Positions 1 through 64,000 of a DNA stretch of 64,000 nt are shown here, piece after piece. The notes beneath the pieces are model-generated. The model was not told the DNA's origin, did no database searches, and worked only from the letters and a program-made list of their open reading frames with translations. Numbering within the stretch: the stretch's first letter is position 1; each line of letters begins with the position of its first letter. This stretch comes from an uncultured Rhodospirillales bacterium (lineage in GTDB: Bacteria; Pseudomonadota; Alphaproteobacteria; ATCC43930; CGMCC-115725): assembly GCA_903822185.1 (NCBI GenBank), contig CAIJOA010000018.1, forward strand, positions 1 to 64,000, written 5' to 3'. The position numbers were made by a program, and so were the translations under genes.

Positions 1-1388
<1,388 letters not shown>

Positions 1389-1392
<4 letters not shown>

Positions 1393-2105
1393 GTTGGTTC
1401 GCGGACTTTTATGCGGTCTGCATGAAGCACGGCGGTAACTTCACCGAGGATGGAAATGGCGATTTCGGCCGGGGAGATAGCGCCGATATTGAGCCCGACC
1501 GGACCGCGAATACGGGACAGTTCTTGTTGATTAAAGCCGTTTTCTTCCAGTCTCTTAAGGCGTGATCCGTGTGTTTTACGCGAACCGAGTGCGCCGATAT
1601 AGAAGGCGGGCGACTTCAAAGCCTCGATCAATCCCGGATCATCCAGTTTAGGATCGTGGGTCAAAGTAATGATCGCGCTGCGTTTATCGGGTTTTAGCCG
1701 TTGCAGCGCCTCGTCGGGCCATTCGGTCGAAAGCTCGATCTGCGGGAAACGGGCATCCGTCGCCCAGGCGGTCCGCGGGTCGATGACCGTGACTTGATAG
1801 TCCAGTTCCGCGAACATCCGGGACAAAGGCTGAGCGATATGGACCGCGCCGACGATGAAACAGCGCAGTTTCGGGTTGAAGACCTCGACGAAAATATTGC
1901 CTGAGGAGGTTTCGATCGTGTTGCTGCGGTCGTCCGCCAAAGCCGACTGAATGCCAGCTTTCAGCGTTATATCGATCTCCAAATTTCCTTCAATTTCTGT
2001 GCCTTCGATCAGGCTTTGAAGGCCGGAGGTCAGGTGGGTGGCGATCGCCGACGGCTTACCGTCGCGGCTCGCCGCCAGCGCCCGCTCGAGATATTGAAGC
2101 TTCAT
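1389..2105 (-). CDS. XdhC/CoxF-like Rossmann-domain maturation factor
   Basis: This 238-residue protein matches the C-terminal (Rossmann) half of the XdhC family, which binds molybdenum cofactor and hands it to xanthine- or CO-dehydrogenase-type enzymes. Visible markers are a dinucleotide-fold start around FIVGAVHIAQPL, the acidic strand VIDPR, then YIGALGSRKTHGSRLKRL and the C-terminal GPVGLNIGAISPAEIAISILGE. The N-terminal XdhC half is a separate gene just upstream, and the two overlap by ATGA, so they are probably translated together. It is likely cytoplasmic. The function is inferred from family and context, and the client enzyme is not encoded next to it. Confidence 0.88.
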
Positions 2106-2422
2106 TCGGCGCGCTCGACGAAGATCTGCACCTTACCGCCGCAGGCCAGTCCAACGTCCCAGGCTTGCTCGTTGGTGATGCCGAAGCTGAGAAGCCGCGG
2201 CTTACCATCGACGATCGACTGCTGGGCCTCGCCGATGACCGCGCCTTCGACGCAGCCGCCCGAGACCGAGCCGAGGAACTCGTTGGCCTCGTTGACGACC
2301 AGCTTCGATCCGACCGGCCGGGGCGACGAGCCCCAGGTGGTCACGACAGTGGCGACGGCGACGCCGTGGCCTTCGGCCTTCCATTTGGCGGCTTGTTCGA
2401 GAATTTCCTGATTGTCGTCCAT
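2102..2422 (-). CDS. XdhC N-terminal-domain (CoxI-type) protein
   Basis: The 106-residue product is a stand-alone N-terminal XdhC/CoxI domain. It shows the family pattern VATVVTTWGSSPRPVGSKL followed by GSVSGGCVEGAV, and ends with the glycine-cysteine stretch LACGGKVQIFVE. In many genomes this domain is fused to the Rossmann domain, but here it is split off as in cox accessory operons. The start lies one base after the stop of the CoxE-like gene, and its stop overlaps the next start, which indicates tight translational coupling. It probably acts with the following protein in sulfuration or insertion of the molybdenum cofactor. Confidence 0.87.
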   Translation of the reverse strand: MDDNQEILEQAAKWKAEGHGVAVATVVTTWGSSPRPVGSKLVVNEANEFLGSVSGGCVEGAVIGEAQQSIVDGKPRLLSFGITNEQAWDVGLACGGKVQIFVERAE

Positions 2423-2423
2423 G

Positions 2424-3656
2424 TTACCCCGCTTCCTTCCAGGCCGAGGCCGCTTCGAGACGCCGCGTGCCGGGCCGGCTCAATGCTTTGACCAGTTCGT
2501 CCAGGCTGTCGAGATTGTGGACCGGCCGGAACTCATCGACATGGGGCAGGATCGCCCGCATGCCTAGTGATTTGGGTGCGAACCCCTCGTAGCGCAATAA
2601 CGGATTGAGCCAGATGAGCCGCCGGCAGGATTTGTGCAGCCGTTCTATTTCCTGGGATATACCGGCCCCGGCGTCCCTGTCCAGCCCATCGGTGATCAGG
2701 AGGACGATCGCGCCCTGGCCCAGCACCCGCCGCGACCAGTGGCGATTGAAGTCGGCAAGGCATTGGCCGATGCGCGTACCGCCCGACCAGTCATCGACCG
2801 CGTCCGAAACCTTGTCGAGCGCGACGTCGATATCCTTGTAGCGTAGGTAGCGCGTCACGTTGGTCAGGCGTGTGCCAAAGAGGAAGGTATGCACCCGGTC
2901 GCGGTCGTTGGTGATCGCGTGCATGAAATGCAGGAACACGCGGCTATAGCGGCTCATCGAACCGGAAATATCGCAGAGGACGACGAACGGCGGTGGCCGG
3001 GTCAGCCGTTCCTTATGACGCAATTGAATGACGCCACCTTGGCGCAGTTGCGCCCGCAACGTCGCGCGCAGGTCGATGCGCGCGCCTTGCGGGTTCGGGG
3101 CAAAACGGCGGGTCGGCAGTTCGGCCAAGGGCAGGGTGAGGCGGGAGAGGGAGCGCTTCGCACGTTCGACCTCTTCGTTGGACATCTTCTCGAAATCCAT
3201 CGCGGCCAACGCTTCGCTCGCCGAATAGGTCATGGCGGCGTCGAGTTCGAGTTCGGTTTCGCCTTCTTCCTCTTTGCCGGGATTGTCGCCCTGCAGCGCT
3301 TCGGCGAGGCGGCGATTCATCTCTTCGCCTTTTTCATCGGGCTGCTCCGGCGCAAAGCCCGGCAGCATCAACGCGAGCATCTTTTCGAGCAGTTGCGGAT
3401 TGCGCCAGAAGATGTGGAAGGCTTGATCGAAGATTTCTTCCTGGTCGTGCTTGTTCACGAAGACGGCGTGCAGCGTCCAATAGAAGTCGCGGCGGTTCTC
3501 GATTCCGACGGCGCGAACGGCCTGCAGCGCGTCGATGACCTTGCCGGGTCCGATCGGCAGGCCGGCGGCGCGCAGGGCACGCGCGAAATACATGATGTTC
3601 GTCGAAAGCCGGCCGCCGTCTTCGGGTGTCTGCGGTGGCTCGGTATGGCCGTCCAT
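2424..3656 (-). CDS. coxE: CoxE-like VWA-domain protein
   Basis: This 410-residue protein has a C-terminal von Willebrand A domain with a metal-ion-dependent adhesion motif, CDISGSMSRYSR, at about residues 225-236, and a later LLITDGLDRDAG strand. The N-terminal part is helical and acidic near residues 130-150. CoxE proteins work with a MoxR-type AAA+ ATPase in assembling the copper-sulfur-molybdenum site of CO dehydrogenase or in activating related hydroxylases. The MoxR partner lies two genes upstream, with a TrmO-like gene between them. I see no clear Shine-Dalgarno sequence before the chosen ATG, so a slightly different start is possible. Confidence 0.87.
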   Translation of the reverse strand: MDGHTEPPQTPEDGGRLSTNIMYFARALRAAGLPIGPGKVIDALQAVRAVGIENRRDFYWTLHAVFVNKHDQEEIFDQAFHIFWRNPQLLEKMLALMLPGFAPEQPDEKGEEMNRRLAEALQGDNPGKEEEGETELELDAAMTYSASEALAAMDFEKMSNEEVERAKRSLSRLTLPLAELPTRRFAPNPQGARIDLRATLRAQLRQGGVIQLRHKERLTRPPPFVVLCDISGSMSRYSRVFLHFMHAITNDRDRVHTFLFGTRLTNVTRYLRYKDIDVALDKVSDAVDDWSGGTRIGQCLADFNRHWSRRVLGQGAIVLLITDGLDRDAGAGISQEIERLHKSCRRLIWLNPLLRYEGFAPKSLGMRAILPHVDEFRPVHNLDSLDELVKALSRPGTRRLEAASAWKEAG

Positions 3657-3734
3657 TATGTCGTGCTTTCGCCGGTGTTCTTCGCGACTGACGTCATTCT
3701 CGAAATTGCCGCCACGATGTCAAGCGACCGACCG

Positions 3735-4184
3735 TCAGGATTCGGTTACGATCCGTTCCGGTTTGATATCGATCAGCGGCGTTCCGTCAAGACAATCGAG
3801 CCCGCGCACTAGGATGGTTCCATCTTTCACCGCCATCATTTCCACGACCGACGATGCGATCGGGTTCGGCCGCACCGGCGAGCGCAAGGCGAAGGTTCCG
3901 ACGATTTTGCCGGCATGGGCGGGGGCCTGCAGCACAAGATCGCGCCGCGCCTGATCCATCCAGTAGAGCACCTGAAGGCGCTTGTGATCCTTGATGCCTT
4001 CGAGGGCTGCATGCCAGCGCTCGTCGATAATCAGCGAACAGACGGGGCCATCGAAGCTGCCGCGCTTGGGGCAGTCGCGGCGCGACGTCCAGGGCGTCCG
4101 TATCATGCCGATGAAATAGACGCCGGCGTCGTGTCGCGACGGAAGCGCGGTGACTACTTCGCCTTCGCGCAGATCGCCGTCCAT
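3735..4184 (-). CDS. TrmO/TsaA-like S-adenosylmethionine-dependent methyltransferase
   Basis: The 149-residue product matches the TsaA/TrmO beta-barrel family: the start region FIGMIRTPW, a CPKRG segment, LQVLYWMDQARRDLV, and the signature FALRSPVRPNPIASS followed by RGLDCLDGTPLIDIKP. TrmO methylates the N6 atom of t6A37 in certain tRNAs. The placement is odd: it sits inside a molybdenum-hydroxylase maturation operon, 7 bases after the MoxR gene and 78 bases before coxE. Homologues in such operons may have a role other than tRNA modification, but nothing in the sequence proves that. The family assignment is firm and the substrate is uncertain. Confidence 0.87.
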   Translation of the reverse strand: MDGDLREGEVVTALPSRHDAGVYFIGMIRTPWTSRRDCPKRGSFDGPVCSLIIDERWHAALEGIKDHKRLQVLYWMDQARRDLVLQAPAHAGKIVGTFALRSPVRPNPIASSVVEMMAVKDGTILVRGLDCLDGTPLIDIKPERIVTES

Positions 4185-4191
4185 GTCTTGA

Positions 4192-5106
4192 TCAGACGGC
4201 AGAGGCGATCTCCGCCCGGACCTGTGACAACAGCTTCTCGGCTTCGCTGCCCTGCATCTTCTGGATATCGTCTTGGTATTTCAGCAAAACGCCGAGTGTG
4301 TCGTTGATCGCCTCAGGTGTCAGCGCCAGCACGTCGAGCTGTGTCAGGGCATGTGCCCAATCGATCGTCTCGGCGACGCCGGGCAGCTTGAATAGGTCTT
4401 GCGTCTTCCTGAGCTTTTGCACGAAAGCGACGACTTCCCGGCTGAGGCTGGCCGCGGCGGTCGGCGCCTTGAGCTTGAGGATTTCGATTTCGCGCTCGGC
4501 GGCGGGATAATCGATCCAGTAGTAGAAACAGCGACGCTTGAGCGCGTCGTGAATTTCGCGGGTGCGGTTCGAGGTGACGATGACGATCGGCGGTTCTTTC
4601 GCCTTGATCGTTCCCATCTCGGGAATGGTGATTTGATAGTCGGACAGGACTTCGAGCAGGAAGGCTTCGAACGGTTCGTCGGTGCGGTCCAGTTCGTCGA
4701 TCAGCAGGACAGGGGGGCCATCGAGGCTCGGCTCGAGCGCTTGCAACAGCGGCCGCTTGATCAGGAAGCGGTCTGTGAAGATTTCGTCGGAAAGGCTTTC
4801 CTTGCTCTCGGTGCCGCGCTCGGCGAGGCGGATCTCAATCATCTGGCGCGGATAGTTCCACTCATAGACCGCCGAGGACAGATCGAGGCCTTCATAGCAT
4901 TGCAGCCGGATCAGCCGGCGTCCCAGCGTCTCGGCCAGCACCTTGGCGATCTCGGTCTTGCCGACCCCGGCCTCGCCTTCGAGAAACAGCGGCCGGTTGA
5001 GCGTCAATGACAGATAAATCGCGGTGGCGAGGCTTCGGTCGGACACGTAATTGCCCTTGCCGAGCATGGCGAGCGTATCGGAAACCGAGCTGGGCAAGGC
5101 GGTCAT
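4192..5106 (-). CDS. coxD: MoxR-family AAA+ ATPase (CoxD-like)
   Basis: This 304-residue AAA+ ATPase carries Walker A GEAGVGKT at about residues 43-50 and Walker B LLIDELDR near 134-141. The sensor-like stretch VIVTSNRTREIHDALKRRC and the lid sequence FYYWIDYP are typical of MoxR proteins. The MoxR/CoxD group couples ATP hydrolysis to activation of metalloenzymes together with a VWA-domain protein, here the CoxE-like product downstream. It appears to be the first gene of the operon, since the 112-base gap upstream separates it from a DUF1003 gene of the same strand. Confidence 0.9.
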   Translation of the reverse strand: MTALPSSVSDTLAMLGKGNYVSDRSLATAIYLSLTLNRPLFLEGEAGVGKTEIAKVLAETLGRRLIRLQCYEGLDLSSAVYEWNYPRQMIEIRLAERGTESKESLSDEIFTDRFLIKRPLLQALEPSLDGPPVLLIDELDRTDEPFEAFLLEVLSDYQITIPEMGTIKAKEPPIVIVTSNRTREIHDALKRRCFYYWIDYPAAEREIEILKLKAPTAAASLSREVVAFVQKLRKTQDLFKLPGVAETIDWAHALTQLDVLALTPEAINDTLGVLLKYQDDIQKMQGSEAEKLLSQVRAEIASAV

Positions 5107-5218
5107 TGTGGGGACTCTATCCTTAGGGGCGGGCGTCTTCTTTTAGAGCAAAGTCCGGGTCCGTCCAAGCCTTGCTGGAAAGGGCTGTATGGCCGCCGGC
5201 CAGGGAGATTTGTCCCCA

Positions 5219-5734
5219 TTACCCCGTCGAAATTTTCTGCTTCACCGCCCTGGCAATATGTTCGATCTCGGTATCTTCACGCAGCCGGTCGCCATCGGGA
5301 TCGGGTTCATCGATATCGAGCTTGCGGGCGATCCGATCGACGAGTTTCAGGATGCGGGTCGTCTCTTGCTCAGACAGCATGTTGATCTGTAGTGCCAGGT
5401 GATCGCGGGCGTCGGCACGCCGGCTCATGCGCGATTGTTTGCTCAAGACAAAAGCGGATAGCAGCAAAGCCTCGATGGTCAGAATGAGACAAAGCAACGG
5501 GTAGGGATAAGGATCGAATTTATGAATACCGGCGAGAGGGGTGTTCAAGACGATCCATACAATGATCGCTATCACCTCAATGGCGATGAAACGGATGTGA
5601 CCGGCGTGGGTGCCTATTGCGTCGGCAAAACGTTCGGACCGCGTACGGCTTTGTGTCGCCTCTTCTTCCAGCCGATTGATGCTGTCGATGTTCTCTGAGA
5701 TCGGATGGGACTTAGGATCGGATTCCTGCGTCAT
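5219..5734 (-). CDS. DUF1003 membrane protein
   Basis: The 171-residue protein fits the DUF1003 family: a charged N-terminus (SERFADAIGTHAGH), two hydrophobic segments at about residues 49-66 and 80-98, then a cytoplasmic helical tail with QINMLSEQETTRILKLVD and HLALQ. The biochemical role of the family is unknown. The last part is strongly acidic then basic, compatible with an inner-membrane anchor and a cytoplasmic domain. No co-transcribed partner is obvious; the MoxR operon starts about 110 bases downstream. Confidence 0.85.
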   Translation of the reverse strand: MTQESDPKSHPISENIDSINRLEEEATQSRTRSERFADAIGTHAGHIRFIAIEVIAIIVWIVLNTPLAGIHKFDPYPYPLLCLILTIEALLLSAFVLSKQSRMSRRADARDHLALQINMLSEQETTRILKLVDRIARKLDIDEPDPDGDRLREDTEIEHIARAVKQKISTG

Positions 5735-5829
5735 CGCTTCACCGGCCTTGTCTCGAAACGCCGCCGAGCAGGCGCGAGGAAACCCCTTCCACCGTGCCAG
5801 GCGGAAGGGGCTGCCAGCGTAAGCTGTTT

Positions 5830-6000
5830 CTATTTGTTCGGATGAAGCTGCGGCTTCGGCTTGCCGGCGTTATCCGGCTGGCCGACGTGACCGCCACCGC
5901 TGTAGGACGGCGGATCGCTGGCCGGGAAACTATCGTCGAGCTGGTCATCGACGGGGGCGCCGCGCGCATCTTTGGGTTTTTTGTTCTTAAGATCGCCCAT
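5830..6000 (-). CDS. Small hydrophilic protein with FPASDPPS motif (56 aa)
   Basis: A 56-residue frame with ATG at 6000 and TAG at 5830 is preceded by a good ribosome-binding site (AAAGGAG about 9 bases before the ATG). The peptide begins MGDLKNKKPKDARG and contains LDDSFPASDPPSYSGGGH. The (D/E)-x-FPASDPPS core recurs in many small alphaproteobacterial proteins of unknown function. It has no membrane segment or signal peptide. The strong start site and the motif make it a credible gene despite its size. Confidence 0.75.
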   Translation of the reverse strand: MGDLKNKKPKDARGAPVDDQLDDSFPASDPPSYSGGGHVGQPDNAGKPKPQLHPNK

Positions 6001-6027
6001 GATCTGGCTCCTTTATCGGATGGCAGG

Positions 6028-6071
6028 ATCGTAGGGAATCAACGCCCGGACGGTTGATCGGTTCCTACGAT
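6028..6071. repeat. Imperfect hairpin upstream of the small FPASDPPS gene
   Basis: Outer arms ATCGTAGG (6028-6035) and CCTACGAT (6064-6071) are perfect complements. Inside them ATCAAC and GTTGAT can extend the stem with bulges. It lies between a DUF983 gene and the 56-residue gene on the minus strand. No T-run follows on the minus strand, so a classical terminator is unlikely; it may be an mRNA leader structure or a chance palindrome. Confidence 0.4.
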
Positions 6072-6094
6072 TTCCGTCCGGTGCAGAATCGATC

Positions 6095-6493
6095 TTAAGG
6101 GGTTTCATCGCCGCCGAGCGCGAGGGACCACATCAACCCGATGATCGCGCCCTTGGTGAAAGGAAGCAGCGCGACGACCGACAGCAGCGTGATGGGCAGC
6201 CAGAGTAAAAGCTCGGCTTCGAGCGACATGCCCATATGTTCGGTCATCAAGAGAAACGGCACGAGGACATGCCCGACGATGATGATCGTCAACCAGGGCG
6301 GAAAATCGTCGGCGCGGATTTGGCTATAAGCTTCACCGCACACAGCGCATTGATCGACTTGTTTGAGATAGCTGCGGAAAAGACGGCCCTCGCCGCAATG
6401 CGGGCAGCGGCAACGCAGGCCGCGCCAGATGGCGGTGCCAGTGGAGACGGCGGGAAGGGAGGAAGCCAATGCTTGTTCCGTGGTCATGTTCAA
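6095..6493 (-). CDS. DUF983 family zinc-ribbon membrane protein
   Basis: The 132-residue product has the DUF983 layout. Two CxxC pairs, CRCPHCGEGRLF and CAVCGEAY, probably form a zinc ribbon near residues 28-58. The motif ADDFPPWLTIIIVGHV follows, with two membrane helices in the second half. DUF983 genes are common in alphaproteobacteria, often near cytochrome oxidase genes, but the function is not established. A second ATG two codons later could also be the start. No operon partner can be argued from spacing. Confidence 0.87.
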   Translation of the reverse strand: MNMTTEQALASSLPAVSTGTAIWRGLRCRCPHCGEGRLFRSYLKQVDQCAVCGEAYSQIRADDFPPWLTIIIVGHVLVPFLLMTEHMGMSLEAELLLWLPITLLSVVALLPFTKGAIIGLMWSLALGGDETP

Positions 6494-6670
6494 TCTCGAT
6501 AAGGTTCGGCGACAGACACTCTCGTGATGTCATGAGGAATATAAGCCCGGAGGCTGGAATTCAGCCGCGACGGAACGGCGCAGGACGAAAGGGTCGCAGG
6601 TGCCGCGACATGGTATGGTGACGCGAGCCAAAGCCTACGGGCCGCTATTTATCGGGGGAGTCACGTTTCC

Positions 6671-7162
6671 ATGCTGCCGGCAGTTCAGCCCGTCGAGATT
6701 TCGCTTTTGATGCAGCTATCGGGCCTCGTCATGTCGATCGTCCTGATCGCCATTGCGGTTCTGGTCCATTTTCAGTCGCTGCTGTTTCTCTCGGAATGGC
6801 AGGCAAGCCTGAAGAAATCCGGCTCCATCAAGATGCTACTGATCATCTTCGGTTTGATTGCGGCGCATATCGTCGAGACGGTCGTTTTCGCCGGCGGCTA
6901 TTGGATCGGCGAGCGCGGATTCCATCTCGGGAATTTCGTCGGTGTCCGTTCGATGGAAGTGAAGGACTTCTTTTATTTCGCTTTGGAAACCTTCACGACG
7001 CAGGGTGTCGGCGACATTTATCCGATCGACCCGTTGCGTCTCATCGCCAGCCTTGAACCGCTGGTCGGGCTTATCCTGATCGGCTGGTCGGCCTCATTCA
7101 CCTTCCTGATGATGGGCCGCGAATGGCAGGTCGATCCAGCGCCGGCGGATTCGACCGATTGA
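6671..7162 (+). CDS. Two-TM ion-channel-like membrane protein
   Basis: This 163-residue protein has a hydrophobic N-terminal helix (about residues 10-33), a second near 55-75, and a C-terminal helix around 124-145. Before the last helix lies a pore-loop-like stretch, FYFALETFTTQGVGDIYP, similar to the selectivity filter region of K+ channels (consensus TxGYGD), here TQGVGD. The layout fits the Ion_trans_2 group of small bacterial channel proteins. Ion selectivity cannot be predicted with the changed filter. The gene is convergent with the fasciclin gene, with a perfect hairpin between them. Confidence 0.72.
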   Translation: MLPAVQPVEISLLMQLSGLVMSIVLIAIAVLVHFQSLLFLSEWQASLKKSGSIKMLLIIFGLIAAHIVETVVFAGGYWIGERGFHLGNFVGVRSMEVKDFFYFALETFTTQGVGDIYPIDPLRLIASLEPLVGLILIGWSASFTFLMMGREWQVDPAPADSTD

Positions 7163-7182
7163 CGGATAACGATGACGCGAGC

Positions 7183-7208
7183 GGACGGTCTTCCGTAGAA
7201 GACCGTCC
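7183..7208. terminator. Hairpin between convergent genes
   Basis: An 11-bp perfect stem, GGACGGTCTTC at 7183-7193 and its complement at 7198-7208, closes a CGTA loop. It lies between the channel-like gene (plus) and the fasciclin gene (minus), a position typical of a bidirectional terminator. There is no T-run on either side, so termination efficiency is uncertain. Confidence 0.5.
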
Positions 7209-7232
7209 TACCCTGCATAAACGCGACGGCGA

Positions 7233-7787
7233 TTAGTTCGGCATCAGCACTTTATCGACGACGAGAATGACGCCGTTGCTTTGATAGACATCGGGGATCG
7301 TGATCTTTGCCATGCCGCCCTTATCGTCGGTAACGATCAGATTCTTACCGGTACCGCTGACGGTGAGCATGTCGCCTTGGACGGTCTTTAGCATCGCCTT
7401 GCCGCCGCCGGCTTTGATTTGCTCGTCGAGCGCCATCGTATCCAAACGGCCCGGAACGACGTGATAGGTGAGCACCTTGTCCAGCGTCGCTTTATTCTCG
7501 GGCTTCAGCAAGGTATCGACAGTGCCGGCCGGCAACGCGGCGAAAGCTTCGTTGGTCGGTGCGAAAACGGTGAACGGACCTTTGCCTTCCAGCGTTTCGA
7601 CGAGCCCACCGGCCTTAACGGCGGCAACGAGCGTCGTATGATCCTTCGAATTCATCGCATTTTCGACGATGTTCTTATTTTCGTACATCGCGGCGCCACC
7701 GACCATCGGTTCGTTGGCGGCCATCGCACTCGCGGTGAAGCTGAGCGCGACAATGGCTGTCGCACTGAGCAGTTTCATCCTGTTCAT
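7233..7787 (-). CDS. Secreted fasciclin-domain protein
   Basis: The 184-residue protein begins with a signal peptide (MNRMKLLSATAIVALSFTAS, cleavage probably after SAMA) and is then a single fasciclin (FAS1) domain. Visible FAS1 markers are FTVFAPTNEAFAAL, LTYHVVPG, and the C-terminal segment ending GVILVVDKVLMPN. Bacterial FAS1 proteins are secreted or periplasmic and are often linked to adhesion or matrix. Length and motif order are normal for a one-domain member. It stands alone as a transcription unit as far as spacing shows. Confidence 0.93.
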   Translation of the reverse strand: MNRMKLLSATAIVALSFTASAMAANEPMVGGAAMYENKNIVENAMNSKDHTTLVAAVKAGGLVETLEGKGPFTVFAPTNEAFAALPAGTVDTLLKPENKATLDKVLTYHVVPGRLDTMALDEQIKAGGGKAMLKTVQGDMLTVSGTGKNLIVTDDKGGMAKITIPDVYQSNGVILVVDKVLMPN

Positions 7788-7900
7788 GGCAGTTCCCTAT
7801 ATGCACCGCGGGCCTCGGTATATCCTCGGCCGGCGCGGCTTACATATAGCTACGGCAGCGATCGCCGATTGGATCGGTACAATCGCCGCTGATCGTCGGT

Positions 7901-8914
7901 TTACTTTCCGGGCAGCGGAATCGCGTAGCGCGAGTCGATCAACTCGTCGGCATTCACCGCGCCTTTGATCTGGCCTTGCGCGGTGTACCAGGCGATCTGG
8001 CTTTTGATTTCTTTCACGTCGATCCGGGCTTGTTCATCGACATAGGGCGTCGCCTTCTCGATGTCGGGGATCGCCGTGCCGCTGAACTTCGAGAGCAGTT
8101 CGAGCAAGGCCGGTGCATCAGGGCCATCTTTACGCTCGCCGTTCGGGCCGGTGAAGGCGTTGTGGAAATCCTTCGCGCCTTTGCGATAGGCGACGAGGAA
8201 TCGCTTCACTAAGTCACCACGGTCATTGGCGGTCTTGGTGCCGGTGTACGCGGCGGAGCCTGTGTTGCCCGGTACATCGTCGCCGACCCAGGACACGACT
8301 TTCACGTCGCCTTTTTCAATGAGGGCGAGCGCCGGGCTGGCCGGAATGATGCCGGCATCGACGGTGCCGCCCAGTAGCGACGAGACGACGTTGGTGTTGG
8401 ATTGCAGCGCCTTGATATCGACAGTCTTGAGATCGACGCCGAACTTCTCGGCGATACGGCCGAGATTGAGCTGCAGGCTGGTGCCGAGCTGTGTCACCGC
8501 GACGCTGTGATTGGCGATGTCCTTGGGCGTCTTGAGACCGGCGTTCCACGCCTTCAGCGAGGTCAGCAGGACGATGTTGTAAAAGCCCGGCTCTTCATAG
8601 CCCGATGCCGCGATCATGCGGAGCTGACCCTGACCAGCCAGCGTATAGAAAGCGGCAGACAAGCCCGAGACGCCGAAATCGACGCCACCCGAAGCGACCG
8701 CGACGGCGACCGGCTGCGCGGAATCGAAATAGACCATTTCCGCGTCGATGCCCTGTTCCTTGAAGTAGCCGCGCTCGATCGCGATCGGCGTCGCCGGATA
8801 GGATAGCAATTTGGACAGGCCTACCTTGATGCTTTCGGCCTGGGCCGGGGTGATCCCCGACAAGGCGGCGGTCAAGGCGATGGCGGCAACGGTAAGCCCG
8901 AAACGAATCTTCAT
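7901..8914 (-). CDS. ABC transporter substrate-binding protein, NMT1/SsuA-like (group 1)
   Basis: Start chosen at 8914, where a clear signal peptide follows (MKIRFGLTVAAIALTAALSG, ending AQA). The longer upstream frame is non-coding in character. The 337-residue product matches periplasmic binding proteins of the NMT1/nitrate-taurine type: GYFKEQGIDAEMVYFDS, AVASGGVDFG and LQSNTNVVSSLLGGTVDAG. It ends with the YAIPLPGK signature shared with the proteins at 15987 and 42328. No permease or ATPase gene is nearby. Ligand unknown. Confidence 0.9.
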   Translation of the reverse strand: MKIRFGLTVAAIALTAALSGITPAQAESIKVGLSKLLSYPATPIAIERGYFKEQGIDAEMVYFDSAQPVAVAVASGGVDFGVSGLSAAFYTLAGQGQLRMIAASGYEEPGFYNIVLLTSLKAWNAGLKTPKDIANHSVAVTQLGTSLQLNLGRIAEKFGVDLKTVDIKALQSNTNVVSSLLGGTVDAGIIPASPALALIEKGDVKVVSWVGDDVPGNTGSAAYTGTKTANDRGDLVKRFLVAYRKGAKDFHNAFTGPNGERKDGPDAPALLELLSKFSGTAIPDIEKATPYVDEQARIDVKEIKSQIAWYTAQGQIKGAVNADELIDSRYAIPLPGK

Positions 8915-9053
8915 AGCGAGGTCTCCCCGATTTCTTTGGCTGTGATGTAGCGCAACGCGGGGTTGCGGCCAAATGGATAAATGCTTGCCCGGTGAACCAT
9001 TTCGACCCTCGGACACTTCCCATAAAGGCGGCATGTGCCGTGAAGGATCGGGA

Positions 9054-9599
9054 ATGGGATTTCTGGGACGGTGGTTTTCGCACAGCGCCGGTTTGGTGGC
9101 GGCCTTGGTCTTCGGGCTTTTGGCGATGCAGGCGCCCGCCTTCACCCGGGAATATGCCGCAGCGCTACAGCAAGTATCGTCTGACGCACGTCGGGACATC
9201 GATCAGCGTGAAGCCTCGGCGCGGCAATATTATGCGATTACCGCCGAGCAGGATGACGAACTGGTCGAGGCCTTGAAAAAGGTCGAGCCGTCGAATGCCG
9301 ATACCCTGACCAAGTCGCTGGATCGTACGCACGAACTGCAAAGTGCTGCCTATGTGATCATGACCAGCCGGCCTTTGCTGCGTCCTCTGGTGGCGCTACG
9401 CGACGCGCTGCACGATCCGGCTGGCTATAAGCGCGCGATATGGGAATTGCAGTTTCAGAACTACGCGATCCAGATCGACTTCAGCACCGCGGCAATCATT
9501 TACGGCGTCGTCGGGCTGATGCTCGGTTCGCTGATCGCGCAGCTCGTCTTGGCGCCGTTTTATCGTGCGCCAAGACGGCCGATCTATATTCGGCGATAG
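9054..9599 (+). CDS. DUF2937 membrane protein
   Basis: The start is placed at 9054, preceded by AAGGATCGGGA; this gives a 181-residue protein starting MGFLGRWFSHSAGLVAALVF. It has a membrane helix at the N-terminus, a helical soluble middle rich in Asp/Glu (DARRDIDQREASARQYYAI), and a second membrane helix near residues 145-167 followed by a basic tail. This matches the DUF2937 family, which has no known function. It is divergent from the binding-protein gene at 7901-8914, with a 139-base shared upstream region. Confidence 0.8.
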   Translation: MGFLGRWFSHSAGLVAALVFGLLAMQAPAFTREYAAALQQVSSDARRDIDQREASARQYYAITAEQDDELVEALKKVEPSNADTLTKSLDRTHELQSAAYVIMTSRPLLRPLVALRDALHDPAGYKRAIWELQFQNYAIQIDFSTAAIIYGVVGLMLGSLIAQLVLAPFYRAPRRPIYIRR

Positions 9600-9602
9600 C
9601 GC

Positions 9603-11060
9603 CTACTGGGCGCTGGCGCGTTGGTCGTCTCGCGTAACCTCGAAAGCGTAATGGAACGCCGGCAGATCCTCGCCCGGATGATCGGCTGCGTAGGTTAGCT
9701 GCGGGATGCGGAAATTGTCCGGCCGCGTTTCCTTGCCCTTATAGATCGCCGGATAAAGATCGATGAAATGCGGGCCGGGAACGCCGCTCGCCTTCAAATG
9801 AACCGTGACATCGCCCTGGCTGTTGAAGCCGCAGGCATAACCGATGTAGTTGCCGTCATAAACGAGCGTGTAGATGTTCGCGGTCTCGGTCCAGCCGACG
9901 CCTTTCAAATGAATCGTAAATTCGGTGCCGACCGGGCCGCGCGCAACGTCAAGCGGCAGGGACTTGGTGGTCACAAAATAGGTGCCGGTTTTCTTGCCGG
10001 TGGTGTCTTGCACCCAGAGACCATGCGCCCCGCCGAGATCTTCGGGCACGGTGAACTTGAAGGCGACCGCGCCTTTGTCGTCGGCCTTGGCTTCGGCGAT
10101 GACGCGGGATGATTCTTCCCAGCCATCGCCTGTCATGCGGTTGCCGGTAACGGTCGTCCAGTTGAGCTGAAGAGCCTTGCCCGGCGTGAAGCCCGTGCCG
10201 CGCACCTCGGTAGCGCCACCGACATTGGCGAACAGCGTCGTTGCTGCAAGCGCGCCGTGCACCGGCAGGTTCTTCACCGCCGTTTGCAACTGCGTTTCCG
10301 GCGCGGGCGGGAGAACCGCGTCGCCGGCCGTAATCCGGAACTGCATGTTGAAGCGTGGCCGATCCGGTACCGGGTTTTGCTGGGGGTTGAGATAGGGGAA
10401 GGTGAATTCGCCGTGCGTCAGGTCCATCACATGGAGGCCGATCGCGCCGGTCGCGGGGATGGTGAATTTGGCGACGCCATGCTGGGTGATCGTCGAAATC
10501 CAGCCAGTGAAATTATTGTCGTAGCGCAGATCCCAACTGCTCTCGAGCTCGCGCCAGCCGACGCCGTGAATCTCGATCGCAATCGGTGTTCCGATCGGAC
10601 CGCTCTCAGGCGTGACCTTCACTTGCATGTCGATCGAGAAGGCGGCTTGCGTCAGCAGACGCGTGCCTTGCTGCGCGGTGATGTCATGGAGGAAGCCGAA
10701 ATCTTCGGGGGCAACGAAGCTTGCCGCCGCGCGGCCCTGCGCATCGGTGTGGACCGTGGCGATGCGATAGGCGACCGGCTTGTAGTCGCGGCCGCGATAT
10801 TCGCCGTTATCGGCTTTCCAGCTGCCATTCACGGTGCGCCAGACGAAATCGACGTCCTGGTTCGCGGGCAGTGCCTCGGCGCTGATCTTCACGGGCGTGC
10901 CGACGGGACCATGCAGCGGCGCGACGGTCATCTTGCCGACGAAACCGTTGGCCGGTTTCGCCATCGCGGCTTCCGGGCCGAGTGCGGAAGGCTCGGTCGC
11001 GGCAAAGGCCGGAGCGGCGGTTATCAAGAAGACGGCTGTGGCGGTGCGCAAAAGATTCAT
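9603..11060 (-). CDS. Secreted protein with duplicated two-domain unit, function unknown
   Basis: A signal peptide (residues 1-20, ending AFA) is followed by four Ig-like segments in the order A-B-A-B. Segment A1 (about 50-140) and A2 (about 283-365) share a W(R/T)TVxG strand and a (V/T)(A/V)PEDxG turn. Segment B1 (about 150-245) and B2 (about 373-475) share GP(I/V)GT, GVGW, a tyrosine-rich YDxN(F/Y)xG(W/Y) and a final hydrophobic strand. The repeats suggest an internal duplication of a ~230-residue unit and an extracellular beta-sandwich protein, perhaps binding a polymer or ligand. I do not recognise a named family. No enzyme motif is visible. Confidence 0.75.
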   Translation of the reverse strand: MNLLRTATAVFLITAAPAFAATEPSALGPEAAMAKPANGFVGKMTVAPLHGPVGTPVKISAEALPANQDVDFVWRTVNGSWKADNGEYRGRDYKPVAYRIATVHTDAQGRAAASFVAPEDFGFLHDITAQQGTRLLTQAAFSIDMQVKVTPESGPIGTPIAIEIHGVGWRELESSWDLRYDNNFTGWISTITQHGVAKFTIPATGAIGLHVMDLTHGEFTFPYLNPQQNPVPDRPRFNMQFRITAGDAVLPPAPETQLQTAVKNLPVHGALAATTLFANVGGATEVRGTGFTPGKALQLNWTTVTGNRMTGDGWEESSRVIAEAKADDKGAVAFKFTVPEDLGGAHGLWVQDTTGKKTGTYFVTTKSLPLDVARGPVGTEFTIHLKGVGWTETANIYTLVYDGNYIGYACGFNSQGDVTVHLKASGVPGPHFIDLYPAIYKGKETRPDNFRIPQLTYAADHPGEDLPAFHYAFEVTRDDQRASAQ

Positions 11061-11123
11061 GCTGAAGTTCCCCCGTGAAACGCGGGGGCAGCATGGTGGC
11101 TCACAGCGTCACTGGCAAGACGG

Positions 11124-12134
11124 TCACTTGAGGAATTCGTTGGTGAACAGCGCGTCGTAAGACGGCAGCTTGTCTTCGGGCTTCATCAGCCCAGCTTCGA
11201 CATTGAGATCGTCGGCGGTGGCCAGCGACTGTGCGTCGAGCAATGGCGGCGAAGGCGACGATGCGACGACGTTGTTATAGGCCTCGGCGAGGACGGCGGG
11301 GTCTTTCACATTCAGCCGCTTGCCCAGCATCGCCATCGCCTCTTGCGGATGCTCGTGCATGAAAGCGTTTGCCTTGACCATGGCATGACCCATCTTTTCG
11401 CACAGCGAGCGATGATCGGCGCAGACCTGCTTGCGGGTCATCAGCACATTGGCGGCGATATGGGCGAGGGCGGGCGGATCGATATTGCCGGTCGTACCGT
11501 TGGCGATGACGACACCGAGTCCGTCATGCACGGCTTGCTCGACCACGGGAGAGCCCGCCGAGAAGCCGTCGATCGACCCGCGGCTCAGGGCCGCGACCTG
11601 ATCGGGGGCGGGGATGCCGGCGACGATCATATCTTTCTCGCCATCGAGGCCACCGGCCTTCGCGATCATTTTCAGATAAGCGTGCGGGATCGCATTGATC
11701 GCGCCGACGCCCATCTTCATGCCCTTCAAGATTTTCGCACGGTCGGCCAGCGGCGCGTTCGGATCGAAATGTTTTTCCTCGGCGATGCTCTTACGCAGCA
11801 CGATCCAGAAACCGGTGCGGTTATAGGTCCCGGCGATGCCGATCAACGGCTGGTTATGCGCGGCGGCGCGCGTGAGCGTTACGCCCGAACCCACCGAGAA
11901 ATCGATCGAGCCGGCAATCACGGCATTGGCCGATCCAATGCCGGTGATGACCTGCTGTGTCACCTCGAGGCCTTCGCTTTTGAAAATGCCGGCATCCTCG
12001 GCGATGTAGGCGGTGGAGAAGATGAAGGCGGTGGAGGGTAAGGCGAGACTGGTCTTTTCGACGTCGGCCTTCGCGTTCGATGCGAGGACAAGAGCAGCAA
12101 TGACGACGGCACTAAAGGCGTGAAATGACTTCAT
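11124..12134 (-). CDS. ABC transporter substrate-binding protein, NMT1/SsuA-like (group 2)
   Basis: This 336-residue protein has a signal peptide (cleavage near NAKA-DV) and the NMT1-type fold: AYIAEDAGIFKSEGLEV, VIAGSIDFSVGSG, then ADRAKILKGMKMGVG. It shares with the gene at 14868 the segments HFDPNAPLA, CEKMGHAMV-like, SPPL and the extreme C-terminus LFTNEF(L/V)K, so the two are paralogues. An AGGGAGAG ribosome-binding site precedes the ATG. A hairpin terminator at 12192-12217 separates it from the coxGSM genes upstream on the same strand, so it is probably not part of that operon. Ligand unknown. Confidence 0.9.
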   Translation of the reverse strand: MKSFHAFSAVVIAALVLASNAKADVEKTSLALPSTAFIFSTAYIAEDAGIFKSEGLEVTQQVITGIGSANAVIAGSIDFSVGSGVTLTRAAAHNQPLIGIAGTYNRTGFWIVLRKSIAEEKHFDPNAPLADRAKILKGMKMGVGAINAIPHAYLKMIAKAGGLDGEKDMIVAGIPAPDQVAALSRGSIDGFSAGSPVVEQAVHDGLGVVIANGTTGNIDPPALAHIAANVLMTRKQVCADHRSLCEKMGHAMVKANAFMHEHPQEAMAMLGKRLNVKDPAVLAEAYNNVVASSPSPPLLDAQSLATADDLNVEAGLMKPEDKLPSYDALFTNEFLK

Positions 12135-12191
12135 CGTTCTCTCCCTGTCGGCGCGCTTCTCTTTAAGTTCGGAAGCGTGCTCAAACGAAAC

Positions 12192-12217
12192 GAGGGCGTC
12201 TCGGTGGAGACGCCCTC
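12192..12217 (-). terminator. Intrinsic terminator after coxM
   Basis: An 11-bp perfect stem (GAGGGCGTCTC at 12192-12202, complement at 12207-12217) closes a GGTG loop. Read on the minus strand it is followed by GTTTCGTTTGAG, which is moderately T-rich. It sits just downstream of coxM and ends the coxG-coxS-coxM transcript. Confidence 0.72.
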
Positions 12218-12244
12218 GGCTTACTTACGTCTTGTGGTACGGCT

Positions 12245-13045
12245 TTAAAGCGTGTTGGCGTGAGCCACTGCGCGGCGGGCCATGACGTTCACGAGATGGG
12301 CGCGGTATTCCGCGCTCGCATGAATGTCCGAGTTGAGAGCGTCTTGCGGCTGGACGATGTCCTTGATCGCTTCGGGCGTGAAGGATTTCGTCAGCGCTGC
12401 TTCGAAGGCTTTCTGGCGGAAGACGTACGAGCCGGCGCCGGTGATCGCGACGCGGACTTCGCTGCCGAACTTGGCGACAAAGGCGCCGACGACGGCATAG
12501 CGCGAGGCCGGGTTCGGGAACTTCATGTACCAGGCTTTGTCCGGAATATTGAAAGCGACCTGGGTCAGGATTTCGCCTGGCTCCAACGCCGTCTCGAACA
12601 GGCCTTTGAAGAAGTCGTCAGCCTTGATCGTTCGCTTGTTGGTGGTCAGCGTCGCGTTGAGAGCGACGACGCCCGCCGGGTAATCGGCCGCCGGATCGCT
12701 GTTGGCGATTGAGCCGCCCATCGTGCCGCGGTTACGGACATGCGGATCGCCGATATGGCCGGCGAGATGGGCGAGGGCCGGAATCGCGCTTTTGACGATG
12801 TCGGAATAGGCAACGTCGAAATGACGCGTCATCGCGCCGATGACGATCGTATTGCCTTCCTTCTTGATGCCCTTGAGCTCGGCGATCTTGCCGAGATCGA
12901 TGATGTCGGAGGGCTTCGCGAGGCGCTGCTTCAAGGTCGGGATCAGCGTCATGCCGCCCGCCATGAGTTTGCCTTCCTCGGTCTTCAAGGAAAGTTCCGA
13001 GGCTTCCGCGACGCTCTTGGCTTGATGATATTCGAAATTATACAT
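12245..13045 (-). CDS. coxM: CoxM-like FAD-binding subunit of a molybdenum hydroxylase
   Basis: Start set at 13045 (MYNFEYHQAKSV), which leaves 14 bases between it and coxS and removes a non-coding extension. The 266-residue product matches the FAD-binding medium subunit of CO dehydrogenase/xanthine oxidase-type enzymes: LMAGGMTLIPTLKQRL near the N-terminus and a second flavin-contact motif, HVRNRGTMGGSIANSDPAADYP, in the middle. The CO_deh_flav_C domain fills the C-terminal third. It would pass electrons from the CoxS iron-sulfur clusters to the acceptor. No large molybdenum subunit is encoded in the window. Confidence 0.92.
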   Translation of the reverse strand: MYNFEYHQAKSVAEASELSLKTEEGKLMAGGMTLIPTLKQRLAKPSDIIDLGKIAELKGIKKEGNTIVIGAMTRHFDVAYSDIVKSAIPALAHLAGHIGDPHVRNRGTMGGSIANSDPAADYPAGVVALNATLTTNKRTIKADDFFKGLFETALEPGEILTQVAFNIPDKAWYMKFPNPASRYAVVGAFVAKFGSEVRVAITGAGSYVFRQKAFEAALTKSFTPEAIKDIVQPQDALNSDIHASAEYRAHLVNVMARRAVAHANTL

Positions 13046-13059
13046 GCTGCCGCGCTCCC

Positions 13060-13530
<471 letters not shown>

Positions 13531-13619
13531 TCGCTTCTCTCCCCTAAATCTAAGACCTTAATACCCAAGTTTCGTGCGCGGCGGCGCTCTGGTCAAGCCT
13601 CGCCACGACGTCCCTCAAT

Positions 13620-14315
13620 TTATCGCGTGAAATAGTATAGCAGTCCGGCGACCACGACGGCCAGGATTGCGACCCACACTGTAGGCGAGAGTCGCCCTGA
13701 AGAGGCGGGGGCGGCCATCGGCTGAACCGCCGGCGTCGGTGTCTGAACGGTCGCGCTCGGCGGCGGGGGCATCTGCGCAACATAGGGCGCATCGGCTGCG
13801 CCGGGGGTGGCGCCGTCCGGTGTCGCCGCGATCGAAGCGGCAGGCGCCGCGACCGCCGGGGTTTCGGCCGCCGAGGCGGCGCCGACGACAGCCGCGAATT
13901 TGGCAAAGAAGGCTTCGGCCATCTGGCGCGCGGTCGCGTCGATCAAGCGTGAGCCGATCTGCGCCAGCTTGCCGCCGACATTGGCCTCGACCTTATAGCT
14001 GAGCTTGGTGCCCGCGCCGTCGTCGGTCAGGCTGACGGTCGCGCCGCCTTTGGCGAAGCCCGCCGGGCCGCCGGTGCCTTCGCCGGAAATCTTATAGCCG
14101 TTCGGCGGGTCGCGATCCGAAATCGTGACCTTGCCGCCGAATTTCGCGCTGACCGGTCCCACCTTGGCGCGCACGGTCGCCGTCATCTGGGTATCGGACT
14201 GCATTTCGATGGTTTCGCAGCCGGGTATGCATTGCTTCAAAATCGCGATATCGTTGAGCGCGTCATAGACTTTCTGACGCGGGGCCGGGACGTGATATTC
14301 ACCGGTCATATCCAT
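13620..14315 (-). CDS. coxG: CoxG-like SRPBCC protein with C-terminal membrane anchor
   Basis: Residues 1-150 form an SRPBCC/CoxG domain, seen in EYHVPAPRQKVYDALND, CIPGCETIE and VGPVSAKFGGKVTISDRDPP. After this comes a Pro/Ala-rich linker (about residues 150-205) and a terminal hydrophobic helix, PTVWVAILAVVVAGLLYYF. In Oligotropha, CoxG is reported to help anchor CO dehydrogenase to the membrane, which fits this design. It precedes coxS on the same strand with an ~90-base gap. The domain assignment is firm; the anchoring role is inferred from the family and from the visible helix. Confidence 0.9.
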   Translation of the reverse strand: MDMTGEYHVPAPRQKVYDALNDIAILKQCIPGCETIEMQSDTQMTATVRAKVGPVSAKFGGKVTISDRDPPNGYKISGEGTGGPAGFAKGGATVSLTDDGAGTKLSYKVEANVGGKLAQIGSRLIDATARQMAEAFFAKFAAVVGAASAAETPAVAAPAASIAATPDGATPGAADAPYVAQMPPPPSATVQTPTPAVQPMAAPASSGRLSPTVWVAILAVVVAGLLYYFTR

Positions 14316-14447
14316 TGAAGAAATCTCCCAAATTCTGCCGAAAATTCAGGCAAGAAGCTAGCGCGGGCCGGTTGGTGGGGCAAGCGGCGGTGGCGTGACG
14401 ATCATGCATAAGCCCATGACGGCTCGCGATAGCGACAGGCTTTCTGA

Positions 14448-14810
14448 CTATTTAGAACGGTCTAGCGTGACGACCGAACCGGTGCAGGAACTGCCCGACG
14501 GCGAGGTGTAGGTGCCGCTGAAGGAATTATCCTTGAACTGACCTTTGATGAGGCCGGTCTTGGTCGAGAACGAGCCGTCGTCTGCAATTGTCCCGGCGAA
14601 CGGAAAGCCGATGCTGCCGATCTGACCGCGGCCGACGAGGTTGTTGTTGGTCGCCGTTGCCTTAAAGCTGCCGGCGCAGACATCGACGCCGATGCGGGCG
14701 CTTCGGCCACTCATCTCGCCATCCCAATTACCGTCGAACGCATTGCCGGCGAAGGCGGCGTGGCTAAAGAGGAGTGTCGATACGCCCAAGATGGCAAAAG
14801 CGATCTTCAA
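14448..14810 (-). CDS. Small secreted protein, unknown function
   Basis: This 120-residue protein has a signal peptide ending in AFA and a mature part of about 99 residues with two cysteines (VCAGSF and SSCTGSV) that could form a disulfide. The beta-rich pattern (NAFDGNWDGEMSG, GTYTSPSGSSCTGSV) repeats polar strands and turns, typical of a small periplasmic beta-barrel or lipocalin-like fold. I do not recognise a named family. It lies between coxG and a binding-protein gene on the same strand; a link to either is not shown. Confidence 0.72.
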   Translation of the reverse strand: MKIAFAILGVSTLLFSHAAFAGNAFDGNWDGEMSGRSARIGVDVCAGSFKATATNNNLVGRGQIGSIGFPFAGTIADDGSFSTKTGLIKGQFKDNSFSGTYTSPSGSSCTGSVVTLDRSK

Positions 14811-14867
14811 GATTTCCTCCGTCGCATTATCAATGAGGGACGAAGTTAGCCCCGAGGTGTTGTCGGG

Positions 14868-15878
14868 TCACTTCACGAATTCATTGGTGAACAGGTCGTC
14901 ATAGGACGCCACCTTGTCCTCGGGCATCAGGAACCCGGCCTTGCTGTTCATCAGATCGCCATTCTGCAAAGCCGAAAGGGTCGTGAGCGGCGGCGACTGC
15001 GTCATGCGGCGAACCGCATCGTACGAACTAGCCAGCACGTTTTCGTTGATCGCCGGGAAGCGTTTTTTCAGGATCGCGAAAGCCTCGTCCTTGCGTTCCA
15101 TCAGGAACGACGACGCCAAGACCATCGAATGGCCCATCTTGATGCAGATGGAGCGATGCTCGGCGCAGAATTGCGGCCGCGTGATCACCATGGCGGAAGC
15201 GACCGGCGATAGATCGGCAGGTTCGCCGTTGGTGCCGTCGGCGACGACGACCGCCGTGCCGTCGTAAACCACCTGTTGCGGATAAGGCAGGCTGACCGCC
15301 ATGCCGTCGATCGCGCGGCGCGAGAATGCGGCCAGCAGATCGGGACCGCCCATCATGGCGACCGTGATGCTGTTCGGATCGACGCCGCCGGCATTGGCGA
15401 TGACTTTCAAAAAAGAGTCCGCGACGGAGCCGACACCCGTGATCGCCATCGTCCTGCCCTTCAGCACTTTCGCGCGTTCGGCCAAGGGCGCGTTCGGATC
15501 GAAATGAGCTGTCTCGGCGAGTTCCTTGCGCAGAACAATGATCTGGCCGTTCTGATTGTTCAGCTCGGCGATCGCCAATAATTTTTGCCCGTGCGCCGCG
15601 GCCCGCGTGATCGAACCGCCGGTCGAAAGCGCGAAGTCCGCCGATCCGGCGATGACGGCGTTCATCGTTGCGAGACCGGCGACGTTGACGACCTTCACGT
15701 CGAGCTGTTGCTGTTCCCAGATATGCGCGTCTTCGGCGATATACATGGCGAGGAACGGCACGATCGCTGGCGTCGCCGCCAAATTCGTATGCTCGATCTC
15801 GGCATGGGCCGGCGCGGCGCAGACGGCCAGCGAGAACAAGGCGGTGTAAAAGCGCGCACGGAATGCGGGTATCGACAT
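14868..15878 (-). CDS. ABC transporter substrate-binding protein, NMT1/SsuA-like (group 2)
   Basis: Start chosen at 15878, which has AAAAGGGGA 7-15 bases upstream; a start six codons earlier is possible. The 336-residue protein has a signal peptide ending AHA and the same group 2 features as the gene at 11124: HFDPNAPLAERAKVLKG, CIKMGHSMV, SPPL and LFTNEFVK at the end. The two are clearly paralogues separated by coxGSM. It is divergent from the group 1 protein at 15987, with ~108 bases between starts. No transporter partner is present. Ligand unknown. Confidence 0.9.
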   Translation of the reverse strand: MSIPAFRARFYTALFSLAVCAAPAHAEIEHTNLAATPAIVPFLAMYIAEDAHIWEQQQLDVKVVNVAGLATMNAVIAGSADFALSTGGSITRAAAHGQKLLAIAELNNQNGQIIVLRKELAETAHFDPNAPLAERAKVLKGRTMAITGVGSVADSFLKVIANAGGVDPNSITVAMMGGPDLLAAFSRRAIDGMAVSLPYPQQVVYDGTAVVVADGTNGEPADLSPVASAMVITRPQFCAEHRSICIKMGHSMVLASSFLMERKDEAFAILKKRFPAINENVLASSYDAVRRMTQSPPLTTLSALQNGDLMNSKAGFLMPEDKVASYDDLFTNEFVK

Positions 15879-15986
15879 GGCGTTTCCCCTTTTCATTGGC
15901 CGTCGCTTTTGAGACTCTCGCGGCCTTGTCGGGTTCAGCCTATCATAGGCAACAGATAACGAGAAACATGCGTAATGGAGAATCGG

Positions 15987-17000
15987 GTGACGGGCCTAAG
16001 AGAAAATGTTTTCGCTGTTGCGATGTCGATGGCCGTCTTGGCGCTTGGCGCGTCCGGCGCGCAGGCGGAAGCGGTTAAGATCGGGCTGTCGAAATCGACC
16101 ACGGCGGGCGGCATTTTCATCGCCAAGGAAAAAGGCTATTTCGCTGCCGAGGGCATTGAGCCGGAATTCGTGATGTTCGATTCATCCGAACCGATCGCTG
16201 TCGCGGTGGCGTCGGGTGCAATCGATTTCGGCCATACCGGCGCATCGGCGGGGCTCTACCAACTGGCCGGGCAGGGCGTCCTCAAGGTCATCGCCGCCGC
16301 GAGCCGCGAAGCGCCCAGCTTTCGCGTCAACGGAATCGTTGCCTCGAACCGCGCCTATGACGCGGGCGTCAAATCGCTGAAGGATCTCGGCGGTCATTCC
16401 GTCGCGATTTCGCAATTCGGTTCGCCGCCGCATTACAGCCTGTCGCTGATCGAAGAAAAATACGGCGTTGAGCCGAAGTCCGTGCGCGTCACCGCACTGC
16501 AATCGAACCCCAACATCCTGTCGGCCCTGACCGGGGGGACCGTCGATGCCAGCGTGATGCTGGCGGCGGCCTTTATGCCGGCGGTTGATCGCGGTGAGAT
16601 GAAACTGCTCGGCTTCGTCGGCGACGAGGCGGCGTGGCAAACCGGGGTCGTGTTCACCGCGACCAAAATCGCGAACGACCGGCACGATACCGTCGCGCAT
16701 TTCCTCAGCGCGGTGCGCAAGGGCAAGCGCGATTATTACGATGCCTTCATCGACGCCAACGGCCGCCGCCATGACGGCCCGACCGCGCCGGCGATGCTGG
16801 CGATCATCGCGAAATACCTCAATCAGCCGATCGAGCAACTGACGCCCGCCATCGCCTATGTCGATCCCGAAGGCCGGCTCGATATCAAAGACGTGATCCA
16901 TCAGGTCGAATGGTTCCGCGGCCAGGGCATGATCAAAGGCACGTTCGATCCGGCGACGGTGATCGATACGCGTTACATCATCCCGCTGCCGGGGAAGTGA
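15987..17000 (+). CDS. ABC transporter substrate-binding protein, NMT1/SsuA-like (group 1)
   Basis: GTG at 15987 is preferred because GGAG lies 7 bases upstream; an ATG four codons earlier overlaps that site. The 337-residue product has a signal peptide ending AQA and a mature domain with GYFAAEGIEPEFVMFDS, AVASGAIDFGHTG, LQSNPNILSALTGGTVDAS and the C-terminal YIIPLPGK. It shares these motifs with the proteins at 7901 and 42328, making a group of three. It probably binds a small anion or organic ligand in the periplasm, but the ligand is unknown and no permease is nearby. Confidence 0.9.
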   Translation: MTGLRENVFAVAMSMAVLALGASGAQAEAVKIGLSKSTTAGGIFIAKEKGYFAAEGIEPEFVMFDSSEPIAVAVASGAIDFGHTGASAGLYQLAGQGVLKVIAAASREAPSFRVNGIVASNRAYDAGVKSLKDLGGHSVAISQFGSPPHYSLSLIEEKYGVEPKSVRVTALQSNPNILSALTGGTVDASVMLAAAFMPAVDRGEMKLLGFVGDEAAWQTGVVFTATKIANDRHDTVAHFLSAVRKGKRDYYDAFIDANGRRHDGPTAPAMLAIIAKYLNQPIEQLTPAIAYVDPEGRLDIKDVIHQVEWFRGQGMIKGTFDPATVIDTRYIIPLPGK

Positions 17001-17080
17001 ACGACGGGGCCGCCATAAAACGGGCTGTGGAAAGAAGAGAAGGCTGTTAGACTTCGGCAACGAACCGATCGGGGGATCGT

Positions 17081-18406
17081 ATGTGGGGCTGCGTGAGGGT
17101 TTCGATCTGGGCGGTTGTTGCGGCAACGATCTTAATGTCGTTCGCACCAGATGCGCGCGCCGATAGCTGCGAGACCTTTCCCGGCTCGCAGGTTTATACC
17201 GATCAAAATTGCGATAAGCCTTACGACGGCGCGCCAAAAAAGTCGGCGCCGCCTGCGGTGAAAAAGACTCAGCAAGATAAGGCACTGCGTGATGCCCTGC
17301 GCAAGCGCCTGCAGGAAGGCAGTTCCAGCACCGAAACGAGCCGAACCCAAACCGCGGATGCGCTCGACCGACGGGTCATCGATGCCCGCGCGCGGGTCGA
17401 TGCCGCCTTGAAAGATTCGAACGCGCCGGGTGCCAAGCAGCGTTACGACAAGGCGATGAGCGATCTGCGCCACGCTTATGATGACGGCATCAAAGCTTTC
17501 CCGGATAAAGCCGACGATCTTCGTAATCTGAGGGATGGCGACCTTGCCGGTGCCACCGGACGTGCAATGGATGCCGCCTGGAACGCGCCCGCGATGGCGA
17601 ATAATGCACCGGCTGGGCCTTCCGGGCCGGCCAATATCGGATCGGGAAACGGCTTCGTCTATGTCTGCGATGCGGCGATCGCCGGGGGCAACAACGTCTC
17701 GTGCCGCGAGATTTCGCCGGATGGCAAGGAGTGTCTCGCGGTGACATTGGCCGACGGCGATATGGGCTGGCGCGACAGCACCGCGACGCCGTGCCGCAAG
17801 GACGACCTCGCTCAACGCAAAGCCTATCTCGCCGCGAACCCCGATGCCGCGGCGGCAGCAGCGGGAACGCCGAGCGCGTTTCGCTTGGACAATCCGACTT
17901 GTCAGGCCATCGTCCAGAATTATGTCGCGGCGGCGCGGGCCAATGACGGCCCGAATGCGTCGGCAGGGCTGATCGCGCTGAAACAGGCGGGCGGCTGCGG
18001 TGTCCTCAAGGATACGGCGGCGGATAATGACCCGCGTTTTCTCTCTCGCGGCGATACGCCGATGCTGGATCAGACCGCGCTGGCTTGTGACCAACATCCG
18101 CAGGAATGCGCGCAGATCGCCGCGCAACTGAAGGCCGGTACCTCGTCGGGTGCGATTGCCGCGATGTACAGCAATGCGATCGGCATCGGGCTTCAGGTTG
18201 GCCTGGCGATGGGGCAGGGCGTTCTTGCCGCGCAACAAGCGAGCATGCCGGCGCCGCGTCATGTGCAATCGAATATGAACAGTCTCGCACCGTCCCGTAT
18301 CCGCAATGGCTCCGGCCAAGGCTCCCCGACCCGTGCCGTGCGGTCCCCACCGCCGCCCGTTTCAACCTGTAAGATTGGCGGTGCCGGCTGGTGTACCGCG
18401 CTCTGA
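17081..18406 (+). CDS. Secreted cysteine-containing protein, unknown function
   Basis: This 441-residue protein has a signal peptide ending ARA and an N-terminal segment, DSCETFPGSQVYTDQNCDKPY, like a DUF4124-type start. An Ala/Lys/Arg-rich helical region follows (about residues 60-150), then three cysteine-containing blocks (VYVCDAAIAGGNNVSCREI, CLAVTL...CRKDD, CQAIVQ...GCGVL). The last 70 residues are Met/Gln/Ser/Pro-rich. It looks periplasmic with several disulfides. A lipoprotein gene follows 22 bases downstream, so the two may form one unit. I do not recognise a family. Confidence 0.72.
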   Translation: MWGCVRVSIWAVVAATILMSFAPDARADSCETFPGSQVYTDQNCDKPYDGAPKKSAPPAVKKTQQDKALRDALRKRLQEGSSSTETSRTQTADALDRRVIDARARVDAALKDSNAPGAKQRYDKAMSDLRHAYDDGIKAFPDKADDLRNLRDGDLAGATGRAMDAAWNAPAMANNAPAGPSGPANIGSGNGFVYVCDAAIAGGNNVSCREISPDGKECLAVTLADGDMGWRDSTATPCRKDDLAQRKAYLAANPDAAAAAAGTPSAFRLDNPTCQAIVQNYVAAARANDGPNASAGLIALKQAGGCGVLKDTAADNDPRFLSRGDTPMLDQTALACDQHPQECAQIAAQLKAGTSSGAIAAMYSNAIGIGLQVGLAMGQGVLAAQQASMPAPRHVQSNMNSLAPSRIRNGSGQGSPTRAVRSPPPPVSTCKIGGAGWCTAL

Positions 18407-18428
18407 CATCCTCATTCGGAGAAAGAAT

Positions 18429-19040
18429 ATGGCCATGAGAAGCCTTGTCCTCCTGATCGTCGCAGTCGTCCTCGCCGGTTGCGGGTCCGGACCGCCGCAG
18501 CCGATTTACGGCGACGCGTTCAAGAATATTTATAATCAGAGCGCGTCTTCGGTGCCGGTGGATAAGCCGGCGACCGTGCAGCAGCCGGTCGGCATCATTC
18601 TTAGCGATAACGTCGAAGCGTATTTCGGCTTCATCCAGAAGAGCAATGAGTATTGGAGTAAGATCGTCCCCGCATCGTTGACCAATAATGTCGCGATCGC
18701 CGATTCCGATCCGCATTATATCAGCGAGCGTGTGCTGACCCTTATCAAGCGGCGTTACCCGACGGCCGCGCTTATTCATGATTTCAAAGAGGCAGTTGGA
18801 ACCGGCAAGAAGGGCGTGTTCCTCGTCGATATCAAGCCCGTGCTCGGCGGCAGCAGCTTCAAGACCACCACGGTCGATATCAGCCTCTATGTCTTCGACG
18901 CCAAGATGAATCCGGTATCGACGGTGTCGGGCCATGGCGAAGGGGTTATTCCCTATCCGGGGACCGACGGCCGCGTTCAGGTCTCTACGGACGCCGCGAT
19001 CCAGCAACTCGATGCGAAGATGTCCGCGCTCATACACTAA
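18429..19040 (+). CDS. Lipoprotein, unknown function
   Basis: The start at 18429 follows GGAGAAAGAAT and opens with a lipoprotein signal, LLIVAVVLAGCGSG, so the mature protein is anchored through the cysteine near residue 19. The 203-residue product contains GIILSDNVEAYFGFIQKSNEYW and ends with AAIQQLDAKMSALIH. Its pattern suggests an outer- or inner-membrane-anchored periplasmic domain with mixed alpha/beta structure. No named family is recognised. It lies immediately after the secreted 441-residue protein and before a flavin-dependent monooxygenase. Confidence 0.78.
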   Translation: MAMRSLVLLIVAVVLAGCGSGPPQPIYGDAFKNIYNQSASSVPVDKPATVQQPVGIILSDNVEAYFGFIQKSNEYWSKIVPASLTNNVAIADSDPHYISERVLTLIKRRYPTAALIHDFKEAVGTGKKGVFLVDIKPVLGGSSFKTTTVDISLYVFDAKMNPVSTVSGHGEGVIPYPGTDGRVQVSTDAAIQQLDAKMSALIH

Positions 19041-19078
19041 GCTGAATTCCGAAAGACGTTTGGGTTGAGGAAGCGCGG

Positions 19079-20197
19079 ATGAAGTTTTCCGTTTTTAACG
19101 GCATGCCCTATGGGCGCGTGCAGACACCGGGTAATCGCTGGCCGGTGCCGAATAAATATTTCGATGCCGAGCAGGCGAAGCGCGCCGTCGCGAACTGTCT
19201 CGAAGAAGTCGTGATGGAGGATGAGCTCGGCTTCGACTGGATCGCCTGTGCCGAGCATCATTATTCGCCGTTCAACCTCGCCCCGAACGTCACTGTGCTG
19301 GCCAGCGCGCTGACACAGCATGTGAAGCGGGCGAAGATTGCGATCCTCGGCGCGCTCATTCCGCTGACCGGCAATCCGGTTCGCATCGCCGAGGAATTCG
19401 CGATGATCGATAACCTCTCGGGCGGACGACTGGTGGCGGGGCTGCTGCGCGGCGCGCCGTATGAATATATGGTCTATAACGTGAACCCGGCGGAATCGCG
19501 TTCGCGCTTTGAAGAGGCTTGGGACCTCATCATCAAGGCCTGGACCGACACGATGCCCTTCGGTTGGGAGGGACAGCATTTCCATTATCGCCATGTCTCG
19601 ATCTGGCCCCGGCCGCTGCAGCAGCCGACCCTGCCGATTTACATTTCGGGATCGAGTAAGGAGTCCGGCGAGTTCGCCGCGCGCAAGAAGGTCGGGCTCG
19701 GTCTCGCCTTCACCACGATGGCTTTCGCTGCTGAGGCGGCGCGCTATTACCGTGAACAATGCGCGGTGAATGGCTGGCAGCCGATGCCGGAGCAGGTCAT
19801 CTATCAGGTGCCGATCCATGTCGATGAGACCGACGAGAAGGCGCGCGAGGCTTTGCGCCCTTTATTCGCGCATGCGGGCACGACAACCGGCGGTATGGTG
19901 CGCGCCAACCGCCTCGTCGCGACATCGGGCTTCTTCGGCAAGGGCGATAACAAGCTGGTCGAACGCTTCAAAGATTTGACCATCGACGAACCGCGGACGG
20001 TCGAAGAAGCGATCGAGCGCGGCACGGTGATCTGCGGCGGGCCGAAATCGGTGATGGCGCAGGTGCGGCGCATGCACGACGAGATCGGTTGCGGTGTACT
20101 AAATCTGATCTTCGACCGCACCGGCGTGCCGGAAAAGAAACGCCGCTCGATCGAATTATTCGCCAAGGAAGTCATGCCCGAAGGTCACACGTTATGA
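19079..20197 (+). CDS. LLM-class flavin-dependent oxidoreductase
   Basis: The 372-residue protein has the bacterial luciferase-like TIM-barrel pattern: an early CAEHHYSPF motif, VLASALTQHVKRAKIAILGAL, then VRIAEEFAMIDNLSGGRLVAGL and the later LPIYISGSS. Such enzymes use FMNH2 or F420H2 and oxygen to hydroxylate or cleave organic substrates. The stop overlaps the start of an alpha/beta hydrolase (ATGA), so the two genes are translated together and probably act in one pathway. The substrate is not predictable. Confidence 0.9.
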   Translation: MKFSVFNGMPYGRVQTPGNRWPVPNKYFDAEQAKRAVANCLEEVVMEDELGFDWIACAEHHYSPFNLAPNVTVLASALTQHVKRAKIAILGALIPLTGNPVRIAEEFAMIDNLSGGRLVAGLLRGAPYEYMVYNVNPAESRSRFEEAWDLIIKAWTDTMPFGWEGQHFHYRHVSIWPRPLQQPTLPIYISGSSKESGEFAARKKVGLGLAFTTMAFAAEAARYYREQCAVNGWQPMPEQVIYQVPIHVDETDEKAREALRPLFAHAGTTTGGMVRANRLVATSGFFGKGDNKLVERFKDLTIDEPRTVEEAIERGTVICGGPKSVMAQVRRMHDEIGCGVLNLIFDRTGVPEKKRRSIELFAKEVMPEGHTL

Positions 20198-20988
20198 GCG
20201 TCGAGGTTTACGACAAGAGCGTTGAGATCGACGGTATCTGGATTCCTTATCGCGAGGCGGGGGCGGGTGAGACGATCGTTTTCCTCCATGGGGCCGGTGG
20301 TGCGCCGCCGGTGACGGCGTCGTTCGTTGCAATGTTGGGCGAGCGTCATCGCGTACTGGTGCCGTCGCGGCCTGGCTTCGACGGCGCGGCGGTCGGTGAC
20401 TGTAAGACGATGCTCGATGTCGTCGCGGTGATGGCGGCGTTCATCGCCCGCGTCGGCGACGGTAAGGTGCATCTGGTGGCGCAAAGCGCGGGTGGGGCCA
20501 TCGGCGCGTGGCTTGCGATCCTGCATCCCGAACTGGTCGAGAGCCTCGTCCTCTCGGCGCCTGCGGCCTTCGCCCATCATCGCGCCCCGCCGGCCGGTGT
20601 CGCGCGTCCCAGCCCGGAAGAAATCGAGAAACGGCTTTACGGCGATCACCCGACCTGGTCCGCCCCGCCCACCGAGGCCGAACGCAAGCGCATTGCCGGC
20701 AACGCCATGGCCAATATGGGCCGGTTCAGCGCGCCCGAGGGCAACAGCGACCTCCAGGCGCGCCTGGGTGAGATCACGGTGCCGGTGCTGCTAATCGTCG
20801 CGACCGAAGATCGGATGATTCCGGAAGCGGCAATGCTGCCCTATCAGGAGAGCATCCCCAGCCTCATCCGCATTTTCATCCATGGCGCGGCGCACGAGAT
20901 GCCGATCGCCGCGGCGACGCCCTGGGTCAAGCTGGTGGCCGAATTCGTCGATCGCGGCGAATATTTCCTGGTGAATAGCGGTACTTAG
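20194..20988 (+). CDS. Alpha/beta hydrolase
   Basis: Start at 20194 overlaps the preceding monooxygenase stop. The 264-residue product has the alpha/beta-hydrolase features: an oxyanion-loop motif FLHGAGG, a nucleophile elbow VAQSAGGAIG with serine, an acid-bearing strand VLLIVATEDRMIP, and a late histidine in HGAAHEMP. That gives a plausible Ser-Asp-His triad. It likely hydrolyses an ester, amide or C-C bond in the product of the coupled flavin monooxygenase. Confidence 0.9.
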   Translation: MSVEVYDKSVEIDGIWIPYREAGAGETIVFLHGAGGAPPVTASFVAMLGERHRVLVPSRPGFDGAAVGDCKTMLDVVAVMAAFIARVGDGKVHLVAQSAGGAIGAWLAILHPELVESLVLSAPAAFAHHRAPPAGVARPSPEEIEKRLYGDHPTWSAPPTEAERKRIAGNAMANMGRFSAPEGNSDLQARLGEITVPVLLIVATEDRMIPEAAMLPYQESIPSLIRIFIHGAAHEMPIAAATPWVKLVAEFVDRGEYFLVNSGT

Positions 20989-21091
20989 CGCGCAGGCCCC
21001 GATCGCAGACCCGGAAACCGAGTCGTTGGTCAGGCATCGCTTGACCCAGGACACCGCCACCCCATAGAAGGCAGGCAGCAATTGCGAGTTT

Positions 21092-21168
21092 CGGGGCGTA
21101 GCTCAGCCTGGTAGAGCGCTAGCTTTGGGAGCTAGAAGCCGGAGGTTCGAATCCTCTCGCCCCGACCA
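21092..21168 (+). tRNA. tRNA-Pro (TGG)
   Basis: A full 77-base cloverleaf can be drawn: acceptor CGGGGCG (21092-21098) pairs with CGCCCCG (21158-21164), the anticodon stem CTAGC/GCTAG holds the loop TTTGGGA with anticodon TGG, and the T arm contains GGTTCGAAT. The CCA end is encoded (21166-21168). Confidence 0.95.
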
Positions 21169-21201
21169 AGCCACTCGCTTCGACCAAGAAGGAACCGAGC
21201 C

Positions 21202-21498
21202 ATGGCCAGCGCGCGCCTTTACCGCCCGACCAAGAACGCGATGCAATCGGGCAGGGCAAACACCAAGCTCTGGGTCCTCGAATACGAGCAGGCGACGCGG
21301 CGCGAGCCCGATCCGTTGATGGGCTGGTCCAGCGCGCGCGACACGCTCAACCAGGTCAAGATGAAGTTCGAAACCTTCGAGGAAGCGAAGCAGTTCGCCG
21401 AAAAGAACGGTTTCGACTATGTCGTGGTCGAACCGCAAGAGCGCAGCTTCAAGCCGAAGAACTACGCCGATAACTTCCGTTACGACCGGCAGGCGTAA
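21202..21498 (+). CDS. NADH dehydrogenase (complex I) 18-kDa NdufS4-like subunit
   Basis: The 98-residue protein starts MASARLYRPTKNAMQSGR and contains WVLEYE, DPLMGWSSARDT and the C-terminal KNYADNFRYDRQ, all hallmarks of the NdufS4/ETC complex I subunit family. In alphaproteobacteria this accessory subunit of respiratory complex I is encoded away from the nuo operon, as here. It lies between tRNA-Pro and tRNA-Arg, and its TAA stop directly adjoins the first base of tRNA-Arg. Soluble, and expected on the matrix-facing (cytoplasmic) arm of complex I. Confidence 0.93.
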   Translation: MASARLYRPTKNAMQSGRANTKLWVLEYEQATRREPDPLMGWSSARDTLNQVKMKFETFEEAKQFAEKNGFDYVVVEPQERSFKPKNYADNFRYDRQA

Positions 21499-21574
21499 GG
21501 GCCCTTAGCTCAGTGGATAGAGCAACCGCCTTCTAAGCGGTAGGTCGCTGGTTCGATCCCAGCAGGGCTCGCCA
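21499..21574 (+). tRNA. tRNA-Arg (TCT)
   Basis: A 76-base cloverleaf: acceptor GGGCCCT pairs with AGGGCTC, the anticodon stem ACCGC/GCGGT encloses CTTCTAA with anticodon TCT, and the T arm reads GCTGG TTCGATC CCAGC. CCA is encoded. The first base follows the upstream stop codon with no gap. Its 3' end is duplicated at 22704-22725. Confidence 0.95.
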
Positions 21575-21579
21575 GTTAT
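21558..21579 (+). repeat. Putative attL (tRNA-Arg 3' end)
   Basis: This 22-base segment covers the 3' part of tRNA-Arg plus five bases. It recurs at 22704-22725 with a single mismatch (21 of 22 identical). tRNA 3' ends are classic targets of tyrosine integrases, and the repeat pair brackets about 1.15 kb of small orphan genes. Confidence 0.65.
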
Positions 21580-21829
21580 AATAAACGGGCTGAATCACAG
21601 AAGCATCAGCGCCGGTCTTCTATATCGGCGATGAACGCAACTTAATTCGATTGATTAGGCCATGACTCGGTGTAATTCCGTTTCACACTGCGAATTGCAT
21701 TGTAAGCTATCTAATGCAACCTCATGTATCTGTCATCGCCACCGGTCATCATGGCATTGGGCGACAGAGAGGCAGCGCCCGGCTCCGAAAGGAAGGATTG
21801 CGCACGCTCCCGCCGTTAGGGGAGTGCAA

Positions 21830-22030
21830 ATGCGTTGTTATTTTTTCTCGGGCGGACATATCAAAGACGCGGCGGACCTCAAGGCAGCTTCAGACAGCGC
21901 TGCGATAAACGAATCCCACATGTTGTTTAAGACGGCGAAGTCAAAATATGAAGGCTTTGAAGTGTGGGACTGTGCCCGCGTCGTCTATCGTCATCAATAC
22001 ACAGGTGCGAAAACGGCGATCTCGTTATGA
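21830..22030 (+). CDS. Small hypothetical protein (66 aa)
   Basis: The start at 21830 is chosen because GGGGAG lies 5-10 bases upstream; the longer frame upstream has no coding character. The protein reads MRCYFFSGGHIKDAADLKAA at its N-terminus and has no signal peptide or membrane segment. It recalls the short alphaproteobacterial MRCYF proteins often found in accessory DNA, but that is a loose resemblance. The next gene starts at its stop (ATGA). Confidence 0.55.
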   Translation: MRCYFFSGGHIKDAADLKAASDSAAINESHMLFKTAKSKYEGFEVWDCARVVYRHQYTGAKTAISL

Positions 22031-22176
22031 CCGCCACGCACTATCGTACCATGGCTGAAACGATTCGGAAGATCGCCGACACGTTTGCCGAAGACATCCG
22101 CATCAAAATGATTGCGATGGCAGACACCTATGAACAGCGCGCAATCGATATTGAGAAAGCGAGGCTTCGGGCGTGA
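22027..22176 (+). CDS. Small helical hypothetical protein (49 aa)
   Basis: A 49-residue frame begins at the ATGA overlap with the preceding small gene. The peptide, starting MTATHYRTMAETIRKIAD, is rich in Ala, Glu and Lys and should be mostly alpha-helical. No family is recognised. Overlap with the upstream gene supports translation, but its size keeps confidence low. Confidence 0.5.
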   Translation: MTATHYRTMAETIRKIADTFAEDIRIKMIAMADTYEQRAIDIEKARLRA

Positions 22177-22185
22177 ACGCTTCCG

Positions 22186-22380
22186 TTACCCGCCGTGGCC
22201 CGGAACGGGAGGTTTTTCCCCCGGTATCAACTCGTACTCGTTTATCAAAGCATCGCGCTGTTCGTGCGAAATGTTGCGGTGCTTGAACCATTCGCGCACA
22301 CTCATGGATTCCGGCTTTGCACAGGCAAGCTCAGCGTCGATAAATCGAATGAAGTCTAAGAGTTCTTTAGTGCGGCTCAT
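22186..22380 (-). CDS. Small hypothetical protein (64 aa)
   Basis: This 64-residue frame begins MSRTKELLDFIRFIDAELA and ends in a Pro/Gly-rich tail (PGEKPPVPGHGG). It has helical, charged character (REWFKHRNISHEQRDALIN) and no membrane segment. It lies on the opposite strand to its two island neighbours. No family is recognised, but the sequence has coding-like composition. Confidence 0.5.
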   Translation of the reverse strand: MSRTKELLDFIRFIDAELACAKPESMSVREWFKHRNISHEQRDALINEYELIPGEKPPVPGHGG

Positions 22381-22425
22381 CGTCCGCTAGACGCTGGTTG
22401 CAAAACAGTAGTCCAGATAGTGCAA

Positions 22426-22659
22426 TCACTCTTTCGGAGTCTCGTCCGCCATTTTAGTGATCGGCTCGCCCGAATTGCTTTTCTCGCGTTCAAGCTTTTC
22501 TGCGACTTGTTCTAACTCATGCGCGAAAACTTCAAGTGCGTGGGCTGTCACTTCATCAACAAGTGAGACGGCCCACCTTCTCGCCTGAGCAGCTTTAGCC
22601 TTAGGTCTGAAATTTCGCTCAACGATGTCATCCCGGTAACAGGCGGAGTGTGCGAACTC
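22426..22659 (-). pseudogene. Open frame without a usable start, possible gene remnant
   Basis: A 77-residue open frame between two stops has protein-like sequence (RRWAVSLVDEVTAHALEVFA, EQVAEKLEREKS) and ends ADETPKE. It lacks an ATG near its beginning; a GTG in the middle is possible but has no good ribosome-binding site. It may be the 3' end of a truncated gene, or a gene with a frameshift near 22600. It fills most of the 392-base stretch between the 64-residue gene and the monooxygenase at 22773. Confidence 0.35.
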
Positions 22660-22703
22660 TCAGTCATTAGTGCCTGGCGAACATTTTTCGCGTGATTCGC
22701 TGC

Positions 22704-22725
22704 CCCAGCAGGACTCGCCAGTTAT
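22704..22725 (+). repeat. Putative attR (copy of tRNA-Arg 3' end)
   Basis: This 22-base stretch matches the 3' end of tRNA-Arg at 21558-21579 at 21 of 22 positions, the mismatch being G to A in the acceptor part. It lies at the far end of the small-gene island, immediately before the monooxygenase gene, consistent with the second attachment site of a past integration. Confidence 0.6.
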
Positions 22726-22772
22726 CACAAATAGCGCGTCCTCGATGTGACAGAGTTTGCCGGACTTCTGCG

Positions 22773-24131
22773 TTAGTCCAGCACGCCCGAGAAATGGTTG
22801 CGGGCGACATGCTGGTTGGCCGGGCGCGGAACGCCCAGATGGCCGCGCAGTGTGTCGTGCTCGTACTCGGTACGGAACAGGCCGCGCCGCTGTAGCTCGG
22901 GCACCACCATCGAACAGAAATCGTCGAGCGCGCCGGGGATATAGGCGGGCATGATCGTGAAGCCGTCGCAACATTCGGCGTCGAACCATTCCTGCATATA
23001 GTCGGCAATGAACGTGGGCGAGCCCTTGATGACGTTCTTCGCGCGGGCGCCGGCGACACGCTGGCCGAGTTGCCGGATCGTCAGCTTCTCGCGCCGCGCC
23101 ATCGAGACGATGCTGGCATAGTGGCCGCCGTCGTGATCGGGAATTTCCGGGAACGGCTCGTCCAGGTCGTACTTGGTCAGATCGATCTTGTACTCGAGCA
23201 TCGTGTTCAGCATCTCACGGCCGACAATCGGATGGATCAGTGATTGCAGATATTCGTAATCGGCATCCGCTTCTTCCTGGGTCGGACGGCAGATGACCGC
23301 AAGGCCCGGCAGAATTTTGCAGTGCTGCGGATCGCGGCCATATTTGAGCATGCGGCTTTTGACGTCTTCGTAATAGGCTTTGGCCTCGGGGATGTTGAGG
23401 TGCGGGCTGAAGATCGTTTCCGCGAACATCGCCGCCGTCTCGCGCCCATCGTCGGAGCCGCCGGCTTGCACCAATAAGGGATAGCCTTGCGGCGCACGCG
23501 GTACGTTGAGGGGGCCTTTGACCTTATACAGCTCGGTTGACCAATTCAGATCGTGGCGCTTCGCCGGGTCGTAATAGAGGCCCGACTTCGTATCGATGAC
23601 GAACGCATCGTCTTCCCAACTATCCCACAAGCCGAGAACGAGTTTCACCGCTTCGCGGGCGCGCATGTAACGATCGTGATGACCGTAGGCTTTATCCTTG
23701 CCGAAGTTCTGCGCTTCGGCATTCTGCCCTGAGGTGACGATATTCCAGCCGGCGCGGCCGTTGGAAATGTGATCCAGCGAGGCGAATTTTCGCGCGATGT
23801 GATAGGGCTCGTTCCAACTCGTCGATACGGTACCGACAAGGCCGATCTTCGACGTCACCATCGCGAGCGCCGACAGCAGCGTCATCGGCTCGAAATGCGC
23901 GACGAACTGCACCGAGCGCGAGATTGCCTCCACTGCGGCCTCGCGGGTTGCATTCGCGTCGGCCAGGAACAGCAGGTCGAATTTCGCTTTCTCGGCTGTC
24001 CGTGCGATTTCGACGTAATGTTGGATATTGAAGGAAGCATCCGCCTGCGCGCGGGGATGCCGCCATGACGCGACATGATGGCCCGTCGGATTGTAGTAGG
24101 CGGCGAGCCGCATCTTCTTGTCGGGATTCAT
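22773..24131 (-). CDS. LLM-class flavin monooxygenase, NtaA/SnaA/DszA type
   Basis: The 452-residue protein belongs to the long luciferase-like monooxygenases (NtaA/SnaA/DszA). Visible marks are FDLLFLADA near the start, TSWNEPYHIARKFASLDHIS, GRAGWNIVTSGQ, QNFG and YPLLVQAGGSDDGRE, plus a C-terminal IMPAYIPGALDDF. These enzymes use reduced FMN from a separate reductase to oxidise nitrogen- or sulfur-containing compounds. It is divergent from the LysR-controlled GST/CoA-transferase cluster to the right, beyond the lysR gene, and may belong to the same catabolic function. No reductase gene is nearby. Confidence 0.9.
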   Translation of the reverse strand: MNPDKKMRLAAYYNPTGHHVASWRHPRAQADASFNIQHYVEIARTAEKAKFDLLFLADANATREAAVEAISRSVQFVAHFEPMTLLSALAMVTSKIGLVGTVSTSWNEPYHIARKFASLDHISNGRAGWNIVTSGQNAEAQNFGKDKAYGHHDRYMRAREAVKLVLGLWDSWEDDAFVIDTKSGLYYDPAKRHDLNWSTELYKVKGPLNVPRAPQGYPLLVQAGGSDDGRETAAMFAETIFSPHLNIPEAKAYYEDVKSRMLKYGRDPQHCKILPGLAVICRPTQEEADADYEYLQSLIHPIVGREMLNTMLEYKIDLTKYDLDEPFPEIPDHDGGHYASIVSMARREKLTIRQLGQRVAGARAKNVIKGSPTFIADYMQEWFDAECCDGFTIMPAYIPGALDDFCSMVVPELQRRGLFRTEYEHDTLRGHLGVPRPANQHVARNHFSGVLD

Positions 24132-24248
24132 TTTTTGTTTTCCACAAACTCGAGCGCCGAGAGGGTTATGACTATCGCAAGGATACGCGCTGGCGGTGAT
24201 CCATGAGAAATAATTTTTTCGACCGCGTCTATAAATCCCGAAACCGAC

Positions 24249-25148
24249 TCAAGCGGCATTCCTTTGAATGATTTCAACGAATCGCTCGGACACGGGCGTG
24301 ATCGCCCGGTGTATCCAGCGTTTTATGCCCAGGGTTTGCTGAAAATGTTCGTCGGCAATGGGAAGGCAAACCAACAGACCGCTCGAAATTTCTGATTCGG
24401 CCATCGCATGAGTCATGATCGCGATGCAATCGGACACGCGGACGAGCGCTTTTACCCCGGCAATCGAATTCGTCGATATCGTGTGTTCGGGCACGGGAAC
24501 GCCGGCGATCAGAAAACGCGCTTCGATCCGTCGGCGAAGGGCGTTCCCCTTAATCGGTAAGATCCATTCCGCTTCCATCAATTGCTCGAAACTGAGATGC
24601 GAATTGCCGGCAAGCGGATGACTGGGCCGCATGACGACCGTGAGAGGGCCTCTCGTTAGGGCTCTTTCTTCGATATCGGGAGGCAATCGGCCGCTGCTTA
24701 AAGGAGAGATAAGCACGTCGATTTCACCGCAGGCCAACCGCGCGATGAGATCGTCATCGACGCCCTCGATGATCGAGACGGCCAAATGCGGTGTTTCCTG
24801 CTTCATCGTCAATATCGCCTGGGGCACAATGTCAGCGGCGGCCACCGGGCTGGCGCCAATGGCGAGCGGGCCATGGATATCGCCGAGAAACAGCTTCGCC
24901 TCGGTCGCGGCACGATGGAGAAGCAACTCCATCGCGCGGGCATGCTGAACCAGAATTTCGCCAAGCGGCGTCAGCGTGGCGCCGTTTCGATCTCGGATGA
25001 GAACCGGTCCACCCGTCGCTGCTTCGAGCAATGAAATGCTGGTCGATACGGCGGGTTGTGAAACGCCCAGGGCGGAAGCCGCGCCCGCGAACGAGCCCGC
25101 TTTCGCGACCGCGAGGAGGCTTTGCAGGCGTTTCTGGTCGAGAGACAT
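24249..25148 (-). CDS. LysR-family transcriptional regulator
   Basis: The 299-residue protein has a typical N-terminal winged helix-turn-helix (LQSLLAVAKAGSFAGAASAL then SQPAVSTSISLLE) and an effector domain starting around residue 90. It is divergent from the GST-CoA transferase-hydratase-binding protein cluster at 25330-29000 and is the obvious candidate regulator of it. An ATC-N9-GAT dyad lies 12 bases upstream of its start, in the shared regulatory region. The effector is unknown. Confidence 0.93.
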   Translation of the reverse strand: MSLDQKRLQSLLAVAKAGSFAGAASALGVSQPAVSTSISLLEAATGGPVLIRDRNGATLTPLGEILVQHARAMELLLHRAATEAKLFLGDIHGPLAIGASPVAAADIVPQAILTMKQETPHLAVSIIEGVDDDLIARLACGEIDVLISPLSSGRLPPDIEERALTRGPLTVVMRPSHPLAGNSHLSFEQLMEAEWILPIKGNALRRRIEARFLIAGVPVPEHTISTNSIAGVKALVRVSDCIAIMTHAMAESEISSGLLVCLPIADEHFQQTLGIKRWIHRAITPVSERFVEIIQRNAA

Positions 25149-25159
25149 AAATAAAATTT

Positions 25160-25174
25160 ATCGTAAAGAAAGAT
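25160..25174. promoter_or_regulatory. Putative LysR-type binding site (ATC-N9-GAT)
   Basis: The sequence ATCGTAAAGAAAGAT matches the ATC-N9-GAT form of the LysR T-N11-A box, extended to TATC/GATA. It lies in the 181-base AT-rich divergent region between the regulator (start 25148) and the GST gene (start 25330). The position fits autoregulation and control of the divergent cluster. Confidence 0.45.
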
Positions 25175-25329
25175 ATCGGTATTTGACTTTATGTATCGAC
25201 GCGTGTCAATTCGCGAACAAGCCGCATCGATCATGAATGCGCGACCGGGAGGAATGACGTGACATCGATCACGATTGCAACGACGTCGGGATGCGTTTCC
25301 GCCACAGCGTTGCCCCGCGGGGATTTCCG

Positions 25330-25932
25330 TTGCTGACGCTTTATCTCACACCTGGCGCGAGTTCGATGGCGCCGCACATTGCGCTTCACGAAATCGGCGT
25401 CGATTTCGTGGCCCGATACCTGTCGCTGGTGAAAAGAGAAAATCGCTCGCCCGAATATCTCGCCATCAACGCCGCAGGGACGGTGCCTGTGCTGTTGATC
25501 GAAGGCCGCGCCCTCACGGAAGTGGCTGCGATTCTGTACTTCTTAGCGAAGCGATTTCCCGACGCACATCTGTTGCCGGCAGGCGATATTGAAGCAGACG
25601 CGCACGCGATCGAATGGATGTCCTTTATCGCTGCCGCGATCCATCCCGCGCGTCACCGTGGGCTTGAACATGCCCATAAAATCTGGAGCGTCGCGGAGCA
25701 ACGTCTCGCACATCGAGAATGGGCGCTCGGTCAATATTCGATCGTCGATATTCATCTGTTCCGCTTGTTCTGGCGGTTTCACGCCGACCTCGATCTGCAG
25801 CGCAACGAATTTCCGAGTTTGTTCGACCATTACGAGCACATGAAAAACCGGCCGGCGGTCCAGCGGGTGCTGACGGCTGAAGCGGCGATTGGATACGAGC
25901 CGGTACCTGGCCGCCTGCCGCCGCCGATGTGA
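25330..25932 (+). CDS. Glutathione S-transferase family protein
   Basis: A TTG at 25330 with GGGGA upstream is preferred because the product then begins MLTLYLTPGASS, the usual GST N-terminus; an ATG 13 codons earlier adds an atypical Arg/His-rich lead. The thioredoxin-like domain shows TVPVLLIEGRALTEVAAILYFL (cis-Pro and the Glu of the GSH site), and the C-terminal helical domain follows. It heads a cluster with CoA transferase, hydratase and binding-protein genes. GST members in such clusters may conjugate or dechlorinate substrates; the real one is unknown. Confidence 0.85.
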   Translation: MLTLYLTPGASSMAPHIALHEIGVDFVARYLSLVKRENRSPEYLAINAAGTVPVLLIEGRALTEVAAILYFLAKRFPDAHLLPAGDIEADAHAIEWMSFIAAAIHPARHRGLEHAHKIWSVAEQRLAHREWALGQYSIVDIHLFRLFWRFHADLDLQRNEFPSLFDHYEHMKNRPAVQRVLTAEAAIGYEPVPGRLPPPM

Positions 25933-25951
25933 ATGAGAGTTGAGATTGCCC

Positions 25952-27136
25952 ATGACTGAATCAACCGGACCGCTCGCGGGATATCGCGTCATCGAAGCGG
26001 CAAGATTCGTAACCGGCCCCTATGCCTGTCAGCTCCTCGCCGATCTGGGTGCTGACGTGATCAAGATCGAAGACCCGGATGGCGGCGATCCGTTTCGGGG
26101 CTGGGACGGTGGCGGCTATGCGCCGATGTATCAGGCGTTCAATCGCAACAAGCGCAGCCTGACGCTCGATTTACGGAAGCCGGAAGGCCGCACCGTCATC
26201 GAGAAGCTCGTCGCCAATGCGGACGTCTTCGTCGAGAATTTTCGCCCCGGTGTCGCCGATAAGCTTGGCATCGGTTACGAGCGGATGTCGAAGCTTAACC
26301 CGCGCCTCGTCTATTGCTCGATAACGGGTATGGGCCGTGACGGTCCTTACGCCCAGCGTCCCAGCTACGACATCGTGGGGCAAGGACTCAGCGGCTTCTT
26401 GAGTCTGCTGGTCGATCTTAAAGACCCCAAACCGATGGGGCCGACCTTCTCCGATACGATCACGGGTTTCTTTGCCGGTTACGGCATCTTGGCGGCGCTG
26501 CATGCGCGCGTTCGCAGCGGTCGTGGACAGCGCGTCGATACGAGCCTTTTGCAGGCGACGATCGGCTTCATGAATGAACCGTTCACGACCTATTTCGGCT
26601 CGGGCACGCCGCCGGCTGCTGAAGATCGTCCCCGCATGTCGAAGGTCTTCACCGCGAATTGCAGCGATGATCTGCCGATCGCGATCCATCTATCGTCGCC
26701 GCAAAAATTCTGGCGCAATTTCGTCACCGCCGCCGGACGGGCGGACATGATCGATGATGCCCGGTTTCTCACCGGCCGCGATCAACAGAATAACTGGCAT
26801 ATCGTTCACGAAATTCTGCGGCCGATCTTTCGGCAGAAAACTCGCGCGGAATGGTTCGAGATTTTGGCTGCTGCGGAAGTGCCGGTCGCGCCGATTTATC
26901 GGCTGGACGAGGCGTTGGCCGATCCTCAGGTCCAGCATCTCGACATGATCAAGAAAGCGACGCATCCGGTAAAGGGAGAGGTATCGCTCGTCGGCTTTCC
27001 GTTCAGTCTTTCCGACACGCCTTTGGGGCCGGTCAAAGCCCCCGACATGCTCGGCGAGCACAGCGAAGCGATCTTGCGCGAATTTGGCTACGCCGACGGT
27101 GACATCGCGCGTATGCGTGCCGAAAAACTCATTTAA
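25952..27136 (+). CDS. CaiB/BaiF family CoA-transferase
   Basis: ATG at 25952 is preferred, giving 394 residues. The protein matches class III CoA-transferases: GYRVIEAARFVTGPYACQLLADLGADVIKIE at the start, NRNKRSLTLDL, an FSDTITGFFAG segment with the likely nucleophilic aspartate, and GQRVDTSLL. Such enzymes move CoA between organic acids. The next gene is an enoyl-CoA hydratase 21 bases downstream, which fits activation of a carboxylic acid followed by hydration. Confidence 0.92.
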   Translation: MTESTGPLAGYRVIEAARFVTGPYACQLLADLGADVIKIEDPDGGDPFRGWDGGGYAPMYQAFNRNKRSLTLDLRKPEGRTVIEKLVANADVFVENFRPGVADKLGIGYERMSKLNPRLVYCSITGMGRDGPYAQRPSYDIVGQGLSGFLSLLVDLKDPKPMGPTFSDTITGFFAGYGILAALHARVRSGRGQRVDTSLLQATIGFMNEPFTTYFGSGTPPAAEDRPRMSKVFTANCSDDLPIAIHLSSPQKFWRNFVTAAGRADMIDDARFLTGRDQQNNWHIVHEILRPIFRQKTRAEWFEILAAAEVPVAPIYRLDEALADPQVQHLDMIKKATHPVKGEVSLVGFPFSLSDTPLGPVKAPDMLGEHSEAILREFGYADGDIARMRAEKLI

Positions 27137-27157
27137 CAACCAACGAAGGAAACGCAC

Positions 27158-27991
27158 ATGACCGATAGCTGGGTAACGATCAAAGAATGGCCTGAACTAC
27201 GTCTCGATCGGCTGGCCGATGCCGGCGTCGCGCGTATCATGCTCAATCGGCCGGAGAAGAAGAATTCGCTGACGGGCGAAATCTTTCAGGCGTTTTTCGA
27301 ATCCCTCGAAATCATCCGGGCGGATCGCGAACTCAAAGTCGTGATCACCAAGGGCGCGGGCGGTTGCTATAGCTCGGGCTTCTATCTGCCGTTCTTGCGC
27401 TCGGTGAGCCACGAAGGGCTGGCCGATTGGGACCGGCCGCGCACGATGGACCGGCTTGCCGAAGAGCTGCGCTTTTTCCCCCGGATCACCATCGCGCAAA
27501 TCGAAGGCTATTGCCTCGGCGGCGCGCTCGCGCTGATGAATTCGCACGATCTCGTGTTCGCCGCGGAAGATGCACAGATGGGCATGCCGGAAGTGATGCG
27601 CGGCAGTTTCGGCCAATTCGCGACCTGCACGCTGTTCCATTCTCAAATTCCGATCAAGAAGGCCGCTTACATCCAGTTGGTCGGTGAGAATGTTTCCGGT
27701 ATCGAGGCCGATCGCGTCGGCCTGGTTTCGCGCGCACTCCCGGCGGCAGAGCTTGAGGACAAGACGCTCGCTTTCGCGCGTGACCTGTCGCTTCGTCATC
27801 TCGCCGTGCTCGAACATGCGAAGATCGCGGTTCAAATGGGACGCGAGCTTTCGCTCACCGATGCGATGAAGCTCGATCATCTCGTCGGTGCGCGCCTGTC
27901 GAAAGCGGTCGATGCGACGGCGGATGTCGAATCCTATCTGAAGTCGCAAAAGGGCGGCCCGAACCTCGAATATAAACGACCGGACGCCTGA
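27158..27991 (+). CDS. Enoyl-CoA hydratase/isomerase family protein
   Basis: The 277-residue protein has the crotonase fold: VARIMLNRPEKKNSL, an oxyanion-hole segment GCYSSGFYLPF, and the second motif IEGYCLGGALALMNSHDLVFA with a glutamate in GMPEV. A GAAGGAAA ribosome-binding site precedes it. It follows a CoA-transferase and precedes a Tat-type binding protein, within the LysR-linked cluster. It probably acts on an acyl-CoA made by the upstream transferase; hydratase versus isomerase cannot be settled. Confidence 0.92.
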   Translation: MTDSWVTIKEWPELRLDRLADAGVARIMLNRPEKKNSLTGEIFQAFFESLEIIRADRELKVVITKGAGGCYSSGFYLPFLRSVSHEGLADWDRPRTMDRLAEELRFFPRITIAQIEGYCLGGALALMNSHDLVFAAEDAQMGMPEVMRGSFGQFATCTLFHSQIPIKKAAYIQLVGENVSGIEADRVGLVSRALPAAELEDKTLAFARDLSLRHLAVLEHAKIAVQMGRELSLTDAMKLDHLVGARLSKAVDATADVESYLKSQKGGPNLEYKRPDA

Positions 27992-28019
27992 TCCGGTCAC
28001 GATCGACAGGGAGGAAACA

Positions 28020-29000
28020 ATGAAAACAAAAATAGCACGACGGAAGATTCTCAAAGGTGCGGCTGCGGCCGCATCTTTTCTCATCGCCGCGCCGCGAATC
28101 TCGCGCGGTGCTGCTTCGCCGCTCAAAGTGGCGAAGTCGATTTCGGATCTGATGGCCTATACGCCGCTCGATGTCGGCATCGCCAAAGGCTTCTTCGCCA
28201 AGCGTGACATCGAGATCGAAAGCATCGCCTTTGCCGGGTCGGCAGGTATGCACCAGGCGATGACAGCCGGCGCTCTCGACATCGCGCTCGGCTCGGGTTC
28301 GACGATGGTCAACATCGTCAAAGGCGAGCCTGCAATTTGCATCGCGCAAACGCTGGGGCCGCCGGTCGAACTTTCGATTATCGTTCCCTATGACTCGCCG
28401 ATCGAGAAAACGGATGATCTCAAAGGCAAGACGGTCGGGGTTGCTTCCACGGGCTCGCCGACGGAATGGGTCGTCTTCGAACTGGGAAGACTAAAAGGCT
28501 GGGCCAAAGGCGATATCAAAACGGTCGGGCTCGGCGGAACGAAAGCGGCGATTGCGGCGCTTCGCACTCATCAAGTCGATGCTGTCGTCACCGATACCGC
28601 TGTCGGATTGACCTTGGCCCCGCAAAAGGCCGCGCGATTGATCGTGAACTGCGCCGACTATGTGCCGAAATTCATCATGCACGCAAATTTCGCGTCACAA
28701 AAAGCAGCAGAAGAGATGCCCGCCGCGGTCAAAGCATTTTGCGCCGGCTGGTTTGAAGCCGTCGCCTTTATGCAGAAAAATAAGGAAGAGACAAATCGTC
28801 TGGTTATGCCCGTGACGGGACTCTCGCCTGAGGTCCAATCGCAGGATTACGATCTCGTCGTGCCGTTGCTTTCGCTGACGGGCCGGTTCGATCAGACAAG
28901 CCTTGCCAAGCTGGCGCGATCCTATGTCGATTTGAAAATCGTCGATACCGAGCCGGATATGTCCAAGCTTTATACGGAGAAGTTTTTAGCGCCGGCGTAA
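28020..29000 (+). CDS. ABC transporter substrate-binding protein, NMT1/SsuA-like (group 3, Tat signal)
   Basis: The N-terminus carries a twin-arginine motif, RRKILKG at residues 7-13, followed by a hydrophobic stretch, so export is probably through Tat. The 326-residue protein has the NMT1 fold (TPLDVGIAKGFFAKRDIEIES, AGALDIALGSGS, LKGKTVGVAS) and resembles the protein at 35211 more than the other binding proteins in the window. It closes the GST/CoA-transferase/hydratase cluster with a 28-base gap. A permease and ATPase are missing. Ligand unknown; the cluster suggests an organic acid. Confidence 0.9.
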   Translation: MKTKIARRKILKGAAAAASFLIAAPRISRGAASPLKVAKSISDLMAYTPLDVGIAKGFFAKRDIEIESIAFAGSAGMHQAMTAGALDIALGSGSTMVNIVKGEPAICIAQTLGPPVELSIIVPYDSPIEKTDDLKGKTVGVASTGSPTEWVVFELGRLKGWAKGDIKTVGLGGTKAAIAALRTHQVDAVVTDTAVGLTLAPQKAARLIVNCADYVPKFIMHANFASQKAAEEMPAAVKAFCAGWFEAVAFMQKNKEETNRLVMPVTGLSPEVQSQDYDLVVPLLSLTGRFDQTSLAKLARSYVDLKIVDTEPDMSKLYTEKFLAPA

Positions 29001-29098
29001 CAAATGTTGCGCACCATCGGTCGATGGAACCGGGCATAGCGTTTGGGGTTAGATGACGGCATTGTCGTCATCAGATCCAAATATGTCGAAGTACCTTC

Positions 29099-29797
29099 AT
29101 GGGTAGAGTCCTTACCCGGTTCTCCATCACTTTCGCGTTGCTCGTTCTTCCGCTCTTAAGCGGTTGTATCGCGCTACCGACCAGCAGCCCGACGGCCGCC
29201 GCGCCGGCTTCACCGACGATCTATATGATCGAGGAAGGCTGGCATACGGATATCGTCGTGGCGGTCGATGAATTGCGCGGGCAGAGCGCGGCGCTGCGGG
29301 ATTATTTTCCCGGCGCCAAATATCTCGAATTCGGGTATGGCGACCGATATTTCCTGATGACGGAAGCGACGACCTTCGACGACGTCGTGACGGCGATGTT
29401 TCCGGGGCCGAGCGCGTTAGAAGTAACGGTGTTGGACACGCTGCCCCATGATCGGATGGATGATACCGACGTCATCGGGTTTTCCATCCCCGACGCCGGC
29501 ATGGCGAAAATCTCGAATTTTCTGTGGGATTATTTCGAGAAGGATTCAGCCGGAAAGTTGGAACCGCTCGGCGTGGGGCCGGTGCCGGGAAGCATGTTCT
29601 ATGCGGCGAGCCGCAAATATAACGCGCTCCATACCTGCAATTCCTTTTCGGCCGAATTGCTGCATCAAGGCGGCTATTCGATCAACACCAACGGCGTCGT
29701 CTTCACCGATCAGATCGTCAAGCAGCTCTTCGGCCCGCGCGAATCGCGGCCGGTCCAGGCGGCTACAGCTTCGCCGCAGCAGGCGCAAAACCCTTGA
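29099..29797 (+). CDS. DUF2459 family lipoprotein
   Basis: The 232-residue protein begins with a lipoprotein signal (LVLPLLSGCIAL, cysteine near residue 23) and then has the DUF2459/TIGR02117 pattern: YMIEEGWHTDIVV, AKYLEFGYGDRYF and NALHTCNSFSAELL. The conserved His and Cys suggest an NlpC/P60-like fold, but activity is unknown. The 3' end overlaps the carboxymuconolactone decarboxylase-like gene on the other strand by 35 bases. Confidence 0.87.
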   Translation: MGRVLTRFSITFALLVLPLLSGCIALPTSSPTAAAPASPTIYMIEEGWHTDIVVAVDELRGQSAALRDYFPGAKYLEFGYGDRYFLMTEATTFDDVVTAMFPGPSALEVTVLDTLPHDRMDDTDVIGFSIPDAGMAKISNFLWDYFEKDSAGKLEPLGVGPVPGSMFYAASRKYNALHTCNSFSAELLHQGGYSINTNGVVFTDQIVKQLFGPRESRPVQAATASPQQAQNP

Positions 29798-30341
29798 TGT
29801 CGGGGAAGGGCGGCGTGCGGTCGGGCTGAAGATCGACCTCGAACGTATTAAGGCACATCGCCAGCGTAACGAAGGCACCGATATTGGCGACGATATCGAC
29901 AACGCCCTGTTTGCCGAAAATCTTCATGCCTTCGTCGAAGGTCTTCTGGCTGACGAAATGCGTTTCGAGCAGTTCCATTGCGAAGGCATAGAAGACGCGT
30001 TCGTCTTCCTGAGTGAAGATTGGGGTCTTCTTAGTGGCGAGCGCCTCGACGATTTCGGGGGCGATGCCGAGCTTCAGCGCGGGATCGACATGCGCGTTCC
30101 AGGAATATTGCGCGTCATAGGCGCGGGCCGCGATCAGCAAACCGAATTCCCGCAGCTTTTCCGGCAGCGAACATTCCCAGCGGCAATAGGAGGTCATGGC
30201 CTCCTGCCGGTCGCAAAGCTCGGGACTTTGAATCCAGATTTGATAGGGGCCGCGTACCTTACCGCGCTTTCCGGCGATACGGTCGTGCACTTCCCGCTGG
30301 CGCGGCGTCATCTCTTCCGGTTCAAGCCGTGCGATTCTCAT
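29763..30341 (-). CDS. Carboxymuconolactone decarboxylase/AhpD-like protein
   Basis: The start at 30341 (MRIARLEPEEMTPRQREVHD) gives a 192-residue protein matching the CMD/AhpD family: GPYQIWIQSPELCDRQ, FGLLIAARAYDAQYSWNAHVDPALKLG and FVSQKTFDEGMKIFG. Members either decarboxylate gamma-carboxymuconolactone or act as thiol-dependent peroxidases. The canonical CxxC of AhpD is absent here. It lies downstream of the efflux pair, and the 3' end overlaps the DUF2459 gene. Confidence 0.85.
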   Translation of the reverse strand: MRIARLEPEEMTPRQREVHDRIAGKRGKVRGPYQIWIQSPELCDRQEAMTSYCRWECSLPEKLREFGLLIAARAYDAQYSWNAHVDPALKLGIAPEIVEALATKKTPIFTQEDERVFYAFAMELLETHFVSQKTFDEGMKIFGKQGVVDIVANIGAFVTLAMCLNTFEVDLQPDRTPPFPDIKGFAPAAAKL

Positions 30342-30403
30342 GCGTTGTCTCCCATCCGCTTTACGCTTCCCTAGCGCAAATTCAGGCGGGAGGCGAACGC
30401 CTC

Positions 30404-32002
30404 TTAGTGGACGGGCATGCCGGCGCCGCCTTCGCCACTGCGCTTGGCGCGCAGGAAGAAGACGAGCGGGATCGACACGAGGAAGGCCCAGCCCATGAAC
30501 CAGAAGGCATCGACGAAGGACAGAGCAAGCGCCTGACGTCCGACGAGACCGGCTATCTTGCTTTGCGCTGCGGCAACGACTTCTGCCGGATTGGCGATAT
30601 GAGCGGAAAGGCTGTGCTTTAATCCCTGCATCATCGTTTGGTAGGCGTGGTTGTAGGGCGTCACATGCTCGGTCAAGACGCTTTGATGATATTGCTGGCG
30701 GCGCGACAGGACGGTCGTCGCCAGCGAGATGCCGAAGCTGCCGCCGATATTGCGCGCCATGTTGGTGATGGCGAAGGCCTTGTCGCTTTTGTCGGATGGA
30801 ATACCGACGGTCGCCACCGTGTTGATCGGGATGAACAGGAACGCGAAGCTGATCGCCTGATAGAAGCGGCCCATGGCAATCGAGCCGTAATCGGTCGAGG
30901 CATCGAACCCGGCCATGTGGAACATCGCTAACCCGCCGATAACGAGGCCGAACATGATGAAAAGCCGGTTGTCGAACTTTGCCGCGAGGATGCCGGTCAC
31001 GGGCATCAAAAACATCATCGCGAAGCCCGCCGGCGACATCACCAGCCCAGCATCGGTGGCGGTGTAGCCGAGGAGGATTTGCGCATAGAGCGGCACGAGG
31101 ACGGTGCTGCCCATCAGGACGAAGCCGAGCATGAACAGCAACATGTTGCCGACGGCGAAATTGCGCGTCCGCAGCAGCTTCAAATCGACGATCGGATCGG
31201 CACGGCGTAGTTCCCAGATCGTGAAGATGACGAGTCCGACGACGGCCGTCACCGCAAGGGTGACAATCAAATTGGAATCGAACCAGTCGTCCTCTTGGCC
31301 GCGATCGAGCACGAACTGCAACGCGCCCATGCCGATGACCAGCAAGGAGAAGCCGAAATAATCGAAATTGAGCAGACGCTTCTTCACGTCGGTCCGGCGA
31401 TCGCTCGGAATCGCGCGGGACGCGACAAGGGTCAGAATGATTCCGACCGGCACGTTGAGCAGGAAGACCCAGCGCCAAGTGTAGTTGTCGGTGATCCAGC
31501 CACCCAGCGCCGGACCGATGGCCGGCGCGAAGACCGCGGCGAGGCCATAGACGGCGAAGGCCAAGCCACGCTTCGACGGCGGAAATGAATCCGCCAGCAA
31601 TGCCTGCGCCGTCGGCTGTAGGCCACCGCCGGCGATACCCTGCAAAGCGCGGAAGACGATTAGTACGGTAAGGTTCGGCGCGAGGCCGCACAGCAGCGAC
31701 GCGACGGTGAAGCTCGAGACGCAGAAGATGAAGTAATATTTCCGGCCGATGACCGATGAGATCCAGCCGCTGACCGGCAGGATGATCGCGTTGGCGACCA
31801 GATACGAGGTCAACACCCATGTCGCTTCATTCTGGCTCGCCGACAGGCCGCCCGCGATATTTTGCAGCGCCACGTTGGCGATGGATATATCGAGGATTTC
31901 CATAAAGGCGGCGATACCCGCCACTGGCGCGACGATATAGGGATTGAAGGCTCGCTTAGCCGCCGGCAGTGGCGTTGCGCCATTTAGAGTTGCGTCGGTC
32001 AT
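30404..32002 (-). CDS. DHA2-family MFS drug efflux transporter (EmrB-like)
   Basis: The 532-residue protein has the 14-helix DHA2 layout. N-terminal motif A-like LPVSGWISSVIGRKYYFI, motif C-like GLAAVFAPAIGPALGGWIT, and the repeated glycine-rich helices are visible. It follows the HlyD-type adaptor with a 6-base gap, which matches EmrAB systems that export toxic compounds across both membranes with an outer-membrane channel. The TetR regulator is first in the same operon. Confidence 0.93.
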   Translation of the reverse strand: MTDATLNGATPLPAAKRAFNPYIVAPVAGIAAFMEILDISIANVALQNIAGGLSASQNEATWVLTSYLVANAIILPVSGWISSVIGRKYYFIFCVSSFTVASLLCGLAPNLTVLIVFRALQGIAGGGLQPTAQALLADSFPPSKRGLAFAVYGLAAVFAPAIGPALGGWITDNYTWRWVFLLNVPVGIILTLVASRAIPSDRRTDVKKRLLNFDYFGFSLLVIGMGALQFVLDRGQEDDWFDSNLIVTLAVTAVVGLVIFTIWELRRADPIVDLKLLRTRNFAVGNMLLFMLGFVLMGSTVLVPLYAQILLGYTATDAGLVMSPAGFAMMFLMPVTGILAAKFDNRLFIMFGLVIGGLAMFHMAGFDASTDYGSIAMGRFYQAISFAFLFIPINTVATVGIPSDKSDKAFAITNMARNIGGSFGISLATTVLSRRQQYHQSVLTEHVTPYNHAYQTMMQGLKHSLSAHIANPAEVVAAAQSKIAGLVGRQALALSFVDAFWFMGWAFLVSIPLVFFLRAKRSGEGGAGMPVH

Positions 32003-32008
32003 GATCGT

Positions 32009-33067
32009 TCAGCGGATGCGAACGCTCGGGACGACCGACATGCCGGGACCGATGACATGCGCGGCGTCGAACGGCGCGTCGAAGTTGATCTTCACCGGCA
32101 CGCGCTGCACGACCTTCACATAATTGCCGGTGGCGTTCTCGGCCGGCAACAGCGCGAAGGCGGAACCGCTACCGGCCTGCATGCTGGCGACCCGGCCGGT
32201 GAATTTCTCGCCGGGATAGGCGTCGATCGCGATGCCGACATCCTGGCCGACGCGCAGATGCGTGAGCTGCGTTTCCTTGAAATTGGCGGTGACCCATACC
32301 TGGGCCGGCACCAGCGCCATCAGGTCTTGACCCATCTGGACAAAGTCACCCGCCGTCACCGCGCGTTGCGTAACGCGGCCGGCTTCGGTGGCGATCACTT
32401 TGGTATAGGATAGCGCCAGTTTCGCTTGATCGACTTGCGACTGCATCGCCGCGACATCGGCTTGCGCGGTTTTGACCTGGCTTTGCGATAATTGGACTTG
32501 GGCTTCGCCGGTGATGATCTTCTTCGACGCCGCCGAGAGGTTCGCATTCGAGCTCAGCGCCAGCGCACGGGCGTTGTCGAGCTGTTGAATCGACGTGACG
32601 CCGGTCTTCGACAACGTCTCATAGCGTTTGAAATCGGACGAGGTGCTGGCGGCGTTCGCTTGCGCGCTGCCGATCTGGGCATGGAACTCGTCGAGTGTTG
32701 CTTGTGCAACTTGGGCCTGTGCCTGCGCCTGGGCGAGCTTGCCCTGGGCGCTGCCGAGGTTGGCCAAAGTCTGATCGAGCCGCGATTGCGCATCGGCGGG
32801 ATCGATCTCCATCAGCGTCTGGCCGGCTTCGACAACCTGGTTGTCATCGACCAGCACGCGCGCGACACGCCCGGCGATCTGCGGGCTGACATGAACGATG
32901 TGGGTGGCAATGAAGGCATCGTCGGTCGATTCATAATTCCGCGCGTCGAGCCACCAATAGGTAGCGCCGCAAATAGCAGCGGCGCCGGCAATGCCGAGCA
33001 GCCCCAGGACAAGTGGCTTGCGGCTACGCGTGGCAGCGGGAGAGGTCGAGATAGCGATTTCACTCAT
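32009..33067 (-). CDS. HlyD-family membrane-fusion protein (EmrA-like)
   Basis: The 352-residue protein has an N-terminal membrane anchor (PLVLGLLGIAGAAAICGATYWWLDA), a biotinyl-lipoyl barrel and a long coiled coil (about residues 95-215, Gln/Ala-rich), then a beta-barrel with VWVTANFKETQLTHLRVGQDV typical of EmrA/HlyD adaptors. It would link the EmrB-like transporter to an outer-membrane channel. It sits between TetR and the MFS gene, with 9- and 6-base gaps. Confidence 0.93.
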   Translation of the reverse strand: MSEIAISTSPAATRSRKPLVLGLLGIAGAAAICGATYWWLDARNYESTDDAFIATHIVHVSPQIAGRVARVLVDDNQVVEAGQTLMEIDPADAQSRLDQTLANLGSAQGKLAQAQAQAQVAQATLDEFHAQIGSAQANAASTSSDFKRYETLSKTGVTSIQQLDNARALALSSNANLSAASKKIITGEAQVQLSQSQVKTAQADVAAMQSQVDQAKLALSYTKVIATEAGRVTQRAVTAGDFVQMGQDLMALVPAQVWVTANFKETQLTHLRVGQDVGIAIDAYPGEKFTGRVASMQAGSGSAFALLPAENATGNYVKVVQRVPVKINFDAPFDAAHVIGPGMSVVPSVRIR

Positions 33068-33076
33068 GATGATTCC

Positions 33077-33718
33077 TTAGGATGCGGCCGGATCGCGCAT
33101 CAGGCCGCGAAGCAATACGTCGTAAAGGGTTTTGCGAAAGGCGACGGGATCGAGCGCCGTCTCGGCATAAGGGCCGAGCGACTGTTGCCAGAGATTGGAC
33201 ATCAGCATCGGCCAGACGATGCAGCGTGTTGTGTTATCGACATCGAAGTCGCGAAACTCGCCGCGTTCGATGCCTTTGCGCAGGATGCTCGATACGGTGT
33301 GCATGCCGCGCGCCACGACTTCTTCGAGATAGAAGCGGGCGAGGTCGGGGAAACTGCCGGCCTCGGCGACGACGATCTTCGAGATCGCGCACTGGCTGGG
33401 CAGGGACGTTTCCTGCCATCGCCGCAGCAGCCATTCCAGCATCACCGAGGCCGGCTCGGTTGCTTTGGTGACGTGTTCCTCGGCGAGGGCGATCGTCGGC
33501 AGGACCGACTGGCGTACCACCGCTTTGAAGATAGCCTCTTTGTTCGGGAAATAGAGATAGAGCGTACCTTTGGTCACGCCGGCCGCTGCCGCGATATCGT
33601 CGAGACGCGTGCCGGAGAAACCGCTCTTGGCGAAACAGTCGAGGGCCGCAGCGAGGATTTCCGGCGTCCGTTCTTCGGGCCGGCGTCGCCATTTCGCGGG
33701 GGTTGCTGTCGTGTTCAT
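33077..33718 (-). CDS. TetR/AcrR-family repressor of the efflux operon
   Basis: The 213-residue protein has a TetR helix-turn-helix, EILAAALDCFAKSGFSGTRL then DDIAAAAGVTKGTLYLYFPNK, and a ligand-binding C-terminal domain. It is the first gene of the efflux operon. A long inverted repeat (33718-33747) overlaps its start codon, a clear candidate operator. It probably represses itself and the efflux genes until an inducing compound binds. Confidence 0.92.
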   Translation of the reverse strand: MNTTATPAKWRRRPEERTPEILAAALDCFAKSGFSGTRLDDIAAAAGVTKGTLYLYFPNKEAIFKAVVRQSVLPTIALAEEHVTKATEPASVMLEWLLRRWQETSLPSQCAISKIVVAEAGSFPDLARFYLEEVVARGMHTVSSILRKGIERGEFRDFDVDNTTRCIVWPMLMSNLWQQSLGPYAETALDPVAFRKTLYDVLLRGLMRDPAAS

Positions 33719-33747
33719 ATAAATAACTTACCAGTCAGTTATTTATA
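33718..33747. promoter_or_regulatory. Palindromic operator of the TetR gene
   Basis: Perfect 11-base arms TATAAATAACT (33718-33728) and AGTTATTTATA (33737-33747) flank the 8-base centre TACCAGTC. It begins at the ATG of the tetR gene and extends upstream, so bound repressor would block transcription and start-site access. The arm length and site position are typical of TetR autoregulation. Confidence 0.8.
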
Positions 33748-33889
33748 AATCAAGAATAATGTTGCGCTGCGTCAGAGAGCATCTCGTCCAGATGAACAAC
33801 ACATTTTGGAAGAAAAACAGTGTATTAGCTGCTCGTGCCGCAAGACGGCAGGCGCCGGCACACGTTCGATCGTCTAAAATGCTTGGCGC

Positions 33890-34177
33890 TTAGTGGGTGA
33901 TGAGGCAGACGACGGCGATGAACAGAGCGGTCGTTGCCGCAACGCCATCGATGGCTTGCCGGGCCGAAAATTCGCGGCGCATACGGGACAAGATGCTCTG
34001 GCGCGAAGCGCCTGGGCTAAACGCGACATCTGTCGAAGTGCACTCGATCACCAGCCCGCGAACGTCATTTACTTGGAGCGAGGCATACACTTCGCTCTGC
34101 GTATTGTCGTTCAACGCCCAAGAAAGGCGGCGCTGCTTGGGGTGATCGACGAAATCGTAGGATTCCGCTGCACTCAT
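33890..34177 (-). CDS. Hypothetical protein with C-terminal membrane helix (95 aa)
   Basis: This 95-residue protein has a polar body (LSWALNDNTQSEVYASLQVN, then GLVIECTSTDVAF) and ends in a hydrophobic helix, VAATTALFIAVVCLIT, consistent with a tail anchor. GGAGGAAC precedes the start. No family is recognised. It stands alone between the efflux operon and the hairpin at 34276. Confidence 0.62.
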   Translation of the reverse strand: MSAAESYDFVDHPKQRRLSWALNDNTQSEVYASLQVNDVRGLVIECTSTDVAFSPGASRQSILSRMRREFSARQAIDGVAATTALFIAVVCLITH

Positions 34178-34275
34178 AATGTTCCTCCTATGAAGAACTG
34201 CGAGGAATCATAGGATGAGAGTCGAATGTGACGCCAAAATGGCCCGTTAATGAATAATTAATCATAGTAATTAAA

Positions 34276-34305
34276 ATCACCCGTCTTTCGAGAAAGGCGG
34301 GTGAT
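34276..34305 (-). terminator. Intrinsic terminator (minus strand)
   Basis: ATCACCCG and CGGGTGAT, with an inner CTTTC/GAAAG extension and one T-G pair, form a 14-bp stem. On the minus strand it is followed by TTTTAATTA. It would end transcripts of the 34367-34654 gene. Confidence 0.72.
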
Positions 34306-34366
34306 AATTACTACTAAAAATAGTGTCTCGGAAAATAGGGCGGTAATACGCCCGTTTGCCCCGAAC

Positions 34367-34654
34367 TTACGGAAGCGACTTGCTCAGATCGGAAACAATC
34401 GCGCGGGCAAAGGCGGCAAATTCCTCCGGCAGCTCATCCCGCGCGCGTTCGATCACGCCTTTGAGCGTCGGAACGCCCTCGCTTGCCTGGTCCATCGCAC
34501 CGGCGAGAATTTCGATGTCGCTGGCAAGTTTCGCGGCGGCGACGCGTAGATCATTCGGCCAGTCGCCCTTTTCCGCAGCCTGAGAAAGCCGATGAAGCAC
34601 GTCGCAAATTGAATCGAGGCGGTCGATGGCCTTGGTCGTTGCGTCTTTGGCCAA
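34367..34654 (-). CDS. Hypothetical helical protein (95 aa), TTG start
   Basis: A TTG at 34654 with GGAG 6 bases before it is the best start; it gives a 95-residue protein, MAKDATTKAIDRLDSICDVL onward, that is almost entirely alpha-helical and acidic. Earlier ATG-type starts would add an unlikely segment running through the gap. No family is recognised. A terminator hairpin follows at 34276-34305. Confidence 0.6.
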   Translation of the reverse strand: MAKDATTKAIDRLDSICDVLHRLSQAAEKGDWPNDLRVAAAKLASDIEILAGAMDQASEGVPTLKGVIERARDELPEEFAAFARAIVSDLSKSLP

Positions 34655-34792
34655 GTTATACTCCAGAATGAAACAGCGTTGCCCTTGGTGGGCCTCGTGC
34701 TTATCTATGTCAAGCAAGTCCTCGTCACAGAAGAAGGAACCCGCTCCCTCTGCCACTCATTTCAATCATGTAAATTGTGGAGAGCGTTGAAC

Positions 34793-35119
34793 ATGACCCT
34801 GCCGCTGCAAATCACCTTTCATCAGATGGATTCTTCACCTGCCGTCCGTGAGCGGATAGAGGAGCGAACGGAGAAGCTCGAACACTTATACGATCGCATC
34901 GTCGATTGTCGCGTCGTGATCGAGGCGCCGCACCGGCATCATCAAAAAGGAAACCTGTTCTCCGTCGCGGTCGAGGTAAACATACCGGGCAACAAGCTGA
35001 CATCGCATCGCAGCCCCGGGAAGCATCACGAGCATGAAGATATCTATATCGCGGTGCGCGATGCCTTCGACGCGATCGAACGACAAGTTCACGATTTTCT
35101 GCGGAAACGAAGCGCCTGA
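34793..35119 (+). CDS. hpf: Short ribosome hibernation-promoting factor (HPF/RaiA family)
   Basis: The start at 34793 has GGAGAG upstream. The 108-residue product matches the S30AE/YfiA domain: LQITFHQMDSSPAVRERIEERTEKLEHL, VVIEAPHRHHQKGN, then VNIPGNKLT and a C-terminal HEDIYIAVRDAFDAIERQ. Only the N-terminal domain is present, as in short HPFs, which dimerise or silence 70S ribosomes in stationary phase. It stands apart from rpoN, its neighbour in many genomes. Confidence 0.9.
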   Translation: MTLPLQITFHQMDSSPAVRERIEERTEKLEHLYDRIVDCRVVIEAPHRHHQKGNLFSVAVEVNIPGNKLTSHRSPGKHHEHEDIYIAVRDAFDAIERQVHDFLRKRSA

Positions 35120-35210
35120 GCCGATGAAATAGGCTCGCCTCGGCGCGGCGTTCGTGCCAACCTCCCGTCGCCGGACCTGAACCGGCCAAGGAAAAGACGG
35201 GAGGGACGGC

Positions 35211-36185
35211 ATGACGAAGGGGACGCGCGGATTCCGGCGGGGCGCTGGAATCGCAACAGCTTTTATAGCCTTGATTGGTTTTTCGGCGGCTGCGCAGGCG
35301 GAAGATCATCTTCGCGTCGCGAAGGGCGCGACCCGCGCCTTCAGTTTCACGCTGTTGGACGTCGGCATCGAAGCCGGCATCCTCAAGAAAAATGGTCTCG
35401 ACGTCGAAGCCAGCAGCATCGATGGCGCGGCGCGGCTGCATCAGGCGATGGTCGCGGACAGCATCGATATGTGCTTGGGCGCGGGCAGCGATATCGCCTT
35501 TATCGCCAAGGGATCACCCGAAAAGGGTGTGGGTGTCCTCGCGACCGAAGCGCTCAATATGGGCCTGACCGTTCGCTCGGACGGGCCGCTCAAGAACGTA
35601 AATGATCTTAAGGGAAAACTCGTCGGCGTGACCTCGGTGGGATCGCTGACCGACTGGTTTGCGCGGCAGATCAATTATCGCGAGAAATGGAGCGAGACCG
35701 ACGGCGTGAAGATCGCCGCGCTCGGCAGCGGTGACGGAACGCGCGCGGCGTTGCTGGCAGGCAATGTCGATGCCCTCGTCGGCAGCATCGAGACGGGTTA
35801 TTCGCTCGAAGCGGAAAAACGCGGGCGCGTGCTGTTCAGCTTCGGCGAGTTCGCCAAGCCTTTTATCACCCATGCGATCTATGCGACCGACAAGCTGATC
35901 GACAAGAATCCGGATGCGGTGCGGCGTTTCGTAAAGGGTTGGTACGAGACCGTGGTCTATGTCCGCAGCCACAAGGACGAGACGGTTCGGATCACGATGC
36001 CGATTACCAATCTCTCCAAAGAACTCGCCGATAAAATCTACGACGTCGAGCTGCCGATGTTCCCGACCGACGGGCATTACGACCCGAAGGCGCTGGACGT
36101 CGTCATTCAATCGCTGTTCGACACCAAGCAGATCGAGACGCGGCCCGATCCCAAGACCCTGGTGACGGAACGGTTCCTGCCTTAA
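35211..36185 (+). CDS. ABC transporter substrate-binding protein, NMT1/SsuA-like (group 3)
   Basis: The 324-residue protein has a signal peptide (cleavage after AQA, residue 30) and the NMT1 fold with FTLLDVGIEAGILKKNGLDVE, ADSIDMCLGAGSD and LKGKLVGVTSVGS. It resembles the Tat-exported protein at 28020 in the LHQAM, D(L)KGK and PDPKTLVTE/PDMSKLYTE segments. It is transcribed alone as far as spacing shows, with no permease or ATPase. Ligand unknown. Confidence 0.9.
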   Translation: MTKGTRGFRRGAGIATAFIALIGFSAAAQAEDHLRVAKGATRAFSFTLLDVGIEAGILKKNGLDVEASSIDGAARLHQAMVADSIDMCLGAGSDIAFIAKGSPEKGVGVLATEALNMGLTVRSDGPLKNVNDLKGKLVGVTSVGSLTDWFARQINYREKWSETDGVKIAALGSGDGTRAALLAGNVDALVGSIETGYSLEAEKRGRVLFSFGEFAKPFITHAIYATDKLIDKNPDAVRRFVKGWYETVVYVRSHKDETVRITMPITNLSKELADKIYDVELPMFPTDGHYDPKALDVVIQSLFDTKQIETRPDPKTLVTERFLP

Positions 36186-36189
36186 GCGG

Positions 36190-37665
36190 TCATTCGGCGA
36201 AAGGCGGCGCCGTGGATGCGCCGCCTTTCGGTTCGGTGACGCGATAGACATCACCCAACGTAAAATTGCGTGCGCCCATGATGTGCGCCATCGGCTTGGC
36301 GATCGCATTGCCGCTGAGATAGCAAAAGCCCTCTGCGACAGCCGCGGTTACGACCGGCATTGTGCGGACACCGTCGAGAAAGAAATTGCAGAAGGCAGCG
36401 CGATCGGCCGTCCGCCGGAATTGCTCCATCAAGGTGAACAGCTTGCGCTCGGGCTCGAGACTGTTCGCGATATCTGCGCCGACGGCAAAGAAACTGCATC
36501 CCTTCAGCGCATTGAAATCCGTCGTCTCGATGGGAAGCCGCGCCGATACCTGACGGCAGTGCGGGCGCAGAACCCCCGTCAGGTCGATCATGCGCGAAGA
36601 GGGGACGCCGCTCGGAATATCGGTGAGGCAGGTGAGCAAAAGTTTCTGCATCTCCGGCGTGATGACCCGGCTGAGTTCTTGGCTATAGCGATTGCGTCCT
36701 GCGGCCGTCGCGATCGTCGCGAAATGGACGGGTAAGACAAACAAAAGAAAACGCGACGCCGCCAGGCATTCCTTAAGCGCCTCTGCCACGGCGCCGCACA
36801 GCATGAGATCGTCTTCGATCATTCTGCTTTCATCGAGCAGCGGGGCGTCATATGTCAGCTCGGGTCTATAGATCGGGATGACGTTGCTGCGCGCATCCCA
36901 TACCGGCCGCCACAGAATTTCGGCCTGGCGCGTCACTAAGGAGGTTTTTGCCACCGTTTCGGCGTGTGCGGTTTTATCCTCGCGCCGGAACCGGCGATGA
37001 ACCGTGGCATGCGGCAGTTGAGATCGGATGACCGCATCCAGGGTCGGCAGACTTTCGAAGGCGAGCGTTCCATCGACGGTCGTGACGGCGGTCGTAACGC
37101 AAAGCTTAATATCGGGATGCTCGCCGAAGAGCGTTTCCTCGATCATTTTTGCGATCAGGATGCACTTCGTTTGCGCGGCTTCGATGTCGAGGCCGCCAAA
37201 GACGATGATGAAATTTCCATTGTGCAGGGCGTAAGTATCTTCTGGCCAAAGGCAACGCTCGATGGCGCCACGCGCGACGGCTTCCACGCGGTCGTGAAGC
37301 TCCGCCCAGCGCGAACCGAGCCTTAGCTTTATGTTATCCAGACCGATCACGTTGACGCGTCCCGTTTGCGCCGTTCCGCTATTGGCGCCGATGATCTTTT
37401 CGAGCCGGGAAAAGAATGCGTCTTCCTCTTTGTCTTGCGAATGCTTCGTTTCGATTTTTGGATGTGGATTGGAAGCAACGATCCGAATTTGCGCGGGCGG
37501 ATCGAGAAATTCGGCGACGGTCTTACGGACGCGATTGACGATTCCGTTTTGCAACATGCGGCCTCGTTTATTCTCTTCTGACTTCACCATTTCACTATTA
37601 CGAGTGGAATTATGAACGAAAGATTGAGGAATGCTTCCTGACGCAATTGTCCCCGAAATGGTCAC
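36190..37665 (-). CDS. Unknown protein, possibly degenerate GGDEF/EAL-type
   Basis: This 491-residue cytoplasmic-looking protein has no signal peptide or clear membrane helix. Around residues 145-182 a stretch GNFIIVFGGLDIEAAQTKC is reminiscent of the GGDEF domain, but the catalytic signature is missing. The C-terminal part (LSGNAIAKPMAHIMGA) recalls the end of EAL domains, but the EAL signature itself is not seen. It might be an inactive c-di-GMP-type protein or something else; I would not assign activity. The start could lie 25 codons downstream (37590). Neighbours give no hint. Confidence 0.55.
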   Translation of the reverse strand: MTISGTIASGSIPQSFVHNSTRNSEMVKSEENKRGRMLQNGIVNRVRKTVAEFLDPPAQIRIVASNPHPKIETKHSQDKEEDAFFSRLEKIIGANSGTAQTGRVNVIGLDNIKLRLGSRWAELHDRVEAVARGAIERCLWPEDTYALHNGNFIIVFGGLDIEAAQTKCILIAKMIEETLFGEHPDIKLCVTTAVTTVDGTLAFESLPTLDAVIRSQLPHATVHRRFRREDKTAHAETVAKTSLVTRQAEILWRPVWDARSNVIPIYRPELTYDAPLLDESRMIEDDLMLCGAVAEALKECLAASRFLLFVLPVHFATIATAAGRNRYSQELSRVITPEMQKLLLTCLTDIPSGVPSSRMIDLTGVLRPHCRQVSARLPIETTDFNALKGCSFFAVGADIANSLEPERKLFTLMEQFRRTADRAAFCNFFLDGVRTMPVVTAAVAEGFCYLSGNAIAKPMAHIMGARNFTLGDVYRVTEPKGGASTAPPFAE

Positions 37666-37765
37666 AATTCACGTCGATTCACGATGAATCGGTTGAGCCG
37701 TCGTTAAGCAGGCAACGAATTGATTTTCCTCGGGTTGCACCGATGAAAATGGTTAGGAGCCTCGC

Positions 37766-37936
37766 ATGAACGAGAAAATCGATTCGAAGGATTCTAAGCG
37801 CCGCGGTCCGGGCGTTGAAGAAGGGCCGATGGGAAACGATCGGTCAGGCGAGCCGATTGAAAATACAAAATCCGAATCCGTGCAACCGGATGCCAAAGAT
37901 GCGCGTAAAACGCGTAACGGTCTCGGGCAGGTTTAG
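37766..37936 (+). CDS. Small hydrophilic protein (56 aa)
   Basis: A 56-residue frame with ATG at 37766 follows TTAGGAGCCTCGC, a good ribosome-binding site, and ends at TAG 37934-37936. The peptide, starting MNEKIDSKDSKRRGPGVEEG, is strongly charged and likely disordered. It is followed 6 bases later by the 62-residue gene. No family is recognised, though highly charged small proteins of this kind are often stress-related; that is a guess. Confidence 0.62.
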   Translation: MNEKIDSKDSKRRGPGVEEGPMGNDRSGEPIENTKSESVQPDAKDARKTRNGLGQV

Positions 37937-37942
37937 CCGGCG

Positions 37943-38131
37943 ATGACCGATGATGTGATGCCGCGCGGGACTTCGTATCGGATCGTTCCGCTGAAAGACA
38001 AAAGCTACGGCGTCGAGGTCCTGTCGCCGCACCGAGGGGCTTGGGTGATGGATTCTTTCCAGCGTGAATCCGATGCCGAAGCCTGGATCAAATCGCAGCT
38101 TGAGAAAACTGCCGAAGCGCATCCGGTCTGA
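37943..38131 (+). CDS. Small hypothetical protein (62 aa)
   Basis: The protein reads MTDDVMPRGTSYRIVPLKDK at its N-terminus and continues with YGVEVLSPHRGAWVMDSF and SDAEAWIKSQLEK. It looks like a small beta-beta-alpha cytoplasmic protein. It sits 6 bases after the 56-residue gene and is probably co-transcribed with it. No family name can be given. Confidence 0.62.
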   Translation: MTDDVMPRGTSYRIVPLKDKSYGVEVLSPHRGAWVMDSFQRESDAEAWIKSQLEKTAEAHPV

Positions 38132-38296
38132 ACCTACGCGAAGATCCAGATAGTGCGACGAAAAGGCATTTCGCCGTCGTTTCGCCGTGTGCCGATCCGC
38201 TGTTACACTGACCAGCGAATTTGGTGAGTGTCGCAGGCCCGTCATGCCCATCCGTTCCGCCCGCACGTTTCGGCCTGCCGTCCGGAGGTTTCCGGG

Positions 38297-39352
38297 ATGA
38301 GATCGTGGCTGCGCAGCGTCTTTTCCGACCAGCCTGAAAATTTGCGTACCGGGATCGTCGGGCTCTACGCGATTATCGGCGCGGCAAACCTCCTCGCCTG
38401 GGGTTGGGCGTTTTACGCCTTTCACGATTATCCCGTACTGTTGGGGACGGCATTCCTCGCTTATGGTTTCGGCCTCCGTCATGCGGTCGATGCCGATCAT
38501 ATCGCGGCCATCGACAACGCCACGCGTAAGCTGATGCAAGAAGGCAAGCGGCCGGTTGCGCTTGGCCTCTTCTTCGCGCTGGGTCATTCGACCATCGTAT
38601 TCCTCGCGGCGATCGCGGTCGCCTTGACCGCGGGCATGCTGCAAAGCCGCTTTCCGGCCTTGAAGGAAGTGGGCGGCGTTATCGGCATCACCATGTCGGC
38701 CTTGTTCCTCCTGATGGTGGCCGTGGTGAATCTATTTATCTTCGTTGCGGTGTGGCGTGTGTTCCGCCGGGTGCGGCGCGGCGACACACTGGCGGATGGC
38801 GAGTTGGATGCGTTGTTGGCGGGGCAGGGGTTCTTCGCCCGGCTGTTCCGCCCGCTCTTCCGGTTGATCCGCAAAAGCTGGCATCTTTATGCAATCGGCT
38901 TCCTGTTCGGTCTCGGCTTCGATACCGCGACGGAGATCGGATTGCTGGGGATCGCGGCGGCCGAAGGTTCGCGCGGTTTGTCTTTGTGGTCCACCTTGGT
39001 GTTTCCGGCGCTCTTCACGGCGGGCATGACGATGATCGACGCGACCGACAGCGTGCTGATGGTGGGCGCCTATGGCTGGGCTTTCGTCAAACCGATGCGC
39101 AAGCTCTATTACAATCTTACCATTACGTTCGCGTCGATCGTCGTCGCGCTGCTGGTCGGCGGGGTCGAGGCGCTGGGATTGGCCGTCGATAAGCTGGGCC
39201 TCACCGGACCTTTCTGGACCTTCATCGCGGGCCTCAACGAGAACTTCGGTAGCCTCGGCTATGTCGTCATCGGGATTTTCGTGCTCAGTTGGCTTGGCTC
39301 GATGATGGTCTATCGCGTCAAACGCTTCGGCGAGCTGGAAGCGCATCGCTGA
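38297..39352 (+). CDS. Nickel/cobalt permease, NiCoT family
   Basis: ATG at 38297 gives 351 residues (longer starts add a non-membrane lead). The key NiCoT motif, HAVDADHIAAIDN (H-x4-D-H), lies in the second membrane helix around residues 56-68, and GFDTATEIGLLG is also typical. Eight or so membrane helices are visible. It imports Ni2+ or Co2+ for metalloenzymes. The copper-chaperone gene follows 16 bases later, so metal homeostasis may be the shared theme. Confidence 0.92.
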   Translation: MRSWLRSVFSDQPENLRTGIVGLYAIIGAANLLAWGWAFYAFHDYPVLLGTAFLAYGFGLRHAVDADHIAAIDNATRKLMQEGKRPVALGLFFALGHSTIVFLAAIAVALTAGMLQSRFPALKEVGGVIGITMSALFLLMVAVVNLFIFVAVWRVFRRVRRGDTLADGELDALLAGQGFFARLFRPLFRLIRKSWHLYAIGFLFGLGFDTATEIGLLGIAAAEGSRGLSLWSTLVFPALFTAGMTMIDATDSVLMVGAYGWAFVKPMRKLYYNLTITFASIVVALLVGGVEALGLAVDKLGLTGPFWTFIAGLNENFGSLGYVVIGIFVLSWLGSMMVYRVKRFGELEAHR

Positions 39353-39368
39353 AAGAGTGGAGTGGTTT

Positions 39369-39848
39369 ATGCGTCGTCTCGTTGTGGCCCTCGTTGCCTT
39401 GTCTATGTCGGCTGTGTCGATGGCTCATGCCGAAGATGCCGGCATTCAGGTCGATCAGGTTTGGGCGCGGGCAACGCCGGGCGCTGTAAAAAGCGGTGCG
39501 ATCTATCTGACCATCGTCAATAACGGCAAGGCCGACGATCAATTGACTGCCATCACCTCGCCGGCAGCAGATCATGCCATGGTCCATGTGATGAAGATGA
39601 CCGGCAATGTCATGTCGATGCGGCCGGTGCCGTCTCTGACTGTGCCGGCAGGTAAGTCGATCAAACTCGATCCGGCCAGCGACTATCACGTTATGCTGGA
39701 AGGGTTGAAGGCCCCGCTGAAAGAAGGCCAAACGGTTGCCATAACCCTCACTTTTGCTCAGGCCGGGCAAAAGCAGGTCACGGCGACGATTGCCAAGGTC
39801 GGGGCGATGGAACCTACCGATATGGGCAAGATGCCGGGAATGCACTGA
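39369..39848 (+). CDS. PCu(A)C-type periplasmic copper chaperone
   Basis: The 159-residue protein starts MRRLVVALVALSMSAVSMAH, a signal peptide, and contains the copper site pattern H-x(n)-M ... H-x-M: HVMKMTGNVMSMRP and DYHVMLEGL. This is the PCuAC fold that delivers Cu(I) to the CuA site of cytochrome oxidase. The start four codons upstream is possible but less likely. It follows the Ni/Co permease. Confidence 0.93.
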   Translation: MRRLVVALVALSMSAVSMAHAEDAGIQVDQVWARATPGAVKSGAIYLTIVNNGKADDQLTAITSPAADHAMVHVMKMTGNVMSMRPVPSLTVPAGKSIKLDPASDYHVMLEGLKAPLKEGQTVAITLTFAQAGQKQVTATIAKVGAMEPTDMGKMPGMH

Positions 39849-40056
39849 CGTTAACGAGTCGGGACATAAGGACGTTTGTGACTTCGCCATCCATCCTTTT
39901 TGTCCGTGAACTTCTCCTAAGACGATAAATCTGAGGCTAAATCCACGCATTCGTGCGGTGTTTCAAGCCGCGTCATTTCTTCGTCTCCGAAGCTACACAG
40001 ATCCGTCATGTCCCGCTGCTACCCAGTCGTCGTTAAGAACCAACGACGGGTGTTGC

Positions 40057-40452
40057 ATGCAACAGACCACAACCAAACAACAAAAGCTCCAGGCTGCCGT
40101 CCGGCTGAGCTGGACCAATTTCATTCAATCCAAACGGCCGCAGCGGCCTTTCCTTCGCCTCGTACCGCCGGTTGTCTTGCCGCCGGTCGTGCAGCCAGAG
40201 CCGGAACCGGCGCTGGATCCGATCGCGCTAACAATCCTTGCCGTCAATCGTCTGGGCCTTGCCACGCAGCGCTGCGTCGCCATCGGTAAGGCGACGACGA
40301 TCACGGTGCCCGATGCGCGCACGGCTGAAATCTTCCGCGCGGCTCTGACCGAGATGCAAAAGAGCCGTCGTACCGACCGGTTGATCGACATCGTGGTCAC
40401 GGCCGAACCGGGCCCGGGCGGGCGAGCGCGCAATGTCCCCGTCGAAGCTTGA
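40057..40452 (+). CDS. Hypothetical protein (131 aa)
   Basis: The start at 40057 is chosen because a hairpin (stem CGTCGTT/AACGACG at 40028-40048) ends just before it, and the coding-like sequence begins here. The protein has a Pro/Val-rich N-terminal third (FLRLVPPVVLPPVVQPEPEP) and a C-terminal region with small alpha/beta character (IAVNRLGLATQRCVAIGK-like, TEIFRAALTEMQKS). It ends with a Gly/Pro-rich tail. No family is recognised. An intrinsic terminator follows. Confidence 0.6.
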   Translation: MQQTTTKQQKLQAAVRLSWTNFIQSKRPQRPFLRLVPPVVLPPVVQPEPEPALDPIALTILAVNRLGLATQRCVAIGKATTITVPDARTAEIFRAALTEMQKSRRTDRLIDIVVTAEPGPGGRARNVPVEA

Positions 40453-40457
40453 TACCC

Positions 40458-40482
40458 AGGGCGCCGAGAGCGCCCTTTTCTT
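40458..40482 (+). terminator. Intrinsic terminator (plus strand)
   Basis: AGGGCGC (40458-40464) and GCGCCCT (40470-40476) form a 7-bp GC-rich stem with a CGAGA loop, followed by TTTCTTT. It lies 6 bases after the stop of the 131-residue gene and before the LpxH-like gene. Confidence 0.85.
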
Positions 40483-40509
40483 TCGCCAGAACCGGGAAAC
40501 GGAGGCAGC

Positions 40510-41325
40510 ATGAATTCCATTCAAGAGGAAAAACGCTACCGCTCGATCTGGATTTCCGATCTCCATCTCGGCACCCGCGGCTGCAAGGCGGACTTCCTGC
40601 TCGATTTCCTTCGCTACACGGAATCCGAATATCTCTATCTCGTCGGCGACATCGTCGATGGCTGGCGCCTGCGTAAATCATGGTATTGGGCGCAAAGTCA
40701 TAACGACGTGGTTCAAAAGGTGCTGCGCAAGGCGCGCAAGGGGACGAAGGTGATCTATGTCCCCGGCAATCACGACGAATGGCTGCGCGGATATACCGAG
40801 ATGCATTTTGGCGGCGTGCTGCTGCTGCCCGAGGCCGTGCATGTGACGGCCGACGGCAAACGCATGCTGGTACTGCATGGCGATGCGTTCGACGGTGTGG
40901 TGCGTTATGCGCGCTGGCTCGCCTTTCTGGGGGATAGTGCTTACGAGCTGGCGCTGAAACTCAACAACGTTTTCAATTTCTTCCGTCGCAAGCTCGGTTA
41001 TCCCTACTGGTCGATTTCGGCCTATCTCAAATCGCGGGTGAAGAATGCCGTCCAGTTCGTCGGCGATTACGCCAATGCGATTGCCGCCGAAGCGAAGGCG
41101 CGTAAGGTCGATGGCATTATCTGCGGGCATATCCACCAAGCCGAGATCCGCGATATCAACGGCGTGCTTTATTGCAATGATGGCGACTGGGTCGAGAGCT
41201 GCACCGCCTTGGTCGAGCACTTCGACGGTAAGCTCGAGCTGCTGCATTGGATGGACATCCGTCACCTCGATCCGATGACGCCTTACGATCAGCGCGAGTT
41301 GGCTCTCGCCGACGAAGACGCATGA
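40510..41325 (+). CDS. LpxH-like calcineurin-type phosphoesterase
   Basis: The 271-residue protein has the five metallophosphoesterase blocks: SDLHLGT, GDIVDGW, GNHDEW, LHGDAFD and GHIHQAEI. It belongs to the group annotated as UDP-2,3-diacylglucosamine diphosphatase, which in lipid A synthesis cleaves the pyrophosphate of UDP-diacylglucosamine. Many alphaproteobacteria use LpxI for that step, so this protein could instead act on another nucleotide sugar-lipid. The overlap with the following glycosyltransferase (ATGA) supports an envelope glycolipid role. Confidence 0.85.
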   Translation: MNSIQEEKRYRSIWISDLHLGTRGCKADFLLDFLRYTESEYLYLVGDIVDGWRLRKSWYWAQSHNDVVQKVLRKARKGTKVIYVPGNHDEWLRGYTEMHFGGVLLLPEAVHVTADGKRMLVLHGDAFDGVVRYARWLAFLGDSAYELALKLNNVFNFFRRKLGYPYWSISAYLKSRVKNAVQFVGDYANAIAAEAKARKVDGIICGHIHQAEIRDINGVLYCNDGDWVESCTALVEHFDGKLELLHWMDIRHLDPMTPYDQRELALADEDA

Positions 41326-42344
41326 ATATCCTTCTCGCCACCGATGCTTGGTCGCCGCAAGTCAACGGCGTCGTGAGGACGATGCAGGCAGTCGTGCGCG
41401 AGCTCGAAGCGGACGGTCATAACGTTACGGTCGTCAGTCCGGATCGTTTCCGTTCGATCGCTTGTCCGTTCTATCCCGAGATCAGGCTGGCGATCGCGCC
41501 GTATGGCCGGCTCCGCCGTATCATCGCCGAAACGAATCCCGACGCGATTCATATCGTGACCGAGGGTCCGATCGGTCTCGCCGCGCGTCGTTGGTGCGTG
41601 CGCCACCGGTTTCAGTTCACAACGGCGTATCACACGCGGTTCCCCGAATATCTCGCCGCGCGCTTCATCGCACCGAAGCGGATCACCTATGGCTTGATGC
41701 GCTGGTTTCACGCCGGGGCGGAGCGGGTGATGGTCGCGACGGACTCGGTGCGCGGCGAACTAGCGGCGCAGGGTTTCACGAAGCTTGTCGCCTGGAGCCG
41801 CGGCGTCGATGCCGCGTTGTTCGCGCCGAACGTCCGTGCGGACTTACCCGAGTTTAAGCGGCCAATCTTCCTGTCAGTCGGGCGCGTCGCGGTCGAAAAG
41901 AATTTGGAGGCCTTTCTCGGTCTGGATTTGCCGGGATCGAAAATCGTTATCGGTGAAGGGCCGGCCCTAGCATCGCTTAAGCGGCAATTTCCCGACGCGC
42001 ATTTTCTGGGTCGCCACGAGAACGCCAATCTGGCGCGGCTTTACGCCTCGGCCGACGTGTTCATGTTCCCGAGCCGGACCGATACTTTCGGCTTGGTGAT
42101 GCTCGAGGCCTTGGCGTCGGGATTGCCGGTTGCCGCTTATCCGGTACCGGGGCCGTTGGATGTGATCGAAGGCAGCGGTGCCGGCGTTCTCGATGACGAT
42201 CTGCGCGTCGCGGCGCTCGGGGCGCTGGAAATCTCGCGGGAACGCTGCCGCGAACACGCGCTCAGCTTTTCATGGAAAGTCTGCGCCCGGCAGTTCCTGC
42301 AACAGTTATGTCCCGTGCGAGGGCAGCTTACGGCAGCGGAATAG
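41322..42344 (+). CDS. GT-B glycosyltransferase (family 4 type)
   Basis: The 340-residue protein has the GT4 layout: NGVVRTM in the N-terminal lobe, an RGVDAALFAP linker, GRVAVEKNLEAFL in the C-terminal lobe, and the E-x7-E sugar-nucleotide motif in FGLVMLEALASGLPVAA. It probably transfers a mannose- or glucose-type sugar from a nucleotide donor to a lipid, similar to MgtA/GtfA proteins. The start overlaps the phosphoesterase stop by four bases, so the two genes are co-translated. Its 3' end overlaps the binding-protein gene on the opposite strand by 17 bases. Confidence 0.88.
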   Translation: MNILLATDAWSPQVNGVVRTMQAVVRELEADGHNVTVVSPDRFRSIACPFYPEIRLAIAPYGRLRRIIAETNPDAIHIVTEGPIGLAARRWCVRHRFQFTTAYHTRFPEYLAARFIAPKRITYGLMRWFHAGAERVMVATDSVRGELAAQGFTKLVAWSRGVDAALFAPNVRADLPEFKRPIFLSVGRVAVEKNLEAFLGLDLPGSKIVIGEGPALASLKRQFPDAHFLGRHENANLARLYASADVFMFPSRTDTFGLVMLEALASGLPVAAYPVPGPLDVIEGSGAGVLDDDLRVAALGALEISRERCREHALSFSWKVCARQFLQQLCPVRGQLTAAE

Positions 42345-43314
42345 CGTAGCGGCGGTCGATGATCGCGTTGCCGTCGATCTCGCCTTTCAACATCCCCTCG
42401 GCCTTGTACCAGGCGATCTGGTGCAGGATGTCTTTGACGTCGATACGGCCCTGCGAATCGATATAGGTGATGCCGAGGCGGATATCGTTCTCCGGCTGTT
42501 CAGTCGCACGGGCGATGATCGAGACAATGTCGGGGGCGGTCGGACCAAAGCGCAGTGTCTCGTCGGGACCGGAAAAGGCGTCGTGATAATCCTGCGCGCC
42601 TTTGCGATAGGCGCGCAAGAACCGGGTCAGCATCGCGCCGCGCTCGTTCGCGATCTTGGTGCTGGTAAAGACGGCGCCCAATTGCCACGGCGCATAGTCC
42701 CCGACCCAACCGAGGAGCTTCGCGTCGCCATGCTGGATCGCGCCCATGACATAGGTGGCGGGAATGATCGCGGTATCTGCCGTGCCGCCCGTCACCGCGG
42801 CGATGCGGTTGGCGTTCGATTGCAATGGCAGGACGCGGATGTCTTTGAGGTCGATGCCGAACTTCTCAGCCAGCAGTCCAAGACTGTAATGCGGCGCGCC
42901 ACCGATTTGGCTAATGGCGACTGAATGATTCCTTAAGTCGGCGAGGGTCTTGAGACCTCCGTTCCAGGCGGCATTCGACGCGACCACCGCTTGATCCTGA
43001 TAGCCGGCGCGTTCGGCGCTTTGCCCTGCGATCATCCGCAACGCGCCCTGACCGGCGAGGCTGTAAAATCCTGCGGTGATCGCCGTCGCGCCGATATCGA
43101 CGTCACCTGCCACGGTGGCGACCGCCACCGGCTGCGCGGAATCAAACACGACGTAATCGAGCGTGATGTCCTCGGCGGCGAAATAGCCTTTCTCGCGCGC
43201 GACGAAGATCGGCCCGACGCCCGCGGTCTTGAGAAGGCCGAGCTTGATCGTTTCGGCGCAGGCCGCCTGTGCCGTCATCGCTAGAACGAGCGCTGCACAA
43301 ATCCATTTCGTCAC
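42328..43314 (-). CDS. ABC transporter substrate-binding protein, NMT1/SsuA-like (group 1)
   Basis: Start set at GTG 43314, which gives a normal signal peptide (TKWICAALVLAMTAQAACA) and 328 residues. An ATG at 43389 is in frame, but its first 25 codons lie in a palindromic repeat that translates to SRESGNP-WTPAFAGVT, typical of intergenic repeats. The mature protein has VGPIFVAREKGYFAAEDITLDYVVFDS, a LQSNANRIAAVTGGTADTA stretch and the C-terminal YAIPLP of group 1. Whatever the start, the 5' region is unusual. No transporter partner in the window; ligand unknown. Confidence 0.87.
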   Translation of the reverse strand: MTKWICAALVLAMTAQAACAETIKLGLLKTAGVGPIFVAREKGYFAAEDITLDYVVFDSAQPVAVATVAGDVDIGATAITAGFYSLAGQGALRMIAGQSAERAGYQDQAVVASNAAWNGGLKTLADLRNHSVAISQIGGAPHYSLGLLAEKFGIDLKDIRVLPLQSNANRIAAVTGGTADTAIIPATYVMGAIQHGDAKLLGWVGDYAPWQLGAVFTSTKIANERGAMLTRFLRAYRKGAQDYHDAFSGPDETLRFGPTAPDIVSIIARATEQPENDIRLGITYIDSQGRIDVKDILHQIAWYKAEGMLKGEIDGNAIIDRRYAIPLP

Positions 43315-43370
43315 TCCCGCGAAAGCGGGAGTCCATCTCGGCCATGGATTCCCGCTTTCGCGGGAATGAC
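43310..43370. repeat. Palindromic intergenic repeat element
   Basis: Two 26-base arms (43310-43335 and 43345-43370) are inverted copies with two differences, separated by 9 bases. Each arm itself contains an inner palindrome (TCCCGC...GCGGGA). The core resembles the GTCATTCCCGCGAAAGCGGGAAT elements spread through many alpha- and gammaproteobacterial genomes. It lies between the DUF3574 gene and the group 1 binding-protein gene and overlaps the possible start of the latter. Confidence 0.85.
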
Positions 43371-43392
43371 GATGAGAAGAAAGAGACATTTT

Positions 43393-43818
43393 TTACGGTG
43401 CAGTGAAGGCAGCGCAGGTTTGTTGTGTTACGACGCCGACCGATTGCTGACGGAACTGGCGGCGATAAGTTTCGACTACTGTGCCGATACGCTGTGCGGG
43501 CTCGCTGCTCGGGTCCGCCGCCACGATGAGAAGCTTGCCGGGTTCGCGAGCAAGCTTGCCGCTACGCGGATCGAGCCAGCCGCCTTCGGTATCGAGGACG
43601 GTAAAGCCGTCGGGAAAATTATCGGCGATGACCTTTTGCGCGAAGGTTTCCCATTCGATGTCGCTAAGCGGTTCGCGGCCGGGAATGTTACGGCCGAAGA
43701 ACAACTCGGCCACGACGAGCGGGCGCTGATTGGGCAGAAGACAAGTTTGACGGTTGTCGCGCGGCAGGGCGCCGCATCCGGTCAGGACGCAAAGAAGTAA
43801 AACGATCGCAACACGCAA
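43393..43818 (-). CDS. DUF3574 lipoprotein
   Basis: The 141-residue protein has a lipoprotein signal, LLLCVLTGCGAL, with the cysteine near residue 15. The mature part matches DUF3574, for example ELFFGRNIPG and DGFTVLDTEGGWLDP, family members of which have unknown function and sit in the envelope. The stop is 3 bases from the in-frame ATG of the binding-protein gene on the same strand. Confidence 0.85.
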   Translation of the reverse strand: MRVAIVLLLCVLTGCGALPRDNRQTCLLPNQRPLVVAELFFGRNIPGREPLSDIEWETFAQKVIADNFPDGFTVLDTEGGWLDPRSGKLAREPGKLLIVAADPSSEPAQRIGTVVETYRRQFRQQSVGVVTQQTCAAFTAP

Positions 43819-43842
43819 AATGAATGATCCAACCTGAAAGGG

Positions 43843-44862
43843 TTAAGCAACGCCCGCCGGACTCGCAGCAAAGGCGGGCATGATTTCGTCGGCAAAGGTT
43901 CTGAGAGTATCGAGTGATCCGGAGGGATCGACGATCAGGATATGCTGCACGCCGCCGGCTTCGAGCTTTTTCAGTTGAGCGATGATTTCGTCCGGCGTTC
44001 CCATCAGCGGCGCATCGTCGAACTCGACCGGCGGTCCAGCATAGCTTTTGAGCTGCGCGTAGCGTTCCGCGCCAGGGCCACGGGCGAGGGTGCCGATATT
44101 CTTCAGCATGTTCATCCGTGTCGCGATCGCCTTCTCGCGTTCGGCCGTATTGCGGACGATCTGCACGCCGCGTGTTGTGCCGACCATCGTCGGGTCGTAG
44201 GCGCGGCCGGCTTTGATACATTCTTCGCGGAACATGGCGACGCGCGCGATGGTCAGGTCCGTCGGCGCGATCTGGTCGAGCAGAAGGTTATAGCCTTCGC
44301 GGGCGGCGCGGCAGATCGACTCTTCGCTGCCGGCGCCAAGCCAGAAGGGCGGGTGGGGCTGCTGCGTGGGTTTCGGTTCGACCACGACGTTATCGAAGCG
44401 CCATCGCTTGCCCTGATGCGAGAAGCGGCCGTCGCTGGTCCAGGCCTTGCGGATAACGTCCATCGCTTCGTCGAAACGTTCGGTGGCTTCATCCGATGGG
44501 ATCGCGAAGCCTTTGAACTCGTCGTCGCGATAGCCTTTGCCGACGCCGAAATCGAGCCGGCCGTTCGACAGCATATCGACCGTTGCTGCCGCTTCAGCGA
44601 CGAGGACGGGATTATGCCAGGGCAGCACGACCACCGCCGTACCGAGACGAATGCTTTTCGTGCAGGCGGCAAGATAGCTCAGGAGGCCGAGCGATGCTGA
44701 GACTTGGCCCGCGCCGGTGAAATGATGCTCAACGACGAAGACGCTATGAAAGCCGAGTTCTTCGGCAGTGCGGACATAGGTAATGTAATCGCGATAACCC
44801 TGGCTATCGCCGACCGGGCCGTCGCCTTTGGACCTTGCACCGCCGAACAATCCGAACCGCAT
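43843..44862 (-). CDS. LLM-class flavin-dependent oxidoreductase
   Basis: The 339-residue protein fits the luciferase-like group: SVFVVEHHFTG, RLGTAVVVLPWHNPVLVAE, DMLSNGRLDFGVGKGY and the later PPFWLGAGSEESI, then GTPDEIIAQLKKLEAGGV. It lacks the extra C-terminal part of the long NtaA-like enzymes. It is preceded on the same strand by cinA with a 46-base gap, so it may be weakly linked to the ispDF-pgpA-cinA operon. Substrate unknown. Confidence 0.9.
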   Translation of the reverse strand: MRFGLFGGARSKGDGPVGDSQGYRDYITYVRTAEELGFHSVFVVEHHFTGAGQVSASLGLLSYLAACTKSIRLGTAVVVLPWHNPVLVAEAAATVDMLSNGRLDFGVGKGYRDDEFKGFAIPSDEATERFDEAMDVIRKAWTSDGRFSHQGKRWRFDNVVVEPKPTQQPHPPFWLGAGSEESICRAAREGYNLLLDQIAPTDLTIARVAMFREECIKAGRAYDPTMVGTTRGVQIVRNTAEREKAIATRMNMLKNIGTLARGPGAERYAQLKSYAGPPVEFDDAPLMGTPDEIIAQLKKLEAGGVQHILIVDPSGSLDTLRTFADEIMPAFAASPAGVA

Positions 44863-44908
44863 GACACCAGCTTAGGGAGGCGGCCCGAAGGTGACAACCG
44901 GGAAGCGG

Positions 44909-45400
44909 TCAGGCTTCGGCAGCGGCCAGCAGCATCTCGAGCGCACGGACGACCGTCGAACGGCGGATGGCGTCGCGGTCGCCGGGAAAGACATGCATCT
45001 CGCTGACGACCTTGCCGCCGCGGCGATTGACGGCGAGATGAACCGTGCCGACCGGCTTGTCGGCCGAGCCGCCGCCGGGGCCGGCGATGCCCGTTACCGC
45101 AACCGCGAGTTCGACCTGCGCATTGGCCAGCACGCCGTTGGCCATCGCCCGCGCGACTTCGGCGCTGACGGCACCGTGCCAAGCGAGCAATGCGGCGGGC
45201 ACGCTCAGCATCTCGGTCTTGGCGCGGTTGGAATAGGTGATGAAGCCGCGATCGACGATATCGGATGAGCCGGCGATGTCGGTCAGTGCGCCGATGATCA
45301 GGCCGCCGGTGCAGGATTCAGCCGTGGCGATCATCAGCTTCTTTTCGCGGCAGCGCGTCAGGACTGATTCGGACAGCGCGCGGATTTGATCATCGCTCAA
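44909..45400 (-). CDS. CinA C-terminal-domain protein (PncC, nicotinamide-nucleotide amidase)
   Basis: The 163-residue protein is the stand-alone C-terminal CinA domain: TAESCTGGLIIGALTDIAGSS near the start, then ITYSNRAKTEML, and the signature AVAVTGIAGPGGGSADKPVGTVHLAV. PncC deamidates NMN to nicotinate mononucleotide in NAD salvage. The start overlaps the end of pgpA by 11 bases, so translation is coupled. The N-terminal domain of full CinA is absent, as in most such proteins. Confidence 0.93.
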   Translation of the reverse strand: MSDDQIRALSESVLTRCREKKLMIATAESCTGGLIIGALTDIAGSSDIVDRGFITYSNRAKTEMLSVPAALLAWHGAVSAEVARAMANGVLANAQVELAVAVTGIAGPGGGSADKPVGTVHLAVNRRGGKVVSEMHVFPGDRDAIRRSTVVRALEMLLAAAEA

Positions 45401-45845
45401 GCAACATTCTCCCGATCCCCAAGACGATCATCGCATAGATCGCGGCCAAGACGTCATCGATCATAATACCGAGGCCGCCATCGAAGCGCCGCTCTGACCA
45501 TTTGATCGGCCACGGCTTCCAGATATCGAACAGCCTGAACAGGGCGAAGCCCGCGGCGTAACCGATGAGCGACGGGGGGGCGACCAGCAGCGTCAGCCAT
45601 TGACCCGCCACCTCGTCGATGACGATCCAAGAGGGGTCGGCCTCACGCGTGTCGCGGGTGGCGAAATTGGACACGACAACGCCGATAACAAAGACCACCG
45701 CCGCCGCCGCTGCTAACGACGACGCGCCACCGGCGCGCATGATCAGCCAGGCAAAGGGCAGGGCCGCGAGCGAGCCCCAAGTGCCCGGCGCTTTCGGCAG
45801 ATAGCCAGCGCCGAAGAAGCTTGCGACGAAGGCAGCCCCCCTCAT
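45390..45845 (-). CDS. pgpA: Phosphatidylglycerophosphatase A
   Basis: The 151-residue membrane protein has the PgpA pattern: GAGYLPKAPGTWGSLAALPFAW, an IVIDEVAGQWLTL segment with acidic residues, and a C-terminal FDIWKPWPIKWSERRFDGG-like block followed by MIDDVLAAIYA. It dephosphorylates phosphatidylglycerophosphate in cardiolipin/PG synthesis. It overlaps cinA and lies 16 bases after ispDF, making ispDF-pgpA-cinA an operon. Confidence 0.94.
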   Translation of the reverse strand: MRGAAFVASFFGAGYLPKAPGTWGSLAALPFAWLIMRAGGASSLAAAAAVVFVIGVVVSNFATRDTREADPSWIVIDEVAGQWLTLLVAPPSLIGYAAGFALFRLFDIWKPWPIKWSERRFDGGLGIMIDDVLAAIYAMIVLGIGRMLLER

Positions 45846-45861
45846 GTAAGAGATCGATTCA

Positions 45862-47016
45862 TCAGAAGGGCAGGCGAACGGTCGCCACAGCCTGCGCGGC
45901 CATGCCTTCGCCGCGTCCGGTGAAGCCGAGCTGTTCGGTGGTGGTCGCTTTGACGCTGACGCGATTCACCGGCAAGGCAAGTATCTCTGCGATCGACTTG
46001 ACCATGGCTTCGCGATGCGGACCGACCTTCGGCCGTTCGCAGATGATCGTCACATCGACATGTACGATGCTGCCGCGTGCTTGCGCGACCAATTCGGCCG
46101 CATGGCGCAGAAACTTGTGCGAGGGCGCACCGCGCCACTTCTCGTCGCTCGGCGGGAAGTGCATGCCGATATCACCGGCGCCGATCGTGCCCAGAATCGC
46201 ATCGGTGATCGCGTGAAGCCCGACATCGGCATCGGAATGACCAACGAGACCATGGCTGTGCGGCACCTTGATGCCGCACAGCCAGATATGATCGCCGGGA
46301 CCGAAGACATGGACGTCGTAGCCTTGCCCGGTGCGGTATTCGCCGCTGTTGCTCGAGAGTAAACGTTCCGCGCGCACGAAATCCTCGGTGCTGGTGACTT
46401 TGAAATTGGTTTCGGCGCCGGCGACGATCTTCACCGGCAACCCCGCGCTTTCGGCGACAGACGCGTCGTCGGTCAGTTCTTTGCCGGCCATCGCGCGATG
46501 TGCCTTGAGGATCGCGGCATAGTCGAAGCCTTGCGGCGTCTGCACGCCCCAAAGGCCGGCGCGCTCGACCGTTTCGGTGACGAGGCCATCGGCACCGCGC
46601 TTGATCGTGTCGGCGATCGGCATAGCCGGCACCGCGCCCGGTGTGTCGTCGAGCGCCTTCAGCACGCGATCGATCAAAGCATGATCGAGGAACGGCCGCG
46701 CGGCGTCGTGAATAAGGACATAGCGCGGGGCGAGGGCTTCGATGCTTTCAAGACCGCGCCGTACCGAATCCTGACGCGCCGCGCCACCGGGGACGGGCGT
46801 CATCAAATCCAATCCGGCGGTTGCCTCGTCGTAAAGGTCCTGATCGGCGGGATGATAGACGACGCGGACGCCATCGATGCCCGGATGGGCGCGCAGGGTT
46901 TCGACGGCGTGGCGCAGCAAAGGCTGACCGGCGAGGGGCAGATATTGCTTCGGCCGGGCCCCACCCATTCGGGTGCCGCGTCCAGCGGCGACAACAAGAG
47001 CAATGCAGGATGTCAT
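45862..47016 (-). CDS. ispDF: Bifunctional MEP-pathway enzyme IspDF
   Basis: The 384-residue protein fuses IspD (residues ~1-220, VVAAGRGTRMGGARPKQYLPL, then PLLRHAVETL) to IspF (~225-384, GYDVHVFGPGD with metal ligands Asp and His, GHSDADVGLHAITDAILG, and GRGEGMAAQAVATV). It makes CDP-methylerythritol and then MEcPP, both steps of isoprenoid synthesis. The fusion is common in alphaproteobacteria. It heads the ispDF-pgpA-cinA operon and is divergent from the CcsA/HemX-like gene. Confidence 0.96.
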   Translation of the reverse strand: MTSCIALVVAAGRGTRMGGARPKQYLPLAGQPLLRHAVETLRAHPGIDGVRVVYHPADQDLYDEATAGLDLMTPVPGGAARQDSVRRGLESIEALAPRYVLIHDAARPFLDHALIDRVLKALDDTPGAVPAMPIADTIKRGADGLVTETVERAGLWGVQTPQGFDYAAILKAHRAMAGKELTDDASVAESAGLPVKIVAGAETNFKVTSTEDFVRAERLLSSNSGEYRTGQGYDVHVFGPGDHIWLCGIKVPHSHGLVGHSDADVGLHAITDAILGTIGAGDIGMHFPPSDEKWRGAPSHKFLRHAAELVAQARGSIVHVDVTIICERPKVGPHREAMVKSIAEILALPVNRVSVKATTTEQLGFTGRGEGMAAQAVATVRLPF

Positions 47017-47092
47017 AGGGGCAAGCTAACCAAGCTTGGCGCGCTTGCCAACCAACGAGGGGTAGCCTATTTCGACGTCCAAGGAGAATCCG

Positions 47093-47899
47093 ATGTCTTT
47101 GGGCCTCGTGCTCGATCTGTTGGCGCTGGCAGCATTGTTGCCCGCGGCGCTGGTGCGCTGGCGGCAGAACGATGCGCGCGACGGGCTCTTCTATATCGCT
47201 CTGGTGCTGGCAGCGGCGGGGCCGTTGCTGTGGTCGGTGGCGCAGCTTGGCGGTGTCTGGCGCACCGGCTTTGCGATGTCGCTGTGGGTGACGATCACCG
47301 TGACCATGATCCTGTTCCTCGGTTTGACGGGAACGACGCGGCAGGCATGGCGGCTAACGCCGCTACTGGTACCTTATCTATTGATCCTGGGTATCTTTGG
47401 GACGATCTGGCGGCGCGCGCCCGAGCTGCCGATCTCGACCACCGTTCCGGCGGGTTGGCTCGATGCCCATATCGCCTTTGCTGTCGTAACCTATGGCTTG
47501 CTGACCTTGGCGGCGGTGGCAGGGGCGGCGGTGTTCCTGCAGGAAAGGGCGCTCAAGCAAAAGCGTCAGACCAGTTTTACCCGGCTGTTGCCGGCCATTG
47601 CCGACAGCGAAGTCCTCGAAGTAGGACTTTTGACCGCCGCCGAAATCGTCCTCGCCTTGGGACTGGTCAGTGGCATGGCAGCCCAGCATTTTCTCGACCG
47701 CCCGCTTTTGCCGTTCGATCATAAGACGCTGCTTTCGGTAGCAGCCTTCGTCGTGATCGGGTTGCTACTTCTCGCCCGGCGTGTAAGTGGCCTGCGTGGA
47801 CAACGGGTTGCGCGTTGGGCATTGCTGGCTTATTTGCTGCTAACGCTGGCTTATCCAGGCGTAAAGTTCGTCACCGACGTCTTGATGGCCGGTTCTTAA
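47093..47899 (+). CDS. CcsA/HemX-like cytochrome c assembly membrane protein
   Basis: The 268-residue protein has eight or so membrane helices. Family marks are the LDAHIAFAVVTYGLLTLA helix, with a conserved histidine, and MAAQHFLDRPLLPFDHKTL near the C-terminal part. The tryptophan-rich WxWD motif of true CcsA is not seen, so it belongs to the YpjD/HemX-like branch, thought to act in heme handling. It is divergent from ispDF with a 76-base shared region. Confidence 0.82.
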   Translation: MSLGLVLDLLALAALLPAALVRWRQNDARDGLFYIALVLAAAGPLLWSVAQLGGVWRTGFAMSLWVTITVTMILFLGLTGTTRQAWRLTPLLVPYLLILGIFGTIWRRAPELPISTTVPAGWLDAHIAFAVVTYGLLTLAAVAGAAVFLQERALKQKRQTSFTRLLPAIADSEVLEVGLLTAAEIVLALGLVSGMAAQHFLDRPLLPFDHKTLLSVAAFVVIGLLLLARRVSGLRGQRVARWALLAYLLLTLAYPGVKFVTDVLMAGS

Positions 47900-47924
47900 C
47901 CGAGTCGTTTTCGATAATTTAACG

Positions 47925-47952
47925 TTGCATTGATTGTGCAGTGCAGTATATG
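47925..47952 (+). promoter_or_regulatory. Putative sigma-70-type promoter of dusB-ntrBCYX
   Basis: TTGCAT (47925-47930) and TATATG (47947-47952) are separated by 16 bases, resembling -35 and -10 boxes. Transcription would begin near 47959, about 30 bases before the dusB ATG. The region also holds the palindrome at 47951-47967. Confidence 0.5.
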
Positions 47953-47967
47953 CTCAAATCATGAGCA
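47951..47967. promoter_or_regulatory. NtrC-like dyad site
   Basis: The 17-base sequence TGCTCAAATCATGAGCA is a perfect 6-5-6 inverted repeat. The published NtrC consensus (TGCACC-N5-GGTGCA) has the same length and the same TGC...GCA ends. It overlaps the predicted -10 box and transcription start of the dusB-ntrBC operon, so binding would be expected to repress. Not tested. Confidence 0.55.
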
Positions 47968-47987
47968 ATTCGTCAGATGCATAAAAA

Positions 47988-48971
47988 ATGAGCATCATCC
48001 TTGATAAATTAGAGCTCGAAGCTCCCGTCATTCTTGCGCCGATGTCTGGTGTGACTGACCTGCCGTTCCGCCGCCAAGTCAAAAAGCATGGTGCCGGTCT
48101 TGTCGTGTCCGAGATGATCGCCAGCCAGGCGATGATCCGCGAGACGCGCCAGTCCATGACCATGGCGAAGAACTGTTCCGACGAACAGCCGATGGCCGTC
48201 CAGCTTGCGGGCTGCGAGCCCGAAGTCATGGCCGAGGCGGCGCGGCTCAATGCCGACCGAGGTGCCGCGCTGATCGATATCAATTTCGGCTGCCCTGCGA
48301 AGAAGGTCGTGAATGGGTTCGCCGGTTCCGCGCTGATGCGCGAAGAAGTGCTGGCCGGACGTATTCTCGAGGCGGTGGTGAAAGCCGTAAACCTGCCCGT
48401 CACGCTGAAGATGCGAACGGGTTGGGACGACACCAACCGCAACGCGCCGAAGCTCGCGCGTATCGCCGAAGAAGCAGGCATCCGGATGATTACGGTGCAT
48501 GGCCGCACGCGCTGTCAGTTTTACGAAGGCCATGCCGACTGGAGCTTCGTGCGTCAGGTTAAGGATGCGGTGAAGCTGCCGGTGGTCGTCAACGGCGACG
48601 TCACGACCGTTGATGAAGCGAAAGAAGCGCTGGATGCGTCGGGCGCGGATGGCGTGATGGTCGGGCGCGGCGCGTATGGCCGTCCGTGGTTTCTGCGCCA
48701 GGTCATGCACTTCCTCAAAACCGGGGAGCGTTTGCCCGACCCGTCGCTGGAAGAACAGCGCGATACGGTGTTGGCGCATTACGACGAGATGCTGTCGCAT
48801 TACGGGGTCAATGTCGGGTCGCGCATGGCGCGCAAACATATCGCCTGGTACTCGAAGGGCCTGCACGGCTCTGCCGACTTCCGTTCGGTCGTGAACCGGG
48901 TCGAGGATATTTCCCAGGTAAAAACGATGATCGGCGAATTCTACGCGCCGCTTCTCGCGGCGGCGGCCTAG
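47988..48971 (+). CDS. dusB: tRNA-dihydrouridine synthase DusB
   Basis: The 327-residue flavoenzyme has the Dus motifs: [17 protein letters not shown] at the N-terminus, the catalytic-cysteine block [39 protein letters not shown], and [12 protein letters not shown]. It reduces uridine in tRNA D-loops. In alphaproteobacteria it is usually the first gene of the ntrBC operon, as here, with ntrB starting 3 bases after its stop. Confidence 0.95.
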
Positions 48972-48974
48972 ATC

Positions 48975-50108
48975 ATGGCGGTGCGCGGCAACCTCGTCCG
49001 TCGCCTTCCGCCCGAGCGCGTCATCGAGGCGCGCGCCATTCTCGCTGCCTTGCCCGATCCTGTTCTCGTCGTCGATGAGAATAGCGAACTTTATTACGCC
49101 AATACCGCTGCAGAAGAATTCTTCGACGCCGGCTCGAAGACGCTGATGGGCTTGCCGCTGTCGGAATTGCTGCCGTTGGATAGCCCCGTTTTTGCGCTGC
49201 TCGATTCCGTGCGGCGCACCGGCTCGCGTGTTTCCGAATATGGTATCGGCGTCGATACGCCGCGACTGGGCGCGCGGATGTTGACGGTTCAGGCTGCGCC
49301 ACTCGGCGAAGAACACGGCTTTGTCGTCTTGACGCTGCAGGGCCGGTCGATCGCCGACAAGATTGATCGTCAGCTAACGCATCGCAATGCCGCGCGCTCG
49401 GTGACGGCGATGGCGTCGATGCTGGCCCATGAAGTGAAAAACCCGCTGTCGGGTATTCGCGGCGCGGCACAGTTGCTTGAAGAAAATGCGACCACGGCCG
49501 ATCGCGAGCTGACACGCCTCATCTGCGAAGAGAGCGATCGGATTTGCGCGCTGGTCGATCGTATGGATGTGTTCTCGGATCGGCGTCCGCTGGAACGTGC
49601 GCCGATTAATATCCATGAAGTGCTGGAGCGCGTACGCCGCGCCGCGCAGTCGGGTTTCGCCCGTAACATCCGCTTTATCGAAGAATACGATCCGTCATTG
49701 CCCGCGGTTCACGGCAATCGCGATCTGCTGATCCAGACTTTCCTCAACCTCGTCAAGAACGCAGCCGAAGCTGCGCCGGCGCAGGGCGGCGAAATCGTAA
49801 TGTCCACTTCTTATCAGCATGGGGTTCGCATGACGGTGGCTGGAAGCGACAGCAGGGTTCATCTGCCGCTTGTCGTGTCGGTCACCGATAACGGCGACGG
49901 CATTCCCGAAGACATTCAGCCGCACCTTTTCGATCCCTTCGTTTCGACGAAGCATAACGGCACAGGTCTCGGCCTCGCTTTGGTGGCGAAGGTCGTCGGC
50001 GATCATGGCGGAGTCATCGAATTCGACAGCCAGCCACGTCGTACCAGCTTCCGCGTTTATCTCCCGCTTGCGCCCCAGGAACTCATTCCGCGCGCGGTCA
50101 AACTATGA
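48975..50108 (+). CDS. ntrB: Nitrogen-regulation sensor kinase NtrB
   Basis: The 377-residue protein has an N-terminal PAS region (about residues 20-110), a HisKA domain with phospho-accepting His152 in [12 protein letters not shown], and an HATPase domain with [20 protein letters not shown] and GTGLGLALV. It is cytoplasmic. It autophosphorylates when nitrogen is limiting, under PII control, and passes phosphate to NtrC. It overlaps ntrC by ATGA. Confidence 0.96.
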
Positions 50109-51553
50109 CAAAACCAGCAACGATCCTTGTCGCCGACGATGACCGTGCCATCCGCACGGTGCTGGGCCAGGCACTAAGCCGCCTTGGCCATGACGTCCGG
50201 ACCACCAGCAACGCCGCCACCTTGTGGCGTTGGGTGTCCGACGGCGAGGGTGATCTCGTCATTACCGATGTGGTGATGCCCGACGAGAACGGTCTCGATC
50301 TGGTGCCGCGCATCAAGAAGCTGCGCCCTGAACTGCGCATCATCGTGATGAGCGCGCAGAATACCTTGCTGACGGCGGTGAAAGCGACCGAGCGCGGCGC
50401 GTTTGAATATCTGCCCAAGCCGTTCGATCTGCGCGAACTCGTTCATGTCGTCGAACGCGCGCTGACGGTGCCGCATGTATCGACGACGAGTGCGGAAGAG
50501 GCGCAGGACGCTGAAGATCAGCTTCCGCTGATCGGCCGTTCGCAGGCGATGCAGGAAATCTATCGCGTCCTGGCGCGGTTGATGGGCACCGACCTGACGG
50601 TGATGATCACCGGCGAAAGCGGTACCGGCAAGGAACTGGTCGCGCGCGCGCTGCATGATTACGGCAAGCGACGGGCGGGGACGTTCGTTGCCATCAATAT
50701 GGCCGCGATCCCGCGCGAATTGATCGAAAGCGAATTGTTCGGCCACGAGAAGGGTTCGTTCACCGGCGCCATGGCGCGCGGCATCGGACGCTTCGAGCAA
50801 GCACAGGGCGGCACGCTGTTCCTCGATGAAATCGGCGACATGCCGCTCGAAGCCCAGACACGTTTGCTGCGCGTGCTGCAACAGGGCGAATACACGACCG
50901 TCGGCGGTCGCACGCCGATCCGCGCCGATGTCCGCATCGTCGCCGCAACCCATCGCGATCTGCGTCAGCTTATTCGCCAGGGTCTGTTCCGCGAGGATTT
51001 GTTCTACCGCCTGAACGTCGTGCCGATCCGTCTGCCGCCGCTGCGCGAACGCGTCGAGGATATTCCGGCTTTGGCGCGATACTTCTTCGCCCAGGCGAGC
51101 GCCGAAGGCCTGCCAGTCAAATCGCTCGATATCGAGGCGATGGATCGCCTCAAATCCTACCGCTGGCCCGGCAACGTTCGCGAACTTGAGAACCTCGTCC
51201 GTCGTCTTGCGGCGCTTTATTCCCAGGAAGTCCTCGGCGTCGATGCGATCGAGGCGGAGCTGTCGGAATCATCGCCGGCAACCCCGGCGGCGGAAATAGA
51301 CAGCGACGAAAGCCTCAGCTCGGCAGCCGAACGGCATCTGCGCGATTACTTTGCGGCCCATAAAGGCGGTTTGCCGCCCTCGGGCCTCTACGACCGAGTC
51401 TTGCGCGAAATCGAACGTCCGCTGATCCAATTAAGCCTCAGCGCCACCCGCGGCAATCAGCTCAAAGCGGCGCAACTCCTTGGCCTCAACCGCAACACCC
51501 TGCGCAAAAAAGTGCGCGAATTGGACATCGATGTCGCTCGCGGCCTAAAATAG
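50105..51553 (+). CDS. ntrC: Nitrogen-regulation response regulator NtrC
   Basis: The 482-residue protein has a receiver domain with phosphorylatable Asp55, an AAA+ sigma-54 activation domain with Walker A GESGTGKE near residue 170 and a GSFTGA loop near 216, and a C-terminal Fis-type helix-turn-helix (about 440-480). It activates sigma-54 promoters under nitrogen limitation. Compare NtrX below, which lacks the loop. Confidence 0.96.
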
Positions 51554-51558
51554 GGTCG

Positions 51559-53766
51559 ATGAGAGGAACGCGGGAGTTCGTGCTGTGGGCGGGTCGCGTC
51601 GGGCTCGGCCGTAAGCTTGCCTTTACGCTCGGCATCTTCGCGCTTCTATCCGGCATCGCGACCATTCTCATCCTGCGCGGTTTCTGGCCCGGCGCGGTTG
51701 CGGTCCATCTGGATCAAGCTTTTCTCCTGCTGAATTTTGTCTTGCTGCTGCCGCTGATCGCGATCGTCGCGTGGCGGCTGGTGCAGCTTTGGACCGAGCG
51801 CAAGCGCGGCCTCGCCGGGTCGCGTCTTCATACCCGGCTGGTCGTGTTGTTCAGCCTCGTCGCCGTGATCCCGACAGTCATCGTCGCGATCTTCTCGTAC
51901 CTGCTGTTCAGCTTCGGCGTGCAGGCCTGGTTCAGCGAGCGCGTCCATACCGCCGTGACCGGGTCGCTGGCCGTCGCCGAAGCGTATCTGCACGAGCATC
52001 AGCAAACGATCCGCGCCGATGTCGTCGGCATGGCGAACGATCTCAACCGCGACGCCAATCTGCTTAGCCTCAATCCGGCGCGCTTCAACGAGATCGTCCG
52101 CGCACAGGCAGCGCTTCGTTCGCTGACGGAAGCAATCGTGTTCGATCGGGACGGTCGTCTGCTCGCGCGTACGGGTTTCAGCTTTGCGCTCGAACTGCAG
52201 CCGGTGCCGGATTGGGCCTTGGCGGCGGCGCGGTCAGGCGATGTCGCGGTCATGACCAACGACAATGACGACCGCGTTCGCGCGCTGGTTCGTCTGGAAC
52301 GGTTCGGCGACGTGTTCCTCTATGCCGGCCGCTTCATCGATCCGGCCGTCATCAATCACACCCGGCAGACTCAAAGCGCGGTCGAGCAATACGAGCAGTT
52401 GGAAGGTCAGCGTTCGGACTATCAGATTGCGTTCTCGATCGTGTTCTTCGCCGTCGGGTTGTTGCTGCTGACCGGCGCTGTCTGGGTCGGGCTCGCCCTC
52501 GCCACGCGCATGGCGCGGCCGATCGCGTCCTTGGTCGCGGCGGCCGAGCGGGTGCGCAGCGGCGATCTGTCAGCCCGTGTTCCCGCCGGCGACAGCGACG
52601 AGGAATTCAGTTCTCTATCCCGCGCCTTCAACCGCATGACCCATCAGCTGCAAAGCCAGCAAAGCGAACTGATCGAAGCCAATCGCCAGTTGGATCAACG
52701 GCGTCGTTTCACCGAGACGGTTTTGTCGGGCGTTTCCGCCGGTGTCATCGGTCTCGACCAGCAGGGGCGGATCAATCTTCCTAACCGGTCGGCTTCGCTG
52801 TTGCTCGGCACGGACCTCGAGCAATTCATCGGCAAGGATATCGCCGAGGTCGTGCCTGAGATGGCGGGACTGATCCATGAGGCCGATCGCCGTCCGGATC
52901 GTCTGGCCCAGTCCCACGTCGAACTCGTCCGCTCAGGCCGCGCCCATACGCTGCTGGTCCGCGTCGCGGCGGAACGGATGGAGGGCGAGGCCAAGGGCTA
53001 TGTCGTGACCTTCGACGACATCACCGAACTGCAAGGGGCGCAGCGTAAGGCGGCGTGGGCGGATGTGGCCCGGCGCATTGCCCACGAAATCAAAAATCCG
53101 CTGACGCCAATTCAGTTGTCGGCAGAACGGCTGAAGCGGAAATATCTGAAGGACATCACCAACGATCCCGAGACCTTTGCGGTTTGTACGGATACGATCA
53201 TCCGTCATGTCGGCGATATCGGGCGTATGGTCGATGAATTCTCGTCTTTCGCGCGGATGCCGACGCCGGTGCTGAAAGACGAAGACCTCAACGAAATCGT
53301 CCGCCAGGTCGCGTTCTTGCAGCGGGCGGCAACGCCCGAGATTAAAATCGAACTGCATCTTTCCGGCGCCGCCCCGCATCTGTCGTGCGATTCCCGGCAG
53401 GTCGCGCAGGCACTGTTGAATTTAATGAAAAATGCCGCAGAATCGGTGAACTCACGCGAAGGCGACGTACCGCCGGGCGCGATCACCGTTTATTCCAGCG
53501 AGCAAGATGGTGTCGTCATGCTCTCGGTCGAGGACAATGGCCGTGGTCTGCCGAAAGAAGGACGCGAGCGGCTGACCGAACCTTATGTCACGACACATGT
53601 AAAAGGCACCGGGCTGGGGCTTGCCATCGTGAAGAAAATCATGGAAGACCACCATGGCGAGCTGGTGCTCGACGACCGCGAGGGTGGCGGTGCGTGCGTG
53701 AAAATGGTTTTTCACCGTACCGAACCCAAGGTCACAACAGATCAACCCGTTCGGGTGGAAGCCTAA
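51559..53766 (+). CDS. ntrY: Membrane sensor kinase NtrY
   Basis: The 735-residue protein has three N-terminal membrane helices (about residues 17-40, 53-75 and 92-118), a periplasmic sensor part, a fourth helix near 290-312, then HAMP (ARPIASLVAAAERVRSGDL), PAS, and HisKA with His509 in RRIAHEIKNPLTPI. The HATPase domain has LLNLMKNAAESV, DNGRGLPKEG and GTGLGLAIV. It pairs with NtrX, 3 bases downstream; NtrYX respond to nitrogen and redox state in related bacteria. Confidence 0.96.
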   Translation: MRGTREFVLWAGRVGLGRKLAFTLGIFALLSGIATILILRGFWPGAVAVHLDQAFLLLNFVLLLPLIAIVAWRLVQLWTERKRGLAGSRLHTRLVVLFSLVAVIPTVIVAIFSYLLFSFGVQAWFSERVHTAVTGSLAVAEAYLHEHQQTIRADVVGMANDLNRDANLLSLNPARFNEIVRAQAALRSLTEAIVFDRDGRLLARTGFSFALELQPVPDWALAAARSGDVAVMTNDNDDRVRALVRLERFGDVFLYAGRFIDPAVINHTRQTQSAVEQYEQLEGQRSDYQIAFSIVFFAVGLLLLTGAVWVGLALATRMARPIASLVAAAERVRSGDLSARVPAGDSDEEFSSLSRAFNRMTHQLQSQQSELIEANRQLDQRRRFTETVLSGVSAGVIGLDQQGRINLPNRSASLLLGTDLEQFIGKDIAEVVPEMAGLIHEADRRPDRLAQSHVELVRSGRAHTLLVRVAAERMEGEAKGYVVTFDDITELQGAQRKAAWADVARRIAHEIKNPLTPIQLSAERLKRKYLKDITNDPETFAVCTDTIIRHVGDIGRMVDEFSSFARMPTPVLKDEDLNEIVRQVAFLQRAATPEIKIELHLSGAAPHLSCDSRQVAQALLNLMKNAAESVNSREGDVPPGAITVYSSEQDGVVMLSVEDNGRGLPKEGRERLTEPYVTTHVKGTGLGLAIVKKIMEDHHGELVLDDREGGGACVKMVFHRTEPKVTTDQPVRVEA

Positions 53767-53769
53767 AAG

Positions 53770-55224
53770 ATGGCGCACGACATTCTCGTCGTCGATGACG
53801 AAGCCGATATCCGTACGTTGATGTGCGGCATTCTCGGCGACGAAGGCTATGAAACCCGTCAGGCGGGGAACAGCACCGAGGCGTTGGCCGCGATCCGTAC
53901 GCGTCAGCCGTCGATCGTGGTGCTCGACATCTGGCTGCAAGGCAGCGAGCTCGACGGACTGGAAATCCTCAAGATCGTTAAGCGCGAACTGCCGCATATT
54001 CCGGTCGTGATGATTAGTGGTCACGGCAACATCGAAACCGCCGTCGCTGCGATTAAAATCGGCGCCTATGATTTCATCGAGAAGCCATTCAAATCCGACC
54101 GGCTGCTGCTGATCATCGAACGTGCGATCGAAGCAGCACGTTTGAAGCGTGAAAACGACGAATTGAAGCAGCGTGCCGGCAGCGACGATGACCTGATCGG
54201 CGGGTCGCACGCGGTCAATCAACTGCGCCAGCAGCTCGATCGCGTCGCCCCGACCAACAGTCGGGTGCTGATCACCGGCCTGCCCGGAGCCGGCAAGGAA
54301 ATCGTCGCGCGGTTGCTGCATGATCGCTCGCGCCGGACCAAGGGACCGCTGGTCGTGCTGAGTTGCGCGACCATGCGGCCGGAACGGTTCGAGCCGGAAC
54401 TGTTCGGCACCGAAGCCGGCGCCGAGGGCCCCGAATCACCGCGCAAGGTCGGCACCTTCGAACAAGCGCATGGCGGCACGTTGTTCCTCGACGAAGTAGC
54501 CGACATGCCGCTCGAAACTCAGGGCAAGATCGTTCGTGCTTTGCAGGACCAAACCTTCGAGCGCGTCGGGGGCGCGCGGGTGAAGGTCGATGTCCGTGTC
54601 ATCGCCTCGACCAATCGCGATCTGGCGATTGAAATCGCCGCGGGACGGTTCCGGGAGGATCTGTATTACCGGCTGGCGGTCGTGCCGTTGCAGGTGCCGC
54701 CGTTGCGCCAACGCATCGAAGACATACCGGCCCTCGCACGGCATTTCATGACGCGGGCCGCCGACAATGCCCGTCTGCCGCCGCGCGAATTCGGCGAAGA
54801 CGCCATGGCGGCGTTGCAGGCCTATGAGTGGCCGGGCAATGTGCGTCAGCTCAAGAACGCAGTCGATTGGACCCTGATCATGGCGCCGGGTGGCCCCGGC
54901 GATCCGATCCGTGCCGACATGCTGCCGGCCGAGATCGGCGCCATCGCGCCGGCGGTCGTCAAATGGGATCGTGGCGGCGAGTTGATGGGCCTGCCGTTGC
55001 GTGACGCACGCGAGATGTTCGAGCGCGAATATCTCTTGGCCCAGATCACCCGCTTCGGCGGCAATATCTCGCGCACCGCGGCTTTTGTCGGGATGGAGCG
55101 TTCGGCGCTGCATCGCAAGCTCAAGTCTCTCGGCGTTTTCAACAATGATCGCGGCGAACGGGCTGGTCCCGATGCGGCCGGCAGCGAGCCGGGCGCGAAG
55201 GCCGATCTTTCAGAAGCGGGCTGA
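53770..55224 (+). CDS. ntrX: Response regulator NtrX (no GAFTGA loop)
   Basis: The 484-residue protein has receiver Asp53, an AAA+ domain with altered Walker A GLPGAGKE, and a Fis-type helix-turn-helix at the end. The region where sigma-54 activators carry GAFTGA is replaced by GTEAGAEGPESPRKVG, so it cannot contact sigma-54 in the usual way. Alphaproteobacterial NtrX proteins are known to lack the loop and to act at other promoters. An acidic tail, EPGAKADLSEAG, ends the protein. Confidence 0.95.
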   Translation: MAHDILVVDDEADIRTLMCGILGDEGYETRQAGNSTEALAAIRTRQPSIVVLDIWLQGSELDGLEILKIVKRELPHIPVVMISGHGNIETAVAAIKIGAYDFIEKPFKSDRLLLIIERAIEAARLKRENDELKQRAGSDDDLIGGSHAVNQLRQQLDRVAPTNSRVLITGLPGAGKEIVARLLHDRSRRTKGPLVVLSCATMRPERFEPELFGTEAGAEGPESPRKVGTFEQAHGGTLFLDEVADMPLETQGKIVRALQDQTFERVGGARVKVDVRVIASTNRDLAIEIAAGRFREDLYYRLAVVPLQVPPLRQRIEDIPALARHFMTRAADNARLPPREFGEDAMAALQAYEWPGNVRQLKNAVDWTLIMAPGGPGDPIRADMLPAEIGAIAPAVVKWDRGGELMGLPLRDAREMFEREYLLAQITRFGGNISRTAAFVGMERSALHRKLKSLGVFNNDRGERAGPDAAGSEPGAKADLSEAG

Positions 55225-55255
55225 GGCCCGGATACATATCCCCGGTTAGAAGCAC

Positions 55256-56122
55256 ATGTCCCGTATTGCTTACGTCAACGGCCGCTACGTCCCGCATCGC
55301 GATGGCTATGTGCATATCGAGGATCGCGGTTATCAATTTGCCGATGGTTGCTACGAAGTCGTCGCGATCAGTGGCGATACGTTCGTCGATGCGGGGCTGC
55401 ATCTTAAAAGACTGCGCCGCTCGCTTGATGCGCTGAAAATCGCGTTCCCGATGACCGACGCGGCGCTGACGGTCGTGATGCGCGAATTGGCCCGGCGAAA
55501 TATGATCCGCGAGGGTTTCGTTTATCTGCAGATCACGCGCGGCGTTGCGCCCCGCGATTTCGCTTTTCCAGCGAAAGTGAAGCCGAGCCTCGTCATGACG
55601 GCGCGGACCAAGACCTTGATTGATCCTCGCTTGCTCAGCGACGGGATCAAAGTCATCACCATTCCCGATATCCGCTGGGGCCGTCCCGACATCAAATCGG
55701 TCGCACTGTTGCCCAATGCGCTCGGCAAGGAACAAGCCAAGCAAGCGGGCGCCGTCGAGGCGTGGCAATTCGATCGCGACGGCAATGTGACCGAAGGTAC
55801 ATCCTCGAATGCGTGGATCGTCACGAAGGCGTGCGAGGTCGTCACGCGCAAGGCGAACACCGATATTCTCAACGGCGTGACGCGGCTCGGCTTGCTGCAT
55901 GTTATTGCGGAGGCGGGGCTTCGGTTTGTCGAACGACCGTTCAGCGTCGCCGAAGCAAAATCGGCCCCCGAGGCGTTGCAGACCAGCAGCACCAATTTTG
56001 TTCTATCCGTCGTGCGGATCGACGATACGCCGATCGGCGACGGCAAACCCGGACCGGTTGGTCAAAAACTCGCGAAGCTTTACGCGGATTACGCCGCATC
56101 CGGCGCGCAGGACCGTACGTGA
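55256..56122 (+). CDS. dat: D-amino-acid aminotransferase
   Basis: The 288-residue class IV PLP enzyme shows VYLQITRGVAPRDFAFP, the Schiff-base lysine Lys147 in RPDIKSVALLP, and the TEGTSSNAWIV phosphate-binding segment. It interconverts D-Ala/D-Glu and 2-oxo acids, supplying D-amino acids for peptidoglycan. It lies 31 bases after ntrX and its stop overlaps the next start (GTGA). Confidence 0.92.
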   Translation: MSRIAYVNGRYVPHRDGYVHIEDRGYQFADGCYEVVAISGDTFVDAGLHLKRLRRSLDALKIAFPMTDAALTVVMRELARRNMIREGFVYLQITRGVAPRDFAFPAKVKPSLVMTARTKTLIDPRLLSDGIKVITIPDIRWGRPDIKSVALLPNALGKEQAKQAGAVEAWQFDRDGNVTEGTSSNAWIVTKACEVVTRKANTDILNGVTRLGLLHVIAEAGLRFVERPFSVAEAKSAPEALQTSSTNFVLSVVRIDDTPIGDGKPGPVGQKLAKLYADYAASGAQDRT

Positions 56123-56805
56123 AGCTGCCGCGCGCCTTGGTGTTTGACTGGGACAACACCTTGGTCGATTCCTGGGCGACGATTCACGAGGCCCTTGTGC
56201 TGACGTTCGAGGCCATGGGTCACAAGCCCTGGTCGTTCGAAGAGACAAAACTGAAAGTACGGCAGAGTCTCCGCGACGCATTCCCGGCCTTGTTCGGCGA
56301 TCGTTGGGATGAAGCGCGGAAACTCTATCTCGATCATTTCACCGCGATCCATCTCGACCGCTTAAGTCCGATCGAGGGCGCAGCCGCGTTGTTGATTGCG
56401 GCGAAGAAGGCCGGTTTCCATATCGCCGTCCTCAGCAACAAGACCGGCCGCATTCTCCGCAGCGAGGTCACTCATCTCGGCTGGGACGCCCATTTCGTCA
56501 AGCTGATCGGGGCGGGGGACGCGGCGGCGGACAAGCCCGATCCGGTCGCGATGCAGCATGTGCTGGAAGGCAGCGGCTTTGCCGGTCCCGATGTTTGGTA
56601 TATCGGCGATACGGCGATCGATATGGAATGTGCCGCGCGGGCGGGCTGCGTCGGGGTGCTGATCGGTGCCCTAGATCTTCAGGACGAGGGCTTCAAACGC
56701 TATCCGCCTGATCTTCAGTTTGCCGATGTTACTTCGTTTGCCCGGCACCTTGCCCGGAGCCCGAATGACCAGGACCAAGCGCCGTCAGCCAGCGAAATCC
56801 GGTGA
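56119..56805 (+). CDS. HAD-superfamily hydrolase
   Basis: GTG at 56119 overlaps the stop of dat, so translation is coupled. The 228-residue product has the HAD motifs FDWDNTLVDSW (nucleophilic Asp), LSNKTG, K in DKPDP and WYIGDTAIDMECA. It is probably a phosphoglycolate phosphatase-like enzyme; the substrate is not certain. The last 77 bases overlap the lipoprotein gene on the other strand. Confidence 0.92.
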   Translation: MKLPRALVFDWDNTLVDSWATIHEALVLTFEAMGHKPWSFEETKLKVRQSLRDAFPALFGDRWDEARKLYLDHFTAIHLDRLSPIEGAAALLIAAKKAGFHIAVLSNKTGRILRSEVTHLGWDAHFVKLIGAGDAAADKPDPVAMQHVLEGSGFAGPDVWYIGDTAIDMECAARAGCVGVLIGALDLQDEGFKRYPPDLQFADVTSFARHLARSPNDQDQAPSASEIR

Positions 56806-57109
56806 GGACACCGCTGCTATAGCGGCACTCGGCGGTGATCTCACGCGTTCCGGGGCCGTTCGCCGTTGCGGTTTCCCGGGTGGCTTGGACCCGGACGGTC
56901 GTATCCAGCATGTCGGAACTCACCTGGCTATCGGTGACGTCGATACCCGTATCGAGGGCGCGTAGCGTAAAATCCTGGCAACGCTCAACTAGGCTGGCGC
57001 TCCCAAGGGAGTTTTTTACGTCGAAAAACACGCGCGAGCAGCCACTTAACGACAGGCAGCTGCAGATTGCTAAGACAGAGAAACGTGCCGCATGGGAAAA
57101 CGTGGTCAT
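56729..57109 (-). CDS. Small lipoprotein, unknown function
   Basis: The protein (126 residues from ATG 57109, or 128 from a GTG at 57115) starts MTTFSHAARFSVLAICSCLS and carries a lipobox LSGC near residue 24. The mature part is Ser/Thr/Ala-rich, with TVRVQATRETATANGPGTRE and a C-terminal Gly-rich tail. It is convergent with, and overlaps, the HAD gene. No family is recognised. Confidence 0.62.
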   Translation of the reverse strand: MTTFSHAARFSVLAICSCLSLSGCSRVFFDVKNSLGSASLVERCQDFTLRALDTGIDVTDSQVSSDMLDTTVRVQATRETATANGPGTREITAECRYSSGVLTGFRWLTALGPGHSGSGQGAGQTK

Positions 57110-57273
57110 TTCCACATTTTATAGCATAGGCACGTCGAATTTCGAGGCTCGAAGCCTTGTGATTTCCCTTCGAGCCCCAATTTTGGTATCCATTGTTTGT
57201 CCAAATGGCTCTCCCGACCTTGGGAGAGGCCGTCGGTCAACCGGCCGCAATAACTCAAGAAGGGGAACCCCCA

Positions 57274-57525
57274 ATGTCGTCGGATAAAACTCAGAACGTG
57301 CAGGACGTCTTTTTAAACAACGTCCGCAAGAATAAGACCCCGGTTACGGTCTTTCTCTTCAACGGTGTCAAACTTCAAGGCATCATTACTTGGTTTGACA
57401 ACTTCTGTGTCTTGCTGCGTCGCGATGCACACTCACAGCTTGTCTATAAACACGCGATTTCGACCGTAATGCCGGCCGGACCGATCCAGTTGTTCGACCC
57501 GTCGCAGCCCGGCGAGGAACTCTGA
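57274..57525 (+). CDS. hfq: RNA chaperone Hfq
   Basis: The 83-residue protein starts at 57274 behind AAGGGGAA. It shows the Sm fold: [38 protein letters not shown] (Sm1) and [10 protein letters not shown] (Sm2). It binds small RNAs and poly-A tracts and helps pair them with mRNAs. hflX follows 5 bases later, the order seen in many proteobacteria. Confidence 0.97.
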
Positions 57526-57530
57526 TCGGA

Positions 57531-58850
57531 GTGGCTACCGCGCAGCACGAAAATACCAGCTCCGTCGGTCGCTGCCTCGTCGTCCATCCCGTCCTGAAAA
57601 GTGCCGCCGCGTCGCGTAACGATGACGCGCGCTCGCCCGAGATGCGGCTTGAAGAAGCCTGCGGGTTGGCGCGCGCCATCGCGCTCGACGTGGTCGCCAG
57701 TGAGGTCGTGCGCCTTTCTTCGTGGAAGCCGGGAACGCTGGTTGGCAGCGGTGCGGTCGAACGTCTTGCCGCCCTGATCGAAGCCGAGAACATCTCGGTG
57801 ACGGTCGTCGATGCCACCGTCACGCCGGTGCAGCAGCGCAATCTCGAGCGCGATCTGAAATGTAAGGTCATCGACCGCACGGGTCTCATTCTCGAGATCT
57901 TCGGCGCGCGGGCGCGGACGTATGAAGGCAGCTTACAGGTCGAACTCGCGGCGCTGACCTATCAGCGCTCGCGGCTGGTGCGGTCATGGACCCATCTTGA
58001 GCGGCAACGTGGCGGCTTCGGCTTTCTGGGCGGTCCCGGCGAAAGCCAGCTCGAACTCGACCGCCGTTTGATCACTGATCGCATCGTGCATTTGAAACGC
58101 GATCTGGAAACGGTGAAACGAACGCGTGCGCTTCATCGCGACGCCCGCAAGCGCGTGCCTTATCCGGTGGTGGCGCTGGTCGGTTATACCAACGCCGGCA
58201 AATCGACCTTGTTCAATCGCGTGACCAAATCGGACGTCGTTGCGGCCGATATGTTGTTCGCGACGCTCGATCCGACCATGCGCCGCCTGACCTTGCCGTC
58301 GGGCCGAACGGTCATCCTCTCCGATACGGTCGGGTTCGTTTCCGAATTGCCGACACCGCTCGTCGCCGCGTTTCGCGCGACGCTCGAAGAAGTGACGTCG
58401 GCCAATCTCATCGTTCATGTGCGGGATGTTCACCATCCCGAAACCGACGCGCAGAAGAACGACGTTCATGGCGTGCTGAATGAACTCGGGCTCGGCGAGG
58501 TGGTCGAGCACGGCATGCTCGAAGCACTCAACAAGATTGATCTATTGCCGGACGAACAGCGCACCGTGCTTGAAAATCAAGCGCAGCGGAATCCGAATGT
58601 GATGCCGATCTCGGCGGTGACGGGCGAGGGTTGTGACGCGCTGCTGGCGTTGATCGAGGCGCGGCTGGCGACGGATCGAAAGGTGGTTCATCTCGACGTC
58701 CCCTTGACCGACGGCGCGGCGATCGCCTGGCTCTATAGCCATGGTGAGGTGGTCGAACGCGAAGACGATGAAGCGCACGCGCATGTCGAGGTACGGATGA
58801 GCGACGCGGATCTCGGACGTTTTAAAGGTAGTTTTGCCCTACCTGGGTAA
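57531..58850 (+). CDS. hflX: Ribosome-rescue GTPase HflX
   Basis: A GTG start gives 439 residues. The N-terminal HflX domain shows EEACGLARAI and KPGTLVGSGAVERL, and the linker GGFGFLGGPGESQLELDRR is typical. G1 GYTNAGKSTLFN lies near residue 215-225, G3 DTVGFVSELP next, and NKIDLL is G4. HflX binds 50S subunits and splits stalled ribosomes. It is co-transcribed with hfq. Confidence 0.96.
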   Translation: MATAQHENTSSVGRCLVVHPVLKSAAASRNDDARSPEMRLEEACGLARAIALDVVASEVVRLSSWKPGTLVGSGAVERLAALIEAENISVTVVDATVTPVQQRNLERDLKCKVIDRTGLILEIFGARARTYEGSLQVELAALTYQRSRLVRSWTHLERQRGGFGFLGGPGESQLELDRRLITDRIVHLKRDLETVKRTRALHRDARKRVPYPVVALVGYTNAGKSTLFNRVTKSDVVAADMLFATLDPTMRRLTLPSGRTVILSDTVGFVSELPTPLVAAFRATLEEVTSANLIVHVRDVHHPETDAQKNDVHGVLNELGLGEVVEHGMLEALNKIDLLPDEQRTVLENQAQRNPNVMPISAVTGEGCDALLALIEARLATDRKVVHLDVPLTDGAAIAWLYSHGEVVEREDDEAHAHVEVRMSDADLGRFKGSFALPG

Positions 58851-58933
58851 GTGCTCGTTCTTCAATTGTTCTTGAATGAAAAGTTAGCTCAAGCTAGGGT
58901 TCCCTCAATCATTGCGAGATTGGGGGGGAAGCA

Positions 58934-59524
58934 ATGCTGGGTAGAGCGATCGTCGTCTTGGCTTTAGCACTATCGTTGGCCGGCTGTGCGCCGCGTGGTG
59001 CCACGAATGGCCCGCCTCGGGTTGTCGTCGAGGGCGACGAGTTCAGCAAAGACGTCCGGATTCTCGGCGTTCAAATTTTGAACAATAAGCTCTTCGATCT
59101 TGAGAAAGAGCATTGGTATCTGCGTAGTTTCGTCAATCCGCAGGCCCGCACCACGAAGCACCAGCTTTATGCCGAGCTTACTTATACCGGCAGCCGCAAT
59201 GGCGCTTATTTCGCCGCGGATAACCATGCGCAATCGCATACCGTCGAGGTGATTTATCGCGGCAATTGCGATGTGATCAGCCGCAACGAGCCTTGCAGCC
59301 GCGTCGATACGGTTGGGGTCGATCTCTCGGAATCATTGCTGCGTGCAAATGCGGGCCAGGGATTGGAGATCAAGATCAGCGCACGGTCGGGCTATGCCAA
59401 AATATTGTCGATCACGCCGTCGATGATCGCAGCGCAGTTCAATGCGACGCAGCAGATTCTTTCAGGCACCGTCGTCGTTGGCAAAACGGTCCAGAGCGGC
59501 GGCACCATCCAAGCAGGGCCATGA
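58934..59524 (+). CDS. DUF1425/YcfL-like lipoprotein
   Basis: The 196-residue protein has a lipoprotein signal, ALALSLAGCAPRG, and a mature domain starting PPRVVVEGDEFSKDVRILGV. The pattern VQILNNKLFDLEKEHWYLRSF and the following YAELTYTGSRNGAYF suggest a YcfL/DUF1425-like fold linked to the envelope. It is the first gene after a short gap from hflX and probably has its own promoter. Confidence 0.7.
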   Translation: MLGRAIVVLALALSLAGCAPRGATNGPPRVVVEGDEFSKDVRILGVQILNNKLFDLEKEHWYLRSFVNPQARTTKHQLYAELTYTGSRNGAYFAADNHAQSHTVEVIYRGNCDVISRNEPCSRVDTVGVDLSESLLRANAGQGLEIKISARSGYAKILSITPSMIAAQFNATQQILSGTVVVGKTVQSGGTIQAGP

Positions 59525-59591
59525 GACGGATGCCTCGCGCGGCGACCGTCTTCCCGCTAGAACGAAGGCCTAGCTGTGAAGGAGGGGTGCC

Positions 59592-60458
59592 GTGAAGCTC
59601 GCATTCATCGGTTTGGGCGTGATGGGGTTTCCGATGGCGGGGCATCTCGCCAAGGCTGGCCATCAGGTCACGGTCTATAATCGGACTCAAGCCAAGGCGC
59701 AGGATTGGGCGAAGCAGCACGGTGGTAGCCATGCGGCTACGCCGGCCGACGCCGCCAAAGATGCCGAGATCGTTTTCATGTGCGTCGGCAATGACGACGA
59801 CGTGCGTCAGGTCTTGAACGGCACGACGGGGGCGTTCGCCGGCATGAGTGCAGGTGCGCTGCTGGTCGATCACACAACGGCCTCGGCAGAACTGGCACGC
59901 GAGCTCGATCGCGATGCGAAGGCCAAAGGTTTGGGCTTTCTCGATGCGCCGGTGTCGGGCGGGCAGGCAGGAGCCGAGACGGGCAAGCTCACCGTCATGG
60001 TCGGCGGTGACGCGGCCAGCTTCGCGCGCGCCGAGCCGGTGATGGCCCATTACGGCCGCGCGGTGACGCATATGGGCGAGGCCGGGAATGGTCAGCTCAC
60101 CAAGATGGTCAATCAGATTTTGATCGCGGGCTTAGTTCAAGGGTTGTCGGAAGGCCTGAACTTCGCGGTCAAGGCCGGGCTCGACGCGCGCAAGGCGGCC
60201 GAAGTCATCAGCAAAGGCGCGGCGCAATCCTGGCAGCTCGAAAACCGCTATCAAACCATGCTCGACGGCAAATTCGATTACGGCTTCGCCGTCGATTGGA
60301 TGCGTAAGGATCTATCGATCTGTCTCGCCGAGGCGCGGCGCAACAAGTCCGCGCTGCCGGTAACGGCCCTGGTCGATCAGTTCTACGAACGCATCCAAGA
60401 GCGGGGCGGCGGACGATGGGACACATCGAGCCTGCTCCATCTGCTCGCGAAGCCTTAG
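59592..60458 (+). CDS. 3-hydroxyisobutyrate dehydrogenase-family oxidoreductase
   Basis: GTG at 59592 (GGAGGGGTG upstream) gives 288 residues. The N-terminal Rossmann motif AFIGLGVMGFPMAGHLAKAG, the substrate segment DAPVSGGQAGAETGKLTVMVGG and the catalytic lysine in GNGQLTKMVNQ are all present. It likely oxidises a 3-hydroxyacid with NAD(P)+; which one is not known. It is convergent with the Rieske oxygenase gene 17 bases away. Confidence 0.93.
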   Translation: MKLAFIGLGVMGFPMAGHLAKAGHQVTVYNRTQAKAQDWAKQHGGSHAATPADAAKDAEIVFMCVGNDDDVRQVLNGTTGAFAGMSAGALLVDHTTASAELARELDRDAKAKGLGFLDAPVSGGQAGAETGKLTVMVGGDAASFARAEPVMAHYGRAVTHMGEAGNGQLTKMVNQILIAGLVQGLSEGLNFAVKAGLDARKAAEVISKGAAQSWQLENRYQTMLDGKFDYGFAVDWMRKDLSICLAEARRNKSALPVTALVDQFYERIQERGGGRWDTSSLLHLLAKP

Positions 60459-60475
60459 TCTGCCCAGAGCTTCTT

Positions 60476-61621
60476 TTATCCCGCCGGAACGAGTGACGGG
60501 TCGGCGATCACGTAGGCGTCTTTTTCGAGCGTGCTTTCAAGCTCGATGATCTGTCCGTTCGACGGCTCGTAGCTGACACCGATCGGTGGCTCGCCGCGTT
60601 TCACCGCTTCTATCGATTCACGCAGCATCCGCCGATACAGCGCCACGCCGCGATCCGACGGCCCCAGATTCTCGAGACTACGGTCGGTGATCGGGCCTTG
60701 GCTTTCTTGCGCCGCGCGGTCCTGATCGCCTGAAGCGATGTTCCAATAACCGTCTTCGACATGCTGATAGACATAAGGCTTCACGCCGTCATAGCCCTTA
60801 GTTTCGAGCTTGAAGACGCCGTCCTTCGTCGGGATGAAGCGGACCTGATAATTATAGCTGAACGTGTCATCAACCGGCACGCGCAGATACATGTCGTGGC
60901 TCGGTACCAGCCCGGTGCGCGGCGTCGTCGAGACGCGGTTGTGCGACGGCAGGATTGCGTAGCCATAACGGGCAGGCATGCCTTCGACCCACATGGTGCC
61001 GCGAAAACCATAGGGCTGTTCTTCATAGGCGTAACGTTGCGGCGTTTTCATCGCCATGGCGGGATGGACACCGGCATGAAGGAACGGCAGATGGGGCAGG
61101 TCGATGCCGCCTTCAGCCAGCTGCAGCCAGTTGCAATACATCTCCTGCGCCTTGACCGAACGGTAGCCGTCGGTGCGATGTAAGACATCGAACATCGGCA
61201 AGGTCGGTACCGGCTGTGGACCGATATAGACCCAGACGAGACTTGCGAGTTCGGCCACCGGATATGACTTCTGACGGACCTTGTCGCAGAAAGTTTGTTC
61301 GGGTGCCTCGGCAGGCTGCTCGAGGCATTTTCCTTCAACGTCGAAAAGCCAGCCGTGATAGCAGCAACGGATACCCGCCGCTTCGACACGGCCATGTTCC
61401 AAAGACGCCAAGCGGTGACAGCAGCGCAGGTCGAGACACCCGACGCGGCCGTCGCCGTCGCGGAAAACGATGAAGTCTTCGCCGAGCAATCGGACTTTCA
61501 TCGGCTTGTCTTTGACCAATTCGCTGAAATGGACTGGCCACCAGTAACGACGGAGCATCTCGCCGGCGGGCGTACCCTTGCCAACGCGTGTCATCGATTC
61601 GTTGTCTTGAACACTCATCAT
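60476..61621 (-). CDS. Rieske [2Fe-2S] aromatic-ring hydroxylase alpha subunit-like
   Basis: Start set at 61621 (GGATCGCATC upstream), giving 381 residues; the longer frame adds an Arg/His-rich lead. The Rieske cluster ligands lie in LRCCHR and IRCCYHGW (Cys-x-His and Cys-x2-His). The mononuclear iron site is in YCNWLQLAEGGIDLPHLPFLH, with the usual Asp and two His. The N-terminal pattern VGKGTPAGEMLRRYWWPV matches phthalate 4,5-dioxygenase-type enzymes. No reductase gene is nearby. Substrate unknown. Confidence 0.92.
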   Translation of the reverse strand: MMSVQDNESMTRVGKGTPAGEMLRRYWWPVHFSELVKDKPMKVRLLGEDFIVFRDGDGRVGCLDLRCCHRLASLEHGRVEAAGIRCCYHGWLFDVEGKCLEQPAEAPEQTFCDKVRQKSYPVAELASLVWVYIGPQPVPTLPMFDVLHRTDGYRSVKAQEMYCNWLQLAEGGIDLPHLPFLHAGVHPAMAMKTPQRYAYEEQPYGFRGTMWVEGMPARYGYAILPSHNRVSTTPRTGLVPSHDMYLRVPVDDTFSYNYQVRFIPTKDGVFKLETKGYDGVKPYVYQHVEDGYWNIASGDQDRAAQESQGPITDRSLENLGPSDRGVALYRRMLRESIEAVKRGEPPIGVSYEPSNGQIIELESTLEKDAYVIADPSLVPAG

Positions 61622-61682
61622 GATGCGATCCTTCGGACGGCGAATAATTCGGATTGTAGTACGAACAACGGGGTCATGGCGA

Positions 61683-63113
61683 TCAATCGGCCCGAGCCGG
61701 CACTGGCACGATTTCCGGCGCCGTTGGTTGATTCCACAACGGCGGTGACAGTGATTCCAGCGTCTTGCCTTTGGTTTCGGCGGCAAAGAAATAAACGACG
61801 ATCGCGGCCAAGAAAGGCGCGGTCGCGATCATGACGAAGGCCGCGCCCAGCCCGGCATCGTTTAGAACTAGCCCGATGAGCAGCGGCCCCGCGATCGAGG
61901 CGCTGCGCGCAACAACGGCGCCCACACCGCTGCCGATCGCGCGGAGATGTGTGGGGTAGTTCTCGGCCGTGTACATGCCCATCGCGATGGAAACGGAACC
62001 ACAGCACACCGCCGCCATCGACACGAAGATGACGACGTGCGACGGGTCCATCGTGCCGGCGTCCCACAGGAAGAACAGCGAGAACGATCCCAGCAGGAAT
62101 GCCCAGACGAACCAAGGACGGCGGCCGGTGCGGTCGATGAAGAATGCAACGACGGTGACGCCGATCAAGTTCGCGGCTTGGGTGATGAAGCCGTAATGGA
62201 GGGCTTGATCGACCGGGACGTGATAAACCGTTTTGTAGATCGACGGTAGCCAGCCATAGAGCGTCGAGGTGATGAAATTGATGCCGATATAAAGGCTCCA
62301 GATCACCAGAGTCCGGCGCAGATAAATGCCGCGAAACAGATCGAGGATATTGGTGTCCGATCGCGGCGCTTCGGGAACGCGTTCCGGAATCGGCGGCAGG
62401 GGCTTTGCCCCCTGCTCGGAAATCGAATCTTCGATCTTCGTAAGAATGCGGTCGGCTTCGGCATAACGACCGCGGGTTGCGAGCCAGCGCGGCGATTCCG
62501 GTACGAGCCAGCGGAGCGGCATGGCGACGAGGGCAGGGATGGCGCCGATGATGAAGATCGCCTGCCAGCCGAAATGCGGCACGACGTAAGAACCGACGGC
62601 GGCTGCGACGAGCGAACCGGCCGGAAAGACGAGTTGGAAAACCAGCGTGAAGCGCGCGCGACGCTGCGCCTTGGCAAACTCGCTAATGTAAGTGTTCGTG
62701 ACCGGTGATTCGCCGCCAAGGCCGAGCCCTTGGATAAAGCGCAGGATCAACAATGACTGCAGATCCCAGGCGAAGGCGCAGCATAGACTCATGATCGAAT
62801 AGACCATGATGGTCGTGACCATCGCCGGGATCCGGCCGACTTTTTCCGCCAGCCAGCCGAAGAACAAAGCGCCGAGCATTTGGCCGACCGAACCGATCGA
62901 AATCAGCAAACCGATTTGCGGTGTGGTCAAACCCCAGAGCGAGATCAGCGTCGGGATCGCATAGCCGATGGTCAGAATATCGAAGGCATCGAAGAACAAA
63001 CCGGTGCCGACGATGTAGCGCATGCGCAGATGCCAGCGCGATACCGGCAGACGTTCAAGCCGCGCGGCGATCTGATAGTGATCGTCCGTCATCGATATCG
63101 TTTGAGCCGTCAT
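61683..63113 (-). CDS. MFS metabolite transporter
   Basis: The 476-residue 12-helix protein has MFS motif A (FFGWLAEKVGRIPAMV), a proline-glutamate motif LVPESPRWLATRGR and a long cytoplasmic loop around residues 200-240. It resembles the aromatic-acid/sugar-porter branch. It lies between the amidohydrolase (135 bases upstream) and the Rieske oxygenase (62 bases downstream), which fits uptake of a substrate for them. The substrate is unknown. Confidence 0.9.
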   Translation of the reverse strand: MTAQTISMTDDHYQIAARLERLPVSRWHLRMRYIVGTGLFFDAFDILTIGYAIPTLISLWGLTTPQIGLLISIGSVGQMLGALFFGWLAEKVGRIPAMVTTIMVYSIMSLCCAFAWDLQSLLILRFIQGLGLGGESPVTNTYISEFAKAQRRARFTLVFQLVFPAGSLVAAAVGSYVVPHFGWQAIFIIGAIPALVAMPLRWLVPESPRWLATRGRYAEADRILTKIEDSISEQGAKPLPPIPERVPEAPRSDTNILDLFRGIYLRRTLVIWSLYIGINFITSTLYGWLPSIYKTVYHVPVDQALHYGFITQAANLIGVTVVAFFIDRTGRRPWFVWAFLLGSFSLFFLWDAGTMDPSHVVIFVSMAAVCCGSVSIAMGMYTAENYPTHLRAIGSGVGAVVARSASIAGPLLIGLVLNDAGLGAAFVMIATAPFLAAIVVYFFAAETKGKTLESLSPPLWNQPTAPEIVPVPARAD

Positions 63114-63248
63114 AGCGCCGATTTCCTCCCGAGATGCCGCGATTTGCCGCGGCTTTTAATCGTTGCCTTATTGTCAGACGATTTTCGACGCTTATCCAAG
63201 CGCAGTCTCTGAACGGGCCGGCGCGAGGATCAAAGCGGCGAAGGGGGC

Positions 63249-64000
63249 TTAGAGCTTGAAGCTGTCGGCGAAGATGTCGGGCTTATAACCCGCCTTTTCG
63301 AACAGATAGCGGCGCGAATCATCTGCCATCTTGCGGAAGTGATTCATATCGACGCCGACCATCTTGCCGTGCTGCTTGCGGATGACGCCGCCGATGATGA
63401 CGGTGTCGATGTTGCTGCGGTCCGCCGCTGCGACGACCGTGCCGATCGCGTTGTTCGACGGATAAAGATTAATGTCATCGGCGCGGATCATGACGATATC
63501 GGCTTCCTTGCCTGGGGACAGCGTGCCGATCTTGTCAGACAAACCGGCGCAACCCGCGCCGTTTACCGTCGCACATTCCAGGACATCACGCACCGATATG
63601 GGCGCAGGCGGATTGGTGTCGCCGTTGAGCTTACGGTTGGTCGCGACAGCGCGTTGAATATGGAACGCGGTGCGCATCTCCATGAACATATCGGTGCTGT
63701 AGGAGGTTTCGTTATCGACGCTGAAGCCCGGCTTGACGCCGTGATCGAGCGCCTTTTGATAAGCCGGGAAACCTTCCCCCAAACCATATTGTGAATCAGA
63801 ACGCGGGCAGACATCGATGGTCACGCCGAATTTCTTGATGTTCTGCCAGGTCGTCTCGGCAAGATTGCCGCAATGATTGAAGGTCACATCCGGCCCGAGA
63901 AGATTTTCGTCCGCGAAGGCATCCATCATCTTGCTCATCGCCGCACCTTGGAATTCCATGGTGATGCGAAGGCCGAGCTGGCGGGCGAGGGCCCATTGCT
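63249..64000 (-). CDS. Amidohydrolase, ATZ/TRZ-like (partial, C-terminal 250 residues)
   Basis: The frame is open to the right edge; only the C-terminal part is present. It shows a metal-site strand TFNHCGNL, DVCPRSDSQYGLGEGFPAYQ, then PGFSVDNETSYSTDMFMEMR and the C-terminal LSPGKEADIVMIRADD, the hallmarks of ATZ/TRZ-type deaminases and hydrolases. It probably hydrolyses an amide or amino group on a ring. It is the first known gene of the amidohydrolase-MFS-Rieske cluster. Confidence 0.9.
   Translation of the reverse strand, partial: QWALARQLGLRITMEFQGAAMSKMMDAFADENLLGPDVTFNHCGNLAETTWQNIKKFGVTIDVCPRSDSQYGLGEGFPAYQKALDHGVKPGFSVDNETSYSTDMFMEMRTAFHIQRAVATNRKLNGDTNPPAPISVRDVLECATVNGAGCAGLSDKIGTLSPGKEADIVMIRADDINLYPSNNAIGTVVAAADRSNIDTVIIGGVIRKQHGKMVGVDMNHFRKMADDSRRYLFEKAGYKPDIFADSFKL

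Follow-up and report, generated by a model that had tools for sequence, protein, structure and literature searches.

A low-GC segment between tRNA-Arg(TCT) and a displaced copy of its 3' end, the probable remnant of an integrated element in a Rhodospirillales bacterium

A 64-kb stretch of DNA from an uncultured Rhodospirillales bacterium (64,000 nucleotides of contig CAIJOA010000018.1, here called the window) carries an intact tRNA-Arg(TCT) gene followed on the same strand by a copy of its 3' end, with low-GC DNA in between. We regard this segment as most probably a CIME-type remnant, of which only the attachment sites would persist: an insertion made by an integrase, which would later have undergone a deletion that included the integrase gene, and whose source was probably phage-like. 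This reading is built on the repeat, its orientation, the break in composition, the absence of integrase matches and the mobile-element settings in which certain relatives of a small gene, ORF A, are found. The locus, in positions of the window, is laid out as follows.

21202..21498, plus strand: NDUFS4-like gene (NADH dehydrogenase Fe-S protein 4), conserved left flank (Pfam PF04800, E=3.7e-37)
21499..21574, plus strand: intact tRNA-Arg gene, anticodon TCT, the presumed target (ARAGORN; Rfam RF00005)
21558..21579, plus strand: tRNA-side copy of the 22-bp repeat, putative attachment site, CCCAGCAGGGCTCGCCAGTTAT
21575..22703, no strand: low-GC mini-island, 1129 bp between the tRNA end and the distal copy (GC minimum; no matches in relatives)
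21830..22030, plus strand: ORF A, 66 aa, multi-copy small-protein family MRCYF...GHI...GFExWD (sequence searches)
22027..22176, plus strand: ORF B, 49 aa, its start overlapping the ORF A stop (ATGA) (sequence)
22186..22380, minus strand: ORF C, 64 aa, an orphan in the searches made (no matches)
22426..22659, minus strand: open frame D, without ATG; an internal GTG at 22551 gives 41 aa (sequence)
22548..22667, minus strand: ORF E, 39 aa, its stop overlapping the frame D GTG (GTGA) (sequence)
22704..22725, plus strand: distal repeat copy, a displaced tRNA-Arg 3' fragment with one mismatch, CCCAGCAGGACTCGCCAGTTAT
22773..24131, minus strand: luciferase-like monooxygenase, first right-flank gene (Pfam PF00296, E=1.8e-44)

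The repeat pair and the composition of the segment

The two repeat copies are identical at 21 of 22 positions, and at 25 of 28 when the alignment is extended, which bears out the preliminary description of a tRNA-Arg 3' segment recurring downstream with a single mismatch. On the tRNA side the repeat comprises 17 bp of the tRNA 3' end and 5 bp past it, and the distal copy is a 3' fragment lying downstream of the tRNA in the same orientation. No third site was found within the window at up to three mismatches, and 100 shuffles gave 0 sites. The genome, a draft of 50 contigs and 4,266,092 bases, was searched with the 17-base tRNA part, one position being left free. Here zero-mismatch matches occurred only at the two repeat sites, and at up to two mismatches there were 8 places compared with 4 for a reversed-pattern control. 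The preliminary description had held that an integrated element would be in doubt if the repeat lay at many unrelated sites; it is not scattered over the genome. Two tRNAs were the sole RNA families above threshold in the Rfam scan. Among the 40 tRNA genes tested in the genome, out of 43 recognised by Rfam and with up to 12 kb downstream searched, tRNA-Arg(TCT) was the only one followed by a copy of its 3' end at 15/16 bases or better.

A random repeat in an ordinary AT-rich intergenic stretch would also give such a pair, and the small size of the segment, if nothing else, fits this. With equal base frequencies assumed, about 5e-7 22-mers with at most one mismatch are expected per window and about 3e-5 per genome. 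On this expectation, the empty shuffles, the restriction to two genome sites and an opposite-strand control that gave no copy at any of 78 loci (described below), we reject chance, the probability of which we consider negligible.

The composition of the segment is as distinct as its ends. The GC content of 21580-22703 is 51.6% compared with 60.1% for the 64-kb window, and is below that of all 1258 same-size windows taken across it in 50-base steps, so that the AT-richer interior noted beforehand is clearly present. The GC content at third codon positions (GC3) is 0.56, 0.65, 0.62 and 0.52 for frames A, B, C and D, respectively, whereas the 23 checked genes of the window average 0.738 and do not fall below 0.654; codon use in the segment departs from the local norm.

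These data also bear on a second explanation, in which the distal copy is the stump of a duplicated or decayed second tRNA-Arg gene or the product of a local duplication, and the segment is native DNA. Identity does continue for 5 bp or more beyond the tRNA end, which fits a duplication, and an island-less duplication of a tRNA end exists elsewhere (the tRNA-Pro case below). However, the ungapped identity halts abruptly in the T-stem, with none to the first 59 tRNA bases, and the GC content of the segment is the lowest of the windows tested. The pattern also recurs at the same tRNA in three more genomes, while other tRNAs gave just one case in 116. We therefore consider a duplication unlikely.

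Small open frames and searches for an integrase

Frames A to D gave no Pfam family and no NCBIfam match above cut-off and no PADLOC match at E<=0.1, and for the five frames of the segment scanned there was no Pfam family above cut-off and no PHROG below E=0.01. The Pfam and PHROG scans found no phage structural, packaging or replication genes in the segment. Other copies of the segment in its own genome were absent below E 0.3, and no promoters or terminators were detected within it, the shuffles yielding 0.7 and 1.8.

The claim that the repeat copies enclose only small orphan genes does not hold for ORF A. Its family occupies 7 places in its own genome (G000), that is, six besides the window: C46:23621-23788, C28:208616-208768, C39:204606-204758, C42:3825-3980, C41:24239-24391 and C37:13875-14027. 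Relatives were found in 11 of 43 genomes of the order, and a profile matched in 5 of 385 genomes of the class, its own genome being included in both counts; since the 385-genome sample is even across the class and holds few near relatives, the latter figure understates the family.

Several relatives of ORF A lie next to genes of mobile elements. On a contig of one genome (G028:C93, L130) a tandem pair at 1384-1602 and 1719-1934 is located in a prophage packaging region, between the genes for the terminase large subunit (4-1311) and the portal (3675-5387). A reverse-strand gene matching phrog_7590 precedes the portal gene on this contig. Relatives were also found in two viral contigs, and in an IMG/VR contig the relative (47% identity over 62 residues) follows the genes for a head-tail adaptor and a tail terminator, from which a single gene of unknown function separates it. 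In genome G018 a relative is 0.7 kb from a VirD4/TraG-type coupling protein. A plasmid search with ORF A gave no match. On C46 of the own genome the ORF A copy is among ordinary genes (dienelactone hydrolase, TPR). As some copies are in such ordinary settings, ORF A may be only partly a mobile-element gene.

Two copies of ORF A are near a tRNA-Thr gene (in genome G009) and a tRNA-Gly gene (on C46), and there is no tRNA fragment at 15/16 beyond them. The ORF A tree is small (22 rows, 58 columns) and leaves the placement of ORF A unsettled. A structure predicted from 3 sequences (mean pLDDT 85.9) has the order strand-strand-helix-strand-strand, and no PDB or viral structural match to it was obtained at E<=0.001.

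ORF B is probably translated together with ORF A, judging from the overlap of its start with the ORF A stop. It matches a place on contig C48 of its own genome (43% identity, E=2.8e-6), and three further weak matches (E>=0.002) were found among the 43 genomes of the order. For ORF C, searches of plasmids, of viral contigs and of the 385 class genomes except its own (384) were all negative. Frame D, besides its own genome, gave two weak matches in the 385 genomes (E 0.005 and 0.007) and is possibly a decayed gene. The preliminary description called it start-less, which is right in so far as it lacks ATG and goes too far in view of the internal GTG, which overlaps the stop of the 39-aa ORF E. 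The latter may be a chance frame or a piece of a decayed gene.

The tyrosine integrase family (PF00589) at E<=0.001 has no match on the contig of the window (C18), and no integrase fragment was detected within the segment. The family has three matches in the own genome, on C17, C40 and C9, that on C9 being a fragment and that on C17 XerC/D-like by our reading. A one-sequence integrase search of frames downstream gave nothing; because its two seeds barely match each other this is a weak test, and the PF00589 searches carry the point. With the repeat, its orientation and the break in composition, the lack of PF00589 matches on the contig makes an integrated element without an integrase, as first proposed, the most probable reading of the locus.

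On C40, the phage-type integrase (20295-20759) is 4.3 kb behind a tRNA (15915-16001) and near the end of the contig (21,269 bases); this may be a real island that still has its integrase and was truncated by the assembly.

The tRNA-Arg(TCT) site in related genomes

The NDUFS4 gene adjoins tRNA-Arg(TCT) in relatives too. The relatives to which it led have names like 'Stellaceae bacterium', 'Rhodospirillales bacterium' or 'Alphaproteobacteria bacterium', and on the basis of these names the host probably belongs in or near Stellaceae. When NDUFS4, the tRNA and the segment were used as a DNA query, 57 of 61 genomes gave a match, the own genome included. In the 60 related genomes, at E<=0.001 and with up to five candidates scored in each, matches ended at most 15 bases beyond the tRNA, and the interior of the segment had none among the candidates scored. 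Within this search the segment is not content common to all related genomes, which had been named beforehand as an outcome that would tell against an insertion. The congener G001 has 73% DNA identity over the left flank and different DNA behind the same tRNA. In the viral collection no contig had the exact 20-base core, and viral contigs held no larger relative of the segment.

The right flank was compared in the same way. The best relatives of its monooxygenase, G014:C403 (75%) and G001:C6 (59%), are on contigs other than that of the tRNA; others are about 10 kb behind the tRNA in G001 (C7; 48%) and upstream of it in G029 (47%). The family is large, with 10 places in the own genome and 35 in G010 at E<=1e-60, and has relatives on both kinds of contig, so that this flank decides nothing on an empty site. 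The window holds several more frames read as monooxygenases and ABC substrate-binding proteins.

In G001 an integrase (L226, C7, from ~2339) is 20 kb behind tRNA-Arg, and there is no tRNA-Arg fragment by it (best 14/16 in 56 kb). By our reading of the frames it heads a prophage-like region.

For a wider comparison, 115 stretches were gathered (the window, 34 regions and 80 named loci), 12 of which had no usable tRNA-Arg(TCT). After de-duplication there were 78 distinct loci, of which 69 had at least 2 kb of downstream sequence and 56 had 5 kb or more. At 4 of the 78 loci the tRNA 3' end recurs on the same strand at 15/16 bases or better, and an opposite-strand control gave 0/78. The same-strand fragments are at offset +1146 in the window, +810 in G018, +1523 in G002 and +1912 in G040. 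With other thresholds and within 3.5 kb, the same strand compared with the opposite one gave 28 and 16 loci at 14/20, 7 and 5 at 15, 4 and 1 at 16/20, and 3 and 0 at 17; at the laxer thresholds the excess shrinks into the background. Identity begins in the T-stem in the window and G040, and at the anticodon arm in G018 and G002. Two such start positions suggest two crossover positions, and so at least two integrase specificities. PF00589 had no match on the tRNA contigs of G018, G002 and G040. In all four cases the GC content of the segment is below that of the flanks measured:

Window: segment 0.515, left 2 kb 0.628, right 2 kb 0.579
G018: segment 0.527, left 2 kb 0.646, right 2 kb 0.696
G002: segment 0.526, left 2 kb 0.618, right 2 kb 0.667
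G040: segment 0.635, right 2 kb 0.711 (left flank of 50 bases, no 2-kb value)

The four segments share no sequence (best pairwise blastn E 0.28, blastp E 0.055). The main content is a 195-aa protein in G018 and a 288-aa protein in G002, both without a Pfam family above cut-off, and in G040 a PIN/Phd pair. In two further genomes a low-GC gene is directly behind the same tRNA, and no tRNA fragment was detected behind either gene. That in G012 (L065, 16497-17033, minus strand) is a SLATT-like gene for a protein with two transmembrane segments (PADLOC E=8.8e-5; Pfam E=5.4e-4, below cut-off), and that in G001 (L050, 585-2012, plus strand) has a very weak Schlafen/AlbA match (E=0.098).

Across 180 distinct tRNA genes followed by 3 kb or more of sequence in the stretches examined, fragments were present at 4/64 tRNA-Arg(TCT) genes compared with 1/116 others. 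The single case among the others is an intact tRNA-Pro(TGG) gene (L216) whose fragment follows at a distance of 96 bp, which leaves no room for an island. A one-sided Fisher test of tRNA-Arg(TCT) against the others gives p = 0.055 as counted, 0.015 without the 96-bp case, and 0.042 without both this case and the window. That tRNA-Arg(TCT) is special as an insertion site is therefore suggestive, not strong, and the enrichment lends weak support, as it was the window that led to the choice of this gene.

Neighbouring genes were compared at the 42 loci with enough flank, of 81 given. The upstream 4 kb shares a protein with a mean of 14.0 of the 41 other loci and the downstream 4 kb with 2.5; as the window itself shares no protein on either side, this contrast speaks for the site in the wider group and not for the window.

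The recurrence allows a different view of the segments, namely that they have not decayed. Here the tRNA-Arg(TCT) gene behind NDUFS4 would be a docking site in Stellaceae and their kin for cassettes below 2 kb, which lack an integrase, are moved in trans by the integrases of other elements and carry one or a few genes (toxin-antitoxin, membrane or phage-linked small proteins). Four separate low-GC segments of this size, which occur in four genera behind a single tRNA and gave no integrase match, are consistent with this, as are plausible accessory genes (the PIN/Phd pair of G040 and the main genes of G018 and G002, one in each) and the low-GC genes in the same position in G012 (SLATT-like) and G001 (very weakly Schlafen-like). 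Mobilisation of a CIME by a later element is also known (PMC5704250). However, the segments are unrelated in sequence, their two fragment start positions point to more than one integrase specificity, none of the cassettes turned up at a second place, and the search brought no integrase to light as a partner. The picture is also the one expected of deletion remnants. Recurrence is the one positive support for cassettes, which we hold to be quite improbable. Were they real, they would form a size class that is excluded by the design of the Islander survey.

Likeness to known integrated elements and significance of the locus

CIMEs are defined as elements that have lost their integration and transfer genes and kept attL and attR (PMC5704250). 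In Streptococcus salivarius, cargo-bearing CIMEs of 1.2-13 kb have been described (PMC7563491), and the same source cites 215 CIMEs at tRNA-Lys(CTT) in 303 S. agalactiae genomes. The segment resembles these, as described there, in its retained direct-repeat ends, in having no integrase or transfer genes inside and in its few possible cargo genes. It differs in that its 1.13 kb is just under the published range and the hints lean to a phage rather than an ICE. A CIME proper would derive by deletion from an ICE or IME; with gene contexts that lean to phage, and no larger relative of the segment among the 60 related genomes or the viral contigs, the segment may or may not be one.

In the Islander survey, islands of the T-stem-region ('J') class make up 1836 of 3919 catalogued (PMC4383910). 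With these the locus has in common an intact tRNA, a same-strand 3' fragment on the correct side, an island between the two, and the T-stem region. As the survey is described, it demands an integrase and at least 2 kb (2-200 kb; PMC4383910); the segment, with 1129 bp and no integrase match, has neither. A search by these rules would reject it, along with its three counterparts.

A further comparison is with the prophages and phage satellites of Stellaceae-like bacteria, ORF A relatives being found in a prophage packaging region (G028) and behind head-tail genes (IMG/VR), although the segment itself has no structural, packaging, replication or integrase match. Tycheposons, reported from Prochlorococcus and also from Methylophilaceae, are 4-200 kb in size, and those of Methylophilaceae carry a tyrosine recombinase (PMC10872708). 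In their published description they share with the segment a tRNA at the border and cargo inside, and differ from it in that the segment is under 4 kb and without a tyrosine recombinase match. Fragments of tRNA genes left by integration are expected to be pervasive (PMC9897764), and over a dozen direct repeats of ssrA have been detected downstream of that gene in Dehalococcoides (PMC3146451). Among the entries listed in our searches of the open-access literature, none was recognisable as a report on this site or on Stellaceae islands.

Taken as a CIME-type remnant, the locus could have arisen as follows. A mobile element, probably phage-like, would have inserted by means of a tyrosine integrase into the 3' part of tRNA-Arg(TCT), within the T-stem. 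The element's own end would have restored the tRNA, and the displaced original end would have been left 1.1 kb downstream, the two repeat copies presumably being the attachment sites. A later deletion would then have removed most of the element, its integrase included, and spared two overlapping small genes, one from a family also present in phages, together with two or three orphan frames. In this state the remnant would not be expected to move unless the cell acquired an integrase of matching specificity.

The locus is a further case of a known kind of genome scar, at a recurrent site. It also sets the MRCYF/GFExWD small-protein family in a context for the first time; phage or conjugation genes adjoin some of its members. 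Moreover, it suggests that integrase-less segments below 2 kb, which are dropped by the Islander filters, are recoverable with a simple strand-controlled search. We suggest that the locus may serve as a marker, in a little-studied group, for a tRNA-Arg gene that has apparently been struck repeatedly, seemingly by elements of at least two integrase specificities.
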